A stretch of DNA of 64,000 bases, from positions 1 through 64,000 of the forward strand of contig NZ_JAKOAV010000003.1 in NCBI RefSeq assembly GCF_029478095.1. The letters are read 5' to 3'. The DNA is from Pelotomaculum isophthalicicum JI. Lineage in GTDB: Bacteria > Bacillota > Desulfotomaculia > Desulfotomaculales > Pelotomaculaceae. The position numbers and the translations under genes are program-made. Below the pieces are notes generated by a model. That model saw only the letters and a program-made list of their open reading frames with translations. It made no database searches and was not told the DNA's origin. This document shows, one piece after another, positions 1 to 64,000 of the stretch. The first letter of the stretch is position 1; every line of letters starts with the position of its first letter.

Positions 1-55
1 AAAATTTTAAGCAGGGTTAAAAAATAATAACATTACTCACTTTTTAAGAATAACA

Positions 56-101
56 AAAAAGGCTTGAACTCCTTGCAAATACAGGGTTTTCAAGCCTTTT
101 T
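56..101. terminator. Bidirectional hairpin terminator
   Basis: Thirteen-base inverted arms (AAAAAGGCTTGAA and TTCAAGCCTTTTT) surround a loop of about 20 bases. The A-run on one side and T-run on the other let it act in either direction. It probably ends a transcript that begins outside the window. Confidence 0.7.
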
Positions 102-175
102 ATAGTTTGTAACTGTCAAAGATGAGATTATAATCCCCTTCGGGTAGAAATTAAATACTTTCAAGGGGTGATTCT

Positions 176-481
176 ATGTTTAAATTTAAAGATTCCACGC
201 TGGATAAAACTTTTACCGAGGGGTTTATAGCCCAACGCATTGACCATTGCCTAAAGGAAACCGTTGTTCCCCGCGCCGACCGGCAACGGCTGCTTGACTA
301 CCAAGAGGAAATACTTGACAAGGTTCGAGAAGAAATTTCTTCTTCACCGGAGCTTCAGAAATTACTTGATGAGTATGAAAAACTCAATACCGAGGAAGAT
401 AAGCTTGAACAGGAATTTGTTTACCGCCAGGGTTTTTCTGACGGCATGAAATTTGTCTTAGGAGGGCTGATCAATGAGTGA
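176..481 (+). CDS. Small helical protein, possibly DUF6809-like
   Basis: A 101-residue, charged, mostly helical protein with no signal peptide or membrane segment. The C-terminal pattern YRQGFSDGMKFVLGG recalls the [YF]xxGFxxG ending of small clostridial orphan proteins such as DUF6809, but that match is from memory and weak. The ATG follows AAGGGGTGA, a good ribosome binding site. Its stop overlaps the start of the next gene by 8 bases, so the two are co-transcribed and probably translationally coupled. The function is unknown. The setting is a mobile-looking, gene-poor zone. Confidence 0.6.
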   Translation: MFKFKDSTLDKTFTEGFIAQRIDHCLKETVVPRADRQRLLDYQEEILDKVREEISSSPELQKLLDEYEKLNTEEDKLEQEFVYRQGFSDGMKFVLGGLINE

Positions 482-983
482 ACAGCTAAAACAGTTCCAA
501 ACGATAACTCCCGTTACTCCTGTCAAGAATTACTTTCGCCATATAAGCGGCCATATTACGGTCAGTGAGCCGGAGGACCTTGGAGCGGCCCGGCAGTTTA
601 ATGAGGCTATGGCAGTGTTGCTTAAAGGGTGCAGATTCCAGGAAAAGCGGGCGCTAGTTAAAATGGTAAACGCCATGCGAGAGCTATATTTAAATAACGA
701 GTGGCGAGTTGCAGCCGATGTAATAAATGACTACTTTACGTATCGGCGAACGGTGAGGGCGTACACTCATTATTGTAAGAGACTGGCAGAAAACCAGAAG
801 ATGCGACTGGAGGAACAGAAGAAGCAACTTGAGAACGAAGTCCGGAAAATGGGCGTGGAGCCGGAGGAATTGGAAGTAAGGATTAGCGAACTGGATGCGG
901 CAATTCAGGCATACACCGCCAGGCTGGAGGGGCTTATACCGGCAGAGTTTAAAGCGGCAGAGTTAAGAGCGGCGGGGTTGTAA
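474..983 (+). CDS. Coiled-coil protein of unknown function
   Basis: A 169-residue soluble protein. Residues 1-60 are mixed. Residues about 95-155 form a strongly heptad-like Glu/Lys/Gln-rich segment (for example LEEQKKQLENEVRKM), a likely coiled coil. There is no signal peptide or recognisable enzyme motif. It starts inside the end of the preceding 101-residue gene, within its last codons, which marks a two-gene operon ended by the terminator at 1036-1073. Pairs like this occur in phage or plasmid-derived islands, but I do not recognise the family. Function unknown. Confidence 0.6.
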   Translation: MSEQLKQFQTITPVTPVKNYFRHISGHITVSEPEDLGAARQFNEAMAVLLKGCRFQEKRALVKMVNAMRELYLNNEWRVAADVINDYFTYRRTVRAYTHYCKRLAENQKMRLEEQKKQLENEVRKMGVEPEELEVRISELDAAIQAYTARLEGLIPAEFKAAELRAAGL

Positions 984-1035
984 GCTTTCAGGGCAGGAGG
1001 TTGTTATCCAAACCCCCGTTACTAAATCATATAAA

Positions 1036-1073
1036 AGGGTGTCCGTGTTGGTGGACGCCCTCTTGTTTTTTAA
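1036..1073 (+). terminator. Rho-independent terminator
   Basis: AGGGTGTCC pairs with GGACGCCCT (one G-U pair) around an 8-base loop and is followed by TCTTGTTTTTT. It closes the two-gene operon 176-983. Confidence 0.8.
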
Positions 1074-1221
1074 GTCATAGTGCGGTACAGGTTTATGAAA
1101 TCTTATTGGAATACCTTCTTCGGGAGACATGCTTACGAATATCTTTTTTGGGATGTTTAGTTTGGTTGCCATTGGTATAAATAAGTTGACTTTGGTTTTT
1201 AAAGATCGTAATATTATATTA

Positions 1222-1408
1222 GCCTTAGACGAGGCAAGCGGTTAGAGATTCCACCCACCAAGTTGACGGCCACGGCGCTATCTGTGGTCCCTTGAGGAAA
1301 ACCTGGATAACTTGGTACATTACGCAAGTAATGGCCCCATGGCGGCGGGCGGGTCGCTGAGAAGAATCTCCTAAGGCAAGCAGACAAAACAGTCTGCTTT
1401 TTCTTTTT
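1222..1408 (+). ncRNA. Structured RNA with terminator, copy A
   Basis: Folded by eye, a closing stem GCCTTAG (1222-1228)/CTAAGGC (1371-1377) encloses CCAAGTT/AACTTGG, a hairpin around the conserved loop GGCGCTATCT, and a CATTAC-GCAA-GTAATG hairpin with a GNRA tetraloop. A terminator GCAGAC/GTCTGC plus T-run follows at 1380-1408. The same elements, with base-paired substitutions, occur in copy B at 3296-3521, so the structure rather than the sequence is conserved. The size, complexity and GATTCCAC-rich 5' part remind me of the raiA-motif class, which is unconfirmed. A small gene starts 13 bases after the T-run. Confidence 0.75.
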
Positions 1409-1420
1409 GGGAGCAATGCC

Positions 1421-1729
1421 ATGGAAATTGATAAGCCGGTTGAATCATTGTTAATTTCAGCAATAACGGAGAGCAGGGAATGGAAGAGAATAGATCGCAA
1501 ATGGGTAAAAATCGAGAACGTCAAAGTAAAAGAGAGCGTTAAGAATAGATTTCCAGAGACAAATATCCGGTGGTGGAAGAAGGAATATGCCCGTTTCAGG
1601 CATAGAGACGGTTCCGTCGTTGAAGTGCACAGGTTTGTGAATACAAATAACCAGATAGAAGAATATGGCGTGAATACCTTTTCGTACGAAATTCGTACGA
1701 AGAAGTCTTCTGGAGTTCACCCTCAATAA
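1421..1729 (+). CDS. Small basic protein downstream of structured RNA, paralogue A
   Basis: A 102-residue protein, basic overall and rich in Trp, Lys and Arg. The core W(K)KEYARFRHRDGSVVEVHR followed by FVNTNNQ is shared with the protein at 3537-3869 (there WKKEYAVYRHKDGSTVEIHR). Both genes lie directly behind copies of the same structured RNA and its terminator, so the RNA and the protein travel together. The ATG follows GGGAG with normal spacing. There is no membrane segment or signal peptide. The composition would suit RNA binding, but that is inference. Family not recognised. Confidence 0.65.
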   Translation: MEIDKPVESLLISAITESREWKRIDRKWVKIENVKVKESVKNRFPETNIRWWKKEYARFRHRDGSVVEVHRFVNTNNQIEEYGVNTFSYEIRTKKSSGVHPQ

Positions 1730-1913
1730 GCCGCGGCATTAAATAAACCGGAATAATCCTCGTTGCCGCTTGATAGTTCCGAATTAAATGCTATGGACGA
1801 ATTTCGTACATCTGATATTGTAGGCCATCAAACCGACAGTTCTATAATTACATAGTTTGAGGACTATAGGTTTAATCGTCGCCCGGCGCGTGAACACCAT
1901 AGGGGGGGGGAAC

Positions 1914-3083
1914 CTGTGCACCCGGTGCACAGGCACATGAAATCTATCTGAGGACACGACAAAATGTCGCCTCCAAAATCAATTTTAAAACCTTTACGGG
2001 CAGGAGGAATGTTCTAGTTCCACTTAAACCAAAATTGAGGAATATTGCCTTAAAAATTGCCCGTTATGGGTAATTACAGGTTTATGAAACCTATCTGAGG
2101 GTAGGCCATTTTGTCCGACCCTCTACACCAGGGGCAAAATGGCCTTGACGGTGACAATAACTACGACAAAATGTCGCAGTTTCTAAAGGTAAAAAAGGAC
2201 AAAATGTCCCGATTAAAACCCTTACCGATGTTGCCGCCGCCAGGGTGAAGATGATGGAAGAAACCTGTACCGACCGTGCACAGGTTTATGAAATCCTGCT
2301 GGATGGACTTGCGTCAAAATGTCGTATGTTAAAATCAAAAGGACATTTTGTCCTTTTGAAAACCATTGCCGATATTACCATTACGGGGAATAAAGCCGGC
2401 TTGTTCAGCCGGTGAACAAACAGGCATGAAGTTAATAGACCTTTTGGTTTGAAAGGACAAAATGTCCCTTCAAAAAGAGCAGAAGATTTTACCGCCAGGC
2501 AGTAAAGTCCTCATTAAACATTTTGACGCCCGGCGTCAAAACTATGTCGCCTGGCGGCATAGTTTCGGGACTATAAATTCAATCAGTCGCCGGGCGACCG
2601 AAAACCACAGGGGAAGAATACTGTGTACCGGGTGCGCGGTTTATATTTAGAAAGTAACCTGCGCACCGGTTGCGCAGGTTTTAGGAAAAGGTGGCCGGGT
2701 AAAGAATATCGCGTGCCCGGCACGCAGTTTATAAAGCGGCAATTAAGAAAGTAGTTTCGTCCGCCGAATGGATAAAAGGTAGAGCAACATACTGGATGGC
2801 CGGAGCTGTATTCCGCTGATCCTCCCCTAATATTCCTACCGCCTAAAAATACCGTCATTTTAAATGATGGAATCCCTTTTAACGAAGTGGCAAATTGGAC
2901 AGCGCTGTCCGATTTGAAGGCTCCTGTTCAGATTTTTTCCGAATCGTTAAAAGGTATTTACAAAGGATGTGTCACCTTTTAAACACCCTAGTTTTAACCG
3001 AGACCGCCGGCAGTAAAGCCGTATCTCAATTCGTCACCCAGTGACGAAAAGATTGGAGATTTTTGTTCACGCGGTGAACAAAA
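1914..3083. repeat. Field of short, mostly different perfect palindromes
   Basis: This stretch without an intact gene holds at least a dozen perfect or near-perfect palindromes. Examples are 1914-1932 (CTGTGCAC arms), 1957-1969 and 2164-2176 (CGACAAAATGTCG), 2197-2209 and 2455-2467 (GGACAAAATGTCC), 2337-2357, 2521-2541 (TTTTGACGCC arms), 2656-2680 (AACCTGCGCA arms), 2711-2725, 2897-2910 (GGACAGCGCTGTCC), 3030-3048 and 3061-3083 (TTTTGTTCAC arms). Apart from the repeated GACAAAATGTC core the sequences differ. Several sit inside decayed reading frames of a ParB-like protein. Similar palindromes recur at 4232-4269, 4655-4670, 5600-5647, 6563-6611 and 6884-6906. Confidence 0.75.
2131..2415 (+). 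pseudogene. Decayed ParB-like helix-turn-helix gene fragment
   Basis: One frame reads NGLDGDNNYDKMSQF and on to DKMSRLK. It then shifts by one base to LKTLTDVAAARVKMMEETC and continues to AQVYEILLDGL before TGA at 2413-2415. The phrase LKTLTDVAAA recurs at 6790-6850 in a similar remnant, and a VQVYEILLEYLLRE-like piece lies near 1093. I recall LKTLTDVA-type segments preceding the helix-turn-helix part of ParB-like proteins in Peptococcaceae, so the family is from knowledge and the decay is seen. There is no good start codon. Palindromes of the GACAAAATGTC type lie within it. Confidence 0.45.
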
Positions 3084-3295
3084 TACCCTGGGACACGGCA
3101 GGCCGGAAAACTAAATCCCTTTTCTGTTGGTGCAACTTAGAATTTTTCTAACCCGCTTCAGGACCGTTTATATACCATTCTGGCAGTGTATATAGAAAAT
3201 ACAGGTTAACTATCATCAAAATGATGGTTCTTAGGGTCAAAATTTTGTTGACATGATTCATGCTACGTGCTACATTATGTTTAGCATCAAAGAAC

Positions 3296-3521
3296 GGCCT
3301 TTGTTGTGGCAAGCGGTCGGGGATTCCACTCACCAGGTTGACGACCTACGGCGCTATCTGTAGGTACTTGGCTTATAGCCTCGGGGGAAACCGAAGAACC
3401 TGGCAACGTCGAGAGACGACTCTAGGGAAGAGTAGAGTCCGCTTAGTATGGCCGAGAAAGCTGTACTCAGTAGAATCCTACAAGGGCCACGCAGACTTTA
3501 ACAGTCTGCTTTTTCTTTTTT
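3296..3521 (+). ncRNA. Structured RNA with terminator, copy B
   Basis: The closing stem is GGCCTTTGT (3296-3304)/ACAAGGGCC (3480-3488). Inside it are CCAGGTT/AACCTGG, the hairpin ACCTAC/GTAGGT around loop GGCGCTATCT, GGC-ttat-AGCC, TCGG/CCGA, CGTC-GAGA-GACG with a GNRA loop, and ACTCT/AGAGT. The terminator GCAGACT/AGTCTGC with T-run is at 3491-3521. Relative to copy A (1222-1408) several stems have changed on both strands while the loops stay the same. This is the signature of a selected RNA structure. The next gene's ribosome binding site (AAGGAG) begins right after the T-run. Confidence 0.8.
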
Positions 3522-3536
3522 AAGGAGATTTGTTTT

Positions 3537-3869
3537 GTGAGATTCGACAAGCATACCAAAGAATATATTCTTTCAGTAGTAAGGGACACAAACTCTAAAG
3601 ATTGGCATAGAAACAAAGAAGATTATCAATGGCATAATATCAATAGCCGTAATCACATAAAGGCCATTAAGGACAAGTACCCAAATACAAATATAAAGCA
3701 CTGGAAAAAAGAGTATGCTGTTTATCGTCATAAGGATGGCTCAACAGTTGAAATACATAGGTTTGTCAATACTAAAAACCAAAAAGAGGAACATGATGTT
3801 AAAATCAAACGGATTAATTTTAACAAGGAAATTGCCAGGTTAATCGCCGCTGCCAAAGAGGAACATTAA
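3537..3869 (+). CDS. Small basic protein downstream of structured RNA, paralogue B
   Basis: A 110-residue basic protein, clearly paralogous to the one at 1421-1729. Both carry the block WKKEYAxxRHKDGSxVEIHR and FVNTxNQxEE at about residues 60-90, and both follow the same RNA/terminator unit. The GTG start is 9 bases after AAGGAG. It has a helical, lysine-rich C-terminus (NKEIARLIAAAKEEH). It has no transmembrane or catalytic signature I recognise. Any expression from the RNA promoter would require read-through of the terminator, so the RNA could act as an attenuator or a partner. That is inference. Confidence 0.7.
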   Translation: MRFDKHTKEYILSVVRDTNSKDWHRNKEDYQWHNINSRNHIKAIKDKYPNTNIKHWKKEYAVYRHKDGSTVEIHRFVNTKNQKEEHDVKIKRINFNKEIARLIAAAKEEH

Positions 3870-3888
3870 AGAACCATATCTTGGGGGG

Positions 3889-4116
3889 GTGTTCTTTTTG
3901 GATCATAAACCTATTAACGACGAGGGAAAACAAGAGCTTATTAAACAAATTAAACAGCTTACAGATGAGCTTTCAGAAACACAAGCTTATAGCGAAATGC
4001 TTGCAAAGGGTCTAAAAATGATGATGTATTTAGCATTAGTAGATCCGCCAGAGTGTATTAAGGCACTTAAAGAGTTGGCGGAGCTTTTACCAGACGATCC
4101 TAGACCGGTAAATTAG
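3889..4116 (+). CDS. Small protein of unknown function
   Basis: About 75 residues, or 72 if the TTG at 3898 is used; that start is better spaced from the G-run at 3881-3887 than the GTG at 3889. The sequence is amphipathic and helical (KQELIKQIKQLTDELSET), and then LAKGLKMMMYLALV and a Pro/Asp-rich tail follow. It lies 19 bases after the small-protein gene ending at 3869 and may be co-transcribed with it. No family recognised. Confidence 0.5.
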   Translation: MFFLDHKPINDEGKQELIKQIKQLTDELSETQAYSEMLAKGLKMMMYLALVDPPECIKALKELAELLPDDPRPVN

Positions 4117-4842
4117 AAGTGTAATAGGATTTTTGTCCCTTTAACTAAAATATAAGCTTCCCCGATTTTTTCGGGGAAGTTGCAGGGGATAAAGTATGAG
4201 GGGGGGCGGTATTAGTGGACACCTTTTGACGAATCCGCAAATTGAGTATTTACCGTTTGCAATTTGCGGAATGGTGTTGATCGGTCAAAAACTGGACAAA
4301 TCCCACTCTATCCACTTGTGGAGTGAGTTCTCTTTAAAATTCAGGTGAGTAACTTTACTCAACGCAAAATCGCGCTGAGTGGGTGAGGGTATAATAACCA
4401 TACCTTTACTTAATGCTGTCCGGTTTATCGCTTGTATGACGCCCCAATTCTGGGGAGTCCTCTTCCTTAATATAAAGCGACTCCTGAATTCTAAGGAGTC
4501 AAATATTAAAGGTATCAACGTAATATTGATGCCTTTTTGTTTTTGCGGCGGTGTTCGCCTGGAGAGATGGGGGTGGCGTTGCCGGGTCCTCCCGGGGGGT
4601 AAAGATGCGGTACGGTGGCGGTTTTATTTTTCCTTGAGACGTTGGGTGATAAATTCCACAGCGCTGTGGAGTTTCTCATATCTTAATAAAGGAAACAATA
4701 TATATTACCATTGGCGAAAATTGTTCAAAGAAGGTAGTGTTTTTACATTTTTTGTGTCTTGTAATCATGTTGTTAAGGATGGTATAGTATGGTAAAGAAA
4801 CATTATGTTGTTAGAAATAAAAAGAGGGGAGGCACAAAAAAT
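4117..4842. other. Gene-poor stretch with hairpins and degenerate sequence
   Basis: No convincing gene is visible. A hairpin at 4156-4180 (GCTTCCCCGA arms) may end the preceding transcript although no T-run follows it. An inverted repeat CCGCAAATTG/CAATTTGCGG lies at 4232-4269, GACTCCT/AGGAGTC arms at 4479-4500, and a palindrome TCCACAGCGCTGTGGA at 4655-4670. The GACTCCT element recurs at about 5567-5588. A 138-codon open frame at 4379-4795 has Trp/Cys/Arg-rich composition and no ribosome binding site, and reads as chance. The promoter of the toxin-antitoxin pair must lie near its right end. Confidence 0.5.
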
Positions 4843-5028
4843 ATGGACGCTGCTGCTGTTAAGTTTTCTTCCGGGACCAGGGCGCGTAGGGGAAACGCTT
4901 TAAAGAGTCTTGCGGCGTCATTATCTTTAATGATGGATAGGGATGCCGCGAAAAAAATTAAACAGGCCGAAGAAGATATAAAAACTGGTAAAACACGTTC
5001 CTTGAGGGACATCCTCAAAGATGGCTGA
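4843..5028 (+). CDS. Type II antitoxin (RelB/Phd-like small protein)
   Basis: I choose the ATG at 4843 because GAGGGGAGG lies about 10 bases upstream; an in-frame ATG at 4789 would add 18 basic residues. This gives a 61-residue protein, with a basic N-terminal half (SSGTRARRGNALKSL) and an acidic helical tail (KQAEEDIKTGKTRSLRDIL). The tail resembles the C-terminal toxin-binding part of RelB-type antitoxins, where a TGKxxSL/DIL ending is common. It overlaps the toxin gene by 8 bases, the usual arrangement for coupled antitoxin-toxin translation. The antitoxin presumably autoregulates the operon. The exact family is uncertain. Confidence 0.75.
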   Translation: MDAAAVKFSSGTRARRGNALKSLAASLSLMMDRDAAKKIKQAEEDIKTGKTRSLRDILKDG

Positions 5029-5311
5029 TGTCCATTTAACAAGGGAACCGGAAAAATATTTAAAATCGATTCCGGAACAACTTAAAAATAAGTTCGTAAT
5101 TGAAATGCTCGCCCTGGAACATGATCCCGAGGCGGGTATTTTGTTGAGAGGTTCTTTTAAAGGATATTATAGAATAAAATTTAAGTTTCAGAAAGTTGAT
5201 TATCGAATAATTTACCGGATAGCCTGGGACGAGGATATTGTTTATGTAGTTTTACTTGGACCGAGGGAAAATATTTATCGAAGGCTTACTAGATTGTTAA
5301 GAGGTAAATGA
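5021..5311 (+). CDS. RelE/ParE-family toxin
   Basis: 96 residues, the normal size for the RelE/ParE superfamily. The sequence has the family's outline: an N-terminal strand (VHLTREPEKYLKSIP), a helix, then GSFKGYYRIKFKFQKVDYRI and IYRIAWDEDIVYVVLLGPR ending in a basic helix. The G-x-[YW]-R-[IL] and [DY]-Y-R-I/h-Y segments are diagnostic. RelE proteins cleave mRNA on the ribosome and ParE proteins poison gyrase; which one applies cannot be told here. It is coupled to the antitoxin gene upstream and followed by a terminator at 5311-5335. Confidence 0.88.
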   Translation: MADVHLTREPEKYLKSIPEQLKNKFVIEMLALEHDPEAGILLRGSFKGYYRIKFKFQKVDYRIIYRIAWDEDIVYVVLLGPRENIYRRLTRLLRGK

Positions 5312-5335
5312 ATCGCTAAAAGGCGATTTTTTTTT
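5311..5335 (+). terminator. Terminator of toxin-antitoxin operon
   Basis: AATCGC pairs with GCGATT around a 6-base loop and runs into nine T residues. It starts at the last base of the toxin stop codon. Confidence 0.8.
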
Positions 5336-5979
5336 GTGAAATAATGTGGTAAACTGGTATCCCGGTATCCCGGAAACATCCCCTCTTTTTTGTATGGATA
5401 ATTTTCCCCGTTGATCTCCCCGTGGGGGGTAGGGGTGAGCCGGGAACGTGGTGGCCGGGTGAGGATGCCGCAAGTTATCCGGGTAGGTATGGCAGAAGAA
5501 CAAAAGCTGCTTCTTTAGTAAGCCGGCAAGTGGATACAGTATATATTTGTCAATGAAGAATTTAGACTCCTGAATTTTAAGGAGTCGGATCACTTTGCCT
5601 TATCCCTGCATAAATATGCATTAGGCTGCATAATTATGCAGGGATAAAAGCACCTGCCTTTCAGGTTAATATGCCGCGCTGCCTGCGCTTAGGGGGCATA
5701 TCTTTGTTAGTATAAATATGCAGGTGGTTGCATAAATATACAGGAGTTTTTCTGCAAATGCCTTCAGATGCGCAGAAATGGCCTAAATCGCGGAGATAAT
5801 TTATTTTGAAGGGTTTTATGCTTGGTGCGGAATTTAAAGAGCTTTTAGGGGCAATTGTGAAGGCTAGTTGGAGAGAGGCGGTTGGCGAGAGGCGGTTTAA
5901 AGCGGTTAATGGTTAAGCGGCAGGCAGCGAAGGGAATTTCAAGGTGGTGAATCGCCCAGCGCCGGACTATTTGAATTGG
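5336..5979. other. Gene-poor stretch with palindromes
   Basis: No intact gene. It contains a repeat of the GACTCCT...AGGAGTC hairpin at about 5567-5588. A striking 14-base perfect inverted repeat lies at 5600-5613/5634-5647 (TTATCCCTGCATAA and its complement), with two smaller palindromes inside. A short open frame at about 5818-5910 (MLGAEFKELLGAIVKAS) with a reasonable start may be a decayed gene end. This is the same degenerate, palindrome-rich texture as 1900-3100. Confidence 0.45.
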
Positions 5980-6303
5980 TCAGCGCTGGCGAATTTGAAA
6001 ATTCCCCGGCAGCCTGCGTAAAGTTTTGATTCGACCGATACGTAATTTCCGTAGCGGTTCTTGTGCCTCCCATGCCCGATCCGTATTCAAGGATTTAGCA
6101 TGAAGCCAGGCACCCTTTTCGGTCCAGAGGTAAATTACTGGAGCATATTTGAGGTTCCCCGAAAAAATCGGGTAAGCTTCCTTGAACTGTTTTAGTTCTT
6201 CACCTTCAAGGATGAAATAATGTTTACATAATGCATAGCGATCTTTGTTGTTTGTAAAGTTGTCGTTGATATGTTTTGTATCGGTTCCATAAAATTCCGC
6301 CAA
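5980..6303 (-). pseudogene. ORF6N-domain (phage antirepressor-type) remnant
   Basis: The translated frame begins QLAEFYGTDTKHINDNFTNN and continues HYFILEGEELKQFK and LYLWTEKGAWLHAKSLNTDR. These are the hallmark blocks of the ORF6N DNA-binding domain found in phage and prophage regulators. Upstream of LAEFY the frame is closed by TGA, so the usual N-terminus is missing. It has only a TTG as a possible start. After DRAWEAQEPL the sequence stops resembling the family. I read it as a truncated prophage gene. It supports a mobile origin for this zone. Confidence 0.7.
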
Positions 6304-6711
6304 CTGCGAATGTCATTTGGTGTTTACCTCAGAGTAAAACTTTCAAATTTATATAGAGCGTCGGGAGAGGCTCTCTTGGCCGCAGGGGTAGTACCCCGTT
6401 TGTTTTTTTACCGTGGGGGGGTATATGTGAGGCTAAAATCCTGCCACAACTAGCCCAGGCTGCACAGGATGCCGCTGGACGGGGTTAAAAATAATTCCGA
6501 AGGTATTTACCTTGCCGCGAAATTAGAAGGGGCTTAAAAGGCAAATGTGGGCTATTATCAAATCACCATTTTGGTGAAAAAGCAAACTTGGGCTATTCAC
6601 CATTTTGGTGAAAAGGCAAACGTGAAGGGGACTACCCTCAGAAATTCTTAGGGTTTGGAACATAAAGGATGTAGGCAATAATTTTGACCGACAAAATGGC
6701 GAGCAAAAACA
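6304..6711. other. Degenerate stretch with duplicated palindrome
   Basis: No intact gene. At 6563-6577 and 6597-6611 the palindrome TCACCATTTTGGTGA occurs twice inside a near-tandem duplication of about 40 bases that includes GGGCTATT before and AAAGCAAAC or AAGGCAAAC after. A further GACAAAATGGCG-type variant of the palindrome core seen at 1.9-2.5 kb lies near 6685. Confidence 0.55.
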
Positions 6712-7050
6712 ATGAAGGCAGCGCGGCGGGCGAAGTTCCTTAAAGAGTATTGGGATGTTCGGCAAAAGAGTCACAATCTAAAAGGACAAAATGTCCCTTT
6801 AGAATTAAAAACCCTTACCGATGTTGCCGCCGCTATAGGTGAAGATGGGACACTGATACCTGGAACCTTTTTGTTTTGCGGCACTGATACGCAAATTGCG
6901 TATCAGTCGGATGGTAATAGTAAGGGGCTGATAACAAGGCAGCCTTTTTGTTTTGCGGCACTGCGCGGGTGGACTCTTCAGCGATTGAGCGAGGCTCCCC
7001 CCCCGGCGGGGTGCGGCGCAAGGCCGGGGGGGGTGAAAATGAACCCTTGA
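6712..7050 (+). pseudogene. Decayed ParB-like module
   Basis: The first 45 codons read RAKFLKEYWDVRQKSHN, GQNVPLELKTLTDVAAAIGE and then lose all resemblance. They carry the same LKTLTDVAAA block and the same GGACAAAATGTCC palindrome as the remnant at 2131-2415. After about 6850 the frame runs through a 23-base perfect palindrome (6884-6906), two copies of the phrase TTTTTGTTTTGCGGCACTG, and low-complexity C/G runs. The frame is open but does not look like a working protein. A repeat of GAACCCTTGAA follows at 7038-7140. Confidence 0.4.
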
Positions 7051-7368
7051 ATGAAGCCTTCCTGAACCCTTATGAACCCTTGAAGTTTAAGGGTTCAGCC
7101 TTCAAAGCCAGTAACGGCGCGGAAAATGAACCCTTGAACCCTGTGAAGCCTATTTCCGGAGGTGTGTCTGCGCGAATATATTTTTAAAAGTTAAGGTGCT
7201 TATTAAGGTAGATAATACAGGGGATGAGGGACAAGTTTTCGGTAACAAAATAGTAACGTCCACTGTTTATTACTGAGTTATTTTGTGTCTATTATTTACA
7301 TGCACTTAGTTAAAAGTCCTTATTTTTAGCTGATTTTATAGACTGGATGATACTGGATAGACACAAAA
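7051..7368. other. Non-coding stretch
   Basis: Contains several copies of AACCCTTGAA-like words (7038-7140), including one inverted AACCCTT/AAGGGTT pair, then AT-rich sequence with no gene visible. It ends at the tRNA-like fragment. Confidence 0.4.
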
Positions 7369-7439
7369 AACTGCGTGGAATACAGGCTTAAAGACTGCAA
7401 ATCCTCCATTCCCCGGTTCAAATCCGGGAGTCGCCTCCA
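7369..7439 (+). pseudogene. Degenerate tRNA-Cys (GCA), 3' portion intact
   Basis: The T-arm (CCCGG-TTCAAAT-CCGGG), an acceptor 3' strand AGTCGCC, discriminator T and an encoded CCA (7437-7439) are perfect. An anticodon loop with GCA at 7397-7399 and the 3' half of the anticodon stem are also present. The 5' half is broken. AAAAACT replaces the expected GGCGACT acceptor strand, and the anticodon stem cannot pair fully. An intact 3' end with a lost 5' half is what integrase attachment at a tRNA gene leaves behind. It lies at the right edge of the mobile-looking zone. Confidence 0.6.
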
Positions 7440-7511
7440 CGTAAAGCCGGGAAAGCGTAACATGTAATCCAGTTTCAACTATATGCTGTTATGATAAATA
7501 TACGTTACTTG

Positions 7512-8608
7512 CTAGGTCACATGATGTCCTCGCCGAGGTGATACGTTCGGTTTCAAGTGTTCCTTTTCCGTTTCGTTAAGTATTTGATATGCCTTAATCA
7601 AGTCAGCATAAAACGTCTCTGCCATATCCCGACTGAAGGTTTCTCTGACAACAACCCTCATCACAGTCATATCATCGGTGTTATCCGGGAGGTTGTAAGC
7701 CGGCAGCATCCAACCTCTTTCACGTAGTTTTTGCGATAATTGGAAGGGGGTAAAGTCAGGGGTATTTTTAAATCTAAATGTTATAATAGGGAGTTCTAGA
7801 TTATTTACCAACTCAAATATATCGGAGTCGGTGAGTTTATTCGCCAGATATCTGGCATTATCCATGCAGTTATTCATAACATTAGTATAGCCGGATTGTC
7901 CCAGATGCAGAAGGTTATAATACTGGGCCAGCACCATACCGGAACCCCGGGAAAAATTCAGGGTATAAGTTGGCATGGTGTCACCCAGATAGTTGACATA
8001 GAATATTAAATCTTCAGGTAAATCAGTATGGTTTTTGAATATCAGCCAACCAACTCCCGGATAAACGAGTCCGAATTTATGTCCCGATACATTGATGGAT
8101 CTTACCTGGGGCAAACGGAAATCCCATTCCAGTTGGGGATTAATAAAAGGCAAAATAAAACCGGCACTAGCGGCATCTACATGAATCGGGATATCCAAAC
8201 CTTTATTTTCTTTAACCTGGACTAGTAAATCATTTATTTCCTTAACGGGTTCACAAGCCCCGGTAAAAGTAGTTCCCATAATAGCACCGACACAGATTGT
8301 ATTTTCATCGATCCGTTCCATAACTGACTTAGCATCGATGCAAAATCGGTCTTTTTCCATGGGTATAATCCTGGGCTCAACATCAAAATATCTCGCAAAT
8401 TTATTCCAGCAGATGTGAGTTCAAAAGCGGTTCGGCCATCAAAATGTAATGCATCATGTATCAATTGGTAGGCGGCATTTGCCGGCATTCCATCCCTTGG
8501 TATGCGGTACTTGGGGATACTTTCTGTGAAATACCTCATGCTGTAGGTTGGTGATATCTCCTGTTTTGTCTCGGATATCTCAGGTGGATTTACTTTTTTC
8601 GCCAACAT
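7512..8608 (-). pseudogene. gadB: Glutamate decarboxylase with internal deletion
   Basis: Reading leftwards, the first 50-60 codons match the GadB N-terminus (IPRDGMPANAAYQLIHDALH, then FDGRTAFELT). The sequence then jumps, in a different frame, to HICWNKFARYFDVEPRIIPM and continues to the normal C-terminus. It includes the pyridoxal-phosphate lysine motif INVSGHKFGL. Compared with E. coli GadB (466 residues) about 100 residues are missing at the junction near 8410, including part of the cofactor site. Deletion plus frameshift means no working enzyme. The second half alone remains open for 282 codons. Intact GadB converts glutamate to GABA in acid resistance. Confidence 0.9.
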
Positions 8609-8921
8609 AACAATTACTCCTTTTAGCTCAATATCTTATAAAATAACTACAGCGATTACTGGATCTTTTGAACACTATTAGATTGTTTATTGATGATCAT
8701 ATTGTTTTCCAAATAGTGCACTTTATTCACACTACAACTTATATTTAATTGTGCTTATACCGAAAATCCGAAAATAGGTACCAAATTCCTTTTATCAAAT
8801 TAGGATTAAAAAGAATCTTGATCAAGGTATACCGTGTCCTGGTTCAGCAATTTATCAATCTTCGTGGTAACATTTGGCACCATAATTGTATAAAATAATC
8901 AAAAAAGGATGGTGCCTAATT
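8609..8921. other. Intergenic region between divergent genes
   Basis: AT-rich, no gene seen. It must contain the former gadB promoter region and the promoter of the YmaF-family gene. I see no clear operator or riboswitch. Confidence 0.4.
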
Positions 8922-9203
8922 ATGCATACGCATAATTTCTATGGGGGAACGTCATATGATGACGGCCATATGCATTTGTATCAAGGGACTACTACTCCAT
9001 CCCCGGAGGGTCCATCACATACCCATCATATATATGTCAGGACAACAACAGAGCAAATGCATGACCATCTGATGGATGTTGAAACAGGACCGCCAATACC
9101 GATCCAATGGGGGCATGTCCATTATTTTTCTGGAACAACAAGTATTAATGGTGCTCACCCGCATTCACACCGTTTTGGAAATGTTACAAACCCTTCAAAA
9201 TAA
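8922..9203 (+). CDS. YmaF-family histidine-rich protein
   Basis: 93 residues from the ATG at 8922, chosen over an ATG 12 codons upstream because AAAGGATGGTG precedes it at the right distance. The sequence repeats the YmaF pattern three times: HTHNFYGGTSYDDGHMHLY, HTHHIYVRTTTEQMHDHL, and GHVHYFSGTTSINGAHPHSH. The many His residues could bind metal. YmaF is a small Bacillus/Clostridium family of unknown role. There is no signal peptide. The gene stands alone and is followed by a terminator at 9255-9288. Confidence 0.85.
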   Translation: MHTHNFYGGTSYDDGHMHLYQGTTTPSPEGPSHTHHIYVRTTTEQMHDHLMDVETGPPIPIQWGHVHYFSGTTSINGAHPHSHRFGNVTNPSK

Positions 9204-9254
9204 GAGCCTCATTCTGTGCAAATCTTTTTTATAATGAATAGACCAGCTAATAAA

Positions 9255-9288
9255 CAAAAACCCAGCCCATTGATGGACCGGGTTTTTG
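9255..9288 (+). terminator. Hairpin terminator
   Basis: CAAAAACCC pairs with GGGTTTTTG across a 16-base loop, and the T-run lies in the descending arm. It ends the YmaF-family transcript. Confidence 0.6.
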
Positions 9289-9420
9289 TCGAAGGAGTCT
9301 ATAGACAGTCGGTGCTGGTGTTTATATAACTTATGCCATTGGATTAATGTGGGTGCATGACCACAATTAACAATATTATCGCTCCTGCATATTATATAAA
9401 AAACGAAAGGAGTGATATAA

Positions 9421-9552
9421 ATGGCATTCGGCGTAGATGGCGCTGGTTGCGGCACAGGTTGTGGAACTGGCTTTGGTAGCCCGGCGTTCATCATCTTCTT
9501 GATTCTGATACTTCTCGTTTTTGGCGTGGGCTGCGGCTGCGGCTGTATTTAA
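9421..9552 (+). CDS. YjcZ-like tiny glycine/cysteine-rich membrane protein
   Basis: A 43-residue protein. Residues 1-20 are Gly/Cys rich (GAGCGTGCGTGFGSP), residues 22-36 are a hydrophobic helix (FIIFLILILLVFGVG), and it ends GCGCGCI. This layout matches the YjcZ/SscA group of tiny spore-associated membrane proteins, in which a glycine-rich segment precedes or follows one membrane helix. A strong ribosome binding site (AAAGGAG) lies 7-8 bases before the ATG, which supports a real gene despite its size. An inverted repeat (9587-9613) follows. A sporulation role is inference from the family. Confidence 0.7.
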   Translation: MAFGVDGAGCGTGCGTGFGSPAFIIFLILILLVFGVGCGCGCI

Positions 9553-9586
9553 ACTGTAAACCCCCAAATTGAAGACTGCGTTTGAT

Positions 9587-9613
9587 AACCACCGGTTCTA
9601 TGCACCGGTGGTT
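9587..9613 (+). terminator. Hairpin, probable terminator
   Basis: Ten-base perfect arms AACCACCGGT/ACCGGTGGTT around a 7-base loop lie downstream of the tiny YjcZ-like gene. The T-run is poor, so efficiency is uncertain. Confidence 0.5.
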
Positions 9614-9653
9614 ATAATATTATAAACATGTTAATGAAACCCCCCTTCATATC

Positions 9654-9770
9654 CCATTGGCTAAAGCACAAAAAGAAGGAATTAAAAAATCAAAGCTTGT
9701 GCCATTTGAATGCAGCGGTCACGGATTGTTCTGGGAAGAACGTGATAAATTTAGCAAGGAATTGACATAA
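9654..9770 (+). pseudogene. C-terminal fragment of an alpha/beta hydrolase
   Basis: The last 38 codons read PLAKAQKEGIKKSKLVPF followed by ECSGHGLFWEERDKF and end at TAA (9768-9770). The block SGHGLFxEExDKF with the catalytic-type His is the standard C-terminus of small alpha/beta hydrolases. The rest of the gene is absent, and upstream bases show no related frame. This is a gene relic. Confidence 0.55.
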
Positions 9771-9980
9771 TTTATAGGATAGAAAATAATTATATTTCTC
9801 CTGAATTATCCTGTTGGCTATCTTCTGTGTCTAATTTTATGTTTTAGCTAATTTTATTATAGATTACCAAGCATGTATATCAGTTTAGGAAACTGCTTTT
9901 ATAGGTTTAACTGACATTATTTATTACTTATAACGCCAAATGTTTTAACAAATAATAATTATATTAAAGGAGGTGATTTT

Positions 9981-10118
9981 TTGAGTAGATATGGAGATAA
10001 GAACAAATATAAGGGTAATGTTGTTCGCAAACCAGCTACTACAATAACTCCTGATTATGATTTCAGCACAAAAAAGAATAATAATGATGAGGACACTGAT
10101 ACAAAGGAAAATCAATAA
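9981..10118 (+). CDS. Tiny hydrophilic protein of unknown function
   Basis: 45 residues starting at TTG 9981, preceded by a near-perfect AAAGGAGGTGA ribosome binding site and followed by a good terminator (10128-10154). The protein is hydrophilic and probably disordered: SRYGDKNKYKGNVVRKPATT and then TKKNNNDEDTDTKENQ. The strong initiation and termination signals argue that it is expressed. Small acid- or charge-rich proteins like this are often spore components in Firmicutes, but I cannot assign it. Confidence 0.6.
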   Translation: MSRYGDKNKYKGNVVRKPATTITPDYDFSTKKNNNDEDTDTKENQ

Positions 10119-10127
10119 GGTTTTATA

Positions 10128-10154
10128 AAGCCGGGAAGCTAACACCCGGCTTTT
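10128..10154 (+). terminator. Rho-independent terminator
   Basis: AAAGCCGGG/CCCGGCTTT with a 9-base loop and a TTTTG tail, directly after the tiny gene at 9981. Confidence 0.75.
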
Positions 10155-10257
10155 GTTATCCAATGTTTATATATGCTTATTTAAATTTACGCAGGTGGTT
10201 TTACATTGATTTTACTTGGGCAAGAAACTAAGATAAGTATATAATGAAATTATAAAG

Positions 10258-10605
10258 ATGAACTGGGGGGGGAATCTTATCAATAGTAAAACAATAGCAG
10301 CTCTTATTTTAGGTATTATCGGTGGAGGGTTAGGACTTGCGGAGAATATATACCTTATTAAAATAAATACTTATTTCTGGTTTCCCTTATTGGTATATAT
10401 TTTGGGCACAATGGGGGCACTTCTTGTATTAGCGAATCCGGGTCTGGGCGGGGCGCTGATGATATTTGCCGCCGTTGGCGGAGCCTTTTCCATGCCCTCA
10501 AATGATTTTGTCATAGCTGTTACCTTATTGTTTGTCGCAGGAATAATCGCCACGAGAGAAAAACGGGTTAAATATAAAAAGAAAAGCTTTTCGAAACGAA
10601 AATAG
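10258..10605 (+). CDS. Small integral membrane protein
   Basis: 115 residues with about four hydrophobic segments: IAALILGIIGGGLGLAE, YFWFPLLVYILGTMGALLVL, GGALMIFAAVGGAF and FVIAVTLLFVAGIIA. A very basic tail follows (EKRVKYKKKSFSKRK), which should be cytoplasmic. The layout recalls DUF4064-type clostridial membrane proteins, but I would not assign it. No good ribosome binding site precedes the ATG; a run of eight G lies just inside the frame, so the start is uncertain. No operon partner. Confidence 0.6.
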   Translation: MNWGGNLINSKTIAALILGIIGGGLGLAENIYLIKINTYFWFPLLVYILGTMGALLVLANPGLGGALMIFAAVGGAFSMPSNDFVIAVTLLFVAGIIATREKRVKYKKKSFSKRK

Positions 10606-10632
10606 ATGGGTTAGTATGGCAATAGCTTCGGA

Positions 10633-10734
10633 TTAAGTCAGTGCCAGGTGTTCGTGCAGTATTGTCATCCATTCTTCTTTAGACCAATTAGGATTGATGC
10701 TGCTAAGGAATGCGGCGATTTCATCGGTGATTTT
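10633..10734 (-). pseudogene. C-terminal gene fragment
   Basis: On the minus strand an open frame of 33 codons reads KITDEIAAFLSSINPNWSKE and then EWMTILHEHLALT before the stop at 10633-10635. It looks like genuine protein sequence, but its upstream side is closed by TGA, so it is the tail of a lost gene. I do not recognise the parent family. Confidence 0.4.
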
Positions 10735-10871
10735 TCATTTTTTAGACAACCCCTGGAAAGGAATTTGTCACAAGCTATCGAATATACTTAATTTTAGGTT
10801 TACTAATAAGTAGATCACGTTAATAATATAAACCGTATTTTTAATACATCATTTTGGGAAGGGAGAAAAAA

Positions 10872-11663
10872 GTGGATTATAATTTGGTCAACAGCCGAAT
10901 TGTTTTCGAAACGGATGATATTATTGAAATGCTTGAAGACTTAATAGATGATTACGTATTGATTGAGCATTACTATGAGGAACAACTGATAGAAGCGCAA
11001 ATAATTTTTTTTGAGGATGTTGAGATTGATTACGAGCCCGGGGAGGCCGGTAAATTTTTTAAACCAGAGTATATTAAGGATGATTCCGATGACCCGGAAT
11101 TTTCATTATTACTAAGAAATAATTTTGCGACTAGTTTATATATCAACGGTTCACTGGTAGAAATAGAAATAGAAAACGGGCGTATAGTAGGTTTCGTCGG
11201 AAGCAGGGGTGAATTAATCCTGCGGACCGGGGATGATAGTTATGTCTTTTCCGCTTTATACAACCTTAAAATATTGCCTGAAGACGTGCCGGTGCTATTA
11301 AACGCTGTTATTGGAACACTCACGAATATTCATGATGAAATAACAAAAAACAAAATTGAAAATGAATCGTTTGCTATAATTTCCGGCGTATGTCTTATGG
11401 CAATATCAAAAATAAATGAACTTCCGTTGAATAACTTTGAGCTTAATCTATCACATGACGAGATGCTCTTATTGGGATTAGCGTTGAATCTTACTATTGA
11501 AAATACCGACAAGGATACGCAAAAAATTATTCGATCAGTGATGGAGCAAATTAAATCATACTTTCCGGAAATTGAACATATATCCCCGGAAAGTTTTGAA
11601 CCACCCCCCAATATGGGGCAGTTACTGGATTTCAAAAAACCCGAAAAACCACCCGGAAAGTGA
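10872..11663 (+). CDS. Acidic protein of unknown function upstream of cyclase fusion
   Basis: 263 residues from the GTG at 10872, chosen because GGGAAGGGAG precedes it; a TTG at 10854 would overlap that site. The protein is strongly acidic (DDIIEMLEDLIDDYVLIEHY; SDDPEFSLL), with beta-rich middle parts (NFATSLYINGSLVEIEIENG) and a proline-rich C-terminus (FKKPEKPPGK). There is no membrane helix, signal peptide, nuclease or protease motif that I can see. It ends about 90 bases before the cyclase/NTase fusion gene in the same direction, so the two are probably one transcript. A partner role is inference only. Confidence 0.6.
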   Translation: MDYNLVNSRIVFETDDIIEMLEDLIDDYVLIEHYYEEQLIEAQIIFFEDVEIDYEPGEAGKFFKPEYIKDDSDDPEFSLLLRNNFATSLYINGSLVEIEIENGRIVGFVGSRGELILRTGDDSYVFSALYNLKILPEDVPVLLNAVIGTLTNIHDEITKNKIENESFAIISGVCLMAISKINELPLNNFELNLSHDEMLLLGLALNLTIENTDKDTQKIIRSVMEQIKSYFPEIEHISPESFEPPPNMGQLLDFKKPEKPPGK

Positions 11664-11752
11664 ATTTTAAATAAATATTATAAAGAGGAAAAAAACCTGT
11701 CGTGTGAAATATGTATATTAACTGCTCTATGGCAACGGAGGTGGAAAGAACC

Positions 11753-13327
11753 GTGACAGAATCCTTATATGATCAATATCAGGGACTAGGCGTTTTGGAA
11801 ACAGTATGTGTGGCTTTTTTTGATCTTGTTGATTCAACACATTTAAAGAAACAGATGGGGCAGCTAAAGGGAGTGGACCTGGCATTAAAACACAATCAGG
11901 TTGCGGCAGAGGTCTGCCAGCGATTTAATGGTAGAATAATTAAACATATCGGGGATTCCATCATGGTTGTTTTTAAAATTCCACTGGAAGGTATCCTCGC
12001 GTCAATCGAATTTATTCAAGCAATACATATGAATCAGTATCCTTTTCGTACCAAGGTTGGGTTGGTTCATGGCATTGCTAAAAAGGTCGACATCAACGGA
12101 TTGGATTATCTGGGAAATACTGTTGACCGGAGCGCCCGGCTAACTAGCCAGTCACTCCCCAATCAAATATTAACGGACGAAACAACAATGGATATGATCA
12201 AACCCTTTCTGATGGACTTTAATCAATTAATTTCCCGGTTTGTTGGCATGCGTGAGTTGAAAGGTATCGGTGGCATTCCTGTTTATGAGCTGTCTCTGGA
12301 GAGTATTGGTTTTGTTGAGGAAGAGGCTATTGTTCCCGAGGTGCAGTTTAGCGCATCTAATGGTGTTACAGGTGTGATTAGTAAAAAAGCGCAAAAAGCC
12401 GCCTCTCGCGTTAGAATTGAATTGCCCCCGTTGGCAGGGCAAACGCCGGTGACGTGCGAGGTCAAAGATAAGATACTGGGCAAGATGCTGGAACAATGGA
12501 CATTGAAGAAAGAGGATTTAGAAAATATAGCTATCGGGTACCAAAATATAAGTCATACTTTTGAAAAAGCCTATGACTTGAATATAGCGAGGCTGGCTTT
12601 TAGCGGCACATTCGCGCGTGGTTCGATGATAAAACCGTTGGAACCGGTAGATTTGATTACGGTGATGACACCTCCTTCAGACCAGTACCGTGATGTGGAA
12701 GAAACTGCGCGGGGTCTTGCGCACGTTCTATCTCAAGGATACCCTAATTCTATTACTATAAATAATAACAATTGTATTATTATTTCATTGCAGGGGATTG
12801 ATTTTTTAATTACGCCGGTACTTGCTGTAATTAATGGCGGACAGGGGCAGTTTATGGTTCCTAAGGGAGATTTCTGGGTAGCCGCCAACCCGGCAATCCC
12901 GGAACAGTGGATGGAGCAGGCGGTTAAGCGTAACGGTCCCACATTCTTGCCTTTTATTCGTTTACTAAAAATGTGGCAACGGATTAACTGCACGGTGCTT
13001 AAATCTTTTCACCTTGAGCTGCTAACTGATTTCATTGCTTCGCAAATCAAGCTGGAAATATCGTTTGAATCAATTTATCAATGGTTTAGATATGCATATA
13101 ATTATTACGGCAAAATAAAGAAGCCATACATTCTTGATCCCAGTAAATCGAATACTTATATAGACGAGTATATATTTGCCAGTTCACCGGTTTTTAAAAT
13201 TTTTTCTACTAATATAACAAATGCTTTTAACACGGCAATTCAAGGTGTCACATATTATCGTTCAGGAAAGAAAGAAAAATCTATGGCTAAGTGGAAAGAA
13301 CTTTTTGGGGAATACTGGCTGGCATGA
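11753..13327 (+). CDS. Class III nucleotidyl cyclase fused to CD-NTase-like domain
   Basis: 524 residues from GTG 11753, which follows GGAGGTGG; an ATG at 11711 would add 14. Residues about 20-180 are a class III adenylate/guanylate cyclase domain. Metal-binding Asp lie in AFFDLVDST and KHIGDSIMVVF, the substrate Lys is three residues before that GD, and DYLGNTVDRSARL holds the transition-state Arg with Asn changed to Asp. Residues about 240-510 have the OAS/cGAS-like (CD-NTase) fold: SGTFARGSMIKPLEPVDL, ISLQGIDFLITP, and FIRLLKMWQR with LKSFHLELL. By eye the first and third catalytic acids of the NTase are Pro and Leu. That half may therefore bind rather than make nucleotides. Not in an obvious CBASS or Pycsar operon. 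Confidence 0.85.
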   Translation: MTESLYDQYQGLGVLETVCVAFFDLVDSTHLKKQMGQLKGVDLALKHNQVAAEVCQRFNGRIIKHIGDSIMVVFKIPLEGILASIEFIQAIHMNQYPFRTKVGLVHGIAKKVDINGLDYLGNTVDRSARLTSQSLPNQILTDETTMDMIKPFLMDFNQLISRFVGMRELKGIGGIPVYELSLESIGFVEEEAIVPEVQFSASNGVTGVISKKAQKAASRVRIELPPLAGQTPVTCEVKDKILGKMLEQWTLKKEDLENIAIGYQNISHTFEKAYDLNIARLAFSGTFARGSMIKPLEPVDLITVMTPPSDQYRDVEETARGLAHVLSQGYPNSITINNNNCIIISLQGIDFLITPVLAVINGGQGQFMVPKGDFWVAANPAIPEQWMEQAVKRNGPTFLPFIRLLKMWQRINCTVLKSFHLELLTDFIASQIKLEISFESIYQWFRYAYNYYGKIKKPYILDPSKSNTYIDEYIFASSPVFKIFSTNITNAFNTAIQGVTYYRSGKKEKSMAKWKELFGEYWLA

Positions 13328-13414
13328 AGTCATGGTGAGACGGTTATGCTTGCTCTTGATGCTTTAACTTATTAAAATGATGAAGAGCAATATTATAAAA
13401 CCGGAGGGGTAAAC

Positions 13415-13714
13415 TTGTACTCTGGGAAATTAAAGGAAGAAATCCTGGATAAGCTTTTTGAAGCCATATTAGTTTTAAAAGATATTGACGAATGCTACCA
13501 GTTCTTTGAGGATCTTTGCACAGTCGCAGAACTTAAGTCGTTGGCCCAAAGGCTTGAGGTGGCTAAAATGCTCGTGGAAAACCGGACTTACGGAGAAATT
13601 ACTCAATACACCGGGGCCAGTACGGCAACAATCAGCCGGGTAAAAAGGGCTCTTAATTACGGAGCTGATGGATATAAATTGGTTTTGGAGCGGTTGGGTG
13701 AAGATTTTTCTTGA
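13415..13714 (+). CDS. yerC: YerC/YecD-family TrpR-like regulator
   Basis: 99 residues, the typical family length. The sequence LCTVAELKSLAQRLEVAKML, ENRTYGEITQYTGASTATIS and RVKRALNYGADGY is the Trp-repressor-type helix-turn-helix with the TGxSxATISRVxR recognition helix. The TTG start follows GGAGGGG. Members of this group sit beside histidine genes in several Peptococcaceae and are proposed as histidine-responsive repressors (HisR). The position 66 bases before hisD fits that role. The operator is not identified. Confidence is high for family and moderate for histidine control. Confidence 0.88.
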   Translation: MYSGKLKEEILDKLFEAILVLKDIDECYQFFEDLCTVAELKSLAQRLEVAKMLVENRTYGEITQYTGASTATISRVKRALNYGADGYKLVLERLGEDFS

Positions 13715-13780
13715 CAGGTAGCAGAGGGGAATTTATTATTTTATTATAGCATTGCTTTAACGTATTAAAGGAGTATCAAG

Positions 13781-15106
13781 ATGAAACATGAAATAGTAAA
13801 GATAGTTAAGGCTGGAGATTCCCTACTGGATAAAATATTCATCAGGAAGATGGATAATCAGGCGGAAATCGCCCTCCAGGTCGCCCGTATTATCGCTTCA
13901 GTACAAGCCAGGGGTGACGAGGCTGTAGGCGATTTTAACGCCGCTTTCGGCGGGAGCAGGCTTACACCGGGGGAACTTAGGGTTACTAATGATGAAGTGG
14001 AGGCTGCTTACCGGTTAGTCGACGATAGTTTTCTCGATGCGCTTCGTATTGCTTTACATAATATCACCGCTTTCCATAACAGGCAATTACAGCAATCATG
14101 GTTCGATACAGGCGGTAATGGAGTTGTTTTAGGTCAAATGGTCAGGCCTTTACGCCGTGTAGGCATTTATGTTCCCGGCGGCAAAGCGTCTTATCCGTCA
14201 TCAGTGTTGATGAACGCGGTGCCGGCAAGGGTTGCCGGAGTTCAAGAAATCGCTATGGTTACTCCGCCTGCCGTCGATGGAAAAATAGACCCCCATACTT
14301 TAGTCGCGGCGGCTGAGGCAGGGGTGAATGAGATTTATAAAATGGGCGGAGCGCAAGCAATTGCGGCCCTGGCTTACGGGACGGCTGTTGTTCCCAAAGT
14401 TGATAAAATCACTGGTCCAGGCAACATTTACGTTACTCTAGCCAAGCAACAAGTTTATGGACTGGTGGATATCGATATGTTGGCCGGGCCGAGTGAGGTG
14501 CTGGTTATTGCCGACGATACCGCCAACCCGTCATTCGTGGCTGCCGACTTGCTGTCGCAGGCCGAACATGATGAAATGGCTTCAGTGGTTTTGTTGACCC
14601 CCTGCGGTGAGCTGGCGTTCAAAGTACAAGCGGAAGTATTTAGCCAGGCGTCGCTGCTTTCCAGAAAAGAGATAATTGAAAAATCCCTGGAAAATTACGG
14701 AGCTATAGTTGTTACCGAAAACCTGGATCAGGCTTTTGACCTGGCCAACCGCTTTGCTCCGGAACACCTGGAGTTAATGATCTCTGAGCCGTTTAATTGG
14801 CTATACAAAGTGGAAAATGCCGGCGCTGTTTTCTTGGGACGCCACACTCCCGAGCCGGTTGGCGACTACGTGGCGGGACCGAACCATGTTCTTCCGACGG
14901 GAGGCACGGCACGGTTTTACTCAGCTCTAGGTGTGGATTCTTTTATTAAGAAAACCAGTTTAATCTCTTATACACAGGCTGGTTTGAATGAAGTAGGCGG
15001 CGCCATAGTCAAGCTGGCGGAAGTTGAAGGCTTAACAGCCCATGCCAACTCTGTACGGGTAAGGATGCTTGAGCACGTAGCAATTAAAGAAAATGAGGGT
15101 TCATAA
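13781..15106 (+). CDS. hisD: Histidinol dehydrogenase
   Basis: 441 residues, full length (E. coli 434). It catalyses the last two steps of histidine synthesis, histidinol to histidine, with NAD and zinc. Visible marks are [20 protein letters not shown], the [13 protein letters not shown] and [10 protein letters not shown] motifs, [23 protein letters not shown], and the zinc/catalytic stretch [14 protein letters not shown]. The gene is the first of the his structural genes here and abuts hisC (one base between stop and start). ATG follows AAAGGAG. hisG and hisZ, normally upstream, are not in the window. Confidence 0.97.
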
Positions 15107-15107
15107 G

Positions 15108-16187
15108 ATGAGATCAGTTTTTGATATTAATACCTTGATTCGTGACGACTTAAAAACATTAATTCCATATGATGCTCCTGCCTACCCTGACATAATCAGA
15201 CTGGCCGATAATGAAAATCCTTACGATTTCCCTGCTGAAGTAACAAACCAAATCTTCCAAAGTATTTTTTCGCAGGACTTTAATCGCTATCCGGATACAA
15301 ATGCCGTCAAGCTGCGCGAAAAACTGTCGGCTTATACCGGTGTTGCTCCGGAGAACATCATGATCGGCAACGGCTCGGACGAACTTATCCTGACGGTAAT
15401 GCTTGCTTTTGGCGCAGGGGCGGCGTTCGCAGTGGCAACTCCGACCTTTTCCATGTACGGAATACACGGGCGTATCGCGTTGTCCAGGGAATTAAAGGTT
15501 CCCCGCCTTGAGGATTTTAGTGTCGATGTCAAGTCATTAATTAAAACAGCGGCAAAACCCGAGGTAAAAATTGTTGTTATTTGCAATCCCAATAGCCCGA
15601 CCGGAAACGCTGTTCCATTAAATATTATTGAGGAGATCCTGGCAAATACCAATGCCGTAGTGGTGGTGGACGAGGCCTATGGAGAGTTCGGCGGTGAAAC
15701 CAGCACTCCGTTATTAACAAAGTACCCTAATTTGGTTATCCTTCGGACGTTCTCCAAAGCTCTCAGCATGGCCGGCATGCGGGTAGGATATCTCCTGGCA
15801 CGCGGACCGGTTATGACAGAGTTGCTTAAAGCAAAACCGCCGTATAACATTAATTCTTTTTCCCAGGCGGCGGCCAGGGCTGTGATTGACAACCTGCCGC
15901 TTTTCCAGGAAAGAGTAAGAAAGATCCTGGCGGATAGAGAATACCTTTTTTCCGCAATGGCTGGGTTGCCCGGTATAGAGGTGTTTCCCACCGAGACCAA
16001 CTTTATTTTGTTTCGCACCATGCTGCCGTCGGAAAAGGTTTACGACGGTCTTCTGGAACGTGGAGTTTTAATCCGCTATTTGGATGATCCGGCCTTGTCA
16101 CGCTGTCTCCGGGTGACGGTGGGGACCGGGCGGGAAAACGAGGTGTTCCTGAAGGCTCTCGACGATATCCTAAAGTCGCAAATTTAG
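15108..16187 (+). CDS. hisC: Histidinol-phosphate aminotransferase
   Basis: 359 residues from ATG 15108, just after the hisD stop and with GAGGG upstream; an in-frame GTG at 15093 overlaps hisD and is less likely. It is a class I/II aminotransferase that converts imidazole-acetol phosphate and glutamate to histidinol phosphate. Seen: DNENPYDFP near the start, [10 protein letters not shown], the [11 protein letters not shown] turn, [12 protein letters not shown], the pyridoxal lysine in [17 protein letters not shown], and the C-terminal [11 protein letters not shown] with substrate Arg. It is part of the continuous his operon. Confidence 0.96.
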
Positions 16188-16204
16188 TTTGAAAGGTGAA
16201 TCTT

Positions 16205-16795
16205 ATGAACGAATTGCGCAAAGGTACAATCAATCGCAAAACCTATGAAACCGAAATAGATGTGTCTATAAATCTGGATGGCACAGGGGTTTCCCGGATA
16301 TATACCGGAATTTCGTTTTTTGAGCATATGCTGCAGCTCTTTACCAAGCATGCTAATTTTGATCTGGATATTGTGGCGCATGGTGATATACATGTTGACG
16401 GGCACCATACCGTTGAAGACGCCGGTATCTGCCTGGGTCGCGCGATAAAGGAAGCTCTGGGCGGGAAACAAGGGATTAAACGCTATGGCAGCGCAATAAT
16501 CCCCATGGATGAAGCATTGGCTTTAGTGGCGGTTGATTTAAGCGGGCGGGGGTTTCTAGCTTTCGACGTGCCCATGCCCGCGCAGCGGGTTGGAGATTTT
16601 GAGACCGAGTTGGTTGAGGAATTCTTAAGGGCGATGGCCATAAATGGTGAGTTTACTCTGCATGTTCGTTTGATGGCGGGGAAAAACACGCACCATATTA
16701 TTGAATCCGTCTTCAAGGCTCTGGGACATTCTCTGCGGGAAGCTGCCGCCGCGAGCGGCGTGAGCGGGATTCCTTCCACGAAAGGCGTTCTGTAA
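16205..16795 (+). CDS. hisB: Imidazoleglycerol-phosphate dehydratase
   Basis: 196 residues from ATG 16205 (AAAGGTG upstream), the normal size for the monofunctional enzyme. It removes water from imidazoleglycerol phosphate using two manganese ions. The metal-binding repeats are evident: FFEHMLQLFTKH, DGHHTVEDAGICLG, and later HVRLMAGKNTHHIIESVFKA. It lacks the phosphatase domain fused in enterobacteria, so histidinol phosphatase must be encoded elsewhere. It lies between hisC and hisH in the operon. Confidence 0.97.
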   Translation: MNELRKGTINRKTYETEIDVSINLDGTGVSRIYTGISFFEHMLQLFTKHANFDLDIVAHGDIHVDGHHTVEDAGICLGRAIKEALGGKQGIKRYGSAIIPMDEALALVAVDLSGRGFLAFDVPMPAQRVGDFETELVEEFLRAMAINGEFTLHVRLMAGKNTHHIIESVFKALGHSLREAAAASGVSGIPSTKGVL

Positions 16796-16845
16796 GGTTA
16801 ATTTATTGAATCTCTATCTAAAAGCAATGTTTGTTGGAGGATAAA

Positions 16846-17457
16846 ATGATTGCGATTATTGATTACGGAATGGGAAATCTGAGAAGTGTTCATAAAGGTT
16901 TTGAGAAGGTTGGTGTTAAGACTGTTGTGGTTGATAGTCCCGGGCAGGTAGATGAAGCCGACGGCGTGGTTCTTCCCGGAGTGGGCGCATTTGCCGATGC
17001 CATGACCAACCTGCGGTCAGCCGGCATGGACGGCGCCATTCACCGGGCGGTTGCAGCCGGGAAGCCGTTCCTGGGTATTTGCCTGGGACAGCAGCTTCTT
17101 TTTGAAACAAGTGAGGAGTGGGGAATCAACGAGGGACTGGGTATTTTCCCGGGGCGGGTGCGCCGCTTGCCGGAAGGGTTGAAGATACCGCATATGGGCT
17201 GGAACCAGTTGGAGATACAACGCCCGGATCCGCTTCTTGCAGGGATTCCCGACCGTTCTTCATTTTACTTCGTCCATTCATATTATGTCGACCCGGCTGA
17301 GAAGGAACTGGCCCTGGCGCTGACTGAGTACGGAGTGCATTTTGCCTGTATCGTGGGAAAGGGGCATGTCTACGGAATTCAGTTCCACCCGGAAAAGAGC
17401 AGTTCCCTGGGCTTGAAAATATTAGAGAATTTTGGGAGAGTGGTTGAAGGATGTTAA
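16846..17457 (+). CDS. hisH: Imidazole glycerol phosphate synthase, glutaminase subunit
   Basis: 203 residues from ATG 16846 behind TTGGAGG. This class I glutamine amidotransferase supplies ammonia to HisF. It starts IAIIDYGMGNLRSVHKGFE, has the oxyanion strand VLPGVGAFADAM, the nucleophile in GKPFLGICLGQQLLFE, PHMGWNQL, and the catalytic His-Glu in GIQFHPEKSS. The stop overlaps the hisA start by 7 bases, which indicates coupled translation. Confidence 0.97.
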   Translation: MIAIIDYGMGNLRSVHKGFEKVGVKTVVVDSPGQVDEADGVVLPGVGAFADAMTNLRSAGMDGAIHRAVAAGKPFLGICLGQQLLFETSEEWGINEGLGIFPGRVRRLPEGLKIPHMGWNQLEIQRPDPLLAGIPDRSSFYFVHSYYVDPAEKELALALTEYGVHFACIVGKGHVYGIQFHPEKSSSLGLKILENFGRVVEGC

Positions 17458-18191
17458 TTATTCCCGCAATTGACTTGCGTGCCGGCAAGTGTGTGAGGCT
17501 GGTGGAGGGCAAGTTGGATCAGGAAACAGTTTATTCTGACGACCCGGTGGCAATGGCCGTTCACTGGCAGGAACAGGGCGCCCGCTGGCTGCACGTTGTT
17601 GACTTGGACGGCGCTTTCGCAGGCGCTCCCAAGAACCTGGACGTAATCAGTGAAATACTGGCCGCCGTCAAAATGCCGGTGCAGATAGGCGGGGGTATAA
17701 GAAGCCTGGAAACAGTGGAACGCTTGCTGGAACTGGGCGCGACAAGAGTGATCCTCGGGACGGCGGCTATCTTGAAGCCGCAAATGGTTTCCGAGGCCTG
17801 CGACAAGTACGGGGAGGCTATACTGGTAGGCATTGACGGGCGAAACGGGCGTGTAGCCATTGAAGGCTGGGGTATGACTGTGAACAAGAGTACCCTGGAA
17901 CTGGCCAAAGAAATACAAGACCGGGGTGTCCAGCGAGTCGTGTTTACCGATATCAGGCGTGACGGTACCCTGCAGGGACCAAACCTGGAAGCCACCGGGG
18001 AACTTGCCAGGGCTACCGGTTTAAAAGTAGTCGCCTCCGGAGGTGTTTCCACCGCGGACGACCTCAGAGCAGTGAAAAAATTAGAGCATTTGGGTGTCGA
18101 TTCAGTGATCATAGGCAAGTCACTTTATGCCGGGACAGTTACCCTAAAAGAAGCGCTGGCCATTGCCGCCGGGGAAGAAGCGGAGGCGTAA
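17451..18191 (+). CDS. hisA: ProFAR isomerase
   Basis: 246 residues forming a (beta/alpha)8 barrel that isomerises ProFAR to PRFAR. The N-terminal catalytic Asp is in [18 protein letters not shown], the second Asp in [16 protein letters not shown], and the phosphate loops are IGGGIRS and ASGGVST. The start overlaps hisH. Two-base spacing to hisF follows after the stop. Confidence 0.97.
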
Positions 18192-18193
18192 TT

Positions 18194-18952
18194 ATGCTTC
18201 AGAAAAGGATTATTCCTTGTTTGGACGTTGCTAACGGCAGGGTTGTTAAAGGAACTAATTTCGTTAATTTGCGTGACGCCGGCGACCCGGTCGAGCTAGC
18301 CGCTTTTTATGACCGGGAAGGGGCGGATGAACTGATATTTTTGGATATCACCGCCTCTTTTGAGGAGCGTAAAACCACCCTTGACATGGTTTACCGCACT
18401 GCCGGCGAAGTGTTTATCCCGTACACCGTGGGTGGTGGAATCAGCACTCTGGAGGATATCCGCGCCATCCTTACGGCCGGCGCGGACAAAGTATCAGTCA
18501 ATACCGCCGCGGTCAAGAATCCGAATCTGGTGGCTGAGGCAGCGGGCAGGTTCGGCAGCCAGTGTATCGTGGTTGCCATTGACGCCCGGCAGTCGGGACC
18601 GGCCAGCTGGGAGGTTTACATCCACGGGGGCCGTACTCCCACCGGGATCGATGCGCGGGAATGGGCTCAAAGAGTGGAATCACTTGGAGCCGGGGAAATA
18701 ATGCTCACCAGCATGAACCGGGACGGCACTAAAGACGGGTTTGATCTCCCTTTAACCCGGACCATAGCGAGAGCGGTGAATATACCGGTAATCGCCTCCG
18801 GTGGGGTTGGTACTTTACAGCACATGGCGGAAGGTCTGACTGAAGGAGAAGCTGACGCCGCGCTGGCTGCCTCAATATTTCACTATGGTGAGTATTCGAT
18901 CCGGGAGACGAAGGAATACTTGCGGTCTGTTGGCATCGCGGTGAGAATCTAG
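18194..18952 (+). CDS. hisF: Imidazole glycerol phosphate synthase, cyclase subunit
   Basis: 252 residues, full length. A barrel enzyme that joins PRFAR and ammonia to give imidazoleglycerol phosphate and AICAR, working with HisH. The N-terminus has [19 protein letters not shown] with the catalytic Asp, then [18 protein letters not shown], the second catalytic Asp in [19 protein letters not shown], and the phosphate loop IASGGVGT. It lies two bases after hisA. Confidence 0.97.
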
Positions 18953-19004
18953 TTCACGCCCAGTGTGGCGAGTATGATAGTTTTTAGCGTAATGGGGGTT
19001 AGTT

Positions 19005-19391
19005 ATGGATTTAAGCATGATCAAATACAACGAAGCAGGCCTTGTTCCGGCCATAGTCCAGGACGCAAATAATGGAGAGGTTTTGATGATGGCCTATATG
19101 AATCAGGCATCTTTGGAAAAGACCCTGGCCACTGGTGAAACATGGTTCTGGAGCCGCAGCAGGAAGGTCTTCTGGCATAAAGGAGAGACTTCAGGCAACG
19201 TCCAGCGGGTGAAAGAGGTGTTTTACGACTGTGACCGCGATACCCTCCTGTTTAAAGTGGAACAACAAGGGGCTGCCTGTCATGAAGGATACCGCACTTG
19301 TTTTCATTACAGGATGGAGCGGGACGGAACCGTTACCATAGTCGGCGAGAAATTGTTTGATCCGGATCAGGTTTATGGAAAGCAATCTTAA
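19005..19391 (+). CDS. hisI: Phosphoribosyl-AMP cyclohydrolase
   Basis: 128 residues, monofunctional (no HisE domain). It opens the adenine ring of phosphoribosyl-AMP using zinc and magnesium. It shows [39 protein letters not shown], the metal motif [21 protein letters not shown] and a final Cys in YRTCFHYR. It ends the his operon and is followed by a terminator. The last 93 codons and the terminator are duplicated at 27312-27645 beyond the toxin island. Confidence 0.96.
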
Positions 19392-19445
19392 ATGGAAACG
19401 AAGATAAAGCCCGTTGCGCGGCCTGCGGCCAATGCAGCGGGCTTT
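19113..19445 (+). repeat. Direct repeat, left copy (hisI 3' part plus terminator)
   Basis: Matches 27312-27645 at roughly 90% identity over 333 bases, covering the last 93 codons of hisI, the stop and the GCCCG/CGGGC terminator. The two copies flank the whole Rhs toxin island. Confidence 0.93.
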
Positions 19446-19450
19446 AACCA
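19406..19450 (+). terminator. his operon terminator
   Basis: AAAGCCCG (19406-19413) pairs with CGGGCTTT (19438-19445), with a GGCCTGCGGCC inner stem-loop. It follows the hisI stop. Confidence 0.8.
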
Positions 19451-19648
19451 TTACTGGGATTACGTTAATAATAAATCCATAAAATCCATCCTATCCAACG
19501 ACAATTTGGGTTTGCCAACCACCTATTAGAAAATATTCATAGGATAATATGTCGAAATATGTTGTAATTAGGATAAAATTAATGTCGAAAAAATAGCAGG
19601 AAATATAGTAATAATATAGATTTATTTGTTAAAGTATGCCATGGGGGG

Positions 19649-22600
19649 ATGGAATTGATAAAATTATGGGAAAACAAAAGAAAACTTGAGCTAATTACCC
19701 TAATTATTGCGTTATTCAGTCTGTTATGGTTCAATGTTCCGGCCGTAAAAGCGGAAGAAAAAACAGATTACCTGAACAAACCTGAAAAAGTGGGTAAAAA
19801 GTTACCGTACGGGCTTAGAGAAGAAACAAAAGCTATTCGTTTACCCTTTATTTCAGACCAGGGGAAGATTATCGACGAGGTTGTTGAAAAATATGCCAGA
19901 ACATTTGGCGACTCGGTATATGTGACCAGTGACGGAAAACAAGCATACTACCTGCCCCAGTTTGATAAAAAATCGCATGACAGGGCGGAAACCATACTGT
20001 TAAAGCGAAAAACAGGGGATATAATACTGCAGCCGTTGTCAACTTTTTCACCGGGTCTCACTACAACATATCCACGGGAGACATTTGATGCAGCTGCGGA
20101 AGATACGGTGACCAAGTCCACCTATAGCGCCGGCTCCCCAAGTCGATTAAATACATTTACCGCACTGCAAGGTGATGGAACTTCGTCCAGCCCTTATTTG
20201 ATTTATACCGCGCAAGATCTCGATTCGATTAGAAATACAGTTGGTGAAGCAGTTCACTACAAGTTAATGAACGATCTTGATTTATCCGTCTTCGGCCAGG
20301 AGGCAAACGGGTGGACGCCCATTGGGGACGAGGACAACCCGTTTAACGGGTACTTTGACGGCAATGGTAAAGTTATCAGCGGATTGTATGTTCGAGGCGA
20401 CTTGTTCTTGGGACTGTTCGGCTGTACCAGCGATTCCAGCGAGATTAGCAACACCAATTTGGAAGACGTAAACATTGTTGGTTCAAATGATTCCGTTTTT
20501 GTCGGCGGGTTGGTTGGGGTTGCTTTTGGCAAAATAAATAACTCTTCTGTAACCGGCAACGTGTCAGGAGACAGATTCGTTGGCGGTTTGGTAGGCTGTT
20601 CAGAAGAGGGATATGTGAATTCAGATGAGGAATATGTTAATAACTCCCATACAGACGTTGGAGTGTCATGTACCGGTCTTTTCGCCGGCGGTCTGGTGGG
20701 CAGCACTGATGGAGTTGTAAGCAACTGCCACGCCACCGGCGGCGTGTCCGGCAATGAGTACGTTGGCGGACTGATCGGGTGCGCTTACAATAATGTAATC
20801 AACTCCCATGCCAACGGAACAGTGTCCGGTAATGATATATTCGTTGGCGGGCTGGTTGGCGGGTCTTTAGACGGCAATATAAATAACTCCTATGCCACCG
20901 GCACAGTGACAGGCATTGGTTTTGTCGGCGGGCTGACAGGCTATGCTCATGTTGGTGATATCAACAATTCCTATGCCACCGGTGCAGTGACAGGCATTGG
21001 TGGAGTGTCCGGTGATGATGATTACGTCGGCGGTCTGGTAGGGTGTACTTATCACAATGTGATTAATTCCCATGCCACCGGTACAGTGTCAGGCGCTGAT
21101 GATTACGTTGGCGGGCTGGCAGGTGAGGTCGGTAATATAAATAAATCCTATGCCACCGGCAGAGTGACAGGTGATATTTACGTCGGCGGGCTGGCTGGTA
21201 ACGCCGTTGATATAAGCAACTCCTATGCCACCGGTGCAGTGACAGGCACTGGTTTTATCGGCGGACTAACCGGTGAAACCTGCGGTAGTAATATGCATAA
21301 TTCCTATGCCGCCGGGAGAGTGTCAAGCACGGGTATTTTCGTTGGCGCTCTGGTGGGCTATAATTGTTCTTCGGCAGTCATCAACAACTGCTACTGGGAT
21401 ATAAATACCACGGAACAAACTTCCTGCATCGGCGGCGACGGCTACGCCGGCAATTCCGGTAATAATGGAAGAACCACGGCGCAAATGAAACAGAAGGCCA
21501 CATTTGACGGATGGGATTTTACCGCAATATGGGCGATAGACGAAGGTAATAGCTATCCGTACCTGCAAACAGACAACGACAAAACCGCGTTGGGCAAACG
21601 CCCCTACTGCCAATACGGAAAAGGCTCAGTCAACCTTTCCACCGGCAACTTCATCCTGGAACAAACAGACCTGGCCATTCCGTCAATAGGCCCGTCCCTG
21701 GAGTTTACCCGGTTTTACAACTCTCAGGACAACTATACAGGTCCCCAAGGCCGGGGCTGGACACATAACTACAACACAAACCTTACATTAAACGACGGGA
21801 GCGTCATTGTAGCTTATGCCGACGGTCATACCTACACCTTTACTTCTGACAATGGCGTATATACCCGTCCCCCCGGCTGCTTCGAGACAATTACCGCTGG
21901 CCCGGGCAGTGGTTACACACTCACTTTCAAGGACCAGACCAAGTACTTTTTTAACGTTGAAGGCCGGTTGACCAGTATTGCGGATAAAAACGGCAACACT
22001 CTAACCCTGACCTATACCAACGGCATTCTGACCTCAGCCGCCGAACCGGCCGGCCGCGTCCTTACCTTCACCTACGATACCGACAACCATCTGACAGGTG
22101 TAGCCGACCCTGCCGGTCGGAACGTCGCCTATACTTATGACAGCAGCGGCAACCTGGCCACAGTGCGGGATGTCCTGGGCAATATCACCCAATATAACTA
22201 CGACGCGCAAGGCCTGACCGAAATTATCTCTCCCGTCGGTAATGCTCTCTTATGCAACACCTACGACAGCAACAGCAGGGTAATCAGGCAGACCGACGGC
22301 TGCGGCAGCACCACCCAGTATAGCTATGATCTGGCCAACCGGCAGACGACCGTAACCGACGCCCTGGGTAATACCAGCACTGTCACCTGGGATGAAAAGC
22401 GCCGTGGCACCGCTATCACCTACCCGGATAACAGCACCGAAATCTTTGTCTATGACAACAACAACTGCCGTACCAGAGTAACTGACGCCCTGAACCATAC
22501 CACCGCCTGCGGCTATGACGATTTCGGCAATCTCCTTAATATCACCGACCCGGCTGGAAACACCACCATCATAACCTACGACGGCAGTAACAACCTCCTG

Positions 22601-25180
22601 TCCGTGAAGAACGCAGCCGGTAAACAAATTAATTTCACTTACGATGCAAGCAATAATTTAACCAGCATAACCGACACCTTGGGGAATACCACAACCTATA
22701 CCTACGACAATAGCGGGTTACTGCTCAGCAAAACAACCCCCGCTCCTAATTCCGGCACCACCAGCTACACCTACCAAGACGGCCTGCTGAAAACCGTCAC
22801 CGACCCGGCGGGAAACACCACCACGTACGATTATGACGAGGCCGGACGGCCAGTCACCATCACCGACGCCGAAGGCAAACAAACCGTCATGTCTTATAAC
22901 GCTGCAGACAACCCGGTCGCTGTCACCGACCCCCTGGGAAACACCACAAGTGTCACTTACGATTGGCGCGGCGACATACTCACGAAAACTGACGCTAAGG
23001 GTTATATCACCAATTACGCATACAACGGCAACGGAAAACTTATCAGTATAATTGACGCCTTAAACCACGAGACCAGTTATGGATACGACGCGGAAAACCG
23101 CCTGGTAACAATCACCGACCCACGCGGGAACACGAGCACTTACAGCTATGACGCCTTGGGCAGACTCACCGGCGTTACCGATCCCCTTGGCAACACAATC
23201 ACCAACCATTACGATGCCGCAGGCAATCTAACCGGAAAAACCGATGCCCTGGGTAAACAAATCCTCACCGTCAGCTATGATCCGTTGAACAACCCCGAAA
23301 ACATCAGTGATGCCCTGGGGAACACCACTAACAATGAATACGACAGCCTGAGCCGCTTGGTTAAAGTAACCAATCCATTGGAGCAGAGCACCCAATTTTA
23401 TTACGACGACCTGAACAGATTGAAAACAACCGCAGATGCCCTGAACGGCCAGGGCAGCCAGGATTTTGACGCCCACGGCAACCGGACGGCCATGGTAGAC
23501 CCTAACAGCAACGAGACAAGCTTCAACTATGACCCTGCCGACTGCCTGACCGGCAGAACCACCGCCGCTTCCGGCAGCACCACCCTGGCTTATAATGCCA
23601 GGAACCTGGTAGCGCATAAAACCAACGCCAGAGGCCAGACAACCACTTGCGAATATGACGCCGCCGGCCGCCTGGTCAGCCTCACCAGTTCCGACGGGAC
23701 AGTGACCCTTACCTACGACCAAAACGGCAACATGCTAACCGCCACCGACAGCAGCGGCGCAACCGAACGCTGGTATGACGCTTTAAACCGCTTGGTCAAA
23801 TACATGGACATTCAGGGTAACATTATTGAATACGCTTACGACGCAGCCGGTAACCTGATTACCCTCACCTATCCTGGGGGCCGGCGCGTTAACTACGAAT
23901 ACGATGACGACAATCAGTTAGTGAAAGTAACCGACTGGGCAGGCCGGATCACCACCTACGAGTACGACCCCAACGGCAGGCTCGTGCGGACAGTTCACCC
24001 GAACGGCACGGAGACGACCCGCGCATATGACGACACCGGCCGGCTGGCGCAGCAAAAAGATAAAAATACAGGCGACAGTATCATCAGCCAGTACGATTAC
24101 ACCTACGACCCTGCAGGAAATCTAACCGAAGAGAAGAATTCCAACGAAACAGGGCAATTAACCATGGACGACACCGCCTTGACCTACGCTGCCGATAACC
24201 GCCTGGCTACGTATAACGGACAGACCGTCCTATACGACGCCGACGGTAATATGACAAAAGGGCCCCTGGCCGGCAACATGGTCAACTTCACCTATGACAC
24301 CCGCGGCCGGCTGACCGGGGCGGGGAATATCACATACACTTACGATGCCGTTAACAACCGCGTCCGGGCCAGCAACGGAGACCGTCAAACCAGCTACACA
24401 GTCAATCCGAACGCCCGCTTAAGCCAAGTATTAGTCCAAAGAGACGAAGAAAACAAACAGACCTTTTACATCTACGGCCTGGGCCTAATCGGCCAGGAAG
24501 ATCAAGGAGGAGAATACCGCAGCTACCACTTCGACATGCGGGGTAGCACCATCGCCCTGACGGATGACAACGGCCAGGTGACCGACCGCTTCCAGTACGC
24601 CCCTTATGGAGAATTAATCTACCGGAGCGGAAACACCGCAACGCCGTTCCTGTTTAACGGCCGTTACGGCGTTATGACTGATGCCAGTGACCTGTACTAC
24701 ATGCGGGCGCGCTATTACAACCCGGTTGCCAAAAGGTTCCTGAGCCCAGACACGTTAACTGGTCAAGTTAGCAACCCGCAGTCGCAGAACCGGTATATTT
24801 ACTGCGAGGGTAACCCGGTATTGCTTGTAGATCCAACGGGGCATAGAAGTGGAAGAATTTACTGGGCAGCCAATGTGGATTTTGCAAATTATAACTATGA
24901 GGAGTTATATGAACAGTATATTACCTTAGAAGAACAGATACAGAATGAAACAGATATCTTGAATGGAGATTATAATTGGTGGGATAAAGATATTGCAGAA
25001 TATAATTTGTCAGTGTATTCGGACCAGATTAAAGTACTAAATGAATTACTCATCATTAAAGGAAACTATTCTCAAGAGGAACAAGACTTCGCCCAACTGG
25101 CCCTGCAAAGCCTAATTGATGAGGAAACTAGAACTGACATTGATGAAGCTAGTGGAATTGTTTTGGGAATGTATGGGTGA
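19649..25180 (+). CDS. Secreted GLUG/Rhs-repeat polymorphic toxin, core part
   Basis: 1843 residues. A signal peptide (LITLIIALFSLLWF, cleavage after VKA) comes first. About ten GLUG repeats (YVGGLVGxxxxxxINNSYATGxVTG type) span residues 220-640, and a DUF6531-like entry domain (SVNLSTGNFILEQTDLAIPS) follows at about 655. Some forty YD repeats span 730-1600. The Rhs core is at about 1625-1720 (LYYMRARYYNPVAKRFLSPD, NPVLLVDPTG). Rhs proteins form a shell around a C-terminal toxin released in a neighbour. Here the frame ends at a TGA, and the same frame goes on to encode an AHH nuclease (25181-25492). The C-terminal 125 codons are AT-richer than the core. Confidence 0.92.
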   Translation: MELIKLWENKRKLELITLIIALFSLLWFNVPAVKAEEKTDYLNKPEKVGKKLPYGLREETKAIRLPFISDQGKIIDEVVEKYARTFGDSVYVTSDGKQAYYLPQFDKKSHDRAETILLKRKTGDIILQPLSTFSPGLTTTYPRETFDAAAEDTVTKSTYSAGSPSRLNTFTALQGDGTSSSPYLIYTAQDLDSIRNTVGEAVHYKLMNDLDLSVFGQEANGWTPIGDEDNPFNGYFDGNGKVISGLYVRGDLFLGLFGCTSDSSEISNTNLEDVNIVGSNDSVFVGGLVGVAFGKINNSSVTGNVSGDRFVGGLVGCSEEGYVNSDEEYVNNSHTDVGVSCTGLFAGGLVGSTDGVVSNCHATGGVSGNEYVGGLIGCAYNNVINSHANGTVSGNDIFVGGLVGGSLDGNINNSYATGTVTGIGFVGGLTGYAHVGDINNSYATGAVTGIGGVSGDDDYVGGLVGCTYHNVINSHATGTVSGADDYVGGLAGEVGNINKSYATGRVTGDIYVGGLAGNAVDISNSYATGAVTGTGFIGGLTGETCGSNMHNSYAAGRVSSTGIFVGALVGYNCSSAVINNCYWDINTTEQTSCIGGDGYAGNSGNNGRTTAQMKQKATFDGWDFTAIWAIDEGNSYPYLQTDNDKTALGKRPYCQYGKGSVNLSTGNFILEQTDLAIPSIGPSLEFTRFYNSQDNYTGPQGRGWTHNYNTNLTLNDGSVIVAYADGHTYTFTSDNGVYTRPPGCFETITAGPGSGYTLTFKDQTKYFFNVEGRLTSIADKNGNTLTLTYTNGILTSAAEPAGRVLTFTYDTDNHLTGVADPAGRNVAYTYDSSGNLATVRDVLGNITQYNYDAQGLTEIISPVGNALLCNTYDSNSRVIRQTDGCGSTTQYSYDLANRQTTVTDALGNTSTVTWDEKRRGTAITYPDNSTEIFVYDNNNCRTRVTDALNHTTACGYDDFGNLLNITDPAGNTTIITYDGSNNLLSVKNAAGKQINFTYDASNNLTSITDTLGNTTTYTYDNSGLLLSKTTPAPNSGTTSYTYQDGLLKTVTDPAGNTTTYDYDEAGRPVTITDAEGKQTVMSYNAADNPVAVTDPLGNTTSVTYDWRGDILTKTDAKGYITNYAYNGNGKLISIIDALNHETSYGYDAENRLVTITDPRGNTSTYSYDALGRLTGVTDPLGNTITNHYDAAGNLTGKTDALGKQILTVSYDPLNNPENISDALGNTTNNEYDSLSRLVKVTNPLEQSTQFYYDDLNRLKTTADALNGQGSQDFDAHGNRTAMVDPNSNETSFNYDPADCLTGRTTAASGSTTLAYNARNLVAHKTNARGQTTTCEYDAAGRLVSLTSSDGTVTLTYDQNGNMLTATDSSGATERWYDALNRLVKYMDIQGNIIEYAYDAAGNLITLTYPGGRRVNYEYDDDNQLVKVTDWAGRITTYEYDPNGRLVRTVHPNGTETTRAYDDTGRLAQQKDKNTGDSIISQYDYTYDPAGNLTEEKNSNETGQLTMDDTALTYAADNRLATYNGQTVLYDADGNMTKGPLAGNMVNFTYDTRGRLTGAGNITYTYDAVNNRVRASNGDRQTSYTVNPNARLSQVLVQRDEENKQTFYIYGLGLIGQEDQGGEYRSYHFDMRGSTIALTDDNGQVTDRFQYAPYGELIYRSGNTATPFLFNGRYGVMTDASDLYYMRARYYNPVAKRFLSPDTLTGQVSNPQSQNRYIYCEGNPVLLVDPTGHRSGRIYWAANVDFANYNYEELYEQYITLEEQIQNETDILNGDYNWWDKDIAEYNLSVYSDQIKVLNELLIIKGNYSQEEQDFAQLALQSLIDEETRTDIDEASGIVLGMYG

Positions 25181-25492
25181 AAGGGAACCAAGGGACAGTT
25201 ACACCATATTGCTTCTGATAAGGCGATCCAAAGTGGGTTTACGGAAAAATTTGAGCAAATATTTAATAGAGCTGGAATGAGCCTACAAAATGAAAAGAAT
25301 ATATTTTTCTTAGAGGGACATGTGGGAAGACATTCATTAAAATATCGTCAATATGTACTAAGGCGACTTAATGAAGCTACTATGGACCTCTCTGGAGAAG
25401 ACTATAAAAATGCATTACTAAAGGAATTAGATGAATTAAAAGATGAACTCATTAAAAATCCGGATATTGTAAAAGGAGTTGGTTTGCCATGA
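25181..25492 (+). pseudogene. AHH-type nuclease toxin end, cut off by in-frame TGA
   Basis: Directly after TGA 25178-25180, in the same frame as the Rhs gene, 103 codons read KGTKGQLHHIASDKAIQSGF, FEQIFNRAGMSLQNEKN, FFLEGHVGRHSLKYRQYVL and on to GVGLP-stop. The HHIAS and GHVGRHSLKY blocks are the HNH-like AHH nuclease domain of polymorphic toxins. A single nonsense change separates it from its delivery protein. Internal initiation at ATG 25277 would miss the HH pair. It is normally part of 19649-25180, so I read this as an inactivated toxin unless the stop is read through. Confidence 0.82.
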
Positions 25493-26076
25493 AAAAATGG
25501 TATGATCCCCTCGAATGTGATAACATTGTTGAAAACCCTTTTATAGCAGATACCGTTGTTCTTAAAGGAGTAGAGGAATTTGAACTTGTTAGAGGACAAT
25601 TGATAGAGAAGTGGGATAAATCAGCATGGTTTCAAGCCAGCGAACCAAAATACGATGGAGATCCCGATGATGTCCTTCAGAATGCCATTAGTCCACCAAT
25701 CTACTCGGCCCGTTTGCGCAAAGCTTTGGATAATGCAGGTGTTACTGGCATACAATACCTACCTGTGCATGTGCTCCGTCCTGACGGCTCGCCTATAGAA
25801 GGTTTTGCCATTGCTAACATCTTGAATCTTCTACCGGCTTTAGATTTCGAGAAATCCGACTATGATGTATTTGAAGACGATTACTTTTTGCCGGAACGAA
25901 GGGGTAAAGTACGGTGTATCCGTAAACCAGTTCTACGTAGGACAATTATTGAAGGATATGATATCTTCCGACTAATGGAGTTTAAGCAATATATAATTGT
26001 TTCCGATCGTTTTAGAAATATTTTTGTGGCCAACGGTTTCACTGGATACTCTTTCCACCAGGTGTATACGTCGTAA
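25489..26076 (+). CDS. Immunity protein for AHH toxin (Imm11/DUF1629-like)
   Basis: 195 residues, soluble, beginning in the last codons of the toxin frame (4-base overlap). This is the usual position for a cognate immunity gene. The segment QYLPVHVLRPDGSPIEGFAI, then ANILNLLPALDF and a C-terminal half rich in Phe/Asp/Arg, fits the DUF1629/Imm11 (or Imm43) group, which often follows AHH domains. The start ATG is preceded by AAAAGGAGTTGG. It should neutralise the nuclease by direct binding. The family name is moderately sure and the role is strongly suggested by context. Confidence 0.75.
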   Translation: MKKWYDPLECDNIVENPFIADTVVLKGVEEFELVRGQLIEKWDKSAWFQASEPKYDGDPDDVLQNAISPPIYSARLRKALDNAGVTGIQYLPVHVLRPDGSPIEGFAIANILNLLPALDFEKSDYDVFEDDYFLPERRGKVRCIRKPVLRRTIIEGYDIFRLMEFKQYIIVSDRFRNIFVANGFTGYSFHQVYTS

Positions 26077-26119
26077 AATAATATAAATTTAACGAGTAAC
26101 AACTAGCGAGGTGAAAATA

Positions 26120-27250
26120 ATGTTTAAATCCAGTTCTTATATTAGAATGATAGTCCTTTTTTTGCTCATTCATCTATCTGCATCCTTACAGGCAAGTGCT
26201 GCAGTTTATAAATATGATGCCCTTAACCGCTTAACCTCGGTAACCTACCCAAATGGCCAAAAGATAGACTATACATATGATCCCGGGGGCAACATGCTTA
26301 GCGTTAGCCACCATTCGTCATCGGATACGACCCCGCCAACTGTTAAGAATACTAATCCTGCCGATGGTGCTACAGATGTATCTGTAAGCGCATCTGTATA
26401 CGTTACCTTTTCCGAAACGGTAGTTGAGGACGTATACTTCAAAGATATCAACATTAGAAATACTAGTGACAATTCAGTAGTCAACTATATATACAATATT
26501 AACAACGATATGCTCACTATTGATCCCATAAGTGACTTCAGCAGCAGCAGTGTAACTTACGCGGTTTATGTCCCCGCTGGCGCTGTAAAAGATAGAGCCG
26601 GCAACTCTCTGGAAAATGATTATGTCTTTACTTTTACAACAGTCGAGGAGCATACAAGCGGTTTCACCCTCACCGCTCCCAACGGCGGCGAGAACTGGCC
26701 GGCGGGAGCCACCAAACAAATCACCTGGAGTTACGCCGGGGAAGGGTGTCCGACAGACGCCAGGCTGTCCCTATACAAAGGCGGCGTGTTCCAGAAAGTC
26801 ATAGTCAGCAGCGTCACCCCGGAATCCGGCACATACAGCTGGACAATCCCCGGCAGCCAGGCAGCCGGGGACGATTACCAGATCAGGATCACCAGCAACA
26901 CCGACACAAACGTGTACGATCTGAGCGACGCCAACTTCACCATCAGCAAGCCCATCACCCTCACCAGCCCCAACGGCGGCGAGAACTGGCAGGCGGGAGC
27001 AGCCAAAGAGCTCACCTGGACTTACGCCGGAGAAGGGTGTCCGACAGACGCCAGGCTGTCCCTATACAAAGGCGGCGTGTTCCAGAAAGTCATAGTCAGC
27101 AGCGTCACCCCGGAATCCGGCACATACAGCTGGACAATCCCCGGCAGCCAGGCAGCCGGTAACGATTACCAGATCAGGATTACCAGCAACAGCGACACAA
27201 ATGTATACGATCTAAGCGACGCCACCTTCACCATCAATTCGTCACCTTAG
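26120..27250 (+). CDS. Secreted protein with YD motif, Ig-like and duplicated Kre9/KNH-type domains
   Basis: 376 residues from ATG 26120, after GCGAGGTG. A signal peptide (YIRMIVLFLLIHLSASLQASA) is followed by one YD-repeat segment (YKYDALNRLTSVTYPNGQK). A bacterial Ig-like Big_5 domain comes next (PPTVKNTNPADGATDVSVSA). Two 97-residue repeats starting LTAPNGGENWPAG and LTSPNGGENWQAG resemble the Ser/Thr-rich Kre9/KNH surface domain. The orphan YD segment suggests it derives from the neighbouring Rhs family. It is probably a surface-exposed adhesin or an Rhs-associated fragment. Function unknown. Confidence 0.8.
   Translation: MFKSSSYIRMIVLFLLIHLSASLQASAAVYKYDALNRLTSVTYPNGQKIDYTYDPGGNMLSVSHHSSSDTTPPTVKNTNPADGATDVSVSASVYVTFSETVVEDVYFKDINIRNTSDNSVVNYIYNINNDMLTIDPISDFSSSSVTYAVYVPAGAVKDRAGNSLENDYVFTFTTVEEHTSGFTLTAPNGGENWPAGATKQITWSYAGEGCPTDARLSLYKGGVFQKVIVSSVTPESGTYSWTIPGSQAAGDDYQIRITSNTDTNVYDLSDANFTISKPITLTSPNGGENWQAGAAKELTWTYAGEGCPTDARLSLYKGGVFQKVIVSSVTPESGTYSWTIPGSQAAGNDYQIRITSNSDTNVYDLSDATFTINSSP
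26669..27241 (+). repeat. Tandem near-identical 291-bp coding repeat
   Basis: Unit 1 starts at 26669 and unit 2 at 26960. Long stretches, for example 26740-26870 against 27031-27161, are almost base-for-base identical. This implies a recent duplication or gene conversion within the secreted-protein gene. Confidence 0.9.
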
Positions 27251-27311
27251 TATGCGATAGTATTTGAGATAGCTACGGATTCTATCGGGAAAGAAGGAAG
27301 ACATGGGAAGA

Positions 27312-27590
27312 TTGGAAAAGACACTGGCTACTGGTGAAACCTGGTTCTGGAGCCGCAGCAGGAAGGTCTTCTGGCATAAAGGAGAGACTTCAGGCAACAT
27401 ACAGCGGGTAAAAGAGGTATTCTACGACTGCGACCGCGATACACTCCTGCTTTAGGTGGAACAACAAGGGGCGGCCTGTCATGAAGGATACCGCACCTGT
27501 TTTCATTGCCGGTTGGAGCAGGACGGAACCGTTGCCATAGTCGGCGAGAAATTGTTTGATCCGGATCAGGTTTATGGAAAGCAATCTTAA
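27312..27590 (+). pseudogene. hisI: hisI 3' fragment (duplicate)
   Basis: Covers the last 93 codons of phosphoribosyl-AMP cyclohydrolase, about 90% identical to 19113-19391. CTGTTTAAA of the intact gene is CTGCTTTAG here, which gives an in-frame stop, and the first 36 codons are absent. It is therefore non-functional. With the left copy it brackets the Rhs island. Confidence 0.93.
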
Positions 27591-27604
27591 GTGAAAACGA
27601 AGAT

Positions 27605-27650
27605 AAAGCCCGTTGCGTGGCCTGCGGCCGGATGCAGCGGGCTTTTGTGC
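27605..27650 (+). terminator. Duplicated hisI terminator
   Basis: AAAGCCCG (27605-27612)/CGGGCTTT (27638-27645) followed by TTGTG. It is the second copy of the his terminator and now isolates the island from the carbonic anhydrase gene. Confidence 0.75.
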
Positions 27651-27733
27651 CTCTTTCTAAGTTTACCGGCTTGACTATCTTTTTTTAATCGTATTATAAT
27701 AAACATTATTTCATAATTATTTGGGGGCATTCT

Positions 27734-28261
27734 ATGTCGTTGTATCGTTTCGCGGGTAGAGAGCCGGTAATTGGCGCGGGAAGTTATGTGAGCGAGTTGG
27801 CCATGGTTATCGGTGACGTTCAAATTGGTGAAAATAGTTACATAGGACACGGAGCCATTCTCAGGGGAGATTACGGCACTATTGTCATCGGTTCGGGTAC
27901 GGCGATTGAGGAAGGTACGGTTATACACGCGCCGCCTTGCGGTACCTGCCGGATTGGGCGGAGTGTAACCGTAGGGCACGGCGCGATAATTCACGCGGAA
28001 GATATTGAAGATTATGCTGTCATCGGAATGGGCGCCATTTTGAGTCTTCATGCCAAAGTTGGTAGTTGGGCTATTATCGCTGAGGGAAGTGTTGTTAAGA
28101 GTCATCAGAGTGTGCCCGAAAAAGTCGTTGTAGCCGGTAACCCGGCCCGTATAATGAGGAATGTTGAACCCCGGGACATTGAGTTTTGGACGTGGGGCAA
28201 ACAACTTTATGTTGATCTGGCTCAACAATACTTGCGTAACGGAATGGAAAAAATAGATTAG
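27734..28261 (+). CDS. Gamma-class carbonic anhydrase family protein
   Basis: 175 residues folding as a left-handed parallel beta-helix of hexapeptide repeats (VIGDVQIGENSYIGHGAILR). The three zinc-binding His of Cam-type enzymes are in place: VIHAPP, then the pair five residues apart in VGHGAIIHAED. It would hydrate CO2 to bicarbonate as a trimer in the cytoplasm. The catalytic loop Glu residues of archaeal Cam are not obvious, so it may be a CamH/YrdA-type member of lower or other activity. It lies 17 bases before the DUF134 gene, so the two likely form an operon. Confidence 0.9.
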   Translation: MSLYRFAGREPVIGAGSYVSELAMVIGDVQIGENSYIGHGAILRGDYGTIVIGSGTAIEEGTVIHAPPCGTCRIGRSVTVGHGAIIHAEDIEDYAVIGMGAILSLHAKVGSWAIIAEGSVVKSHQSVPEKVVVAGNPARIMRNVEPRDIEFWTWGKQLYVDLAQQYLRNGMEKID

Positions 28262-28278
28262 CTGCCGAGGTGTAATAG

Positions 28279-28680
28279 ATGCCGCGACCGCCAAAATACA
28301 GGAGAGTCGAGCAGTTGCCACAGTTCACTTATTTCAAACCTTCCGGAATTCCAATGTCGGAACTTTTAGAAATACACTTAACGGTTGAGGAACTGGAAGC
28401 AATTCGCCTTAGAGATTTGGAAGGACTGGAATATGAAGAATGCAGTGAGAAAATGTCTGTTTCCCGGCCTACTTTTTACAGGATAATCACTGCCGCCAGG
28501 AAAAAAATAGCCGGCGCGTTGGTGAAAGGGTCTGCATTAAGAGTAACCGGCGGAAATTTCAAACTGGCCAAGTTTGAATTAGCCTGTAAAAATTGTGGCC
28601 ACCATTGGGAAGATATTATTTGCTGCCGTCGCACCAGATGCCCGGCATGTAACGCAAACAATTGGCACCGGGTGAATTAA
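28279..28680 (+). CDS. DUF134 (UPF0251) DNA-binding protein
   Basis: 133 residues. It starts MPRPPKYRRVEQLPQFTYFK, the family signature, then LTVEELEAIRLRDLEGLEYE and ECSEKMSVSRPTFYRII, a sigma-factor-like helix-turn-helix. A C-terminal zinc-ribbon-like part has CKNCGHHWEDIICCRRTRCP and a final Cys. It is probably a transcription factor of unknown regulon, often near metal or iron-sulfur genes. A strong terminator follows it. Confidence 0.9.
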   Translation: MPRPPKYRRVEQLPQFTYFKPSGIPMSELLEIHLTVEELEAIRLRDLEGLEYEECSEKMSVSRPTFYRIITAARKKIAGALVKGSALRVTGGNFKLAKFELACKNCGHHWEDIICCRRTRCPACNANNWHRVN

Positions 28681-28690
28681 TTAAATCAAT

Positions 28691-28733
28691 AGCCCTCGTT
28701 TCACCGAAAGGTGAAATCCGAGGGCTTCTTTGC
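28691..28733 (+). terminator. Rho-independent terminator
   Basis: AGCCCTCG/CGAGGGCT outer stem and TTTCACC-GAAA-GGTGAAA inner stem with a GNRA loop, then TTCTTTGCTT. It closes the DUF134 transcript and faces the end of asnB. Confidence 0.85.
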
Positions 28734-28760
28734 TTATTATGTCAATCTGTATGTCAACGC

Positions 28761-30608
28761 TTACCGAATGACAACCCGGTATTCACGCAGCCAGGTATCC
28801 ACCTGGGCCAGGTAGGCGAGAAGCTGGGGACCGCGCATAAGCTGGCCGAACCACGGCCGGTCAAAGACCATGTCGCTGGATTGTACCATGGAACGAAGTT
28901 TAGCGGTATTTACCAACAGATGCAAGGGTGAGGTGCGATCATCAAGGATGCTTAAGACCCATTCCTTGACAGCAGTCAAGTAGGCGGGGTTATGTGTCTT
29001 CGGATACGGGCTCTTGCGCCGTGTCAGCACGTCGTCCGGCAGAACGCCTTTTAACGCCCGGCGCAAGATACCCTTTTCCATTCCATCACAGGTTTTCATG
29101 GACCAGGGAATGTTCCAGGCGTATTCAGCCAGTCGGTGGTCGCAATACGGCACTCTTACTTCAAGGCCGTTCGACATGCTCATGCGGTCTTTGCGGTCAA
29201 GCAGCGTGGGCATAAACCGGGTTATACACAAGTAAAATATTTTGCGTATGCGGGCTTCGGCCGGCTGTTCACCAGAGAGGCGGGGTACCTCCGACAAAGC
29301 CTCCCGGTAACGTTCCTCAATGTATTCTTCAGGCTTGATCAGTTCAACCAGTTCGGGCGAGAGCAAGCCGGTCCTGTCCCGGACCATGCTAATCCATGGA
29401 AAAGTTTCGGATTCTAACATTTCTTTATTGTGAAACCAGGGATACCCGCCAAATATTTCGTCAGCTGATTCACCGGAGAGGGCGACTGTGGCCCCTTTTT
29501 TTATCTCATGGCAGAACAGATAGAGAGAGGAGTCTACGTCGGCCATGCCGGGCAAGTCGTTTGCCCGCACGGCTGATACTAACGCCTCGGCCAATTGAGG
29601 AGTGTCAATTAAGATTCTGTGGTGGATTGTACCGAAGGAATCGGAAACACGTTTCACCCAAGGTTCGTCAGCGCTGGTTTCAAAGCGGTTCGGTTGAAAA
29701 TGATGGTCGTTGCCAACATAGTCAACTGAATAGGTATGAAGCGGTTCGAGTCCGGCTTTTTTGAACGCCCTAGCGGCAAGCGCCGTGATCGCGCTTGAAT
29801 CGAGACCGCCTGACAGGAGTGTGCAGACTGGCACGTCCGCGACAAGCTGGCGTTCAACTGTATCCTGAAAGAGTTCCCGCACGTGAGCGGCTGTGGTGTC
29901 CAAGTCGTCTTCGTGGCGCTGGCTTTCCAGCGCCCAGTACCGTTGTATTTGGACCCCGCTGCGGCTGTATGTCAGGCAATGTCCCGGCCTCAGTTCCGCT
30001 ACCCCATGGAAGATTCCGTGCCCCGGCGTGCGGGACGGCCCCATGACAAAAATTTCGGCTAGTCCTTCTGCACCGACTTCGGGACGGACCTCCGGGTGGG
30101 CAAGCAGCGCTTTCAATTCAGAGCCGAAGATAAAGGCGCTGCCGCGCTGGGTATAGAATAGCGGCTTGACGCCAAGACGGTCACGGGCGAGGAAAAGGCT
30201 CTGTTCGGATTCATCCCAAATCGCGAACGCGAAAATACCGTTAAACCGTTCCACGCAAGCGGGACCCCATTCCATGAAAGCGAACAAAAGCGCTTCAGTG
30301 TCTGAGTTTTTCGTAAGGAAATTATAGCCCCGTGTTTCCAACTCCCGCCGCAAATCAAGCGTGTTGTACAACTCACCGTTATAGGTGATTGTGTATGTGT
30401 GCTCCCCGCGCCGGCGGGTCATCGGTTGTCCGCCGCCCGACGGGTCAACCACAACCAGCCGGCGGTGGCCTAACGCGGCGCGCGTCGAAAGCCACACTCC
30501 GGCGGCGTCCGGCCCGCGGTAGGCTAATGTTTCAATCATTGATTCCAGAGTATGGCGCTGTTGATTAAGGTCCTTTTCCCAGTCTATCCAACCAGTTATC
30601 CCGCACAT
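28761..30608 (-). CDS. asnB: Asparagine synthetase, glutamine-hydrolysing
   Basis: 615 residues from the ATG at 30608 so that Cys2 (MCGITGW) is the glutaminase nucleophile after Met removal; AAGGAGCGTG precedes it. An N-terminal class II amidotransferase domain (TITYNGELYN, NSDTEALLFAFMEWG) is followed by the synthetase domain with the PP-loop LLSGGLDSSAITALAA and SADEIFGGYPWFHN. It makes asparagine from aspartate, glutamine and ATP. It is a single-gene unit on the minus strand. The length is normal for AsnB/AsnO. Confidence 0.95.
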   Translation of the reverse strand: MCGITGWIDWEKDLNQQRHTLESMIETLAYRGPDAAGVWLSTRAALGHRRLVVVDPSGGGQPMTRRRGEHTYTITYNGELYNTLDLRRELETRGYNFLTKNSDTEALLFAFMEWGPACVERFNGIFAFAIWDESEQSLFLARDRLGVKPLFYTQRGSAFIFGSELKALLAHPEVRPEVGAEGLAEIFVMGPSRTPGHGIFHGVAELRPGHCLTYSRSGVQIQRYWALESQRHEDDLDTTAAHVRELFQDTVERQLVADVPVCTLLSGGLDSSAITALAARAFKKAGLEPLHTYSVDYVGNDHHFQPNRFETSADEPWVKRVSDSFGTIHHRILIDTPQLAEALVSAVRANDLPGMADVDSSLYLFCHEIKKGATVALSGESADEIFGGYPWFHNKEMLESETFPWISMVRDRTGLLSPELVELIKPEEYIEERYREALSEVPRLSGEQPAEARIRKIFYLCITRFMPTLLDRKDRMSMSNGLEVRVPYCDHRLAEYAWNIPWSMKTCDGMEKGILRRALKGVLPDDVLTRRKSPYPKTHNPAYLTAVKEWVLSILDDRTSPLHLLVNTAKLRSMVQSSDMVFDRPWFGQLMRGPQLLAYLAQVDTWLREYRVVIR

Positions 30609-30672
30609 CAGGCTTTCACGCTCCTTTTTATTCTTAAAACCATATCTCTTAATGCTTAAAAAAATAATGAAA

Positions 30673-30723
30673 GGGGACACACCTCCCTTTAGGGTCTATC
30701 TTTGGGGTCGGAGGAATGTCCCC
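30673..30723. repeat. Imperfect inverted repeat, likely dispersed element
   Basis: GGGGACA...CCTCC on the left pairs with GGAGG...TGTCCCC on the right around a loop of about 25 bases. Hairpins with GGGGACA ends are common as dispersed repeats in Firmicute genomes. It lies just upstream of asnB. Confidence 0.55.
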
Positions 30724-30875
30724 AACGAGTTTATTGGCAGAATCTGGTCCGCAAAATAAATAAAGCGCACGGAGTAAATGAATTACTCACGGCGCCGTTG
30801 CCCGAGCTTCATGTTATTGTCGTACAACAATAATATATTCGGGCCAAATTTTAATGTGCTATTAAGTTAGTCTTT

Positions 30876-32780
30876 TTAGATTGTATTCAAGAGCTGTTCT
30901 TTTAGCTCAAAGTACCGGGCAGTATTTAACAGCCCGTTTTGCGCCTCCCGGTGGTCGAATCCATAAGCCCTCCGGCTTACTGCGAGGACCGGCGGGGCTT
31001 GAATTCTTTTGGCGACAGCCATGCCGGTATATAGTTTCCACCAGCGCTCCAGGTCGGCGATAAATTCGCGGGCGCTGGGGAAAAGCTGTTTGGTCAGGCC
31101 GGGCTGACAGCCGATTTTTTCTTCCAGGACGCCTTGCCTGTACCAGTCCAGGATATCTTCAGGCGCCGACCTGTTCCAATCTTCCATAAAGGCGTGAAAC
31201 AAGTAATCATGGTACGGATAAAAAATCGGGTCGCCCTTGCCCTGTTCCACGGCTTGATCAAAGGAAAGTTCCGCGCTGGGAACGATATCAATGGTTTTTT
31301 GAGGGATGACTTCTCTCTGGTAAATATGTTCGTTTAAATAACCGGCCAGAGCGTAGACCTGGTGTTTCCACAGATCAGCCAGTGCGGCCAGGAAACCGCC
31401 CAGATCCCCGTATAGTGTGGAGTAACCGACTGTCATTTCACTTTTATTGGCGTTGCAAACGAAACCGCCGCCAAAGGCTGCCGCCAGCCCGGCCAGAACC
31501 CGGGATGAACGGTCGCGGGCCTGGATATTTTCGGCCGCGAAAGGAGTGACGGTGAGGTTGAATTGACGGCCGTTTTTGAGATTGACAACCGGAGTATCGT
31601 TGATTTGTTTAATAGTGTAATCGACTGATTCCTGAATAGGCATGACTGTATATTGACAGCTTAGATTCTGGGCTAGTTTTGCGGCTAAATCCTTGGTGGT
31701 CGGGGAGTTGTATATGCTTGGCATATTTACCAGGAGGATGTTTTCCGGTCCCAGCACCTTTGTATACAAAGCGGCGCTGACAGCTGAGTCGATGCCGCCC
31801 GAAGCGCCGATTACCACTTTCTCAATGCCTATTGAACGTGCGAATTTATCTATCCCGTAATTAAGAGCCTGGTAAACGCTGTCCATACCCCGGTCGTCGG
31901 GTACTGTGACCGGAGAATGATCCTCTCCCTTTTGGGTTAAGTCCAGGTCAATACATTTTAATGTCTGGGTGAAAGGTTGGCAGTAGTCAATTATTTCACC
32001 CTTACCGTTATATACGGTGCTGAAACCGTCAAATGTATAGACAGTTTTGCCGTTATTTTGCGTTCCTACGTTATTCACATAAATTAAAGGAACACTGGTG
32101 CTTTCAACCTGCTTGGAAAAGACCCGGTTGCGCTTGTTGTTTTTGCCTAGGGTGAACGGTGAAGCGGATATGTTCACAAACAGGTGCACAGGCCCATTCT
32201 GGTGAACGGCCGCTATGGTTTTAACGCTGTAGTCCTCGCTCCAGCCGTCTTCGCAAAGAATGCAGCCAAGATTGACAGATTCCCCGGCTATGTTCATATG
32301 CACCGGTTGAAGCATGTCCTCGACACTTTTCCCCAGTTCCGGGGCCAGCTTGCGCAGGCTGTAGAAATGTCGGGTGTCGTCAAATTCCCTGTAATTTGGT
32401 TGTAATGTTTTGATCCGGAAAGGGTAGGGGAAATTCTCGTCTCCATGCAGTTTGCCATTCTGGGCGATGAAAAACGCGTTGTACTTGCGCACTCTGCCGT
32501 CGTCACCTGTTTTGTCCCAGTCTATTCCCACATTGCCGAATAACACGCATAAGTCGTGGGAAGCTTCTGTAATTATACGGCCATGTCTTTCGCAATCCCG
32601 GAGAAAGGCTTGTTGTTCCCATGTGTCTCCGATTAAATAACCAGGTATGCACATTTCCGGAAATATGGCTATTTGTGCCTGCCGCATACGTGCTTCTTCC
32701 AGCATCTTCAGCATCGTCCGGGTATTTAAATCCGGTCTCCCGGGTATTACCTCCATTTGGCCCAAAGCTATTCTCAGCAA
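30876..32780 (-). CDS. nadE: Glutamine-dependent NAD+ synthetase
   Basis: 634 residues from TTG 32780, chosen because GAGGTGAGG lies just before it; ATG 32822 lacks such a site. The N-terminal nitrilase-type glutaminase has Glu in IAIFPEMCIPGYL and the nucleophile Cys in GCILCEDGWSEDY. The C-terminal synthetase has the PP-loop IGASGGIDSAVSAAL and a KSEMTVGYSTLYGDLGG segment. It converts deamido-NAD and glutamine to NAD. It stands alone, divergent from pcrA. Confidence 0.95.
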   Translation of the reverse strand: MLRIALGQMEVIPGRPDLNTRTMLKMLEEARMRQAQIAIFPEMCIPGYLIGDTWEQQAFLRDCERHGRIITEASHDLCVLFGNVGIDWDKTGDDGRVRKYNAFFIAQNGKLHGDENFPYPFRIKTLQPNYREFDDTRHFYSLRKLAPELGKSVEDMLQPVHMNIAGESVNLGCILCEDGWSEDYSVKTIAAVHQNGPVHLFVNISASPFTLGKNNKRNRVFSKQVESTSVPLIYVNNVGTQNNGKTVYTFDGFSTVYNGKGEIIDYCQPFTQTLKCIDLDLTQKGEDHSPVTVPDDRGMDSVYQALNYGIDKFARSIGIEKVVIGASGGIDSAVSAALYTKVLGPENILLVNMPSIYNSPTTKDLAAKLAQNLSCQYTVMPIQESVDYTIKQINDTPVVNLKNGRQFNLTVTPFAAENIQARDRSSRVLAGLAAAFGGGFVCNANKSEMTVGYSTLYGDLGGFLAALADLWKHQVYALAGYLNEHIYQREVIPQKTIDIVPSAELSFDQAVEQGKGDPIFYPYHDYLFHAFMEDWNRSAPEDILDWYRQGVLEEKIGCQPGLTKQLFPSAREFIADLERWWKLYTGMAVAKRIQAPPVLAVSRRAYGFDHREAQNGLLNTARYFELKEQLLNTI

Positions 32781-33025
32781 AAACCTCACCTCTGTCCAGC
32801 ATATTCCTTTACATTTTAACACTCAGCAGGAATTGATCAAGCGGTAAACACGTGCAAACGGGCAACAATAAGAAGGGTTATTACGGACATTTTTGGTTGC
32901 CCTAATCAGGAGAACGGTATAGGATTATAATAACAATTATAAATAAAACGATACCCGTTATCAGATCCAAGTTTCATTTGATTTTTTTCTATATGGGTAT
33001 AAAGTTTTTGGGAAAGGGTATAGTT

Positions 33026-35233
33026 ATGGACCTAATTGCTAATTTGAACCAACCGCAGGTTGAGGCCGTTACCAGCGGGGACGGGCCGCTTTTGGTACTG
33101 GCCGGAGCGGGGAGCGGAAAAACCAGGGTTTTAACAAGCAGGGTGGCGTACCTTTTAAAGGAAAAACGGGTACAGCCGCACCGTATTCTGGCGATTACCT
33201 TTACGAATAAGGCCGCCCAGGAGATGAGGGAGCGGATCAATTCGATAGTTCCCGATGCGGCCCGCGACTTGTGGATCTGCACCTTCCACGCCGCTTGTGT
33301 GCGTATTTTGCGACGCCAGGAAGAATTTTTCGGGCGTAACCGGAATTTTGTGATTTATGACGCGGATGACCAGTTAACTTTAATTAAAGACTGTCTTAAA
33401 GAGTTGAATTTGGACGATAAAAAGTACCCGCCCAGGTCGGTAGCCTGGTCCGTATCCCAAGCAAAGAACCAGTTGGTCGACGCTGTCGATTTTGAGCGCC
33501 AGGCGATCAATCCCTTCAGCAAAAAGGTTTCCGAGGTGTATTATCTGTACTCGGAAAAACTTCGCCGCAACAATGCCGTTGATTTTGATGACTTAATCTT
33601 TTTCACGGTCAGGTTGTTCCAGAGTTATCCGCAAGTTTTGTCTTATTATCAGGATCGATTCCGTTACATCCTGGTTGACGAATACCAGGATACCAACCAT
33701 GCCCAGTATGTGCTGGTAAACTTGCTGGCCGGAGTTCACCGGAACTTGTTTGTGGTGGGTGACCCTGACCAGGGGATTTACGGCTGGCGGGGGGCGGACA
33801 TTAAAAATATTATGAGCTTTGAAAGGGATTATCCGGATGCTCATGTGGTCACCCTCGAGCAGAACTACCGCTCCACCAGTTCTATCCTGGAAGCAGCCAA
33901 CGAGATTATCCGGAACAATCCCGGCCGCAAGGAGAAGAGCCTGTGGACGGCTGCCGGTACGGGTGCGCCACTGGTAGCCTGCTGCGGTACGGACGAGCGC
34001 GATGAAGCTGATTATGTGGCTGGACAAATCCTTTTTCTAAAAGACCGCGAAGAAAAATATTATAAAGATTTTGCCGTGCTTTTCCGCACCCATGCCCAAT
34101 CCCGGGTGATTGAAGAAATATTCGTGCGGGCTGGCCTGCCGTACACTATTATTGGTGGTTTGAAATTCTACGATCGCAAGGAAATAAAGGATATCATGGC
34201 TTATCTCAGGGTGATTCTCAACCATTTCGATTCAGTCGGTCTTGCCCGGATTATCAACGTGCCAAAGCGCGGTATCGGGCAGGCATCTTTTAGTAAAATC
34301 ACTGCCTTTGCCAGTGAGCTGAATATCAGCCCGGTTGAGGCGCTCGAAAGGGCTGCTGAAATTCCCGGACTGTCAGGCAAGGTTCGCCATAAAGGAAAGG
34401 AACTGGGGGAGTTAATCCGGTACCTGTCTGAGCAATTAAATCAAATCAGCGTCACTGAGTTGACGCGGGTGGTGATGGAGCAGACGGGTTACCGGCAGGA
34501 ACTGCTGGAAGAAAACACGGTGGATTCACGAACCAGGTTGGAAAACCTTGATGAATTGCTTTCTGCCACCGGTGAATTTGACCAGGAGGCTGATGAAAAC
34601 ACACTGCAGGGATTTTTGGAAAATGTTGCGTTAGTTACAGATACTGATAAGTATGATCAAAGTACTGACCAAGTGACGCTGATGACGCTGCATAGCGCTA
34701 AAGGGCTTGAGTTTCCGGTGGTTTTTATAACCGGCATGGAAGAAGGGATTTTCCCCCACTCTCGCGCTTTAACGGAACCAGGTGAGTTGGAAGAGGAAAG
34801 GCGGCTTTGCTATGTAGGTATAACCAGGGCTATGGAGCGGCTTTACCTGACTCGTTGCTGGAAGCGAAACATTTACGGCGCCATGAAATATAACCCGCCG
34901 TCACGTTTTCTTGAAGAAATACCGCCGCATTTGTTGAACGGGGATAACCGGATCAACGGAGATGATTTCACGAATGAGAATGAATGGCAACAAAAGACGA
35001 CTCGATCAAGTTTTGCCGGCGCACCGGCACATTTTAAGCCAAAGGTAAGCCGGACTTTGAATACTGCTGGACAACTGGAAATGGGTGACAAAGTCAAACA
35101 TAAAAAGTGGGGTATTGGTACTATTGTGGGTATTCAAGGTGAGGGAGAAGACATTGTATTTCAGGTGGCCTTTCCCGGGGAAGGTATAAAGGATTTAATG
35201 GCCCGGTACGCTCCACTGGAAAAAGCAAATTAG
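33026..35233 (+). CDS. pcrA: ATP-dependent DNA helicase PcrA (UvrD/Rep family)
   Basis: 735 residues from ATG 33026 (MDLIANLNQPQVEAV). This SF1A 3'-5' helicase acts in nucleotide excision repair and in clearing recombination intermediates. Motif I is LAGAGSGKTRVL, motif II LVDEYQDTNHAQY, motif III VGDPDQGIYGWRGAD, motif IV LEQNYRS, motif V LMTLHSAKGLEFPVVF, and motif VI EEERRLCYVGITRA. The C-terminal Tudor-like tail (GDKVKHKKWGIGTIVGI) binds RNA polymerase in PcrA. It comes before amj and ligA, as in related genomes. Confidence 0.97.
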   Translation: MDLIANLNQPQVEAVTSGDGPLLVLAGAGSGKTRVLTSRVAYLLKEKRVQPHRILAITFTNKAAQEMRERINSIVPDAARDLWICTFHAACVRILRRQEEFFGRNRNFVIYDADDQLTLIKDCLKELNLDDKKYPPRSVAWSVSQAKNQLVDAVDFERQAINPFSKKVSEVYYLYSEKLRRNNAVDFDDLIFFTVRLFQSYPQVLSYYQDRFRYILVDEYQDTNHAQYVLVNLLAGVHRNLFVVGDPDQGIYGWRGADIKNIMSFERDYPDAHVVTLEQNYRSTSSILEAANEIIRNNPGRKEKSLWTAAGTGAPLVACCGTDERDEADYVAGQILFLKDREEKYYKDFAVLFRTHAQSRVIEEIFVRAGLPYTIIGGLKFYDRKEIKDIMAYLRVILNHFDSVGLARIINVPKRGIGQASFSKITAFASELNISPVEALERAAEIPGLSGKVRHKGKELGELIRYLSEQLNQISVTELTRVVMEQTGYRQELLEENTVDSRTRLENLDELLSATGEFDQEADENTLQGFLENVALVTDTDKYDQSTDQVTLMTLHSAKGLEFPVVFITGMEEGIFPHSRALTEPGELEEERRLCYVGITRAMERLYLTRCWKRNIYGAMKYNPPSRFLEEIPPHLLNGDNRINGDDFTNENEWQQKTTRSSFAGAPAHFKPKVSRTLNTAGQLEMGDKVKHKKWGIGTIVGIQGEGEDIVFQVAFPGEGIKDLMARYAPLEKAN

Positions 35234-35240
35234 TAAAATA

Positions 35241-35328
35241 CAGGAGTCAGAATTCAGGAGTCAGGAGTCAGAATGGGAATGGGCTTATTGTCTTGAAACA
35301 TTCTGAATTCTGACTCCTGACTCCTGAC
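35241..35328. repeat. Inverted array of GGAGTCA heptamers
   Basis: The left arm (35254-35274) is made of the heptamer TCAGGAG repeated in tandem, and the right arm (35307-35327) is its exact 21-base complement. A further heptamer run lies just outside the left arm. It sits between pcrA and the next gene and could form a long hairpin, acting as a terminator without a T-run. Confidence 0.8.
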
Positions 35329-35439
35329 TACTTTAAATTAACAAATACAGAATTAATTATCTATGATAAAATGAATTTGTATAATTATGGATAAGGAAAC
35401 AATCGGTAATAATATTGGTGTTAATATAATGGAGGTGCT

Positions 35440-36312
35440 ATGGATCGTCTCCTGATCGTCGCTGCACTTACTGCTGTAATACATATGATCAATACCCTGA
35501 CTTACTCGGTGCGTCTGTCCGGCGTGCGCACACGCAGGTTAGCCACCGCTATTTCTTTATTTAACGTTATTTTTTTGCTGGCGAGCACCGCCAATACAAT
35601 CCAGGGGCCGCTTCTTTCATCAATTGTCGAGCGGGCAATCAACACCGGTGAAGCTCAGATTATCGGCAAAATTCCGGGTGACCAGCTCATTAACCAGCCG
35701 GTTTACATGGAACAGCTTGCCTTGCTTGATCATGACATCCGTTTTGTTATTGCCGCGGCCACGGTGGGGACTATTGTTGGAACTGCTTTAATCCCGGCAT
35801 TTGTGCATATTTTTATACGTGCCATTTTCCTTTTTGAAGAGAGTGGTTCTGTTCCCCGGATGATTGGCATGGTGATCATCTCACCACGCCGGTTGTTCAG
35901 TCTTTCCCGGCAGTTCTATCTGCCCCGGAGGAATTCATTTAAGTCGTTGACGTTACGCCGGATAGCTTTGCCGAAAACTTTTCTGTTTCTGAATATTATC
36001 GTAACGGGGGTCTATACCACCGGAGTACTGTCATCCTTATACGCAGGGGCGCTTTTCCCCGACTATCGCTCAACGGCTGCTCTCCTTTCCGCAGTGATTA
36101 ACGGCATTGCCACTGTGCTCGCGGCAACCGTTGTGGACCCTACGGCGGCGTCCATTACTGATCAAGCGATAAGGGGAGAGCGTAGTGAAGACGATGTCAA
36201 ACAAATGGCTCTTTATCTTTCCGTTACCCGGTTTTTGGGTACGATTTTCGCGCAGGCAATCTTTTTGCCGTCCGCTTACTTTATTAAGTACGTTGCAACA
36301 TGGCTGGCCTGA
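35440..36312 (+). CDS. amj: Lipid II flippase Amj-like membrane protein (DUF2837)
   Basis: 290 residues with about six membrane segments (for example LLIVAALTAVIHMINTLTY, FVIAAATVGTIVGTALI, TFLFLNIIVTGVYTTGVL). It begins in the YdaH/Amj manner with a TYSVRLSGVRTRR loop. A DPTAASITDQAIRGERSEDD loop lies near the C-terminus. Amj of Bacillus subtilis translocates lipid II for peptidoglycan synthesis and backs up MurJ. The family assignment is by pattern. Position between pcrA and ligA has no obvious functional link. Confidence 0.8.
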   Translation: MDRLLIVAALTAVIHMINTLTYSVRLSGVRTRRLATAISLFNVIFLLASTANTIQGPLLSSIVERAINTGEAQIIGKIPGDQLINQPVYMEQLALLDHDIRFVIAAATVGTIVGTALIPAFVHIFIRAIFLFEESGSVPRMIGMVIISPRRLFSLSRQFYLPRRNSFKSLTLRRIALPKTFLFLNIIVTGVYTTGVLSSLYAGALFPDYRSTAALLSAVINGIATVLAATVVDPTAASITDQAIRGERSEDDVKQMALYLSVTRFLGTIFAQAIFLPSAYFIKYVATWLA

Positions 36313-36361
36313 TTAGTGGTTGGCTATTGGCTGTTGGTGGTTAGTAATCTTTAACAAGTAG

Positions 36362-38422
<2,061 letters not shown>

Positions 38423-38550
38423 AATTTTCAAAAATACTTGAGGCAATATGTTTGGGATATGCCAGAAAATCTAAACAGAGCTCAAACTTGCACGATTATT
38501 GCCCATATTGGTATAATGTTGTAGGTTTATAATAGAAAGAAGGTGGATTT

Positions 38551-38832
38551 TTGATTACTGGAAAAGACGTTGACCATGTCGCTCTTTTAGGCCGGTTGGA
38601 ATTGACCGCCGAAGAAAAGGAGATGTTTACCAGGCAACTCAACGACATTTTGGAGCATTTCCGGTCCCTGGAGCGTCTCGATACTGAAAATGTGCAGCCT
38701 ACGGCGCACGTCCTGCCTTTGCAGAATGTTTACCGTGAAGATCAAGTGGGACAGCACATGTCCCGCGAGGACGCTCTGTCGAACTGTCCCGACAGGGATG
38801 AAAACTACTTCAAGGTGCCCAAAATTGTCTAG
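38551..38832 (+). CDS. gatC: Asp/Glu-tRNA amidotransferase subunit C
   Basis: 93 residues, starting at TTG 38551 after AAGGTGG. The short helical subunit stabilises GatA in GatCAB, which amidates misacylated Glu-tRNA(Gln) and Asp-tRNA(Asn). Family blocks are VDHVALLGRLELTAEEKEMF, LNDILEHFRSLERLDT and the C-terminal NCPDRDENYFKVPKIV. It lies 21 bases before gatA. Confidence 0.96.
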   Translation: MITGKDVDHVALLGRLELTAEEKEMFTRQLNDILEHFRSLERLDTENVQPTAHVLPLQNVYREDQVGQHMSREDALSNCPDRDENYFKVPKIV

Positions 38833-38853
38833 GTGTTCAGGAGGTGTTAATAA

Positions 38854-40317
38854 TTGCAGCTTTACCGGCTAACAGCCCACGAATTGCATGATCTTTTAAT
38901 AAAAAAAGAAATATCGGCGGAAGAAATAAACAATGCTGTATTTGATCGGATCGAAGACGTTGAGGATAAAATTGGCGCCTATATTACCAGAACAAAAGAA
39001 AGTGCGCTTGAGAGCGCCCGCGCGGTGGACAAGCAAATCCGGAATGGTGAGGCAATTACTCCGCTTTCCGGCATTCCTATCGCTGTAAAGGATAATATGT
39101 GCACCGACGGTTTGCGTACCACCGCCAGTTCGAAAATATTGTCCAACTTCATTCCGCCTTACAGCGCTACCGTGGTGAAAAAGCTGGAAGCCGCCGGTGC
39201 GACTGTAGTGGGAAAGACGAATCTGGACGAGTTCGCCATGGGCTCATCAACCGAAAACTCTGCCTTTTTTACTACAAGAAACCCTTGGGATACACAGCGG
39301 GTGCCCGGTGGTTCCAGTGGCGGCTCGGCTGCCGCCGTTTGCGCCGGTGAAGCCGTTTGCGCCCTAGGTTCGGACACGGGTGGTTCCATTCGCCAGCCTG
39401 CTTCTTTTTGCGGCGTGGTTGGCATGAAGCCCACCTATGGGGCTGTTTCCCGCTACGGATTAATCGCCTTTGCCTCGTCTTTGGACCAGATCGGACCGTT
39501 TGCCAGGGATGTGACCGACTGCGCCCTGATGCTTGAGGCTGTCAGCGGACACGACCCCAAGGACTCCACTTCGGCAAACTATAAAGTGCCGGACTACACC
39601 GCTTCTCTGGTTAATGACGTACGCGGCTTGAAAATAGGAGTTCCTGAAGAATATATGGCTGAAGGAATCTTGCCGGAGGTACGCGTCGCCGTTAAAAAAG
39701 CAATGCTGTTGTTGGAGTCGCTGGGAGCGGTGGTGGAATACACCACCCTGCCGCATACCGAGTATGCTTTACCGACTTATTATATCATTGCGCCGGCTGA
39801 AGCCAGTTCAAATCTGGCCCGTTACGATGGCGTGCGGTATGGTTTCCGGGCGGCGGACGCCGGAGACGTAATTGATATGTTCATGAAGTCCCGGAGCCAG
39901 GGTTTTGGCCCTGAGGTTAAAAGACGGATTATGTTGGGTACTTACACGTTATCCGCGGGTTATTACGACGCCTACTACCTGAAAGCGCTAAAAGTGCGGA
40001 CGTTGATCAAACAAGACTTCGACCGTGCTTTTGAAAAGTATGACGTGCTCTTGTCACCGACGTCTCCTTCCCCGGCTTTCCGGTTCGGTGAAAAAGTTGA
40101 CGATCCGCTTCAGATGTATTTATCGGACATCTGCACGATATCGGTTAACCTGGCTGGAATCCCGGGAATTTCATTGCCTTGCGGCTTTGTGGACGGAATG
40201 CCGGTCGGACTGCAACTGATGGGCAAGCATTTCGACGAAGGAACATTGCTCCGGGTGGCGTACACGTTCGAACAGAATACCGGCTACCACAAAGAGTTTC
40301 CGGAAGTTATAGCCTGA
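38854..40317 (+). CDS. gatA: Asp/Glu-tRNA amidotransferase subunit A
   Basis: 487 residues from TTG 38854 behind GGAGGTG. The amidase-signature glutaminase has catalytic Lys in [13 protein letters not shown], the cis-Ser in [16 protein letters not shown], and the Gly/Ser-rich loop [13 protein letters not shown]. It makes ammonia for the amidation of Glu-tRNA(Gln)/Asp-tRNA(Asn) together with GatB and GatC. It is the middle gene of the gatCAB operon. Confidence 0.97.
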
Positions 40318-40336
40318 TATTGATTTAATATTAATT

Positions 40337-40368
40337 CCGACGTCTGACGTCCGACGTCCGACGACTGA
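40337..40368. repeat. Tandem heptamer repeat between gatA and gatB
   Basis: About four and a half copies of a 7-base unit (CCGACGT / CTGACGT variants) lie in the 66-base gap between gatA and gatB. The unit differs from the GGAGTCA unit at 35241-35328 but shares its length and GAC/GTC character. Confidence 0.8.
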
Positions 40369-40383
40369 TTTGGGAGGGTTAAA

Positions 40384-41823
40384 ATGACCCAGTATGAAAC
40401 TGTTATTGGCCTGGAAGTACACGTGGAGTTAAAGACCAGGTCCAAAATATTCTGTGATTCCACCGCCGAATTCGGCAACGAACCCAATACTCACGTTTGC
40501 CCGGTTTGCATGGGGCTGCCGGGGGTTCTCCCGGTTGTCAATAAAAATGTGGTTGAATATGCAATCCGTGCCGCGCTGGCGCTCAATTGCCGGATTGCGA
40601 GCTTTTCCAAGTTTGACCGGAAGAATTACTATTATCCGGACATGCCCAAGAATTATCAAATATCCCAGTATGATTTGCCTATCGCCGAACACGGCTATCT
40701 CAACATAGAAGTTAACGGGGAAACGAGACGGATCGGGATTACCCGCCTGCACATGGAAGAAGATACCGGCAAACTGGTGCATCAAGGGAATATTACCACC
40801 ACGCCTTTTTCGTTGGTGGATTACAACCGGGCCGGGGTACCCCTGATAGAAATTGTGTCCGAGCCCGACCTGCGCTCACCGGAAGAAGCGTACGAGTACC
40901 TCAATAAATTAAAAGCGATTATCCAATATACCGGTGTTTCTGATTGCAAAATGGAAGAGGGCAGCCTGCGTTGTGATGCCAACGTTTCAGTGCGCCCCGC
41001 CGGCAGCAAGGAATTTGGCACTAAAACAGAAATAAAAAACATGAATTCTTTTAAAGCTTTACAGAAAGCCCTCACTTATGAGGTCGAGCGGCAAATTGAG
41101 GTTGTTGAGGACGGGGGCCGGATTATTCAGGAAACCCGCACCTGGGACGAGGGAAAAGGAGTTACCCTTTCCATGCGCAGCAAAGAATACGCGCATGATT
41201 ACCGTTACCTGCCGGACCCGGACTTGGTGCCGATGGTGATTGACCGGGAATGGGTGGAGGATATCAAGCGTTCGCTTCCCGAGTTGCCGGACGACCGCAA
41301 GGAACGGTATGTAAGCGAGTTCGGTTTACCCGCCTACGACGCCATGGTGCTGACAAACACCAAGGAGTTGGCCGATTACTTTGAGGCCTGCGTGGCTGCC
41401 TACTCAAACCCCAAAGCAGTTAGCAACTGGGTAATGGGGGATCTTTCCCGGCTGCTCAACGCAAATAACACAGACATAACCAGTTGCCCGATTAAGCCGG
41501 AACAACTGGCCGCTATGCTTCAGTTATTAGAAAAAGGAACGATTAGCGGCAAAATTGCCAAAACAGTATTTGAAGAAATGTTTGCTTCAGGTAAAGATGC
41601 CGAAACTATCGTAAAAGAAAAAGGACTGGTCCAGATCAGTGATGAAGGGGCTATAGCGGCTATTGTGGATGATGTCATAGCCAAGAACCAAAAGTCGGTA
41701 GAAGACTTCCGTGCCGGCAAGGACCGCGCTTTAGGTTTCCTGGTCGGCCAGGTGATGAAAGCGTCCCGGGGCAAGGCCAATCCTGAACTGGTGAACAAGC
41801 TGCTGAAGGAACGTTTAAGTTAA
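40384..41823 (+). CDS. gatB: Asp/Glu-tRNA amidotransferase subunit B
   Basis: 479 residues, full length. The tRNA-binding and kinase-like subunit of GatCAB. It begins [20 protein letters not shown], with the zinc Cys set in FCDST and [16 protein letters not shown], then [16 protein letters not shown]-like and [11 protein letters not shown] motifs. The C-terminal YqeY-like domain includes [20 protein letters not shown]. The ATG has GGGAGGG upstream. Convergent with the OFA transporter gene across a shared terminator. Confidence 0.97.
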
Positions 41824-41848
41824 ACAATTTTATTTCACATATAATAAT

Positions 41849-41886
41849 AAAAAGTTACTCATACCTATTTGTATGAGTAACTTTTT
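41849..41886. terminator. Bidirectional terminator
   Basis: A perfect 16-base stem (AAAAAGTTACTCATAC and its complement) with a 6-base loop has A- and T-runs at its two ends. It serves both gatB (+) and the OFA transporter gene (-). Confidence 0.92.
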
Positions 41887-41912
41887 ATTATTATAAAGGT
41901 GATTTTATGCGA

Positions 41913-43124
41913 TTAAGCTTTTGCCGGTGGCTTCAGCATGAGGATCAGTGCCAGACTGACAAAACAGAGCACGCCGGAAATAATCAGCGGGGTGGAGCTT
42001 AACTGACCAGCCACCGGGCTCTTCATCAGGTCGTACAGCATTGGGCCGAGGAGCGCGCCAATACCATAAGCCATAAATACTGTGCCATAATTCATACCCA
42101 GGGATTTAGTTCCGAAATAATCAGCAGTCATGGAAGGATATATTGCCAGGTAACCTCCAAAACAGAAACCGACCAGGGACACCCCGAGGAGGATGGAAGT
42201 TCCGGTAAGGGCCTTTAAGCCGATCATGGTAATGCCACAAAGCGTAAAGATTATCAGCAAGGTCTTGGTACGGCCTAGTTTGTCGGAAACCGTACCCCAG
42301 ATCAACCGGCCTGCGGCATTGAATACGGAAACAGTCATTACGGCGGACGCTGCTAAAGCTTCGCCTAAACCTTGCGCGGTAGCAATTGGCAGTGCGTTAG
42401 AGATAATCATCAGACCCGCGGCGCTGCCAAAAAGATAAGAAATCCACATTAGATAAAATTGAGCTGTTTTTACCATCTCGCCGGTGTCGTAGTCACCACC
42501 GCTTGCTTTTCCGGTAGCCAGTACCGGCGGTTCCCAGCCGGCGGGCTTATAACCAGGCGGAGGGTTTTTCAAAAATTGAGCGCCAATTACTACGCAAATA
42601 CCAAAAATAATGCCGAGGTAAGCAAATGTATCCAAAACTCCCTTGGAAGCGATGAGGCTTTTGGCTACCGGGGTAAAAACTAAAGCGCCACCGCCGAATC
42701 CGGCCACAGCCAGACCGGTGATCAAGCCTTTCTTATCCGGGAACCACTTTACACAGGTCGATAGCGGGCAAACATAACCGGCCCCGATACCCAGACCACC
42801 GATGACCCCAAAAGTTATATAGAGCCAGCCGAGAGATGTTGTCCATTTGGCTAATACAAGACCTACTCCCAGTAGTATACCGCCTATGGTGGCCACTGAC
42901 CTGGGACCTATTTTATCCTGCATTTTACCGAAAATTACTGTCCCTATAGCGAAAACGAGAATAATAATTGAAAAAGTCAAATTTGTTGGTGCCGCATCCC
43001 ATTTGAATTTTGTCATCAAGGGGCCTTTAAATACACTCCAGATATAAACTGCGCCCAGGGCAATTTGAATTAATAAGGCGCCGACCACAACAAGCCAGCG
43101 ATTCGTTGTTTTTTCCTCCGGCAA
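41913..43124 (-). CDS. OFA-family MFS transporter (oxalate/formate antiporter-like)
   Basis: 403 residues, about 12 membrane segments. The N-terminus WLVVVGALLIQIALGAVYIW and WSVFKGPL, the loop FGKMQDKIGPR, and GIGAGYVCPLSTCVKWFPDK, KKGLITGLAVAGFGGGA are OFA-family signatures. Second-half blocks include GRLIWGTVSDKLGRTKTLLI. It probably exchanges small carboxylates such as oxalate, formate, lactate or pyruvate. The substrate cannot be told from sequence. It lies 106 bases from the beta-carbonic-anhydrase-like gene on the same strand. Confidence 0.9.
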   Translation of the reverse strand: MPEEKTTNRWLVVVGALLIQIALGAVYIWSVFKGPLMTKFKWDAAPTNLTFSIIILVFAIGTVIFGKMQDKIGPRSVATIGGILLGVGLVLAKWTTSLGWLYITFGVIGGLGIGAGYVCPLSTCVKWFPDKKGLITGLAVAGFGGGALVFTPVAKSLIASKGVLDTFAYLGIIFGICVVIGAQFLKNPPPGYKPAGWEPPVLATGKASGGDYDTGEMVKTAQFYLMWISYLFGSAAGLMIISNALPIATAQGLGEALAASAVMTVSVFNAAGRLIWGTVSDKLGRTKTLLIIFTLCGITMIGLKALTGTSILLGVSLVGFCFGGYLAIYPSMTADYFGTKSLGMNYGTVFMAYGIGALLGPMLYDLMKSPVAGQLSSTPLIISGVLCFVSLALILMLKPPAKA

Positions 43125-43230
43125 CTTTCTTTCCTCCCGTAATTAAAATTGTTATTAAATGTCTTTTCAATAACTATTGCTAATAACAAACTTAATAACT
43201 AATGTTTTAAAAAACTATGATTACCAAAGA

Positions 43231-43608
43231 CTAACCCACAGGCTCGATTTGCCAATTCTCATTCACCCATAAACCGATACACTTAACTTCGTAATTCCAC
43301 GCGCGAACAGTATTAACGGCTGATTCTAATTGCTCTAATTGCGTCTCTTTGGGGACCGGATTACCGGCGCAATCATGATGAGCCACAACAGCAATTAACT
43401 TCGAGCAATGCGCTCCAACGGAAATACTTACCCTATGCTGGATGGAAGCTACCCCCGGCTGATTTTCAGCCAGTATTTTCACCGGGCCCGGTTCGGTAAT
43501 GGTGTCAATGAAATCAAGCTGATAATGACTTTTTAAGTATTCATTCACCGGCAACTGTGTTCTGCCATCCATACAGTTAATAGCTGTTCCAAAAACTCCG
43601 TGAGCCAT
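43231..43608 (-). CDS. Small beta-carbonic-anhydrase-like protein
   Basis: 125 residues, much shorter than classical beta-CAs (about 200). The zinc ligands are recognisable: Cys with Asp-Arg dyad in INCMDGRTQLPV, and His/Cys in LIAVVAHHDCAGN. VSISVGAHCSKLIAVV matches the core strand. Such minimal homologues are widespread in Peptococcaceae and their activity is uncertain. The ATG has AAAGGAGGTG upstream, a strong site. Confidence 0.78.
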   Translation of the reverse strand: MAHGVFGTAINCMDGRTQLPVNEYLKSHYQLDFIDTITEPGPVKILAENQPGVASIQHRVSISVGAHCSKLIAVVAHHDCAGNPVPKETQLEQLESAVNTVRAWNYEVKCIGLWVNENWQIEPVG

Positions 43609-44296
43609 TTTACACCTCCTTTCTAATATTATAATTAACTTTTTAAAAAAAACCTCCCCATTATGATTTAACCTTAATTGTTAGTATACATCTCTTTGCT
43701 TTTAATGGCAAGGTATGTTGTCTTTGGTTAATTATTATATATATGTCTGGTTGATGTGTTGATATTAAGGATTATTTTCGCTTTAAAGTAACAAAAATTT
43801 ATGGTATTATTCGATTAGATAAGCTTCGGGTTTAATCCCGGTCAATATAATTTTTGCTACTAAAAAGGCGGTGGTAGAACTCGTAAAACTTGGGCGAAGC
43901 TTAATCGTTAACTAACATTATCTATCAGTATTTTTGCCGCCCTTTATATGTAACCTTTGTTCTGTGTTCTCAGGGACTAAAACTTATTTTCTGCCCCTAA
44001 AGGCAATACTTACACAGCCTTCTGCATGTATAGGGCTTTCGCAAGCGGCAAAAGTTTAATCCGCGTAACGGAGTTGTTCACTTTCAATTGCTTATAACTA
44101 AAGCGTAATAACGACCATTTTTTAGAAATACTCGTTTAATTTTTTAATTTCTTTAAGGATGGGCATTACTTGCCGGTCAACGTTTTATGATCAGTTGGTA
44201 TTATTCTGGAGGGGAAAAATTGTTACCATTCTGATGCTAACTAATAGAATATGGTTTTGAGAGTTGTTATTGAAAATTTAAAAAGGAGGATAAGAC
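43609..44296. other. Long intergenic region with possible regulatory RNA structure
   Basis: 688 bases without a gene. It contains a 61-bp element (43780-43840) also found at 44991-45051. An AAGCTTCG (43823-43830) and CGAAGCTT (43896-43903) pair encloses a CGGG/CCCG hairpin, so a folded leader is possible. Beyond 43950 it is AT-rich with no further structure I can support. It should hold the promoters of the flanking divergent genes. Confidence 0.5.
43780..43840 (+). promoter_or_regulatory. Shared 61-bp element, copy 1
   Basis: Begins GCTTTAAAG and ends CGGGTTTAATCCCG. About 50 of 61 bases match the element before the homocitrate-synthase-like gene (44991-45051). It lies some 450 bases upstream of the acetate-transporter gene. 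It may be a promoter with a palindromic operator. Confidence 0.55.
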
Positions 44297-44863
44297 ATGC
44301 AAGACAATTCTAACCGAACATTAATTGTGGATTCCACAGCTAATCCTGCCCCCCTTGGTCTGATGGGGTTTGGGATGACGACAGTGCTTCTTAATCTGCA
44401 TAATGCCGGTTTTTTTGCGCTGGGTAGCATGATCCTGGCCATGGGTATATTTTACGGCGGTATAGCGCAGATTATTGCGGGCATAATGGAATGGAAAAAA
44501 GGCAATACCTTTGGTACAACAGCCTTTACGTCTTATGGATTGTTCTGGCTCTCCCTAGTTGGTTTGCTGGTCATACCCAAAGTTAAATGGGGAGATGCTA
44601 CGGAAAGCGTTGCTATGGGCGCATATCTTTTTATGTGGGGCCTCTTTACGGCGGTTATGTTCATTGGGACGCTTAAAATCAATCGGCGCCTTCAGTTTGT
44701 GTTTGGCTCACTGGCAGTGCTGTTTTTCCTGCTTGCCGCGGGGGACTGGACGGGTAATATCGCAATCACACATATTGCCGGTTGGGAAGGAATTATTTGC
44801 GGTTTTTCGGCTATATACACAGCTTTAGCTCAAGTGCTGGAAGAATTATATAGCAAATCTTAA
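44297..44863 (+). CDS. satP: Acetate transporter, GPR1/FUN34/YaaH family
   Basis: 188 residues with six membrane helices. It carries the family signature [14 protein letters not shown] near residue 20 and [20 protein letters not shown]. In E. coli the homologue SatP carries acetate and succinate with protons. It fits an organism trading acetate in anaerobic metabolism. The ATG follows AAAAGGAGG. It is monocistronic, ended by the terminator at 44915-44950. Confidence 0.93.
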
Positions 44864-44914
44864 ACGATGTGGATGCCTGGTATTAAGACAAAAAATTAAA
44901 GCGTTCGGGGTATA

Positions 44915-44953
44915 AGAAAGAGCGCTCCAGCAAATGGTAGCGCTCTTTCTGTT
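44915..44953 (+). terminator. Rho-independent terminator
   Basis: AGAAAGAGCGCT and AGCGCTCTTTCT form a 12-base stem with a 12-base loop and a GTTTG tail. Confidence 0.85.
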
Positions 44954-44990
44954 TGTATACAATATTAGAATCATTATTAAAATCAATTGT

Positions 44991-45051
44991 GCTTTAAAGT
45001 TGCATAATTTTATGATACTATTCATTTAGATAATTTTCGGGATTAATCCCG
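44991..45051 (+). promoter_or_regulatory. Shared 61-bp element, copy 2, with palindrome CGGGATTAATCCCG
   Basis: Ends in the perfect 14-base palindrome CGGGATTAATCCCG (45038-45051), followed by a T-rich run, 60 bases before the homocitrate-synthase-like gene. Upstream TTGCAT and TATGATACTAT could be promoter hexamers. The palindrome could be an operator or a short leader hairpin. Confidence 0.55.
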
Positions 45052-45112
45052 TATTTTTTAATTTTATTGTTTGAAGATTTTTAGTTGGTTGATTGAGGGG
45101 TGATTAGACATC

Positions 45113-46246
45113 GTGCATAGAAGAAAAATAATTATCGTCGACACAACCTTGAGAGACGGGGAACAAACAGCGGGTGTTGTTTTTGCCAACAGGGAAAAGT
45201 TGCGGATTGCGAAGTTCCTGGATGAACTGGGAGTGGACCAGATCGAAGCCGGCATACCGGTCATGGGCGGGGATGAAAAAGAAGCTATCACGGCTATTTG
45301 CAAGGCCGGATTAAAGGCGAGCATCATGGGTTGGAACAGGCCGGTGCTCAAAGACATTGAAACTTCCCTGGAATGTGGTGTGGATGCGGTGGCGATTTCA
45401 ATTTCCACCTCGGATATTCATATCAAGTATAAGCTAAAAACCACCAGAGAGTGGGTAATTGAACAAATGGTCAATGCCACCCATTTTGCTAAAAAAGAGG
45501 GTATGGAAATATCGGTCAACGCGGAAGACGCTTCCCGCAGCGATATAAATTTTTTGATTCAGTTTGCCAAGGCGGCCAAGGAAGCAGGCGCCAACCGTCT
45601 ACGGTATTGCGATACTGTCGGCATCATGGATCCGTTTACCATTTATGAGCGGATCAAACAGATTAGAGATAACGTTGACATAGACATTGAGATGCATACC
45701 CATAACGATTTCGGGATGGCTACGGCGAATACCATAGCCGGTGTAAAAGCCGGCGCCAATTACGCCGGGGTCACTATTATGGGACTAGGTGAGCGGGCCG
45801 GTAACGCTGCCTTGGAAGAAGTGGTAATGGCTTTAAAACACTTATTTGATATAAACCTTAATTTTAAGACGGAAATGTTTGTTGAAATCGCGGAATATGT
45901 ATCCCGGGCTTCTGGCAGGGAATTGCCCGCCTGGAAGGCTATTGTCGGCTCTAACATGTTTGCGCATGAATCTGGGATTCATTCCGACGGTATCATTAAA
46001 AATCCAAAGACATATGAAGCCTTTACCCCTGAAGAAGTCGGGCTTGAGCGCCAGATTGTGATCGGCAAGCATTCCGGTTCGGCGGCATTAAGGTCCAAAT
46101 TTGCTGAATACGGGATAATCCTAACTGAACACCAGGCACAAGAATTGCTGCCAAGTATCCGTTCTCATGCGGTTTCAATGAAGCGGCCGCTTTTTGATAA
46201 AGAACTGGTTTATTTTTACGAAGACTATTTTGGAAAGAGGGATTAA
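45113..46246 (+). CDS. nifV: Homocitrate synthase family (NifV or Re-citrate synthase)
   Basis: 377 residues. A DRE-TIM metallolyase: IIIVDTTLRDGEQTAGVVF at the start, EAGIPVMG, metal His in EMHTHNDFGMATANT, GLGERAGNAALEE, and the acetyl-CoA region FAHESGIHSDGI. It condenses acetyl-CoA with a 2-oxo acid. Length and sequence fit NifV-type homocitrate synthase, but the Re-citrate synthases of anaerobes belong to the same branch and cannot be separated by eye. The partners that follow are aconitase-family subunits. The start is GTG 45113. Confidence 0.88.
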   Translation: MHRRKIIIVDTTLRDGEQTAGVVFANREKLRIAKFLDELGVDQIEAGIPVMGGDEKEAITAICKAGLKASIMGWNRPVLKDIETSLECGVDAVAISISTSDIHIKYKLKTTREWVIEQMVNATHFAKKEGMEISVNAEDASRSDINFLIQFAKAAKEAGANRLRYCDTVGIMDPFTIYERIKQIRDNVDIDIEMHTHNDFGMATANTIAGVKAGANYAGVTIMGLGERAGNAALEEVVMALKHLFDINLNFKTEMFVEIAEYVSRASGRELPAWKAIVGSNMFAHESGIHSDGIIKNPKTYEAFTPEEVGLERQIVIGKHSGSAALRSKFAEYGIILTEHQAQELLPSIRSHAVSMKRPLFDKELVYFYEDYFGKRD

Positions 46247-46248
46247 TA

Positions 46249-47502
46249 TTGGGCCAGACAATCATTGAGAAGATTCTTTCCAGTCACTGTGGCCACACTG
46301 CCCGCGCCAACGAGATAGTAGTGGCGCGGGTCGACTACGTAATGGGTCAGGACGGAACTGCTCCTTTGGCAATTAATGCATTTAAGGACATGGACGGGAA
46401 GGAAGTTTTTGACCGTGAAAAAGTTGCTTTTGTGATTGATCACAGCGCTCCCAGCCCGAATGAGGGAGTTTCCGCCCTGCACAAGTTAATGAGGGAATTT
46501 GTTAAGGAAAAGGCGTTCCGTCTTTATGACATCGGCGAAGGTGTGTGCCACCAGCTTATCCCCGAGAGCGGGGAGGTAGGGCCGGGCAGCCTGGTTATTG
46601 GCGCCGATTCGCATACCTGCACTTATGGGGCGCTGAATGCTTTCTCCACGGGAGTAGGCTCCACCGACCTGGCGGGTGGTTTGATCTCAGGTCAGATGTG
46701 GTTTAAGGTTCCGGAGACTTTTAAATTTGTTTGTAATGGGACACTGCCGACAGGCGTGTTTTCCAAAGATTTGATTCTTTATTTGATTGGAGATGTTACC
46801 GCCGACGGTGCTACATACATGGCTGCAGAGTATGTTGGCGAAGCGATTGCCGCCCTTTCTCAGGAGGCGCGTTTTACTATTGCCAACATGGCTATTGAAA
46901 TGGGCGCTAAAGCTGGTTTAATGGAAGCTGACGACAAAACATATAACTGGTTGAACAGGTTCACTAAACGTGAATTTGCCCCGGTAGTTGCCGATCAGGA
47001 CGCGGTTTATGCTAAGGTGCGTGAATATGATGTGTCAAAGCTTGAGCCCCAGGTGGCCAAGCCTCACAAAGTGGACAATGTGGCTCCTGTCGGCGAGGTG
47101 GCGGGGAAGCCTATTCAGCAGGCATTGCTCGGTACTTGCACTAACGGCCGGCTGGAAGACCTGCGTATTGCCGCCGGCATTCTGGCTAATCGCAAAGTCC
47201 ACCCGGAGGTCCGCATGATCGTGGCGCCGGCATCCCGGCGGATATTCTTGGATGCCATGGCGGAAGGGATTATCCAAACTTTGGTAGAGTCTGGCGCGGC
47301 TATAGTTACACCCGGTTGCGGACCTTGCGTGGGTACGCACAATGGTGTGCCTTCTGATGGTGAAACGGTTATTTCAACTGCCAACCGTAATTTTAAAGGG
47401 AGGATGGGTAATTCTAATGCTGAAATTTTCCTCGCTTCTCCCGCCACAGTAGCCGCCAGCGCTTTGACCGGGAAGATTACCGACCCACGGGAGTTCATAT
47501 AG
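46249..47502 (+). CDS. Aconitase-family hydro-lyase, large subunit (LeuC/HacA type)
   Basis: 417 residues, the length of split isopropylmalate/homoaconitase large subunits. It has GQTIIEKILSSHCGHTA at the start, then VIDHSAPSPNEG, the substrate loop IGADSHTCTYGALNAFSTGV with the first iron-sulfur Cys, and the last two cluster Cys in VTPGCGPCVGTHNGVPSDGE. It could be homoaconitase, isopropylmalate isomerase or a split aconitase. It starts two bases after the synthase gene stop, so one operon and one pathway are likely. Substrate not certain. Confidence 0.9.
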   Translation: MGQTIIEKILSSHCGHTARANEIVVARVDYVMGQDGTAPLAINAFKDMDGKEVFDREKVAFVIDHSAPSPNEGVSALHKLMREFVKEKAFRLYDIGEGVCHQLIPESGEVGPGSLVIGADSHTCTYGALNAFSTGVGSTDLAGGLISGQMWFKVPETFKFVCNGTLPTGVFSKDLILYLIGDVTADGATYMAAEYVGEAIAALSQEARFTIANMAIEMGAKAGLMEADDKTYNWLNRFTKREFAPVVADQDAVYAKVREYDVSKLEPQVAKPHKVDNVAPVGEVAGKPIQQALLGTCTNGRLEDLRIAAGILANRKVHPEVRMIVAPASRRIFLDAMAEGIIQTLVESGAAIVTPGCGPCVGTHNGVPSDGETVISTANRNFKGRMGNSNAEIFLASPATVAASALTGKITDPREFI

Positions 47503-47512
47503 ATAAAAATAT

Positions 47513-47650
47513 ATGACTATAAAGTTAGTTCAGTATGACGTGGCGCTTACCTGGAGGGCGATTTTAAAAGGCGAAGATGAGCCTGTTGATAAGCGCTACG
47601 CCATACGCCTGAGCAATCTTGATAAGCATATAAGAATATTTGCAAAGTAG
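47513..47650 (+). CDS. Possible 45-residue protein between hydro-lyase subunits
   Basis: ATG 47513 to TAG 47650 encodes MTIKLVQYDVALTWRAILKG and continues to LDKHIRIFAK. Composition is protein-like and it fills the only gap between the two subunit genes. There is no convincing ribosome binding site. It may be a real small protein or a gene relic. No family recognised. Confidence 0.3.
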   Translation: MTIKLVQYDVALTWRAILKGEDEPVDKRYAIRLSNLDKHIRIFAK

Positions 47651-47658
47651 GTGTTTTT

Positions 47659-48159
47659 ATGCAGTTTAATGGAAAAGCCCATAAGTTTGGCAATGATGTA
47701 AATACGGATTATATTATCTCAGGCAAATATAAATTTAAAACGCTTGACATGAAAGAACTGGCCAAACATGTAATGGAAGATCTTGACCCGGATTTTTATC
47801 AAAAAGTTGCGTCCGGTGACTTCATTGTCGGCGGTTCCAACTTTGGTTGTGGTTCTTCCCGCGAGCAGGCTCCCCTGGCCATCAAATACGCGGACGTAAG
47901 CGCTGTGTTGGCTAAATCGTTTGCCCGTATTTTTTACCGTAATGCTATTAATACGGGTTTGCCCGTGGTGGAATGCGACACCGACCAGATCGGCCAGGGG
48001 GACGAAATAATCGTTGATCTGGCGGCCGGAGTGATTAATAATAAAACAAAAGGTAATGTGATTCCGATAAAACCATTGCCGGCTGTAATGATCAAGATAT
48101 TGAACGACGGTGGCCTGGCTGCTCACTTCAGGAAATTTGGCGGGTTTAATTTTGATTGA
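47659..48159 (+). CDS. Aconitase-family hydro-lyase, small subunit (LeuD/HacB type)
   Basis: 166 residues, the compact form found with LeuC-type archaeal-like large subunits. The family motifs are GNDVNTDYIISGKYK, VGGSNFGCGSSREQAPLAIK and FARIFYRNAINTGLPVVEC. It forms the swivel domain that completes the active site of the large subunit. A terminator follows at 48216-48243. Confidence 0.92.
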   Translation: MQFNGKAHKFGNDVNTDYIISGKYKFKTLDMKELAKHVMEDLDPDFYQKVASGDFIVGGSNFGCGSSREQAPLAIKYADVSAVLAKSFARIFYRNAINTGLPVVECDTDQIGQGDEIIVDLAAGVINNKTKGNVIPIKPLPAVMIKILNDGGLAAHFRKFGGFNFD

Positions 48160-48215
48160 GGTAGACAAAAATTTAATTATGTAATGATAAATATAAAATA
48201 ATTAAGTAATAAGAC

Positions 48216-48243
48216 CGGATGGATGATTCCATCCGTTTTTTTT
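48216..48243 (+). terminator. Rho-independent terminator
   Basis: CGGATGG/CCATCCG with a 6-base loop and eight T residues. It ends the synthase/hydro-lyase operon. Confidence 0.92.
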
Positions 48244-48351
48244 CGTTAATTTAGCGGCGATTTTGGCGCTTATACAGAGAACTCATTTTGTATAAAAATT
48301 TATTTGCAAACCATACTAATAAAGAAAAATTTTCCCGAGGAGTTGATTATT

Positions 48352-48729
48352 TTGGCTAACCCGACTAGATTCGGTGAAGGTGAAGCGCGACTTAAAGCTA
48401 TGCATGAAGCTGAATACCCTGGTGGCGTTGTGGTGGATCCAACCCCGATTACCGCTGGCCAGGAAGTGACGATTTTCTATAACGGCTTGCTTGGCAAGGA
48501 AGGGAATGGACAGGTTTACTTGCACTATGGTTATGGCCGGGACAAAAATTGGCGCGATGTGAAAGATATGCGGATGGAACGTACGGGTTGGGGTTGGGTG
48601 AGTGACATTACCGTGCAAAACTTTGAGGGCAGGTTAAGCTTTTGCTTCAAGGACGGCGCGAATAATTGGGATAACAATAACGGGACAAACTGGAGCTTTC
48701 AGATTCATGACGGCAGCCAAAGTTATTAG
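48352..48729 (+). CDS. Stand-alone CBM25/CBM53-type starch-binding protein
   Basis: 125 residues from TTG 48352, with GAGGAG 8 bases upstream. The core ITAGQEVTIFYNGLL, VYLHYGYGRDKNW, MRMERTGWGWVSDI and FCFKDGANNWDNNNGTNWSF matches starch-binding modules of the CBM25/CBM53 type, with the aromatic and Asn residues that stack on glucose rings. There is no signal peptide and no attached enzyme. The next gene is a glycogen-synthase-like glycosyltransferase, so a role on intracellular glycogen is likely. Confidence 0.82.
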   Translation: MANPTRFGEGEARLKAMHEAEYPGGVVVDPTPITAGQEVTIFYNGLLGKEGNGQVYLHYGYGRDKNWRDVKDMRMERTGWGWVSDITVQNFEGRLSFCFKDGANNWDNNNGTNWSFQIHDGSQSY

Positions 48730-48740
48730 TAGGAACCTCT

Positions 48741-48768
48741 ACCCAAAATCCCGGTAGGGATTTTGGGT
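48741..48768 (+). terminator. Hairpin between CBM and glycosyltransferase genes
   Basis: A perfect 12-base stem ACCCAAAATCCC/GGGATTTTGGGT with loop GGTA. A T-run is lacking, so it may only weakly terminate. Confidence 0.5.
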
Positions 48769-48869
48769 CGCTTGGCAACTATACTCTCTGTCCGAACATG
48801 AGCCTCGTAATATACCCAAAGGTTGCTAAAAGCTAATTTGTTTTATATGAAAAAATAAATGAAGGGGGT

Positions 48870-50126
48870 TTGGAATTATTGAGAGTGCTGATGTTGTCCT
48901 GGGAGTACCCGCCTAAAAGTGTCGGTGGGCTGGCTCAGCACGTATATGACTTGACTAACGCTTTGACGGAAAATGGTGTGGATGTTCACCTGATTACCTC
49001 AGGCGGCCAGGGGACTCCCGCTTTTGAAAAAGTGCATGGGGTTAAAGTGCACCGGGTTGAGCCGTACCAAATATCATCACCTGATTTTGTTACCTGGGTT
49101 GCTCAGTTTAACGTCGCCTTGTTGGAACGCGCCATTTCAATCTCAAGTGATTTGGGTGAAATCCACATTCTGCACGCCCATGATTGGCTTGTCGCCTATG
49201 CCGCGCGGGCGCTCAAACACTCTTGGAAGATTCCGCTGGTTACTACCTTGCACGCTACTGAATACGGACGTAATAATGGTTTACATAATGACACACAAAG
49301 GCATATCAGCGATATTGAGTGGTGGCTCGCCTACGAATCCTGGCGGGTAATTTGTTGCAGCCATTATATGGAGGGTGAATTGAGGCACGTTTTTCAGATT
49401 CCGCAGGATAAAATAAAAGTTATTCCAAACGGTGTCGATCATACAAATTTTAAAGTCCGGGAAAGCGATGCCCGGCGCAGTGATTATGCCGCCCCGGATG
49501 AGCGGATAGTTTTCTACGTGGGCAGGCTGGTCAGGGAAAAAGGAGTTCAAGTTTTGCTGGACGCGGCGCCAGAGATTCTCGCTCATCATCCCCAGACCAA
49601 ATTTGTTATAGCGGGCAAAGGTCCCTTTATGGATTCCCTAAAAAGACAGGCTATGCTAAGCGGCATCGCAAACAGGGTGTACTTTACCGGATACATAAAT
49701 GATACGGTTCGGAACAACCTGTACAGTTGGGCCGACGTGGCTGTTTTCCCAAGTTTATACGAGCCTTTTGGGATTGTGGCCCTGGAAGCAATGGCGGCCC
49801 GGACGCCGGTAGTAGTTGCCGATAGCGGCGGACTTGGTGAAATTATAAACCATGGCATAGACGGCCTTAAAACATATACCGGTGACAGCCATTCCCTGGC
49901 GCAGAACATTTTGTCAGTCTTAAAACAGCCTCAGTTCGGCGATAAATTGAGAGAAAACGCTTATTACCGCGTTTTAAATGAATTCAATTGGGGAAAAATC
50001 GCCTGGCAGACAGCTTCGGTTTACCGGGAGGTGTTGGAAGCGCATCAGAGTACCGCCTGGTCGGCTGCCGGAAGGCAGGAAAGAATATTCAACCGGTTTG
50101 GCCGGATGTTGACCAGGTATAGTTAG
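48870..50126 (+). CDS. GT4 glycosyltransferase, glycogen-synthase-like
   Basis: 418 residues from TTG 48870 after GAAGGGGG. GT-B fold: an N-terminal Rossmann half ([20 protein letters not shown], the GGxxxxV acceptor loop), [20 protein letters not shown], then [11 protein letters not shown]. The nucleotide-sugar half has [16 protein letters not shown] and the [13 protein letters not shown]-x7-E motif ([20 protein letters not shown]). It is probably an ADP- or UDP-glucose glucosyltransferase for glycogen or a glycolipid. The neighbouring starch-binding module supports glycogen. Confidence 0.87.
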
Positions 50127-50148
50127 ACTTGCAAACGGAGGATGTCTC

Positions 50149-52626
50149 ATGAAAGCAATTATTATGGCCGGCGGTGAAGGTTCACGTCTCAGACCGCTCA
50201 CCTGCGGCAGACCCAAGCCAATGGTTCCGGTATTAAACAGGCCGGTCATGACTCATATTGTTGAGCTTTTACAAAAAAACGGCATCACTGATATAGGTGT
50301 GACCCTGCAATACCAACCGGAAGCAATTCGTGATCATTTTTCTAACGGCGCGGAGTATGGTGTAAATCTACAGTATTTTGTGGAGGAAACTCCTTTAGGA
50401 ACTGCCGGCAGCGTTAAAAACGCGTCCGGTTTTCTCGGTGAGACTTTCCTGGTAATTAGCGGGGATGCATTAACAGACCTGGATCTTTCCCGGGCGGTGG
50501 AGTTTCATAAAAGGCAGGGTGCGATGGCTACCCTGGTGCTTACCAGAGTTGATTGCCCGCTGGAATACGGGGTAGTGATCACCGGTAAGGACGGAAAAAT
50601 TACTCAGTTCTTGGAAAAGCCCGGTTGGAGTGAAGTTTTCAGCGATACGGTCAACACCGGTATTTACGTGCTTGAACCGGAAGTGTTGGAATATTTCGCT
50701 CCCGGTCAGAAATTTGACTTCAGCCAGGACTTATTCCCGCTGCTGTTAAGAAATCAAAAGCCTTTATTCGGTCTGGTTCTCTCAGGTTACTGGTGTGATA
50801 TTGGCAATCTTACACAGTATTTGCAAGCACATCATGAAGCCCTGTCAGGTAAGGTTAACATAAATATCCCGGGTACGGAAATATCACCTGGCGTCTGGGT
50901 GGGAGAAGGTGCCCTCATCAATCCGGAAGCATCAATAAAAGGTCCTGCCCTGATCGGGGCCAACTGCCAACTGGGTGCGGGAGCGATAATCGAACCCTTT
51001 ACTGTGCTCGGCCCCGGCTGCCTGGTTCAAGAGAGGGCCTCTATTAAAAGGAGCGTACTCTGGAACAATATTTACGTGGGAACCGGCGCGGCTCTTCGGG
51101 GCGCGGTGGTGGGCAACCGGGTGCAGGTACAGTCCCAGGCCGGCATTTATGAAGGCGCAGTGGTAGGCGACGATTCTATTATCATGGAAAACAGTCTTTT
51201 AAAGCCCGATGTCAAGTTGTGGCCTCACAAGCTGGTGGAAACCGGGGCTACTGTGCAACAGAGCCTGATCTGGGGGACATGCTCGCCGAAGAAAATTTTT
51301 GGTTTCGAAGGAATCAGCGGTCTCATCAATGTGGAAGTCACTCCTGAATTTGCCGCCAGGGTGGGCGCCGCTTTTGGCTCTGTGTCCGGGGTTGGGGCGC
51401 GTCTGGCCGTGAGTGCCGATAATTACAACGCGTCTCTCATGATCAAGGAAGCGGTAATAAGCGGAATGCAGTCGGCGGGTGCCGAGGTTTTAGATTTAGG
51501 GACCGGGATCACGCCGATGCACCGTTACAGTGTACGCTCCCTGAACTGCAAGGGAGGTGTGCATATCAAGGTTTCGCCGTTGACATCTGATAAGGTGGTC
51601 ATGGTCTTCACGGACGCCCGGGGTGGAAACATCTCCAGAGGTATGGAGCGAAAGATCGAGAACGCGTTGGCCAGGGAAGATTTTCCACGGGTTGAAGTAA
51701 GCAGGATTATACCGCCGGCGGCAGTGCATAGTATGTCAAGGGATTATATTTCAGCCGTATGCGCCGGGCTGAACGGGCGCAGCCTGCGGGAAGCCAGTTT
51801 TAAACTGCTGTTGTGCTATGACCGAATCAACCTTGAAACTTTTGTTGCCGGTATCTGTGGGGAGTTGGGGCTTTCCCTGGAAGGCGATGGCCTTAACAGG
51901 GGTTGCACAGAATACCGCAGTTGGCGCTCCTACCAGGAAATGCTGCCGTCTCTGGCCCGCAATGTTATGGAAACCGGTGCCGACGCGGGCGCGGTGCTGG
52001 ATCCCAACGCTGACCGCCTGATTTTAATAGACAACAAAGGGCGGGTCGTGCAAGACGATTTACTTGTCGCTTTAATCTCTTTGGTTATCCTGAAGGGGCA
52101 TGGAGGTTCGGTTGTGGTCCCGGTAACCGCTCCCAGGGCGATAGAGACATTGGCCGAGCGCTATCAGGGCAAGGTGGTGCGGACAAAGACCGCCCTGCAG
52201 GATTTCCTGGATAAAGTGCTGACCGGTGGTAATCCAGGCTTGGAGGGAATTTCCCAATTCTTCCTGCACTTTGACGCTCTTTCGGCTTTGGTTAGAGTAT
52301 TAGAGTTAATGGCACGTCACAATGCTTCTCTATCGGATATGCTGGATGAAATACCGTCGTTTTATACGGACAAGCGGGAAGTTCCGGTTTCCTGGGATGC
52401 CAAGGGCAGGGTAATCAGGTATTTGATTCAAGATCCTCCTACTAGCCGGTTGGAATTACTTGACGGTGTTAAAGTTTATCACCGGGATGGCTGGGCATTG
52501 GTGCTGCCGGACCCTGACGAGCCCGTCTGCCGGGTTTTCAGTGAAGGCAACACTATGGAAATCGCCGAGTCTCTTAGCGAGTTTTATATTAATAAAATAG
52601 CCGACATAGCGGGTGTAAAAAATTAA
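50149..52626 (+). CDS. Mannose-1-phosphate guanylyltransferase / phosphomannomutase-like fusion
   Basis: 825 residues. Residues 1-235 form a nucleotidyltransferase ([37 protein letters not shown]). About 240-370 is a left-handed beta-helix ([20 protein letters not shown]), and 375-820 is phosphohexomutase-like. In the mutase part the expected phosphoserine loop (TASHNP type) reads [10 protein letters not shown], and the metal loop is DPNADR instead of DxDxDR. Mutase activity is therefore doubtful, while the transferase site looks intact. It likely makes GDP-mannose or another NDP-sugar for envelope or glycan synthesis. It lies 22 bases behind the GT4 gene. Confidence 0.85.
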
Positions 52627-52661
52627 AACAGGCCGGTTGATTTAATATCTAAAATTGAAAT

Positions 52662-53519
52662 GTGGTGATGGAAATGCGCCCGATCTGGAAAGGCGCGTTA
52701 AGCTTCGGCTTGGTTTATGTGCCTGTAAAGCTGTATTCCGCGACTGAGCAGAAGGACGTCAAATTCAATTACCTGCATGAGAAATGTAAAAGTCCGGTGC
52801 AGTACAAGCGTTATTGCCCGCATTGCCAGGTTGAAGTACCTATGGAGGAAATTGTCAGAGGCTATGAATATGAAAAAGGGAAGTACGTCATTATTAACGA
52901 AGATGACTTTGAAAAGCTAGCCGGGGCCAAAAGCGGCAGAAGCATAGAAATAATGGATTTTGTAAATCTTGAGGAAATAGACCCGGTTTATTATGAAAAG
53001 GCTTATTACCTGGCTCCCGGCGAGGGTGGCGCCAAGGTTTACGAACTTTTTAGACGGGCCATAGCAGATACCGGAAAAGTGGCGGTAGCCAGGGTAATCA
53101 TACGCAACAGGGAAGCCTTGGCGGCGATCAGGGAGAGCAAGAATATCCTGGTCATGAGTACTATGCATTATCCTGATGAAATTAGACAAGCCGGCACCTT
53201 GCCGGAATTAAATTACCAGGTTGACTTGCATGATAATGAAGTTAAAATGGCGGTGAATCTAATTAACAGCCTGTCAGCCGAATTTCAGCCGGAAAAATAC
53301 AACGATACATACAGGCAAGCCCTCATGGAAGTAATCCAGGCCAGAATAGCAGGTGAAGCCGTGGCGGTGCCGGAGAAAACTGAAGCCGGTAAAGTTGTCG
53401 ACCTGATGGAAGCGTTGAAAGCAAGTATAGAATTGGCCAGGGAAGAACGGGATAAAAAGGGGAATGCACAAACAAGGGCTCGAACGGGAAAGGTTGCGGC
53501 GAAGCGAAAAACATCGTAA
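52662..53519 (+). CDS. ku: Non-homologous end joining protein Ku
   Basis: About 285 residues; GTG 52662 or ATG 52668/52674 are possible starts. The prokaryotic Ku core is clear: RPIWKGALSFGLVYVPVKLY at the start, YKRYCPHCQVEVPMEEIVRG with paired Cys, and a ring-forming centre IDPVYYEKAYYLAPGEGGAK. A short lysine-rich C-terminus (GKVAAKRKTS) follows. Ku binds broken DNA ends as a dimer and recruits the ligase encoded next door. End joining is useful to germinating spores. Confidence 0.96.
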   Translation: MVMEMRPIWKGALSFGLVYVPVKLYSATEQKDVKFNYLHEKCKSPVQYKRYCPHCQVEVPMEEIVRGYEYEKGKYVIINEDDFEKLAGAKSGRSIEIMDFVNLEEIDPVYYEKAYYLAPGEGGAKVYELFRRAIADTGKVAVARVIIRNREALAAIRESKNILVMSTMHYPDEIRQAGTLPELNYQVDLHDNEVKMAVNLINSLSAEFQPEKYNDTYRQALMEVIQARIAGEAVAVPEKTEAGKVVDLMEALKASIELAREERDKKGNAQTRARTGKVAAKRKTS

Positions 53520-53536
53520 GAGGTGCGATCACGGCA

Positions 53537-54493
53537 ATGAATGGAGAACAATTACCTCTGTTGCGCCCGATGCTGGCAGTCAGTTCGGAGCCATTTGACA
53601 GCGCCGCTTATCTGTACGAAATAAAATGGGACGGTTATCGTGGTCTTGCTTATCTTGACGCGGGCACAGTGATCCGTTCCCGTAACCTGATCAACTTAAC
53701 CGGCAAATTTCCTGAGTTGGCCGGCCTGCATAAAAAAGTGCGGCGGTTGCCGGCGATTATTGACGGTGAGATAGTTGTTTTAGTGCAGGGGAAGCCTTCT
53801 TTTGCCAGTCTTCAGTCGCGCGGCAAGATGGCCGGTGCTGGTCAAAACAGCCGGGCTGGCTTTTACCCGGTTGTTTTTATAGCTTTCGACGTGTTATATG
53901 CTAATGGGAAGTCAGTGCTGAGACAGCCCTTGGCTGACAGAAAGAACATCCTAAAAGAAATGGTTTTGCCTGGAGACGATATTTTGCTGTCCCGTTATGT
54001 TTTCAGGGACGGTATTGATTTTTACAACGCCTGTGTCAAAGAAGGGCTGGAGGGCGCCGTTGCTAAAAAAGTGGAAAGTGTCTACCTGCCGGGCCGCCGG
54101 TCGGCTTCCTGGAAAAAGTTCAGAAATACCAGGGAAGCCGATCTGGTTATATGTGGTTATCAGCCCGGTGTGAACGGCCGGGGTCTGGGGTCACTCGTAC
54201 TGGGCGGCATAAGGCACGGCGAACTGGTTTACCAGGGTAAGGTGGGGACAGGTTTTAACAGCCGGGAAGCAGAAATCTTACTGGACGGATTGCATAAAAT
54301 TGAAACGGCGGACGCGCCTCTGGAGGACCTCCCGGTGAATGAACGTGGCCGCACCAGGTGGGTACGGCCCTTGCTGGTTTGTACGGTGGTGTACCTTACC
54401 GCTACAGCCGGCGGGTATCTCCGGCATCCTGTTTTTCAGGGTGTGCGTTGGGACAAGTCACCTGACGAGTGCCCGGCAGTGACAGGAGAATGA
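53537..54493 (+). CDS. ligD: ATP-dependent DNA ligase, LigD ligase module
   Basis: 318 residues, a stand-alone LigD-type ligase. The active Lys is in YLYEIKWDGYRGLAYLD, followed by LPAIIDGEIVVL, FIAFDVLYANG-like, EGLEGAVAKKVESVYLPGRR and SASWKKFRN. The C-terminal OB fold ends WVRPLLVCTVVYLTATAGG. It seals ends held by Ku. The polymerase module is a separate gene at 56111, so LigD is split. Spacing to ku is 17 bases. Confidence 0.94.
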   Translation: MNGEQLPLLRPMLAVSSEPFDSAAYLYEIKWDGYRGLAYLDAGTVIRSRNLINLTGKFPELAGLHKKVRRLPAIIDGEIVVLVQGKPSFASLQSRGKMAGAGQNSRAGFYPVVFIAFDVLYANGKSVLRQPLADRKNILKEMVLPGDDILLSRYVFRDGIDFYNACVKEGLEGAVAKKVESVYLPGRRSASWKKFRNTREADLVICGYQPGVNGRGLGSLVLGGIRHGELVYQGKVGTGFNSREAEILLDGLHKIETADAPLEDLPVNERGRTRWVRPLLVCTVVYLTATAGGYLRHPVFQGVRWDKSPDECPAVTGE

Positions 54494-54513
54494 AAGCCGC
54501 TATATAAGGAAGT

Positions 54514-55857
54514 CTAAGTCATATTACTTGTCAATGCAACAGGCGAATTGGCCAGCTTATTAAATATATGGTTTATTACAGCGGTTTCAATATTGGTAAA
54601 GCCGTTGCTTAAAAAGCTGTAATTCCCCCCGTTGGTTACGAATATCACCCCGCAATTATTGACGGGATCAAAATACATGTCACTAACTAAGCCATAGGCC
54701 TCACCTGCATGTCCAACAAGTGTTCGTCCCGCCAACTGATCGGTAATGTGAAAAATTAATCCCATTTGCCGGTAAAAACCGCCTAAACCATTGCCGGACC
54801 ACTGCATCTGCTGCATTAAATCTACCGTACCCTTGTTTAATATGCGCGCATCGTTATATACTCCGCCATTCATATGGGCAATCATAAATTTCGCCAGATC
54901 TGTCACGCTAGCCCGTACTCCGCCGGCGGGGCCAATATAATAATTGCCCAGGGGCAATCCGTATTCTCTCTTTTGAGGTTTTTCACCCGCCTGAAAGTCG
55001 TCATAAACAGGGACAATGTCATCGCCGCTCAGACGATATAGAACGGCAATATCATCAACATTGGTTATATCAGCCGCGTCATATGCGGCATCCATCCCCA
55101 ACGGCTTGAATATATGGTCAATAGTATATTGTTCAAAACCTTCCCCGGAAATTTTTTCTACCAGACAGGCGATAATTCCAGCGCAAAAATTTGAGTAGTT
55201 GAAGTTGGTACCCGGCCTGTAATTACCCCATGTCAAATCGCTGTATGCAGAACCGCTGCGCTCTAAAAGATCTTTTAAGAGCGGCGGATTTGTCGAATTT
55301 ATAGCCTTGTTGTAACCTCCCTGACTGCTTCCGTCCAAAATACTGGAAGTATGTGTGAGCAACATTCTAAAGGTTATTTTATCATCAGGATAATTAGGGT
55401 TTCTGACTTCAAATCCCAAATAATTACTTATATCATCATCAAGTCCGAACTTACCCTGTTCCCAAAGTTGCATTAACGCAGTGGCGGTAATAGTCTTGGA
55501 AATAGAAGCTAACCTATAAATCGTATCGGGAGTGGCCTGCTTATTTTCTTCTAGATCCGACCACCCATAACCATTTGACCAGATAACCTGTCCGTCTTTA
55601 ACAAATGCCGCTGAAACCCCGATAATATCATATTTATTCATTTCCGCTAAAATAGCGCTATCTAGTTCATTATTTAAATTATTATAAGAAATATTCTGCC
55701 CTGAAATAGCATTAGAGGATAATTCCAATGCATTTGCCAATAGTAAGTGTATATTAGTTAAATAAACAACGGAATATATAATGAATAACGCAATACATAT
55801 TGTTCTTATTTTCAATAACTTGCTATGAAATTGTATTCCATTGTGATATATCTTCAT
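54514..55857 (-). CDS. Beta-lactamase-family serine hydrolase
   Basis: 447 residues with an N-terminal membrane anchor or signal (IRTICIALFIIYSVVYLTN). It is a class C/penicillin-binding-protein fold. The SxxK motif is in RLASISKTITATALMQLW, the Tyr motif in FNYSNFCAGI, and the third motif is HAG in LVGHAGEAYG. Such proteins are peptidases or esterases acting on cell-wall or secreted peptides. It lies on the opposite strand between the two halves of the NHEJ set and is AT-richer than its neighbours, which suggests a later insertion. Confidence 0.9.
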   Translation of the reverse strand: MKIYHNGIQFHSKLLKIRTICIALFIIYSVVYLTNIHLLLANALELSSNAISGQNISYNNLNNELDSAILAEMNKYDIIGVSAAFVKDGQVIWSNGYGWSDLEENKQATPDTIYRLASISKTITATALMQLWEQGKFGLDDDISNYLGFEVRNPNYPDDKITFRMLLTHTSSILDGSSQGGYNKAINSTNPPLLKDLLERSGSAYSDLTWGNYRPGTNFNYSNFCAGIIACLVEKISGEGFEQYTIDHIFKPLGMDAAYDAADITNVDDIAVLYRLSGDDIVPVYDDFQAGEKPQKREYGLPLGNYYIGPAGGVRASVTDLAKFMIAHMNGGVYNDARILNKGTVDLMQQMQWSGNGLGGFYRQMGLIFHITDQLAGRTLVGHAGEAYGLVSDMYFDPVNNCGVIFVTNGGNYSFLSNGFTNIETAVINHIFNKLANSPVALTSNMT

Positions 55858-55955
55858 GGCTTATTACTCCCCCCATTTTCTAATGCCATTATAACTTTTA
55901 TATGTGAACATTTTTTGAACAAATAAGTAATATTGTTCGAATATTATCAAATAAT

Positions 55956-55984
55956 AAAAGCATGAATTAATATTCACGCTTTTT
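55956..55984. terminator. Hairpin in divergent spacer
   Basis: AAAAGCATGAAT/ATTCACGCTTTT (one mismatch) with a T-run. A terminator-like structure in the spacer between two divergently transcribed genes is unexpected and may be a relic. Confidence 0.5.
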
Positions 55985-56110
55985 CAGGTAAGTACATATA
56001 TTTTAAATACTGTGCAACCAAAGGCAATAAATCAATTGTTTGGCATAAGAAATTTAATATAGACAAACGGCCTTTTAAATTTAATTAAAAATATAAGGTG
56101 TGTAGTAGTT

Positions 56111-57004
56111 ATGGATAAAGTTGTTAGGATTGATGGAAATGAATTAAAATTGACCAGTCTTGACAAGGTGATGTTAGCGGAAGGGCTGACAAAAGCCCAT
56201 TTGATAGACTATTACTGCCGTATTGCAACGAATATTTTACCCCATCTTTATAACAGGCCGATTGTTATGAAACGTTATCCGGATGGTATTGAAGGAGAGG
56301 CGTTTTATCAAAAAGAATGTCCGGACTTTGCTCCCCAGTGGATAATGAGGTATCCAGTGAAGCATTCTAGCAAAATGGTAAATTACGTTGTATGTAATAA
56401 CATGCAAACATTACTGTGGTTGGCTAATCTTGGTTGTGTTGAGATGCATGCCTGGCTGGCACGGTTAGAAAACCTGGAAAGTCCCGATCTGGCTGTCATG
56501 GATTTGGATCCGGCTGAAGGGGCAACTTTCCGCGACACAATGGAGGTAGCCTTATTGGTCCGTGGCGCTCTGGAGCAATTCAATCTGACTTGTTTCCCGA
56601 AAACATCCGGGGCCAGCGGGCTGCACATATTCATCCCGATTAAACCGGTTTACCCGTGGCAAGCTGTTACAGCCGCCATGAAATTCGTGGCGGAAACTGT
56701 GGCGGGAGTATATCCGGATAAAGCGACTGTCGAGAGAAAAATCGAAAAGAGAGCGGGTAAAGTGTATCTGGATTATTTGCAAAACGGCAGGGGTAAGACG
56801 ATGGCCTTTCAATACAGCCTGCGGCCTTTACCCGGCGCTCCTGTTTCAACTCCGTTGGACTGGAGCGAGGTGGAAAAAGGAGATATACACCCACAGGATT
56901 TTAACGTGAAGACAATCTTTACCCGTGTTGAAACACAAGGGGATATCTACAGAGGGGTACTCAGCCGGAGACAATTATTGGATGAATTGTTGAAAATGGT
57001 TTGA
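56111..57004 (+). CDS. ligD: LigD primase-polymerase module
   Basis: 297 residues, full-length archaeo-eukaryotic primase-type polymerase that fills gaps in end joining. Motifs: LTKAHLIDYYCRIATNILPH, catalytic DLDP in AVMDLDPAEGATF, SGASGLHIFIP, and KVYLDYLQNGRGKT. It works with Ku (52662) and the ligase (53537). The gene is separated from them by the beta-lactamase gene. The ATG lies about 13 bases after AAGGTG. Confidence 0.94.
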   Translation: MDKVVRIDGNELKLTSLDKVMLAEGLTKAHLIDYYCRIATNILPHLYNRPIVMKRYPDGIEGEAFYQKECPDFAPQWIMRYPVKHSSKMVNYVVCNNMQTLLWLANLGCVEMHAWLARLENLESPDLAVMDLDPAEGATFRDTMEVALLVRGALEQFNLTCFPKTSGASGLHIFIPIKPVYPWQAVTAAMKFVAETVAGVYPDKATVERKIEKRAGKVYLDYLQNGRGKTMAFQYSLRPLPGAPVSTPLDWSEVEKGDIHPQDFNVKTIFTRVETQGDIYRGVLSRRQLLDELLKMV

Positions 57005-57095
57005 AAATAGCTAACCTGTCTGTTGCAGAATTCCCCTGTATATTTATTTTTTTTACAGGACAGATTATTTAAAAAAGGAAATGTGGGGGACCATT

Positions 57096-57560
57096 ATGCC
57101 CGAAAACCATCCTATTGAAGGTTTGATGAAAACGGCTATGGAAAGCATCAGGGAAATGGTGGATGTGAATACAGTTGTCGGCGACCCCGTTGAGGCGCCG
57201 GATGGAACAGTGATCATTCCTGTTTCACGTGTCGCTTGCGGTTTTGTGGCGGGAGGCGGCAATTTTGAAGCCAGCCGGGATTCTAAACAAAATGAAGGTG
57301 ATGCGCAAGAGCCTGCTTTTGGGGGCGGTAGCGGTGCGGGGGTTTCAGTAAAGCCGATTGGTTTTTTGGTAGTCGGCAACGGGCAGGTGAGAATGCTCCC
57401 GGTGGACGGAAATTTGTTGGCTGATCGTTTAATCGACATGGCGCCGCATTTACTTTCACAAATCCAGTCAATATTTGGCTGTGGTGAGTCACAAGTGGGA
57501 GCCAAAGTGAACGTTGCCGCCCAACCGGCTTCATCTATATCTACCCAGCCATTGCAGTAA
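57096..57560 (+). CDS. gerW: Sporulation protein GerW (YtfJ family)
   Basis: 154 residues from ATG 57096, with GGGGG seven bases before; ATG 57081 is too close to its AAGGA. The family pattern is complete: HPIEGLMKTAMESIREMVDV, then VVGDPVEAPDGTVIIPVSRV, a Gly-rich loop with GFVAGGGNF, and GGGSGAGVSVKPIGFLVVG. GerW is needed for spore germination with L-alanine in Bacillus and is in the forespore programme. It supports a spore-forming host. Confidence 0.95.
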   Translation: MPENHPIEGLMKTAMESIREMVDVNTVVGDPVEAPDGTVIIPVSRVACGFVAGGGNFEASRDSKQNEGDAQEPAFGGGSGAGVSVKPIGFLVVGNGQVRMLPVDGNLLADRLIDMAPHLLSQIQSIFGCGESQVGAKVNVAAQPASSISTQPLQ

Positions 57561-57617
57561 AACTGAAAATATCTATATTGCATAAGGAAATATATTTAGA
57601 TCTGCGGATTATATTTA

Positions 57618-57647
57618 CAAAAGGGGATGCTTCCTGGCATCCTTTTT
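57618..57647 (+). terminator. Rho-independent terminator
   Basis: AAAGGGGATGC/GCATCCTTTTT hairpin (with two bulged bases) and a T-run downstream of gerW. Confidence 0.8.
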
Positions 57648-57744
57648 AATTACGGCGATAAAAATAAATTTTTCAAGAAAGCAGGAAGATGTTGCCTTAA
57701 TCCCGAAAAGAAGGGGCGAAAGTTATGATTAGGGGAGAAAACTT

Positions 57745-58848
57745 TTGGAAGAAAGAATATACTGGTTGGGGTGGCAGTACCTTTTGCCTGGTTCGGGTAA
57801 GCGTATTTGGTCGCTTGTTGAGTATTTTGGCTCAGTGAAGGCGGCCTGGGAAGCTGATGCTAAAGATTTGTCGGGAGCGCCGGGTGCGGGCGCTGAATGG
57901 TCGGCGGGTCTGTCGCGGCGCAAGGCCGGGCTTGATCTTGACAGTCTGGTCGCTAAATTGGAGTCTTTAGGTATTACTTTTATATGTCATAATGAATCTG
58001 GCTATCCTGAGAAGCTGCGTTCAATTTTTGACCCTCCCCCCGTTATTTTTATGCGGGGTTGCCTGAAATCCGCGGATAACCTTGCCGTGGCGGTGGTGGG
58101 GGCGCGAAAACCTTCACCCTATGGTCAGTTGGTGGCGGAAAAGCTGGCAAAGGACTTGGCCGCTGTGGGGATAACTGTTGTAAGCGGCATGGCCAGGGGA
58201 ATTGATACCTTTGCGCATAAAGGAGCCTTGGCGGGTTGTGGTAGAACTATTGCTGTCCTTGGTTGCGGACCGGATGTTGTTTATCCCAGGGAAAACAAAA
58301 AAATAATGGAGCGGATAATGGATAATGGAGCTGTAGTTAGCGAGTTTCCTCCCGGGGCGTTGCCTGAAGCGTGGCATTTCCCCGCCCGTAACCGCATCAT
58401 TAGCGGTTTGTCCCTAGGGACTGTTGTAGTGGAGGCTGGTGAAAGAAGCGGCGCTTTGATTACGGCGGATTTTGCCCTGGAGCAAGGTCGCGATGTAATG
58501 GCGGTGCCAGGTAATGTGGTCAATCCATTGAGCCGGGGGCCACACCGCCTGATCAAGCAAGGGGCCAGACTGGTTGAAGGAGCCGGTGATATCCTTGATG
58601 AACTTGGTATGGATAAACTTTTTCCGTTGCCGGATTCCATAGAAGAAGGCGCGGTAAAAATGAGCAAGGAGGAGGAAACGCTTTACCGTTTGCTTTCTTT
58701 GGAGCCGGTATCCCTGGATGAATTGATAAGACAATCCGGGCTTGTACCCCAAAAAGCCATAGCGGCTTTAATGTATCTGGAAATAAAGGGTTTAACCAGG
58801 CAGCATCCAGGTAAATCTTATACCCGGACGGGCCGGAATATGGTATAA
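57745..58848 (+). CDS. dprA: DNA processing protein DprA
   Basis: 367 residues from TTG 57745 behind GGGGAGAAAAC. An N-terminal helix-hairpin-helix part is followed by the Rossmann-like DprA core: VAVVGARKPSPYGQLVAEKL, VVSGMARGIDTFAHKGAL, FPARNRIISGLS, VEAGERSGALITADFALEQG and VMAVPGNV. A winged-helix DML1-like tail follows (LSLEPVSLDELIRQSGL). It loads RecA on incoming single-stranded DNA during transformation. It precedes topA, as in most Firmicutes. Confidence 0.96.
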   Translation: MEERIYWLGWQYLLPGSGKRIWSLVEYFGSVKAAWEADAKDLSGAPGAGAEWSAGLSRRKAGLDLDSLVAKLESLGITFICHNESGYPEKLRSIFDPPPVIFMRGCLKSADNLAVAVVGARKPSPYGQLVAEKLAKDLAAVGITVVSGMARGIDTFAHKGALAGCGRTIAVLGCGPDVVYPRENKKIMERIMDNGAVVSEFPPGALPEAWHFPARNRIISGLSLGTVVVEAGERSGALITADFALEQGRDVMAVPGNVVNPLSRGPHRLIKQGARLVEGAGDILDELGMDKLFPLPDSIEEGAVKMSKEEETLYRLLSLEPVSLDELIRQSGLVPQKAIAALMYLEIKGLTRQHPGKSYTRTGRNMV

Positions 58849-58935
58849 AAAAATGGTTGGACAGATTAATTTTAAAAAGTATGCTATAATAGATGGCAAT
58901 AAAAGCCAGGCGATATATAAAATGAGGTGTGTCGT

Positions 58936-61080
58936 TTGTCAAAAACTTTAGTAATTGTTGAGTCCCCCGCAAAAGCAAAAACAATAAGCAAATTTTTGGG
59001 TAAGAAATACATGGTTAAGGCTTCTATGGGGCATGTGCGGGATCTGCCCAAAAGCCAGTTTGGGGTAGACGTATCAAATGGATTTAACCCAAAGTATATA
59101 ACTATACGCGGCAAAGGCAATACTATTAAGGATTTGCGGGCAGCTGAGAAAAAAGCGGACCAGGTGTTGATTGCCTCCGACCCTGACCGGGAAGGTGAGG
59201 CTATTGCCTGGCATCTCCAGAATATCCTCGAAATACCAGACGACGAACCTTGCCGTATTGAATTTAACGAGATAACCAAGCAAGCCATACAGAGTGCTGT
59301 GACGCATCCCAGGGTGGTTGACGCCGACCTGGTGAATGCGCAGCAAGCCCGCCGTATTCTTGACAGACTGGTAGGTTATAATTTGAGTCCGCTATTATGG
59401 CGAAAAGTCAAAAAAGGTCTTAGCGCAGGCCGGGTTCAATCAGTAGCCGTTAGATTGATATGTGACCGCGAAGAGGAAATAGAATCTTTTGAACCCGAAG
59501 AATACTGGACTCTCACGGGTAGTTTTATTAAAACAGGAAGCGCTCCTTTTGAAGGGAAGCTGTATAAATATTTAGGTAAAAAAATTGATATCGATAGCGC
59601 GGAGAAGATGCGGGAAGTGTTGGATAGCCTTAAAGGCACGCATTATACCGTGACTAAAGTAACCCGTAAGGAAAAAAACCGCAAGCCCGCGCCGCCTTTT
59701 ATCACAAGTACTCTTCAGCAAGAGGCATACCGAAAGCTGAATTTTACTTCAAGAAAAACTATGATGATTGCCCAGCAGCTTTACGAGGGGCTTGATCTTG
59801 GAAAGGAAGGAACTTCCGGACTGGTGACTTATATTCGCACTGACTCCACCAGAGTGTCGGAAACAGCCCGCAGTGAAGCGCAGGATTATTTGCGCAAAAG
59901 GCTTGGGGCGCACTATGTGGGTAAGAATACGCCGAGGCCGGCGGGAAAAGGCAAGATTCAGGATGCCCATGAAGCTATTCGTCCAACGTCGGTTAACAGG
60001 GAGCCGGACTTAATAAAAAGTTTCCTGACTAATGATCAGTATAAGCTCTATAAGTTGATCTGGTCCCGTTTTTTAGCCAGCCAGATGAGTCAGGCTGTTT
60101 TTGACACAACCAGTGTGGATATAAGCGCTGGTGATTATATGTTCCGGGCTACTGGCTCAGTAATTAAATTTCCGGGATTTATGCAAGTTTATACCGAAAG
60201 CAGGGATGACGGTGAGAAAGATGAGGAGAAACTGCTTCCGGAGTTGAGCGAAGGAGAAAGCGTGGAAGCGCGCTCACTAACGCCAAAACAACATTACACC
60301 CAGCCGCCGCCTCGTTATACAGACGCGACATTGGTTAAAACTTTAGAAGAAAAAGGAATAGGCAGGCCGAGTACATATGCGCCTATTGTTGAAACAGTTA
60401 TAAAGCGAGGCTATGTAGTTAGGGAGAATAAACAACTCTACCCGACAGAATTGGGCACAACAGTAGTTGATTTATTAAAGAAACATTTTTTAAACATTAT
60501 TGACATTGAATTCACCGCGGGTATGGAAGAGGAGCTGGACAGAATTGAAGAGGGTACGGTGAACTGGGTTCAGGTTCTCGACAAGTTTTATACACCGTTT
60601 AATCAAACCTTGCTAAAAGCGGATAAAGAGATTGGACGTGTTCAGGTTGCCGATGAAGTCACAGATGAAATCTGTGAACAATGCGGACGCAATATGGTGA
60701 TCAAAATGGGCCGTTACGGCAAGTTTTTAGCATGTCCGGGTTTTCCGGAATGCCGCAACACAAGACCGCTCTTAGAACCAACCGGTGTCGGTTGCCCGCG
60801 TTGTGAGGGGGAACTTGTAGCCAGACGCTCTAAAAAAGGGAGAAAGTTTTACGGTTGCAGCCGCTACCCCGAGTGTGATTTTACAATCTGGGATCAGCCT
60901 GCGAAAGTTAAGTGTCCGGTTTGTGGGGGCTTGATGATTGAAAAGAAAGGAGCGGGGAAAAAAATAACCCTGCGCTGCATAAACGAAAAATGCAGCAATA
61001 AGGATGTCGCAAATAGTAAAGTGAAGAGCAGAATAAAGAAAAATTCGGAAAATAAAGTTGAAAATATATCATTGCAATAA
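58936..61080 (+). CDS. topA: DNA topoisomerase I
   Basis: 714 residues from TTG 58936; GAGGTG is placed correctly for it, while an in-frame GTG at 58927 overlaps that site. The Toprim domain is [17 protein letters not shown] and [15 protein letters not shown]. The active Tyr is in [14 protein letters not shown]. Three C-terminal zinc-ribbon units follow ([52 protein letters not shown]). It relaxes negative supercoils. It is followed by trmFO after 47 bases. Confidence 0.97.
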
Positions 61081-61127
61081 GATATAATTATTTTTGCCCC
61101 AGTTGTTCTAAAAAAAGGGAGAAAATA

Positions 61128-62441
61128 ATGGCTGAACAGGTAGTAACCGTTGTCGGAGCGGGTTTGGCCGGCGCCGAGGCAGCCTGGCAATTAGCGAACC
61201 GGGGGATAAGAGTCAGGCTGTACGAAATGAGGCCGGCGAGACAAACACCTGTCCATCGCACGGGTGATTTTGCGGAACTGGTTTGCAGCAACTCCTTGCG
61301 CGCGGCTGCTCTGGTAAACGCGGTTGGCCTTTTGAAAGAAGAGATGCGCTTGCTTGGCTCTCTCATTATGGAATGCGCCGGAGAAACAAGAGTGCCGGCC
61401 GGTGGCGCCCTTGCCGTTGACCGCAATACTTTCGCCGGGCGGGTTACTGAGAAGTTATCCGCGCACCCGATGGTGGACATTTACCGTGAAGAGATAATGC
61501 AGGTACCTAAGGATGGGGTGGTTGTCCTGTCCACCGGGCCGCTTACAGCGGAAGCCATGGCGGGGAGCATCAGAGAGTTTACCGGAGAAGAATGTTTCTA
61601 TTTTTATGATGCTGTCGCTCCAATTGTAACGTATGAATCTTTGAATATGGAGAAGATATTTCGTTCCAGCCGTTATGGAAAGGGAGAGGCGGCCTACCTA
61701 AACTGTCCGATGAACAAGGAAGAGTATGAGATCTTTTGGGACGCCTTGGTGCATGCCGGGCAAGCGCCGCGGCATGAATTTGAGAAAGAGAATTATTTTG
61801 AAGGATGTATGCCGGTAGAGATTCTGGCGGCGCGCGGTAACGAGACTCTTTTATACGGTCCGCTCAAACCGGTTGGTTTGACCGACCCGCGAACAGGCAG
61901 GAGACCTTATGCCGTTGTACAGCTAAGACAGGATAATACTGAAGGAACCTTGTTCAATCTGGTGGGTTTCCAGACATCCCTTAAGTGGAACGAGCAGAGC
62001 CGGGTTTTCCGGCTTATTCCCGGACTGGAAAACGCGGAGTTTGCCAGGTTCGGAGTTATGCACAGGAACACATTTATTAACGCTCCGGTATTGTTGTTGC
62101 CTACTTTTCAATCTAAAAAACGCCTGTCTCTTTTCTTCGCCGGCCAGATAACCGGTGTGGAAGGGTATGTCGAGTCGGCGGCATCCGGTTTGATGGCGGG
62201 TATTAATGCGGCGTTGCTTGTTAGCGGCAGGGAACCGGTTGTTTTCCCCCGCGCGAGCGCGCACGGATCATTGGCATATTATATAACCAACGCTGATCCG
62301 TCCCATTTCCAGCCGATGAATATCACTTTTGGTCTTTTCCCCCGGCAAGATGTTAAAATTAAAGATAAAAAAGAACGGTACAAGATGATTGCCGAAAAAG
62401 CGCTGGAATCTATCGCGAAATTCAAAGAATCCGTTGTTTGA
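61128..62441 (+). CDS. trmFO: Methylenetetrahydrofolate-tRNA uridine-54 methyltransferase
   Basis: 437 residues, full length. The FAD-binding N-terminus is [20 protein letters not shown] and [12 protein letters not shown]. Family blocks are [12 protein letters not shown] with the conserved Cys, GPLTAEAM, and [20 protein letters not shown]-like [19 protein letters not shown]. It makes ribothymidine 54 in tRNA using folate and FADH2. Position between topA and xerC is the classic Firmicute order. Confidence 0.96.
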
Positions 62442-62453
62442 GAAGGAATTGCC

Positions 62454-63440
62454 GTGTACAGCTATATAGATAATTTTTTAATTTACCTAAAGATAGAAAA
62501 AAACGCTTCTCCGAAAACAATTGATAATTACCAGAAAGATTTGTTTCAAGGTTTGGAGTTTATTTCTCGTCAGGTAAATAAAGAAGATTTCGCTATCCAT
62601 CCGGCGGATCTGGACCACCGGATTTTTCGCGGCTTTTTGGCTTTCTCGCAAAGAAAGGGCCTCTCGCGGGCTACCATAGCCAGACGGCTGGCGGCGTGGC
62701 GGTCGTTTTACCGCTACTTGAAGAGAGAGGAAATTGTAGACGAAAACCCTGTGGCAAAGTTGTCTAACCCGCGGTTGGATAAGCGCTTGCCTCGTTTTTT
62801 GTATGAAAACGAGGCAAAACTGCTGGTGGAAGCGCCTGATTTGGGAAATCCCCTGGGGATGCGTGACCGGGCGCTCCTGGAAACTTTGTATGCTGGAGGG
62901 TTGCGGATTAACGAACTGGTATCACTCGATCAGGGTGATCTCGATCTTGGCGCGGGGTACGTCCGGGTGATGGGTAAGAGAGCGCGTGAGAGACTGGTGC
63001 CGTTGGGCTCTCAAGCGGTAAACGCTTTGATGCGTTACTTAAAGGATGCCCGTCTTAAATTATTGATTAACGCTTCCGGGAAGAGGACGAAAGGTGCGGC
63101 TCAAATTAACATTGAAAAAAACATGTCTGCGGGTAAAATGCCGCTCTTATCTTTAAATAATGCTGTTTTTCTTAACCGGTGGGGTGAAAGGTTATCAGAG
63201 CGGGGAATTCGTAAAATAATTGACAAATACGTAAATAAAGTCTGTATTGATAGGAAAATAAGCCCGCACACGCTCCGCCATTCTTTCGCCACTCATTTGT
63301 TGAACGCCGGGGCGGATCTTCGTTCGGTTCAGGAAATGCTTGGCCATATCAGCCTATCCAGTACACAGATATATACACATGTTACCGGTGAAAGGTTAAA
63401 GCAGGTTTATAGAAAGGCTCATCCGAGGGCGGAGGAGTGA
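62454..63440 (+). CDS. xerC: Tyrosine recombinase XerC
   Basis: 328 residues from GTG 62454, slightly longer than usual (about 300). A stretch of about 30 residues (near 205-240, INASGKRTKGAAQ and NMSAGKMPLLS) is inserted between the two halves of the catalytic domain. Catalytic residues: Arg in YAGGLRINELVSLD, HTLRHSFATHLLN, the second His in LGHISLSSTQIY, and the Tyr in QIYTHV. With XerD-type partners it resolves chromosome dimers at dif. Its neighbours (trmFO, hslV) identify it as the housekeeping enzyme and not a phage integrase. Confidence 0.94.
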   Translation: MYSYIDNFLIYLKIEKNASPKTIDNYQKDLFQGLEFISRQVNKEDFAIHPADLDHRIFRGFLAFSQRKGLSRATIARRLAAWRSFYRYLKREEIVDENPVAKLSNPRLDKRLPRFLYENEAKLLVEAPDLGNPLGMRDRALLETLYAGGLRINELVSLDQGDLDLGAGYVRVMGKRARERLVPLGSQAVNALMRYLKDARLKLLINASGKRTKGAAQINIEKNMSAGKMPLLSLNNAVFLNRWGERLSERGIRKIIDKYVNKVCIDRKISPHTLRHSFATHLLNAGADLRSVQEMLGHISLSSTQIYTHVTGERLKQVYRKAHPRAEE

Positions 63441-63519
63441 AACAAGGTTTGGTTACCCTGCTATATGAAAATATATAGAATTACATAAAATTATATAAAG
63501 TTCTGAAGGGGGTATGATA

Positions 63520-64000
63520 ATGTTTCACGCTACGACAATAGTTGCGATAAAAAAAGAAGGGAAAGTGGCTGTTGCCGGTGACGGACAAGTTACTTTCGGC
63601 CAGAATACGGTTATGAAAAAAAGCGCCAAGAAAATAAGGCGGCTTTATAAAGATAAAGTTGTGGCTGGATTCGCCGGATCTGTCGCGGATGCCTTTACTT
63701 TATTTGAAAAGTTTGAGGGGAGGCTGGAGGAATACCACGGCAACTTGCAGCGGGCAGCTGTTGAGTTGGCGAAGGAATGGCGTACTGATAAAATTTTGCG
63801 CCGTCTGGAAGCGCTTTTGATCGTAGCCAGCAAGGATGACTTGTTGATCATATCCGGGGGGGGCGAGATAATCGAACCTGATGACGGCGTAGCGGCCATC
63901 GGTTCCGGTGGGCCTTACGCGTTGGCTGCGGCGCGCGCTCTAATCAGGCATACTCAGATGGGCGCCGGTGAAGTTGCCAGAGAAGCACTGTCTATAGCCG
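63520..64000 (+). CDS. hslV: ATP-dependent protease subunit HslV (ClpQ), partial
   Basis: The first 160 codons, cut by the window end. [40 protein letters not shown] and [20 protein letters not shown] are typical. The mature enzyme should begin at the Thr-Thr after a short MFHA propeptide. It forms the double-hexamer protease that HslU feeds. GAAGGGGG is upstream of the start. It follows xerC as in Bacillus (xerC-hslV-hslU-codY). Confidence 0.96.

Follow-up and report, generated by a model that had tools for sequence, protein, structure and literature searches.

The window, i.e., the whole 64,000-nucleotide stretch of Pelotomaculum isophthalicicum JI DNA that was analyzed, contains two copies of a structured RNA, copy A (1222-1408) and copy B (3296-3521), both on the plus strand and approximately 2.07 kb apart. 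The mean identity of their columns is 78% over the aligned stretch, with peaks in the first 50 nt (80%) and in the 3' arm of the terminator together with the T-tract (21 of 21 nt). Two further copies were found: one, near-identical to copy A, in Pelotomaculum sp. PtaU1.Bin035 (contig MVRN01000047; hereafter G008), and a diverged one in a genome of another genus (G005:C4:153261-153418). For copies A, B and G008, the following elements were distinguished: (i) a sigma-70-like promoter, (ii) a structured body, (iii) an intrinsic terminator and (iv) an ORF encoding a small, basic protein. The promoters and the homologous protein gene downstream had not been reported in the initial annotation of this DNA.

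Inspection and folding revealed a fold common to A and B, composed of P1, P2, P3 around P4, P5, P6 and the terminator (P1, P2 and P6 were absent from the stems listed previously). The structured bodies occupy positions 1222-1377 (copy A) and 3296-3488 (copy B) of the plus strand. P1 is the closing helix of the molecule in both copies (GCCTTAG, 1222-1228, with CTAAGGC, 1371-1377, in A; GGCCTTTGT, 3296-3304, with ACAAGGGCC, 3480-3488, in B). It is followed on the 5' side by a bulge of about 16 nt (J1/2) carrying the conserved GGCAAGCGGT, and its 3' strand is contiguous with the 3' strand of P2 (GAGATTC/GAATCTC, 1245-1251/1364-1370, in A; GGGATTC/GAATCCT, 3320-3326/3473-3479, in B). P3 is formed by CCAAGTT (1258-1264) and AACTTGG (1309-1315) in A, where the whole helix spans 1257-1264/1309-1316, and by CCAGGTT (3333-3339) and AACCTGG (3397-3403) in B; this correspondence had been proposed earlier, and the stems were confirmed in both copies. 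Inside P3 lies the eight-pair hairpin P4, built around GGCGCTATCT, with a CGCUAU loop and closing GG/CU (1268-1275/1282-1289, DNA loop CGCTAT, in A; 3344-3351/3358-3365 in B). P6, common to both copies, lies at 1340-1346/1353-1359 in A. Copy A further contains P4b (1295-1297/1302-1304), and copy B has additional hairpins in the middle of the molecule. P5 is CATTAC-GCAA-GTAATG in A (1318-1323/1328-1333) and CGTC-GAGA-GACG in B (3407-3410/3415-3418). The GNRA hairpin of the initial annotation is present in both copies of the window, but it is not a general feature of the RNA, because in the G005 copy UGCC and GGCA can pair into a hairpin whose loop has five bases. The folding of the two copies exceeds chance, with z-scores of -2.1 and -3.2.

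The first covariance model, built from copy A and its near-identical G008 relative, matched copy B at 59.9 bits (E 1e-13). Applied to 113 genomes of the class, the same model yielded one new copy, that of G005 (67.8 bits), which had been missed by BLASTN with B as the query. In the four-sequence alignment (A, B, G008 and G005), 96% of the pair cells can pair, and 18 of the 46 pairs are changed on both sides; shuffles gave 7.1±1.8 such pairs (none of 500 reached 18) and controls with slid partners 1-4, and, as only four sequences are compared, significance at the level of R-scape is not claimed. Examples are GCCUUAG/CUAAGGC versus GUCUUAG/CUAAGAC in P1 and GGCCAC/GUGGUC versus GGUUAU/GUAACC in P4; the latter bears out the suggestion that the hairpin around GGCGCTATCT is altered on both sides. 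Since this alignment had been fitted to the structure model, a plain MAFFT alignment was also folded; P2, P4 and the terminator were obtained again, and the doubly changed pairs numbered 7 in total. An alignment by sequence only mispairs the P3 strand of copy B, because copy A holds both AACCTGG and AACTTGG. RNAalifold, run on alignment A7 fitted with model R2, predicted 45 pairs, 16 of which show double changes. Between JI and G008, the RNA diverges by 2.5% and the non-coding DNA downstream by 1.3%, so that this pair is uninformative on constraint. Weak R2 matches (12-19 bits) elsewhere among the genomes were, on inspection, attributed to chance; one of them contains a tRNA T-arm-like sequence. 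Taken together, the model matches and the double changes support a functional structured RNA with covarying stems, and the earlier description of two diverged copies with a common stem order holds.

The RNA of copies A and B is undescribed and matches no Rfam family. Over the whole window no family reached its threshold, and cmscan with relaxed filters (E ≤ 10) returned only chance matches, none of them overlapping A or B. Such a search, including the raiA family (RF03072), had been suggested in the initial annotation together with the guess that the RNA belongs to the raiA-motif class. raiA (ModT) is a highly structured Bacillota RNA of about 200 nt whose sigA promoter is conserved among the clostridia examined (PMC11706538), and our RNA is similar in length, complexity of fold, phylum and presence of a promoter. 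No resemblance in sequence or structure was found in either direction, however. RF03072 (cut-off 101.3 bits) had no match in the JI genome or in 40 relatives, and Rfam scans of the G008 and G005 loci (E ≤ 5) gave nothing overlapping the RNA, raiA included. The model functions within the phylum, as it detected raiA in 7 of 41 genomes (6 above the cut-off), and the reciprocal search of six raiA loci with R2 was negative. That the RNA is a diverged raiA is thus extremely improbable, and as far as the Rfam model goes the guess is refuted. Complex structured RNAs that are missing from Rfam are uncommon.

All four copies are preceded, at the same position just upstream, by a putative sigma-70-like promoter recognized by its match to the consensus. 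That of copy A (TTGACT-17-TAATAT; 1186-1214, +) lies in the same relative place in G008 (TTGACT-17-TAATAT) and G005 (TTGACA-18-TATATT), and that of copy B (TTGACA-17-TACATT; 3248-3276, +) has a TG before the second hexamer. At the other end, each copy is closed by GCAGAC-loop-GUCUGC-UUUUUCUUUU. The terminator of copy A (AAGCAGAC-AAAACA-GTCTGCTT with a T-rich tail; 1378-1408, +) has the 6-bp stem common to the four copies, and copy B ends in the intrinsic terminator GCAGAC-TTTAACA-GTCTGC, also with a T-rich tail (3491-3520, +). The shared terminator noted earlier for A and B thus extends to G008 and G005, and its stem is invariant while the other stems vary. The identity of GCAGAC/GTCTGC and of the T-tract TTTTTCTTTT in four otherwise diverged RNAs is conservation beyond what a terminator needs.

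In A, B and G008 (three of the four copies), a ribosome binding site and the start of an ORF follow 13-16 nt past the terminator tail, which leaves no room for a promoter of its own; the ORF should therefore be read by readthrough. Promoter, RNA, terminator, ribosome binding site and ORF in line are also what would be expected of a cis-acting leader, either a riboswitch or an autoregulatory site of the protein, attenuating the ORF at the terminator. The conserved unpaired bulge and loop, which resemble a binding site, and the identical terminator stem point in the same direction. A switch between alternative folds is not apparent, however: no conserved partner in the body was found for either terminator arm, the duplex energies being no better than those of shuffles (p 0.11-0.98), and in the predicted folds P1 and the terminator coexist. 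The copy of G005 has its promoter and terminator with no ORF behind them, and copy A keeps the RNA despite an altered end of its ORF, both of which speak against a leader. We regard a cis-acting leader as somewhat doubtful overall; in the form of a leader with protein-mediated antitermination, it is a serious rival.

ORF-A (1421-1729, +; 102 aa, pI 9.7) and ORF-B (3537-3869, +; 110 aa, pI 9.8), the latter with a GTG start and an AAGGAG ribosome binding site right past the terminator, encode homologous basic proteins. Their homologue in G008 has 107 aa, the three proteins having pI values of 9.4-9.8 and the A/G008 type sharing 42-50% identity with that of B. Compared with the intact G008 protein, the C-terminal end of ORF-A is replaced from about codon 85, and the palindrome CGTACGAAATTCGTACG lies at the break. 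No Pfam family fits the ORFs, and searches of NCBIfam, PHROGs and PADLOC with the G008 homologue as query assigned none. The AlphaFold2 model of the G008 protein is of fairly high confidence (pLDDT 85, pTM 0.72) and has the element order H-E-H-E-E-E-H. Foldseek and VIA-align found only weak matches to it in PDB and viral libraries; PUR-alpha, Whirly and AcrIIA22-type (7jta) chains scored Z 4-4.6 among many others, below the level of kinship. The protein has no sequence relatives among solved structures.

The G005 RNA has no ORF behind it and lies between two genes with no relation to the ORF which, by eye, are of the LytR-CpsA-Psr type and O-antigen-ligase-like. The RNA-ORF link is therefore not obligatory. 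A candidate C-terminal remnant of the ORF (DVKKKR...) behind this RNA was no better than shuffles (p 0.18) and was rejected. Also behind it, at L022:1825-1891, ATGATATGCTACCCCCAGATAGG... and its complement form a long hairpin, probably the terminator of the convergent gene, whose shape explains the weak matches to microRNA models there. The solitary RNA of G005 would suit an orphan trans-acting ncRNA (a riboregulator or scaffold), with the ORF elsewhere a mere neighbor carried along in duplication or movement. We consider this unlikely, as the ORF has been kept in the same place even though A and B are strongly diverged, including at the protein level. That the RNA persists in loci with an altered protein (copy A) or none (G005) is easier to reconcile with an RNA acting alone or guarding against the protein than with a cis leader.

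The reading to which we incline, tentatively, is that of a new, apparently rare ncRNA-protein module in which the terminated RNA is in excess over the readthrough mRNA. Each copy would be an ncRNA gene in its own right, with a sigma-A-type promoter, a multi-branched RNA of 160-195 nt and an intrinsic terminator. Most transcripts would stop at the terminator and give the structured RNA, while occasional readthrough would produce an mRNA with both RNA and ORF; the RNA would thereby be made in excess over the protein. We infer that the small basic protein binds the RNA, which may hold the protein in check or confer specificity on it, as in type III toxin-antitoxin systems or AbiF. Transcription, RNA-protein binding and a toxic or defense role are thus parts of the proposal deduced from the arrangement of the locus.

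The four copies are distributed over three genomes of one family (two copies in JI and one each in G008 and G005). The RNA is missing from the other family members that were searched, among them one further species of the same genus and, from the same species, one incomplete genome, and no further copies were present in 398 genomes sampled across the phylum. In a strict-motif scan of 84,980 species genomes the sole match was that of Pelotomaculum sp. PtaU1.Bin035, a result that bounds close relatives only, because the strict motif would miss a copy like that of G005. In IMG/VR, one scan using protein alignment A2 and five using DNA patterns gave unrelated sequences only. Protein searches of plasmid and phage records found nothing, nor did DNA searches for copy B in plasmids and for copy A in phages. 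The homology between JI and G008 starts just upstream of the promoter (at about 1178) and runs past the ORF, and the sequence further upstream differs. RNA and ORF therefore seem to travel together, which fits a unit that may move as one piece.

The surroundings of the two copies contain several other features. The non-coding region 1860-3100 has many short palindromes with differing stems (GGACAAAATGTCC, TGCACCCGGTGCA, TTGTTCANNCGGTGAACAA and TATGTCGCCTGGCGGCATA), several of them in repeated contexts, e.g., ACAGGTTTATGAAATC; comparable palindromes are found downstream of this ORF in G008 as well, and they have the appearance of palindromic mini-elements of one family or of a decayed repeat. 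Two adjacent small ORFs at 4789-5311 resemble, by eye, a toxin-antitoxin pair of the RelBE/ParE type; this pair is also found beside the copy of G008, where its relative orientation is inverted. Farther along, 19649-25180 encodes a protein of unusual length (1843 aa) that by eye is RHS/YD-repeat-like, with N-terminal GLUG-type repeats.

To our knowledge, ncRNAs joined through a terminator to one small protein gene are, in the known cases, toxin-antitoxin or defense modules. The antitoxin RNA of type III systems is a tandem repeat array. No direct repeats of at least 12 nt were found in the three copies of our RNA examined, and no domain of the ToxN/AbiQ type was detected in the protein (Pfam, NCBIfam and PADLOC). 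As neither a repeat array nor a ToxN-family toxin was found, we do not assign the loci to type III; the comparison of the AlphaFold2 model with PDB and viral libraries gave no clear match to a ToxN-like fold, and absence there excludes nothing. In their sequence organization, A, B and G008 are nevertheless like the type III systems (ToxIN, CptIN, TenpIN and AbiQ), with an RNA gene, a terminator and a protein gene in one unit, as type III loci are bicistrons with one promoter and an intrinsic terminator between the RNA gene and the protein gene (PMC5086642). The AbiF locus of Clostridioides difficile, RCd22, has a SigA-driven ncRNA, a Rho-independent terminator and limited readthrough into the toxin mRNA (PMC12373285). 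Our loci share with AbiF (abiF RNA RF03085 and an Abi_2 protein) the promoter, structured ncRNA, terminator, ribosome binding site and a gene placed for readthrough. They differ in that Rfam scans of the copies gave no match to RF03085, the protein of about 105 aa has no Pfam family and no Abi_2 domain, and the RNA is larger, with no repeated motif. It is possible, if rather uncertain, that the Pelotomaculum-type lineage carries a new class of RNA-protein module, one whose small basic protein, from a family not yet described, is controlled or guided by a single multi-branched RNA with no repeat array.

Two copies in one window sufficed here to recover an RNA family that is restricted to a small number of sequenced genomes. 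If the RNA binds the protein, the locus would represent a module of type-III-like character with a novel RNA architecture, and the presence of two diverged copies in the same genome would provide a ready test of specificity.

Follow-up and report, generated by a model that had tools for sequence, protein, structure and literature searches.

A single open reading frame in the genome of Pelotomaculum isophthalicicum JI encodes an N-terminal class III nucleotidyl cyclase fused to a C-terminal CD-NTase domain, and the catalytic acid triad of the latter is incomplete in every homologous fusion that we found. We propose, with a probability of about 0.48, that the fusion is a single-protein transducer, in which the cyclase is controlled by a pseudo-CD-NTase that retains most of its donor pocket. 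Selection has maintained the broken CD-NTase half in two bacterial classes, and this half is therefore probably a sensor controlling the cyclase.

A cyclase and a CD-NTase-like domain in one frame

The fusion gene occupies positions 11753-13327 of the window, that is, of the whole stretch of 64,000 nucleotides that was analysed (contig NZ_JAKOAV010000003.1, positions 1 to 64,000); coordinates below are those of the window and features lie on the plus strand unless stated otherwise. The frame encodes 524 aa and begins with a GTG at 11753, upstream of which lies a Shine-Dalgarno sequence, GGAGG, at 11737-11741. The fusion gene and its close relatives share this start position, each with a comparable Shine-Dalgarno site, and the alternative, longer ATG start at 11711 is without a site of this type. 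The cyclase domain (11798-12292) and the CD-NTase-like domain (12422-13324) are separated by a linker that is variable in the alignments (12314-12421). Linkers longer by about 100 aa and rich in Ser, Gly and Ala were seen in three fusions of one genus (L042, L043 and L055). The preliminary description had claimed a cyclase/CD-NTase fusion, and its frame, coordinates and start proved correct, with both halves matching their respective families. An accidental join or a frameshift was ruled out by 14 open homologues that are collinear over both halves.

The same two-domain order, sought in other genomes, was found in a single frame in 15 genomes from two classes of one phylum, namely, 9 of the 113 genomes of the class of the window and 6 of the 83 from a second class; some 400 genomes sampled from the phylum yielded no further carrier. 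The 15 genomes contain 14 distinct proteins, two genomes of the same species having an identical one. Within the class of the window, the fusions share 45-82% identity with the window protein, and three carriers have public names: P. terephthalicicum JT 7, Pelotomaculum sp. PtaU1.Bin035 and Pelotomaculum sp. PtaB.Bin013, the last with a protein identical to that of the window. The C-terminal halves of the fusions formed one clade (support 1.000) in a tree that included 11 unfused CD-NTases. Pairwise identities of the N-terminal and C-terminal halves were correlated (r = 0.954), which, since related sequences have a common history, is a general sign of joint inheritance and says nothing about when the fusion arose. 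The mean identity was 0.53 for the cyclase half versus 0.43 for the CD-NTase half, so that the cyclase is the better conserved of the two. Both halves are under purifying selection, with dN/dS values of 0.04-0.22 wherever dS could be estimated (the zero printed for one saturated comparison is not meaningful).

A degenerate CD-NTase half with mostly conserved donor-site positions

The C-terminal half matched a PADLOC model for oligonucleotide cyclases (5.2e-27; 1.1e-27 for PDLC00823), and 13 of 13 fusion members gave PADLOC matches. The matches to NCBIfam CBASS_cyclase_b (3.8e-15) and Pfam SMODS (2.8e-4) were below the strict cut-off and slightly below the cut-off, respectively. Profile-profile comparison with hhalign of 13 fusion C-terminal halves against six unfused CD-NTases gave a probability of 99.9 and an E value of 1e-31 over 276 columns, which span the catalytic core and the helical lobe, and the PDB matches, PaCdnD and BcCdnD among them, point to a domain of the clade C/D kind. 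AlphaFold models computed with three sequences each had mean pLDDT values of 34.5 (full protein) and 36.8 (C-terminal half), the alignment being too shallow.

Active CD-NTases carry the signature of a G[S/G] loop followed by [D/E]h[D/E]...[D/E]. In the window protein, the loop is present as GT, within the GS-type motif SGTFARG (12602-12622), of which Gly285, Arg289 and Gly290 are found in all 14 fusions, whereas the triad reads P-D-L. As the preliminary description had proposed, the first acid is replaced by Pro298 and the third by Leu352 (12806-12808); the second, Asp300, is kept within the P-V-D motif at 12644-12652. Across the family, an acid stands at the first position in 3 of the 14 proteins (Asp in one, Glu in two more) and at the third in 2, as against all 14 at the second. 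The triad is complete in none of the 14 fusions versus all seven intact unfused CD-NTases aligned with them, in agreement with the earlier claim that this half seems catalytically dead. The seven references were chosen for looking intact and hence calibrate the alignment rather than sample the CD-NTase family, in which unfused members such as L024, L045 and L046 are degenerate too. Many different substitutions are seen at the first (P, Q, E, T, S and A) and third (L, M, V, S, G, R and K) positions, and nine columns that are invariant in the seven references are also invariant in the 14 fusions (G285, R289, P295, P355, W375, P380, W408, E422 and G519). The diversity at the first and third acids resembles lost constraint at catalytic sites rather than general decay.

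Among the unfused proteins, two CD-NTase-like sequences, L045:4911-5795 (SMODS 1.3e-28) and L046:5483-6370, have Asn at the first two acid positions (N-I-N) and Glu at the third, and form a separate, second set that looks catalytically dead. In another, L024:1707-2540 (SMODS 1.4e-10), from a genome of the family of the window, the first acid position is occupied by Ser and the second by Arg. An alignment of unfused CD-NTases contained no stretch of sufficient conservation to serve as a query in scans for relatives.

The alignments also bear on the question of whether the CD-NTase half might be active through displaced acids, which we regard as highly improbable. The window protein, L016 and L017 do have acids beside the lost positions (Glu297 and Asp/Glu350), but Asp or Glu occurs at position 350 in only 7 of the 14 fusions and the neighbouring acids are not conserved, so that displaced but intact acids were rejected as a feature of the family. 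Moreover, BcCdnD itself has an Asp at the equivalent of position 350 alongside its catalytic Asp, and the fusions are altered at the lid positions as well.

Mapping of the site residues of BcCdnD (PMC13424991) onto the 14 fusions through the alignments separated the donor pocket from the acceptor site. At the donor site, the equivalent of R56, Arg289, is Arg in all 14 proteins; that of S53 (Ser/Thr286) is Ser or Thr in 13; that of D75 (position 300) is Asp in all but one, which has Glu; and that of Lys178, Lys406 (12968-12970), is Lys or Arg in 12. The equivalent of H155, which belongs both to the donor site and to Lid 2, is Pro in 13 fusions and Ser in one. By contrast, the acceptor and metal positions D73 and D123 are acidic in only 3 and 2 of the 14 fusions, respectively, and Thr150 of Lid 1 is kept in none, being replaced by Arg in 11; the corresponding segment of the window (12884-12901) has Arg and Pro in most of the other fusions, according to the same mapping. 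In L016, the equivalents of D75, K178 and S53 are Glu, Thr and Ala, respectively, and its pocket is therefore probably weaker.

What such a pocket might do is suggested by BcCdnD, whose D75N variant is inactive and still binds ATP; the ATP complex of the wild-type enzyme contains one Mg, which D75 coordinates together with the phosphates, and the non-activated enzyme is inhibited by ATP (PMC13424991). Given the retention of most donor-site positions and the binding of ATP by the D75N variant, it is plausible that the C-terminal half is a nucleotide-binding pseudoenzyme with one site, and the nucleotide sensing proposed in the preliminary description gains support accordingly from the mapped positions. 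That the CD-NTase half is only a module for folding or dimerisation, sensing nothing, appears improbable: most of the invariant residues are of a structural type (Gly, Trp and Pro), as such a module would have it, but Arg289 and the acid at position 300, both dispensable for a scaffold alone, are present in all 14 fusions.

The cyclase half and its setting in the genome

The N-terminal half matched Pfam Guanylate_cyc (PF00211) with an E value of 3.3e-10 and 40.3 bits, above the cut-off of 21.9, and the nearest solved structures are those of the short-arm, IIIc-type enzymes Ma1120, Rv1900c and Rv1264. About 10 residues between Gly107 and Asp118 make up a short dimerisation arm, the limit of which was judged by alignment. 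Both metal-binding Asp residues are present in the window protein, as in 12 of the 14 family members: Asp24 (11822-11824), which is Ser in L021 and Gly in L022, and the invariant Asp68, which closes the motif KHIGD (11942-11956) opened by the equally invariant adenine-type Lys64. The segment at 12104-12139 holds the adenine-type Asp118 and, at the position of the transition-state Asn, Asp125, both invariant, together with Arg129, which is kept in 13 of the 14 fusions and replaced by Lys in L019. Judging from the short arm, the Lys64/Asp118 adenine pair and the nearest structures, the N-terminal half belongs to class IIIc. The metal-binding Asp residues, the Lys and the Arg that the preliminary description had listed were thus all found, with one correction: the transition-state Asn-Arg pair is incomplete in the window protein, the canonical Asn being Asp125 there and in the whole family.

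Ma1120, an active adenylyl cyclase, has Ala at the position of this Asn, and exchanging the Ala for Asn lowers its activity drastically (PMC4215837). Thus, Asp125 alone is no argument against activity; nor is the Asn class-defining, and the assignment to class III stands. Our search turned up no assayed enzyme with Asp at this position. L021 and L022 may be inactive as cyclases, judging from the loss of the first metal Asp. The same two proteins have the third CD-NTase acid, the reverse of the other fusions.

These substitutions are among the points in favour of a different reading, namely, that neither half turns over and that the protein is a nucleotide-binding scaffold or regulator acting through protein contacts. 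The first metal Asp is missing from L021 and L022, L019 has Lys for the transition-state Arg, all 14 proteins are without the Asn, and another class III cyclase is often present in the genomes that carry the fusion. However, 11 of the 14 fusions keep both metal Asp residues, the Lys, the Asp and the Arg, the cyclase is the better conserved half, and active Ma1120 likewise lacks the Asn (PMC4215837). We consider a non-catalytic protein unlikely, though an alternative to be reckoned with.

In Pelotomaculum, the fusion gene is flanked by a gene for a 269-aa protein (10854-11663) and by a yerC/TrpR-like gene (13415-13714) followed by hisD. The 269-aa gene occurs in 22 of the 113 genomes of the class, all from the family of the window, and in two genomes of this family that are without the fusion (G091 and G092) it directly adjoins yerC, at distances of about 120 and 95 bases. 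It was therefore rejected as a partner, both flanking genes being resident neighbours, and the fusion was gained or lost as a single gene. In a second family, the fusion lies beside a Na/Pi cotransporter gene, and several genomes have genes for an HtrA-like protease and for a two-component pair nearby; in a third, it mostly lies by groES/groEL or by a DUF192 gene and chemotaxis genes. The absence of a fixed partner is consistent with a diffusible product. The genome of the window encodes one other class III cyclase and has six cNMP-binding matches above the Pfam cut-off.

Several further features of these regions were recorded. In L018, a ComFB gene (9611-10000, plus strand) adjoins the fusion gene in divergent orientation, and none was noticed by the other fusions, where short genes were scanned unsystematically; the ComFB family has been reported to comprise c-di-AMP receptors (PMC12313861). 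On the minus strand of the window, a pyridoxal-dependent decarboxylase gene (7512-8608) is apparently split over two overlapping frames by a frameshift or an assembly error: the frame at 7512-8360 matches PF00282 (2.9e-44) starting at profile position 187, and that at 8234-8608 appears by eye to encode the N-terminal part and has no Pfam match. An 1843-aa RHS-repeat protein with GLUG motifs ahead of the repeats is encoded at 19649-25180 (plus strand).

The preliminary description had also linked the fusion to phage defence. In this scenario, the pseudo-CD-NTase would detect a phage product, for example, structured RNA, and the cyclase would make a Pycsar-like alarm signal. Both folds are used in defence, catalytically dead OAS domains (OASL, OAS3) bind dsRNA (PMC4446440), and the C-terminal halves are mostly basic (pI 7.2-9.4, except in L016). 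However, intact CBASS enzymes have a basic pI as well, and invariant basic residues are few. PADLOC found only generic protease matches among the neighbours of the fusion; in the neighbourhoods examined, neither a CBASS effector gene nor a cNMP-sensing Pycsar effector lies beside it, and the cyclase residues are of the adenine type. Furthermore, the fusion sits among stable housekeeping genes that differ between families, no plasmid record spans both halves, and collections of phages and viral contigs contain no relative. A role in defence is thus unsupported by this ordinary chromosomal setting, and we deem such a sensor distinctly unlikely; RNA sensing, which had been suggested as well, has no specific support beyond the analogy with OASL.

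Proposed signalling and comparison with known systems

In the proposed transducer, the product of the IIIc-type N-terminal half would be a cyclic mononucleotide and, given the adenine-type Lys64/Asp118 pair, most likely cAMP. The C-terminal half would have lost the joining of nucleotides and retained the fold with most of the donor pocket (Ser/Thr286, Arg289, Asp300 and Lys406), in which it may bind one NTP or a nucleotide-like ligand. Ligand binding would then shift the cyclase dimer between an off and an on state, and cNMP-binding regulators at other places in the cell would respond to the cyclic nucleotide. The sequences themselves show the fusion, its conservation under selection, the lost triad and the retained donor-site positions, whereas the binding of a nucleotide, its effect on the cyclase, the identity of the product and the receiver of the signal are what we infer. 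That the C-terminal half regulates the fused cyclase, as the preliminary description had suggested, is the most economical reading, although it may fail for the two members that have lost the metal Asp. More specifically, and with somewhat less confidence than an even chance, the fusions could represent a family of transducers not described before, with a cGAS-like enzyme that has turned into a one-site nucleotide receptor and is wired directly to a cAMP-type cyclase.

Dead receptor domains of the OAS/cGAS type are known from animals (OASL and the domains of OAS3). If the proposal is correct, the fusion would add a bacterial example that carries its own enzymatic read-out, in which binding of a ligand by a CD-NTase fold becomes measurable as cyclic nucleotide made, and in which a former immune enzyme sets an ordinary second messenger. 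It would also bear on the activation of CD-NTases, since the pseudo-domain may retain the sensing part without the chemistry. For genome annotation, it carries a warning: a defence-gene model matches the fusion at 5e-27 despite the housekeeping context.

The preliminary description had not recognised the architecture as that of a described system, and we, too, came across no account of a class III cyclase combined with a CD-NTase in the open-access literature, which is weak evidence of novelty as most subscription papers lie outside that scope. The class IIIc cyclases Ma1120, Rv1900c and Rv1264 share the short arm with the fusion, and the metal Asp residues, the Lys-Asp pair and the Arg are as in Ma1120, but none of the three has a CD-NTase domain, and the transition-state Asn position is occupied by Asp in the fusion, Ala in Ma1120 and His in Rv1900c. 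The order of a cyclase followed by a C-terminal regulatory domain, a role that in the fusion is putative, recurs in AC-YHS of M. phlei, a copper-stimulated IIIc cyclase with a C-terminal YHS sensor domain (PMC4626032); however, the YHS domain is small, binds copper and follows a linker of 8 residues, whereas the fusion carries a 300-aa pseudoenzyme behind a longer linker. With the clade C/D CBASS enzymes PaCdnD (6P82), BcCdnD (9SA4) and EcCdnC (6P80), the C-terminal half shares the predicted fold, the GS-type loop, the second acid, the donor-pocket residues and the C-terminal helical region; unlike them, it has lost the third acid as well as the first, together with both lid residues, is attached to a cyclase and is without an effector gene. 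PycC of Pycsar resembles the fusion in its class III cyclase fold and through a weak PADLOC match (3e-5), but has pyrimidine-type residues (PMC11224242) and an adjacent effector, in contrast to the adenine-type Lys and Asp and the missing effector of the fusion. Human OASL offers a parallel for the sensor itself: an OAS/cGAS-fold domain with a broken acid triad has been kept as a sensor, as may be the case in the fusion, although OASL, unlike the fusion, binds dsRNA and acts on RIG-I signalling without a cyclase.
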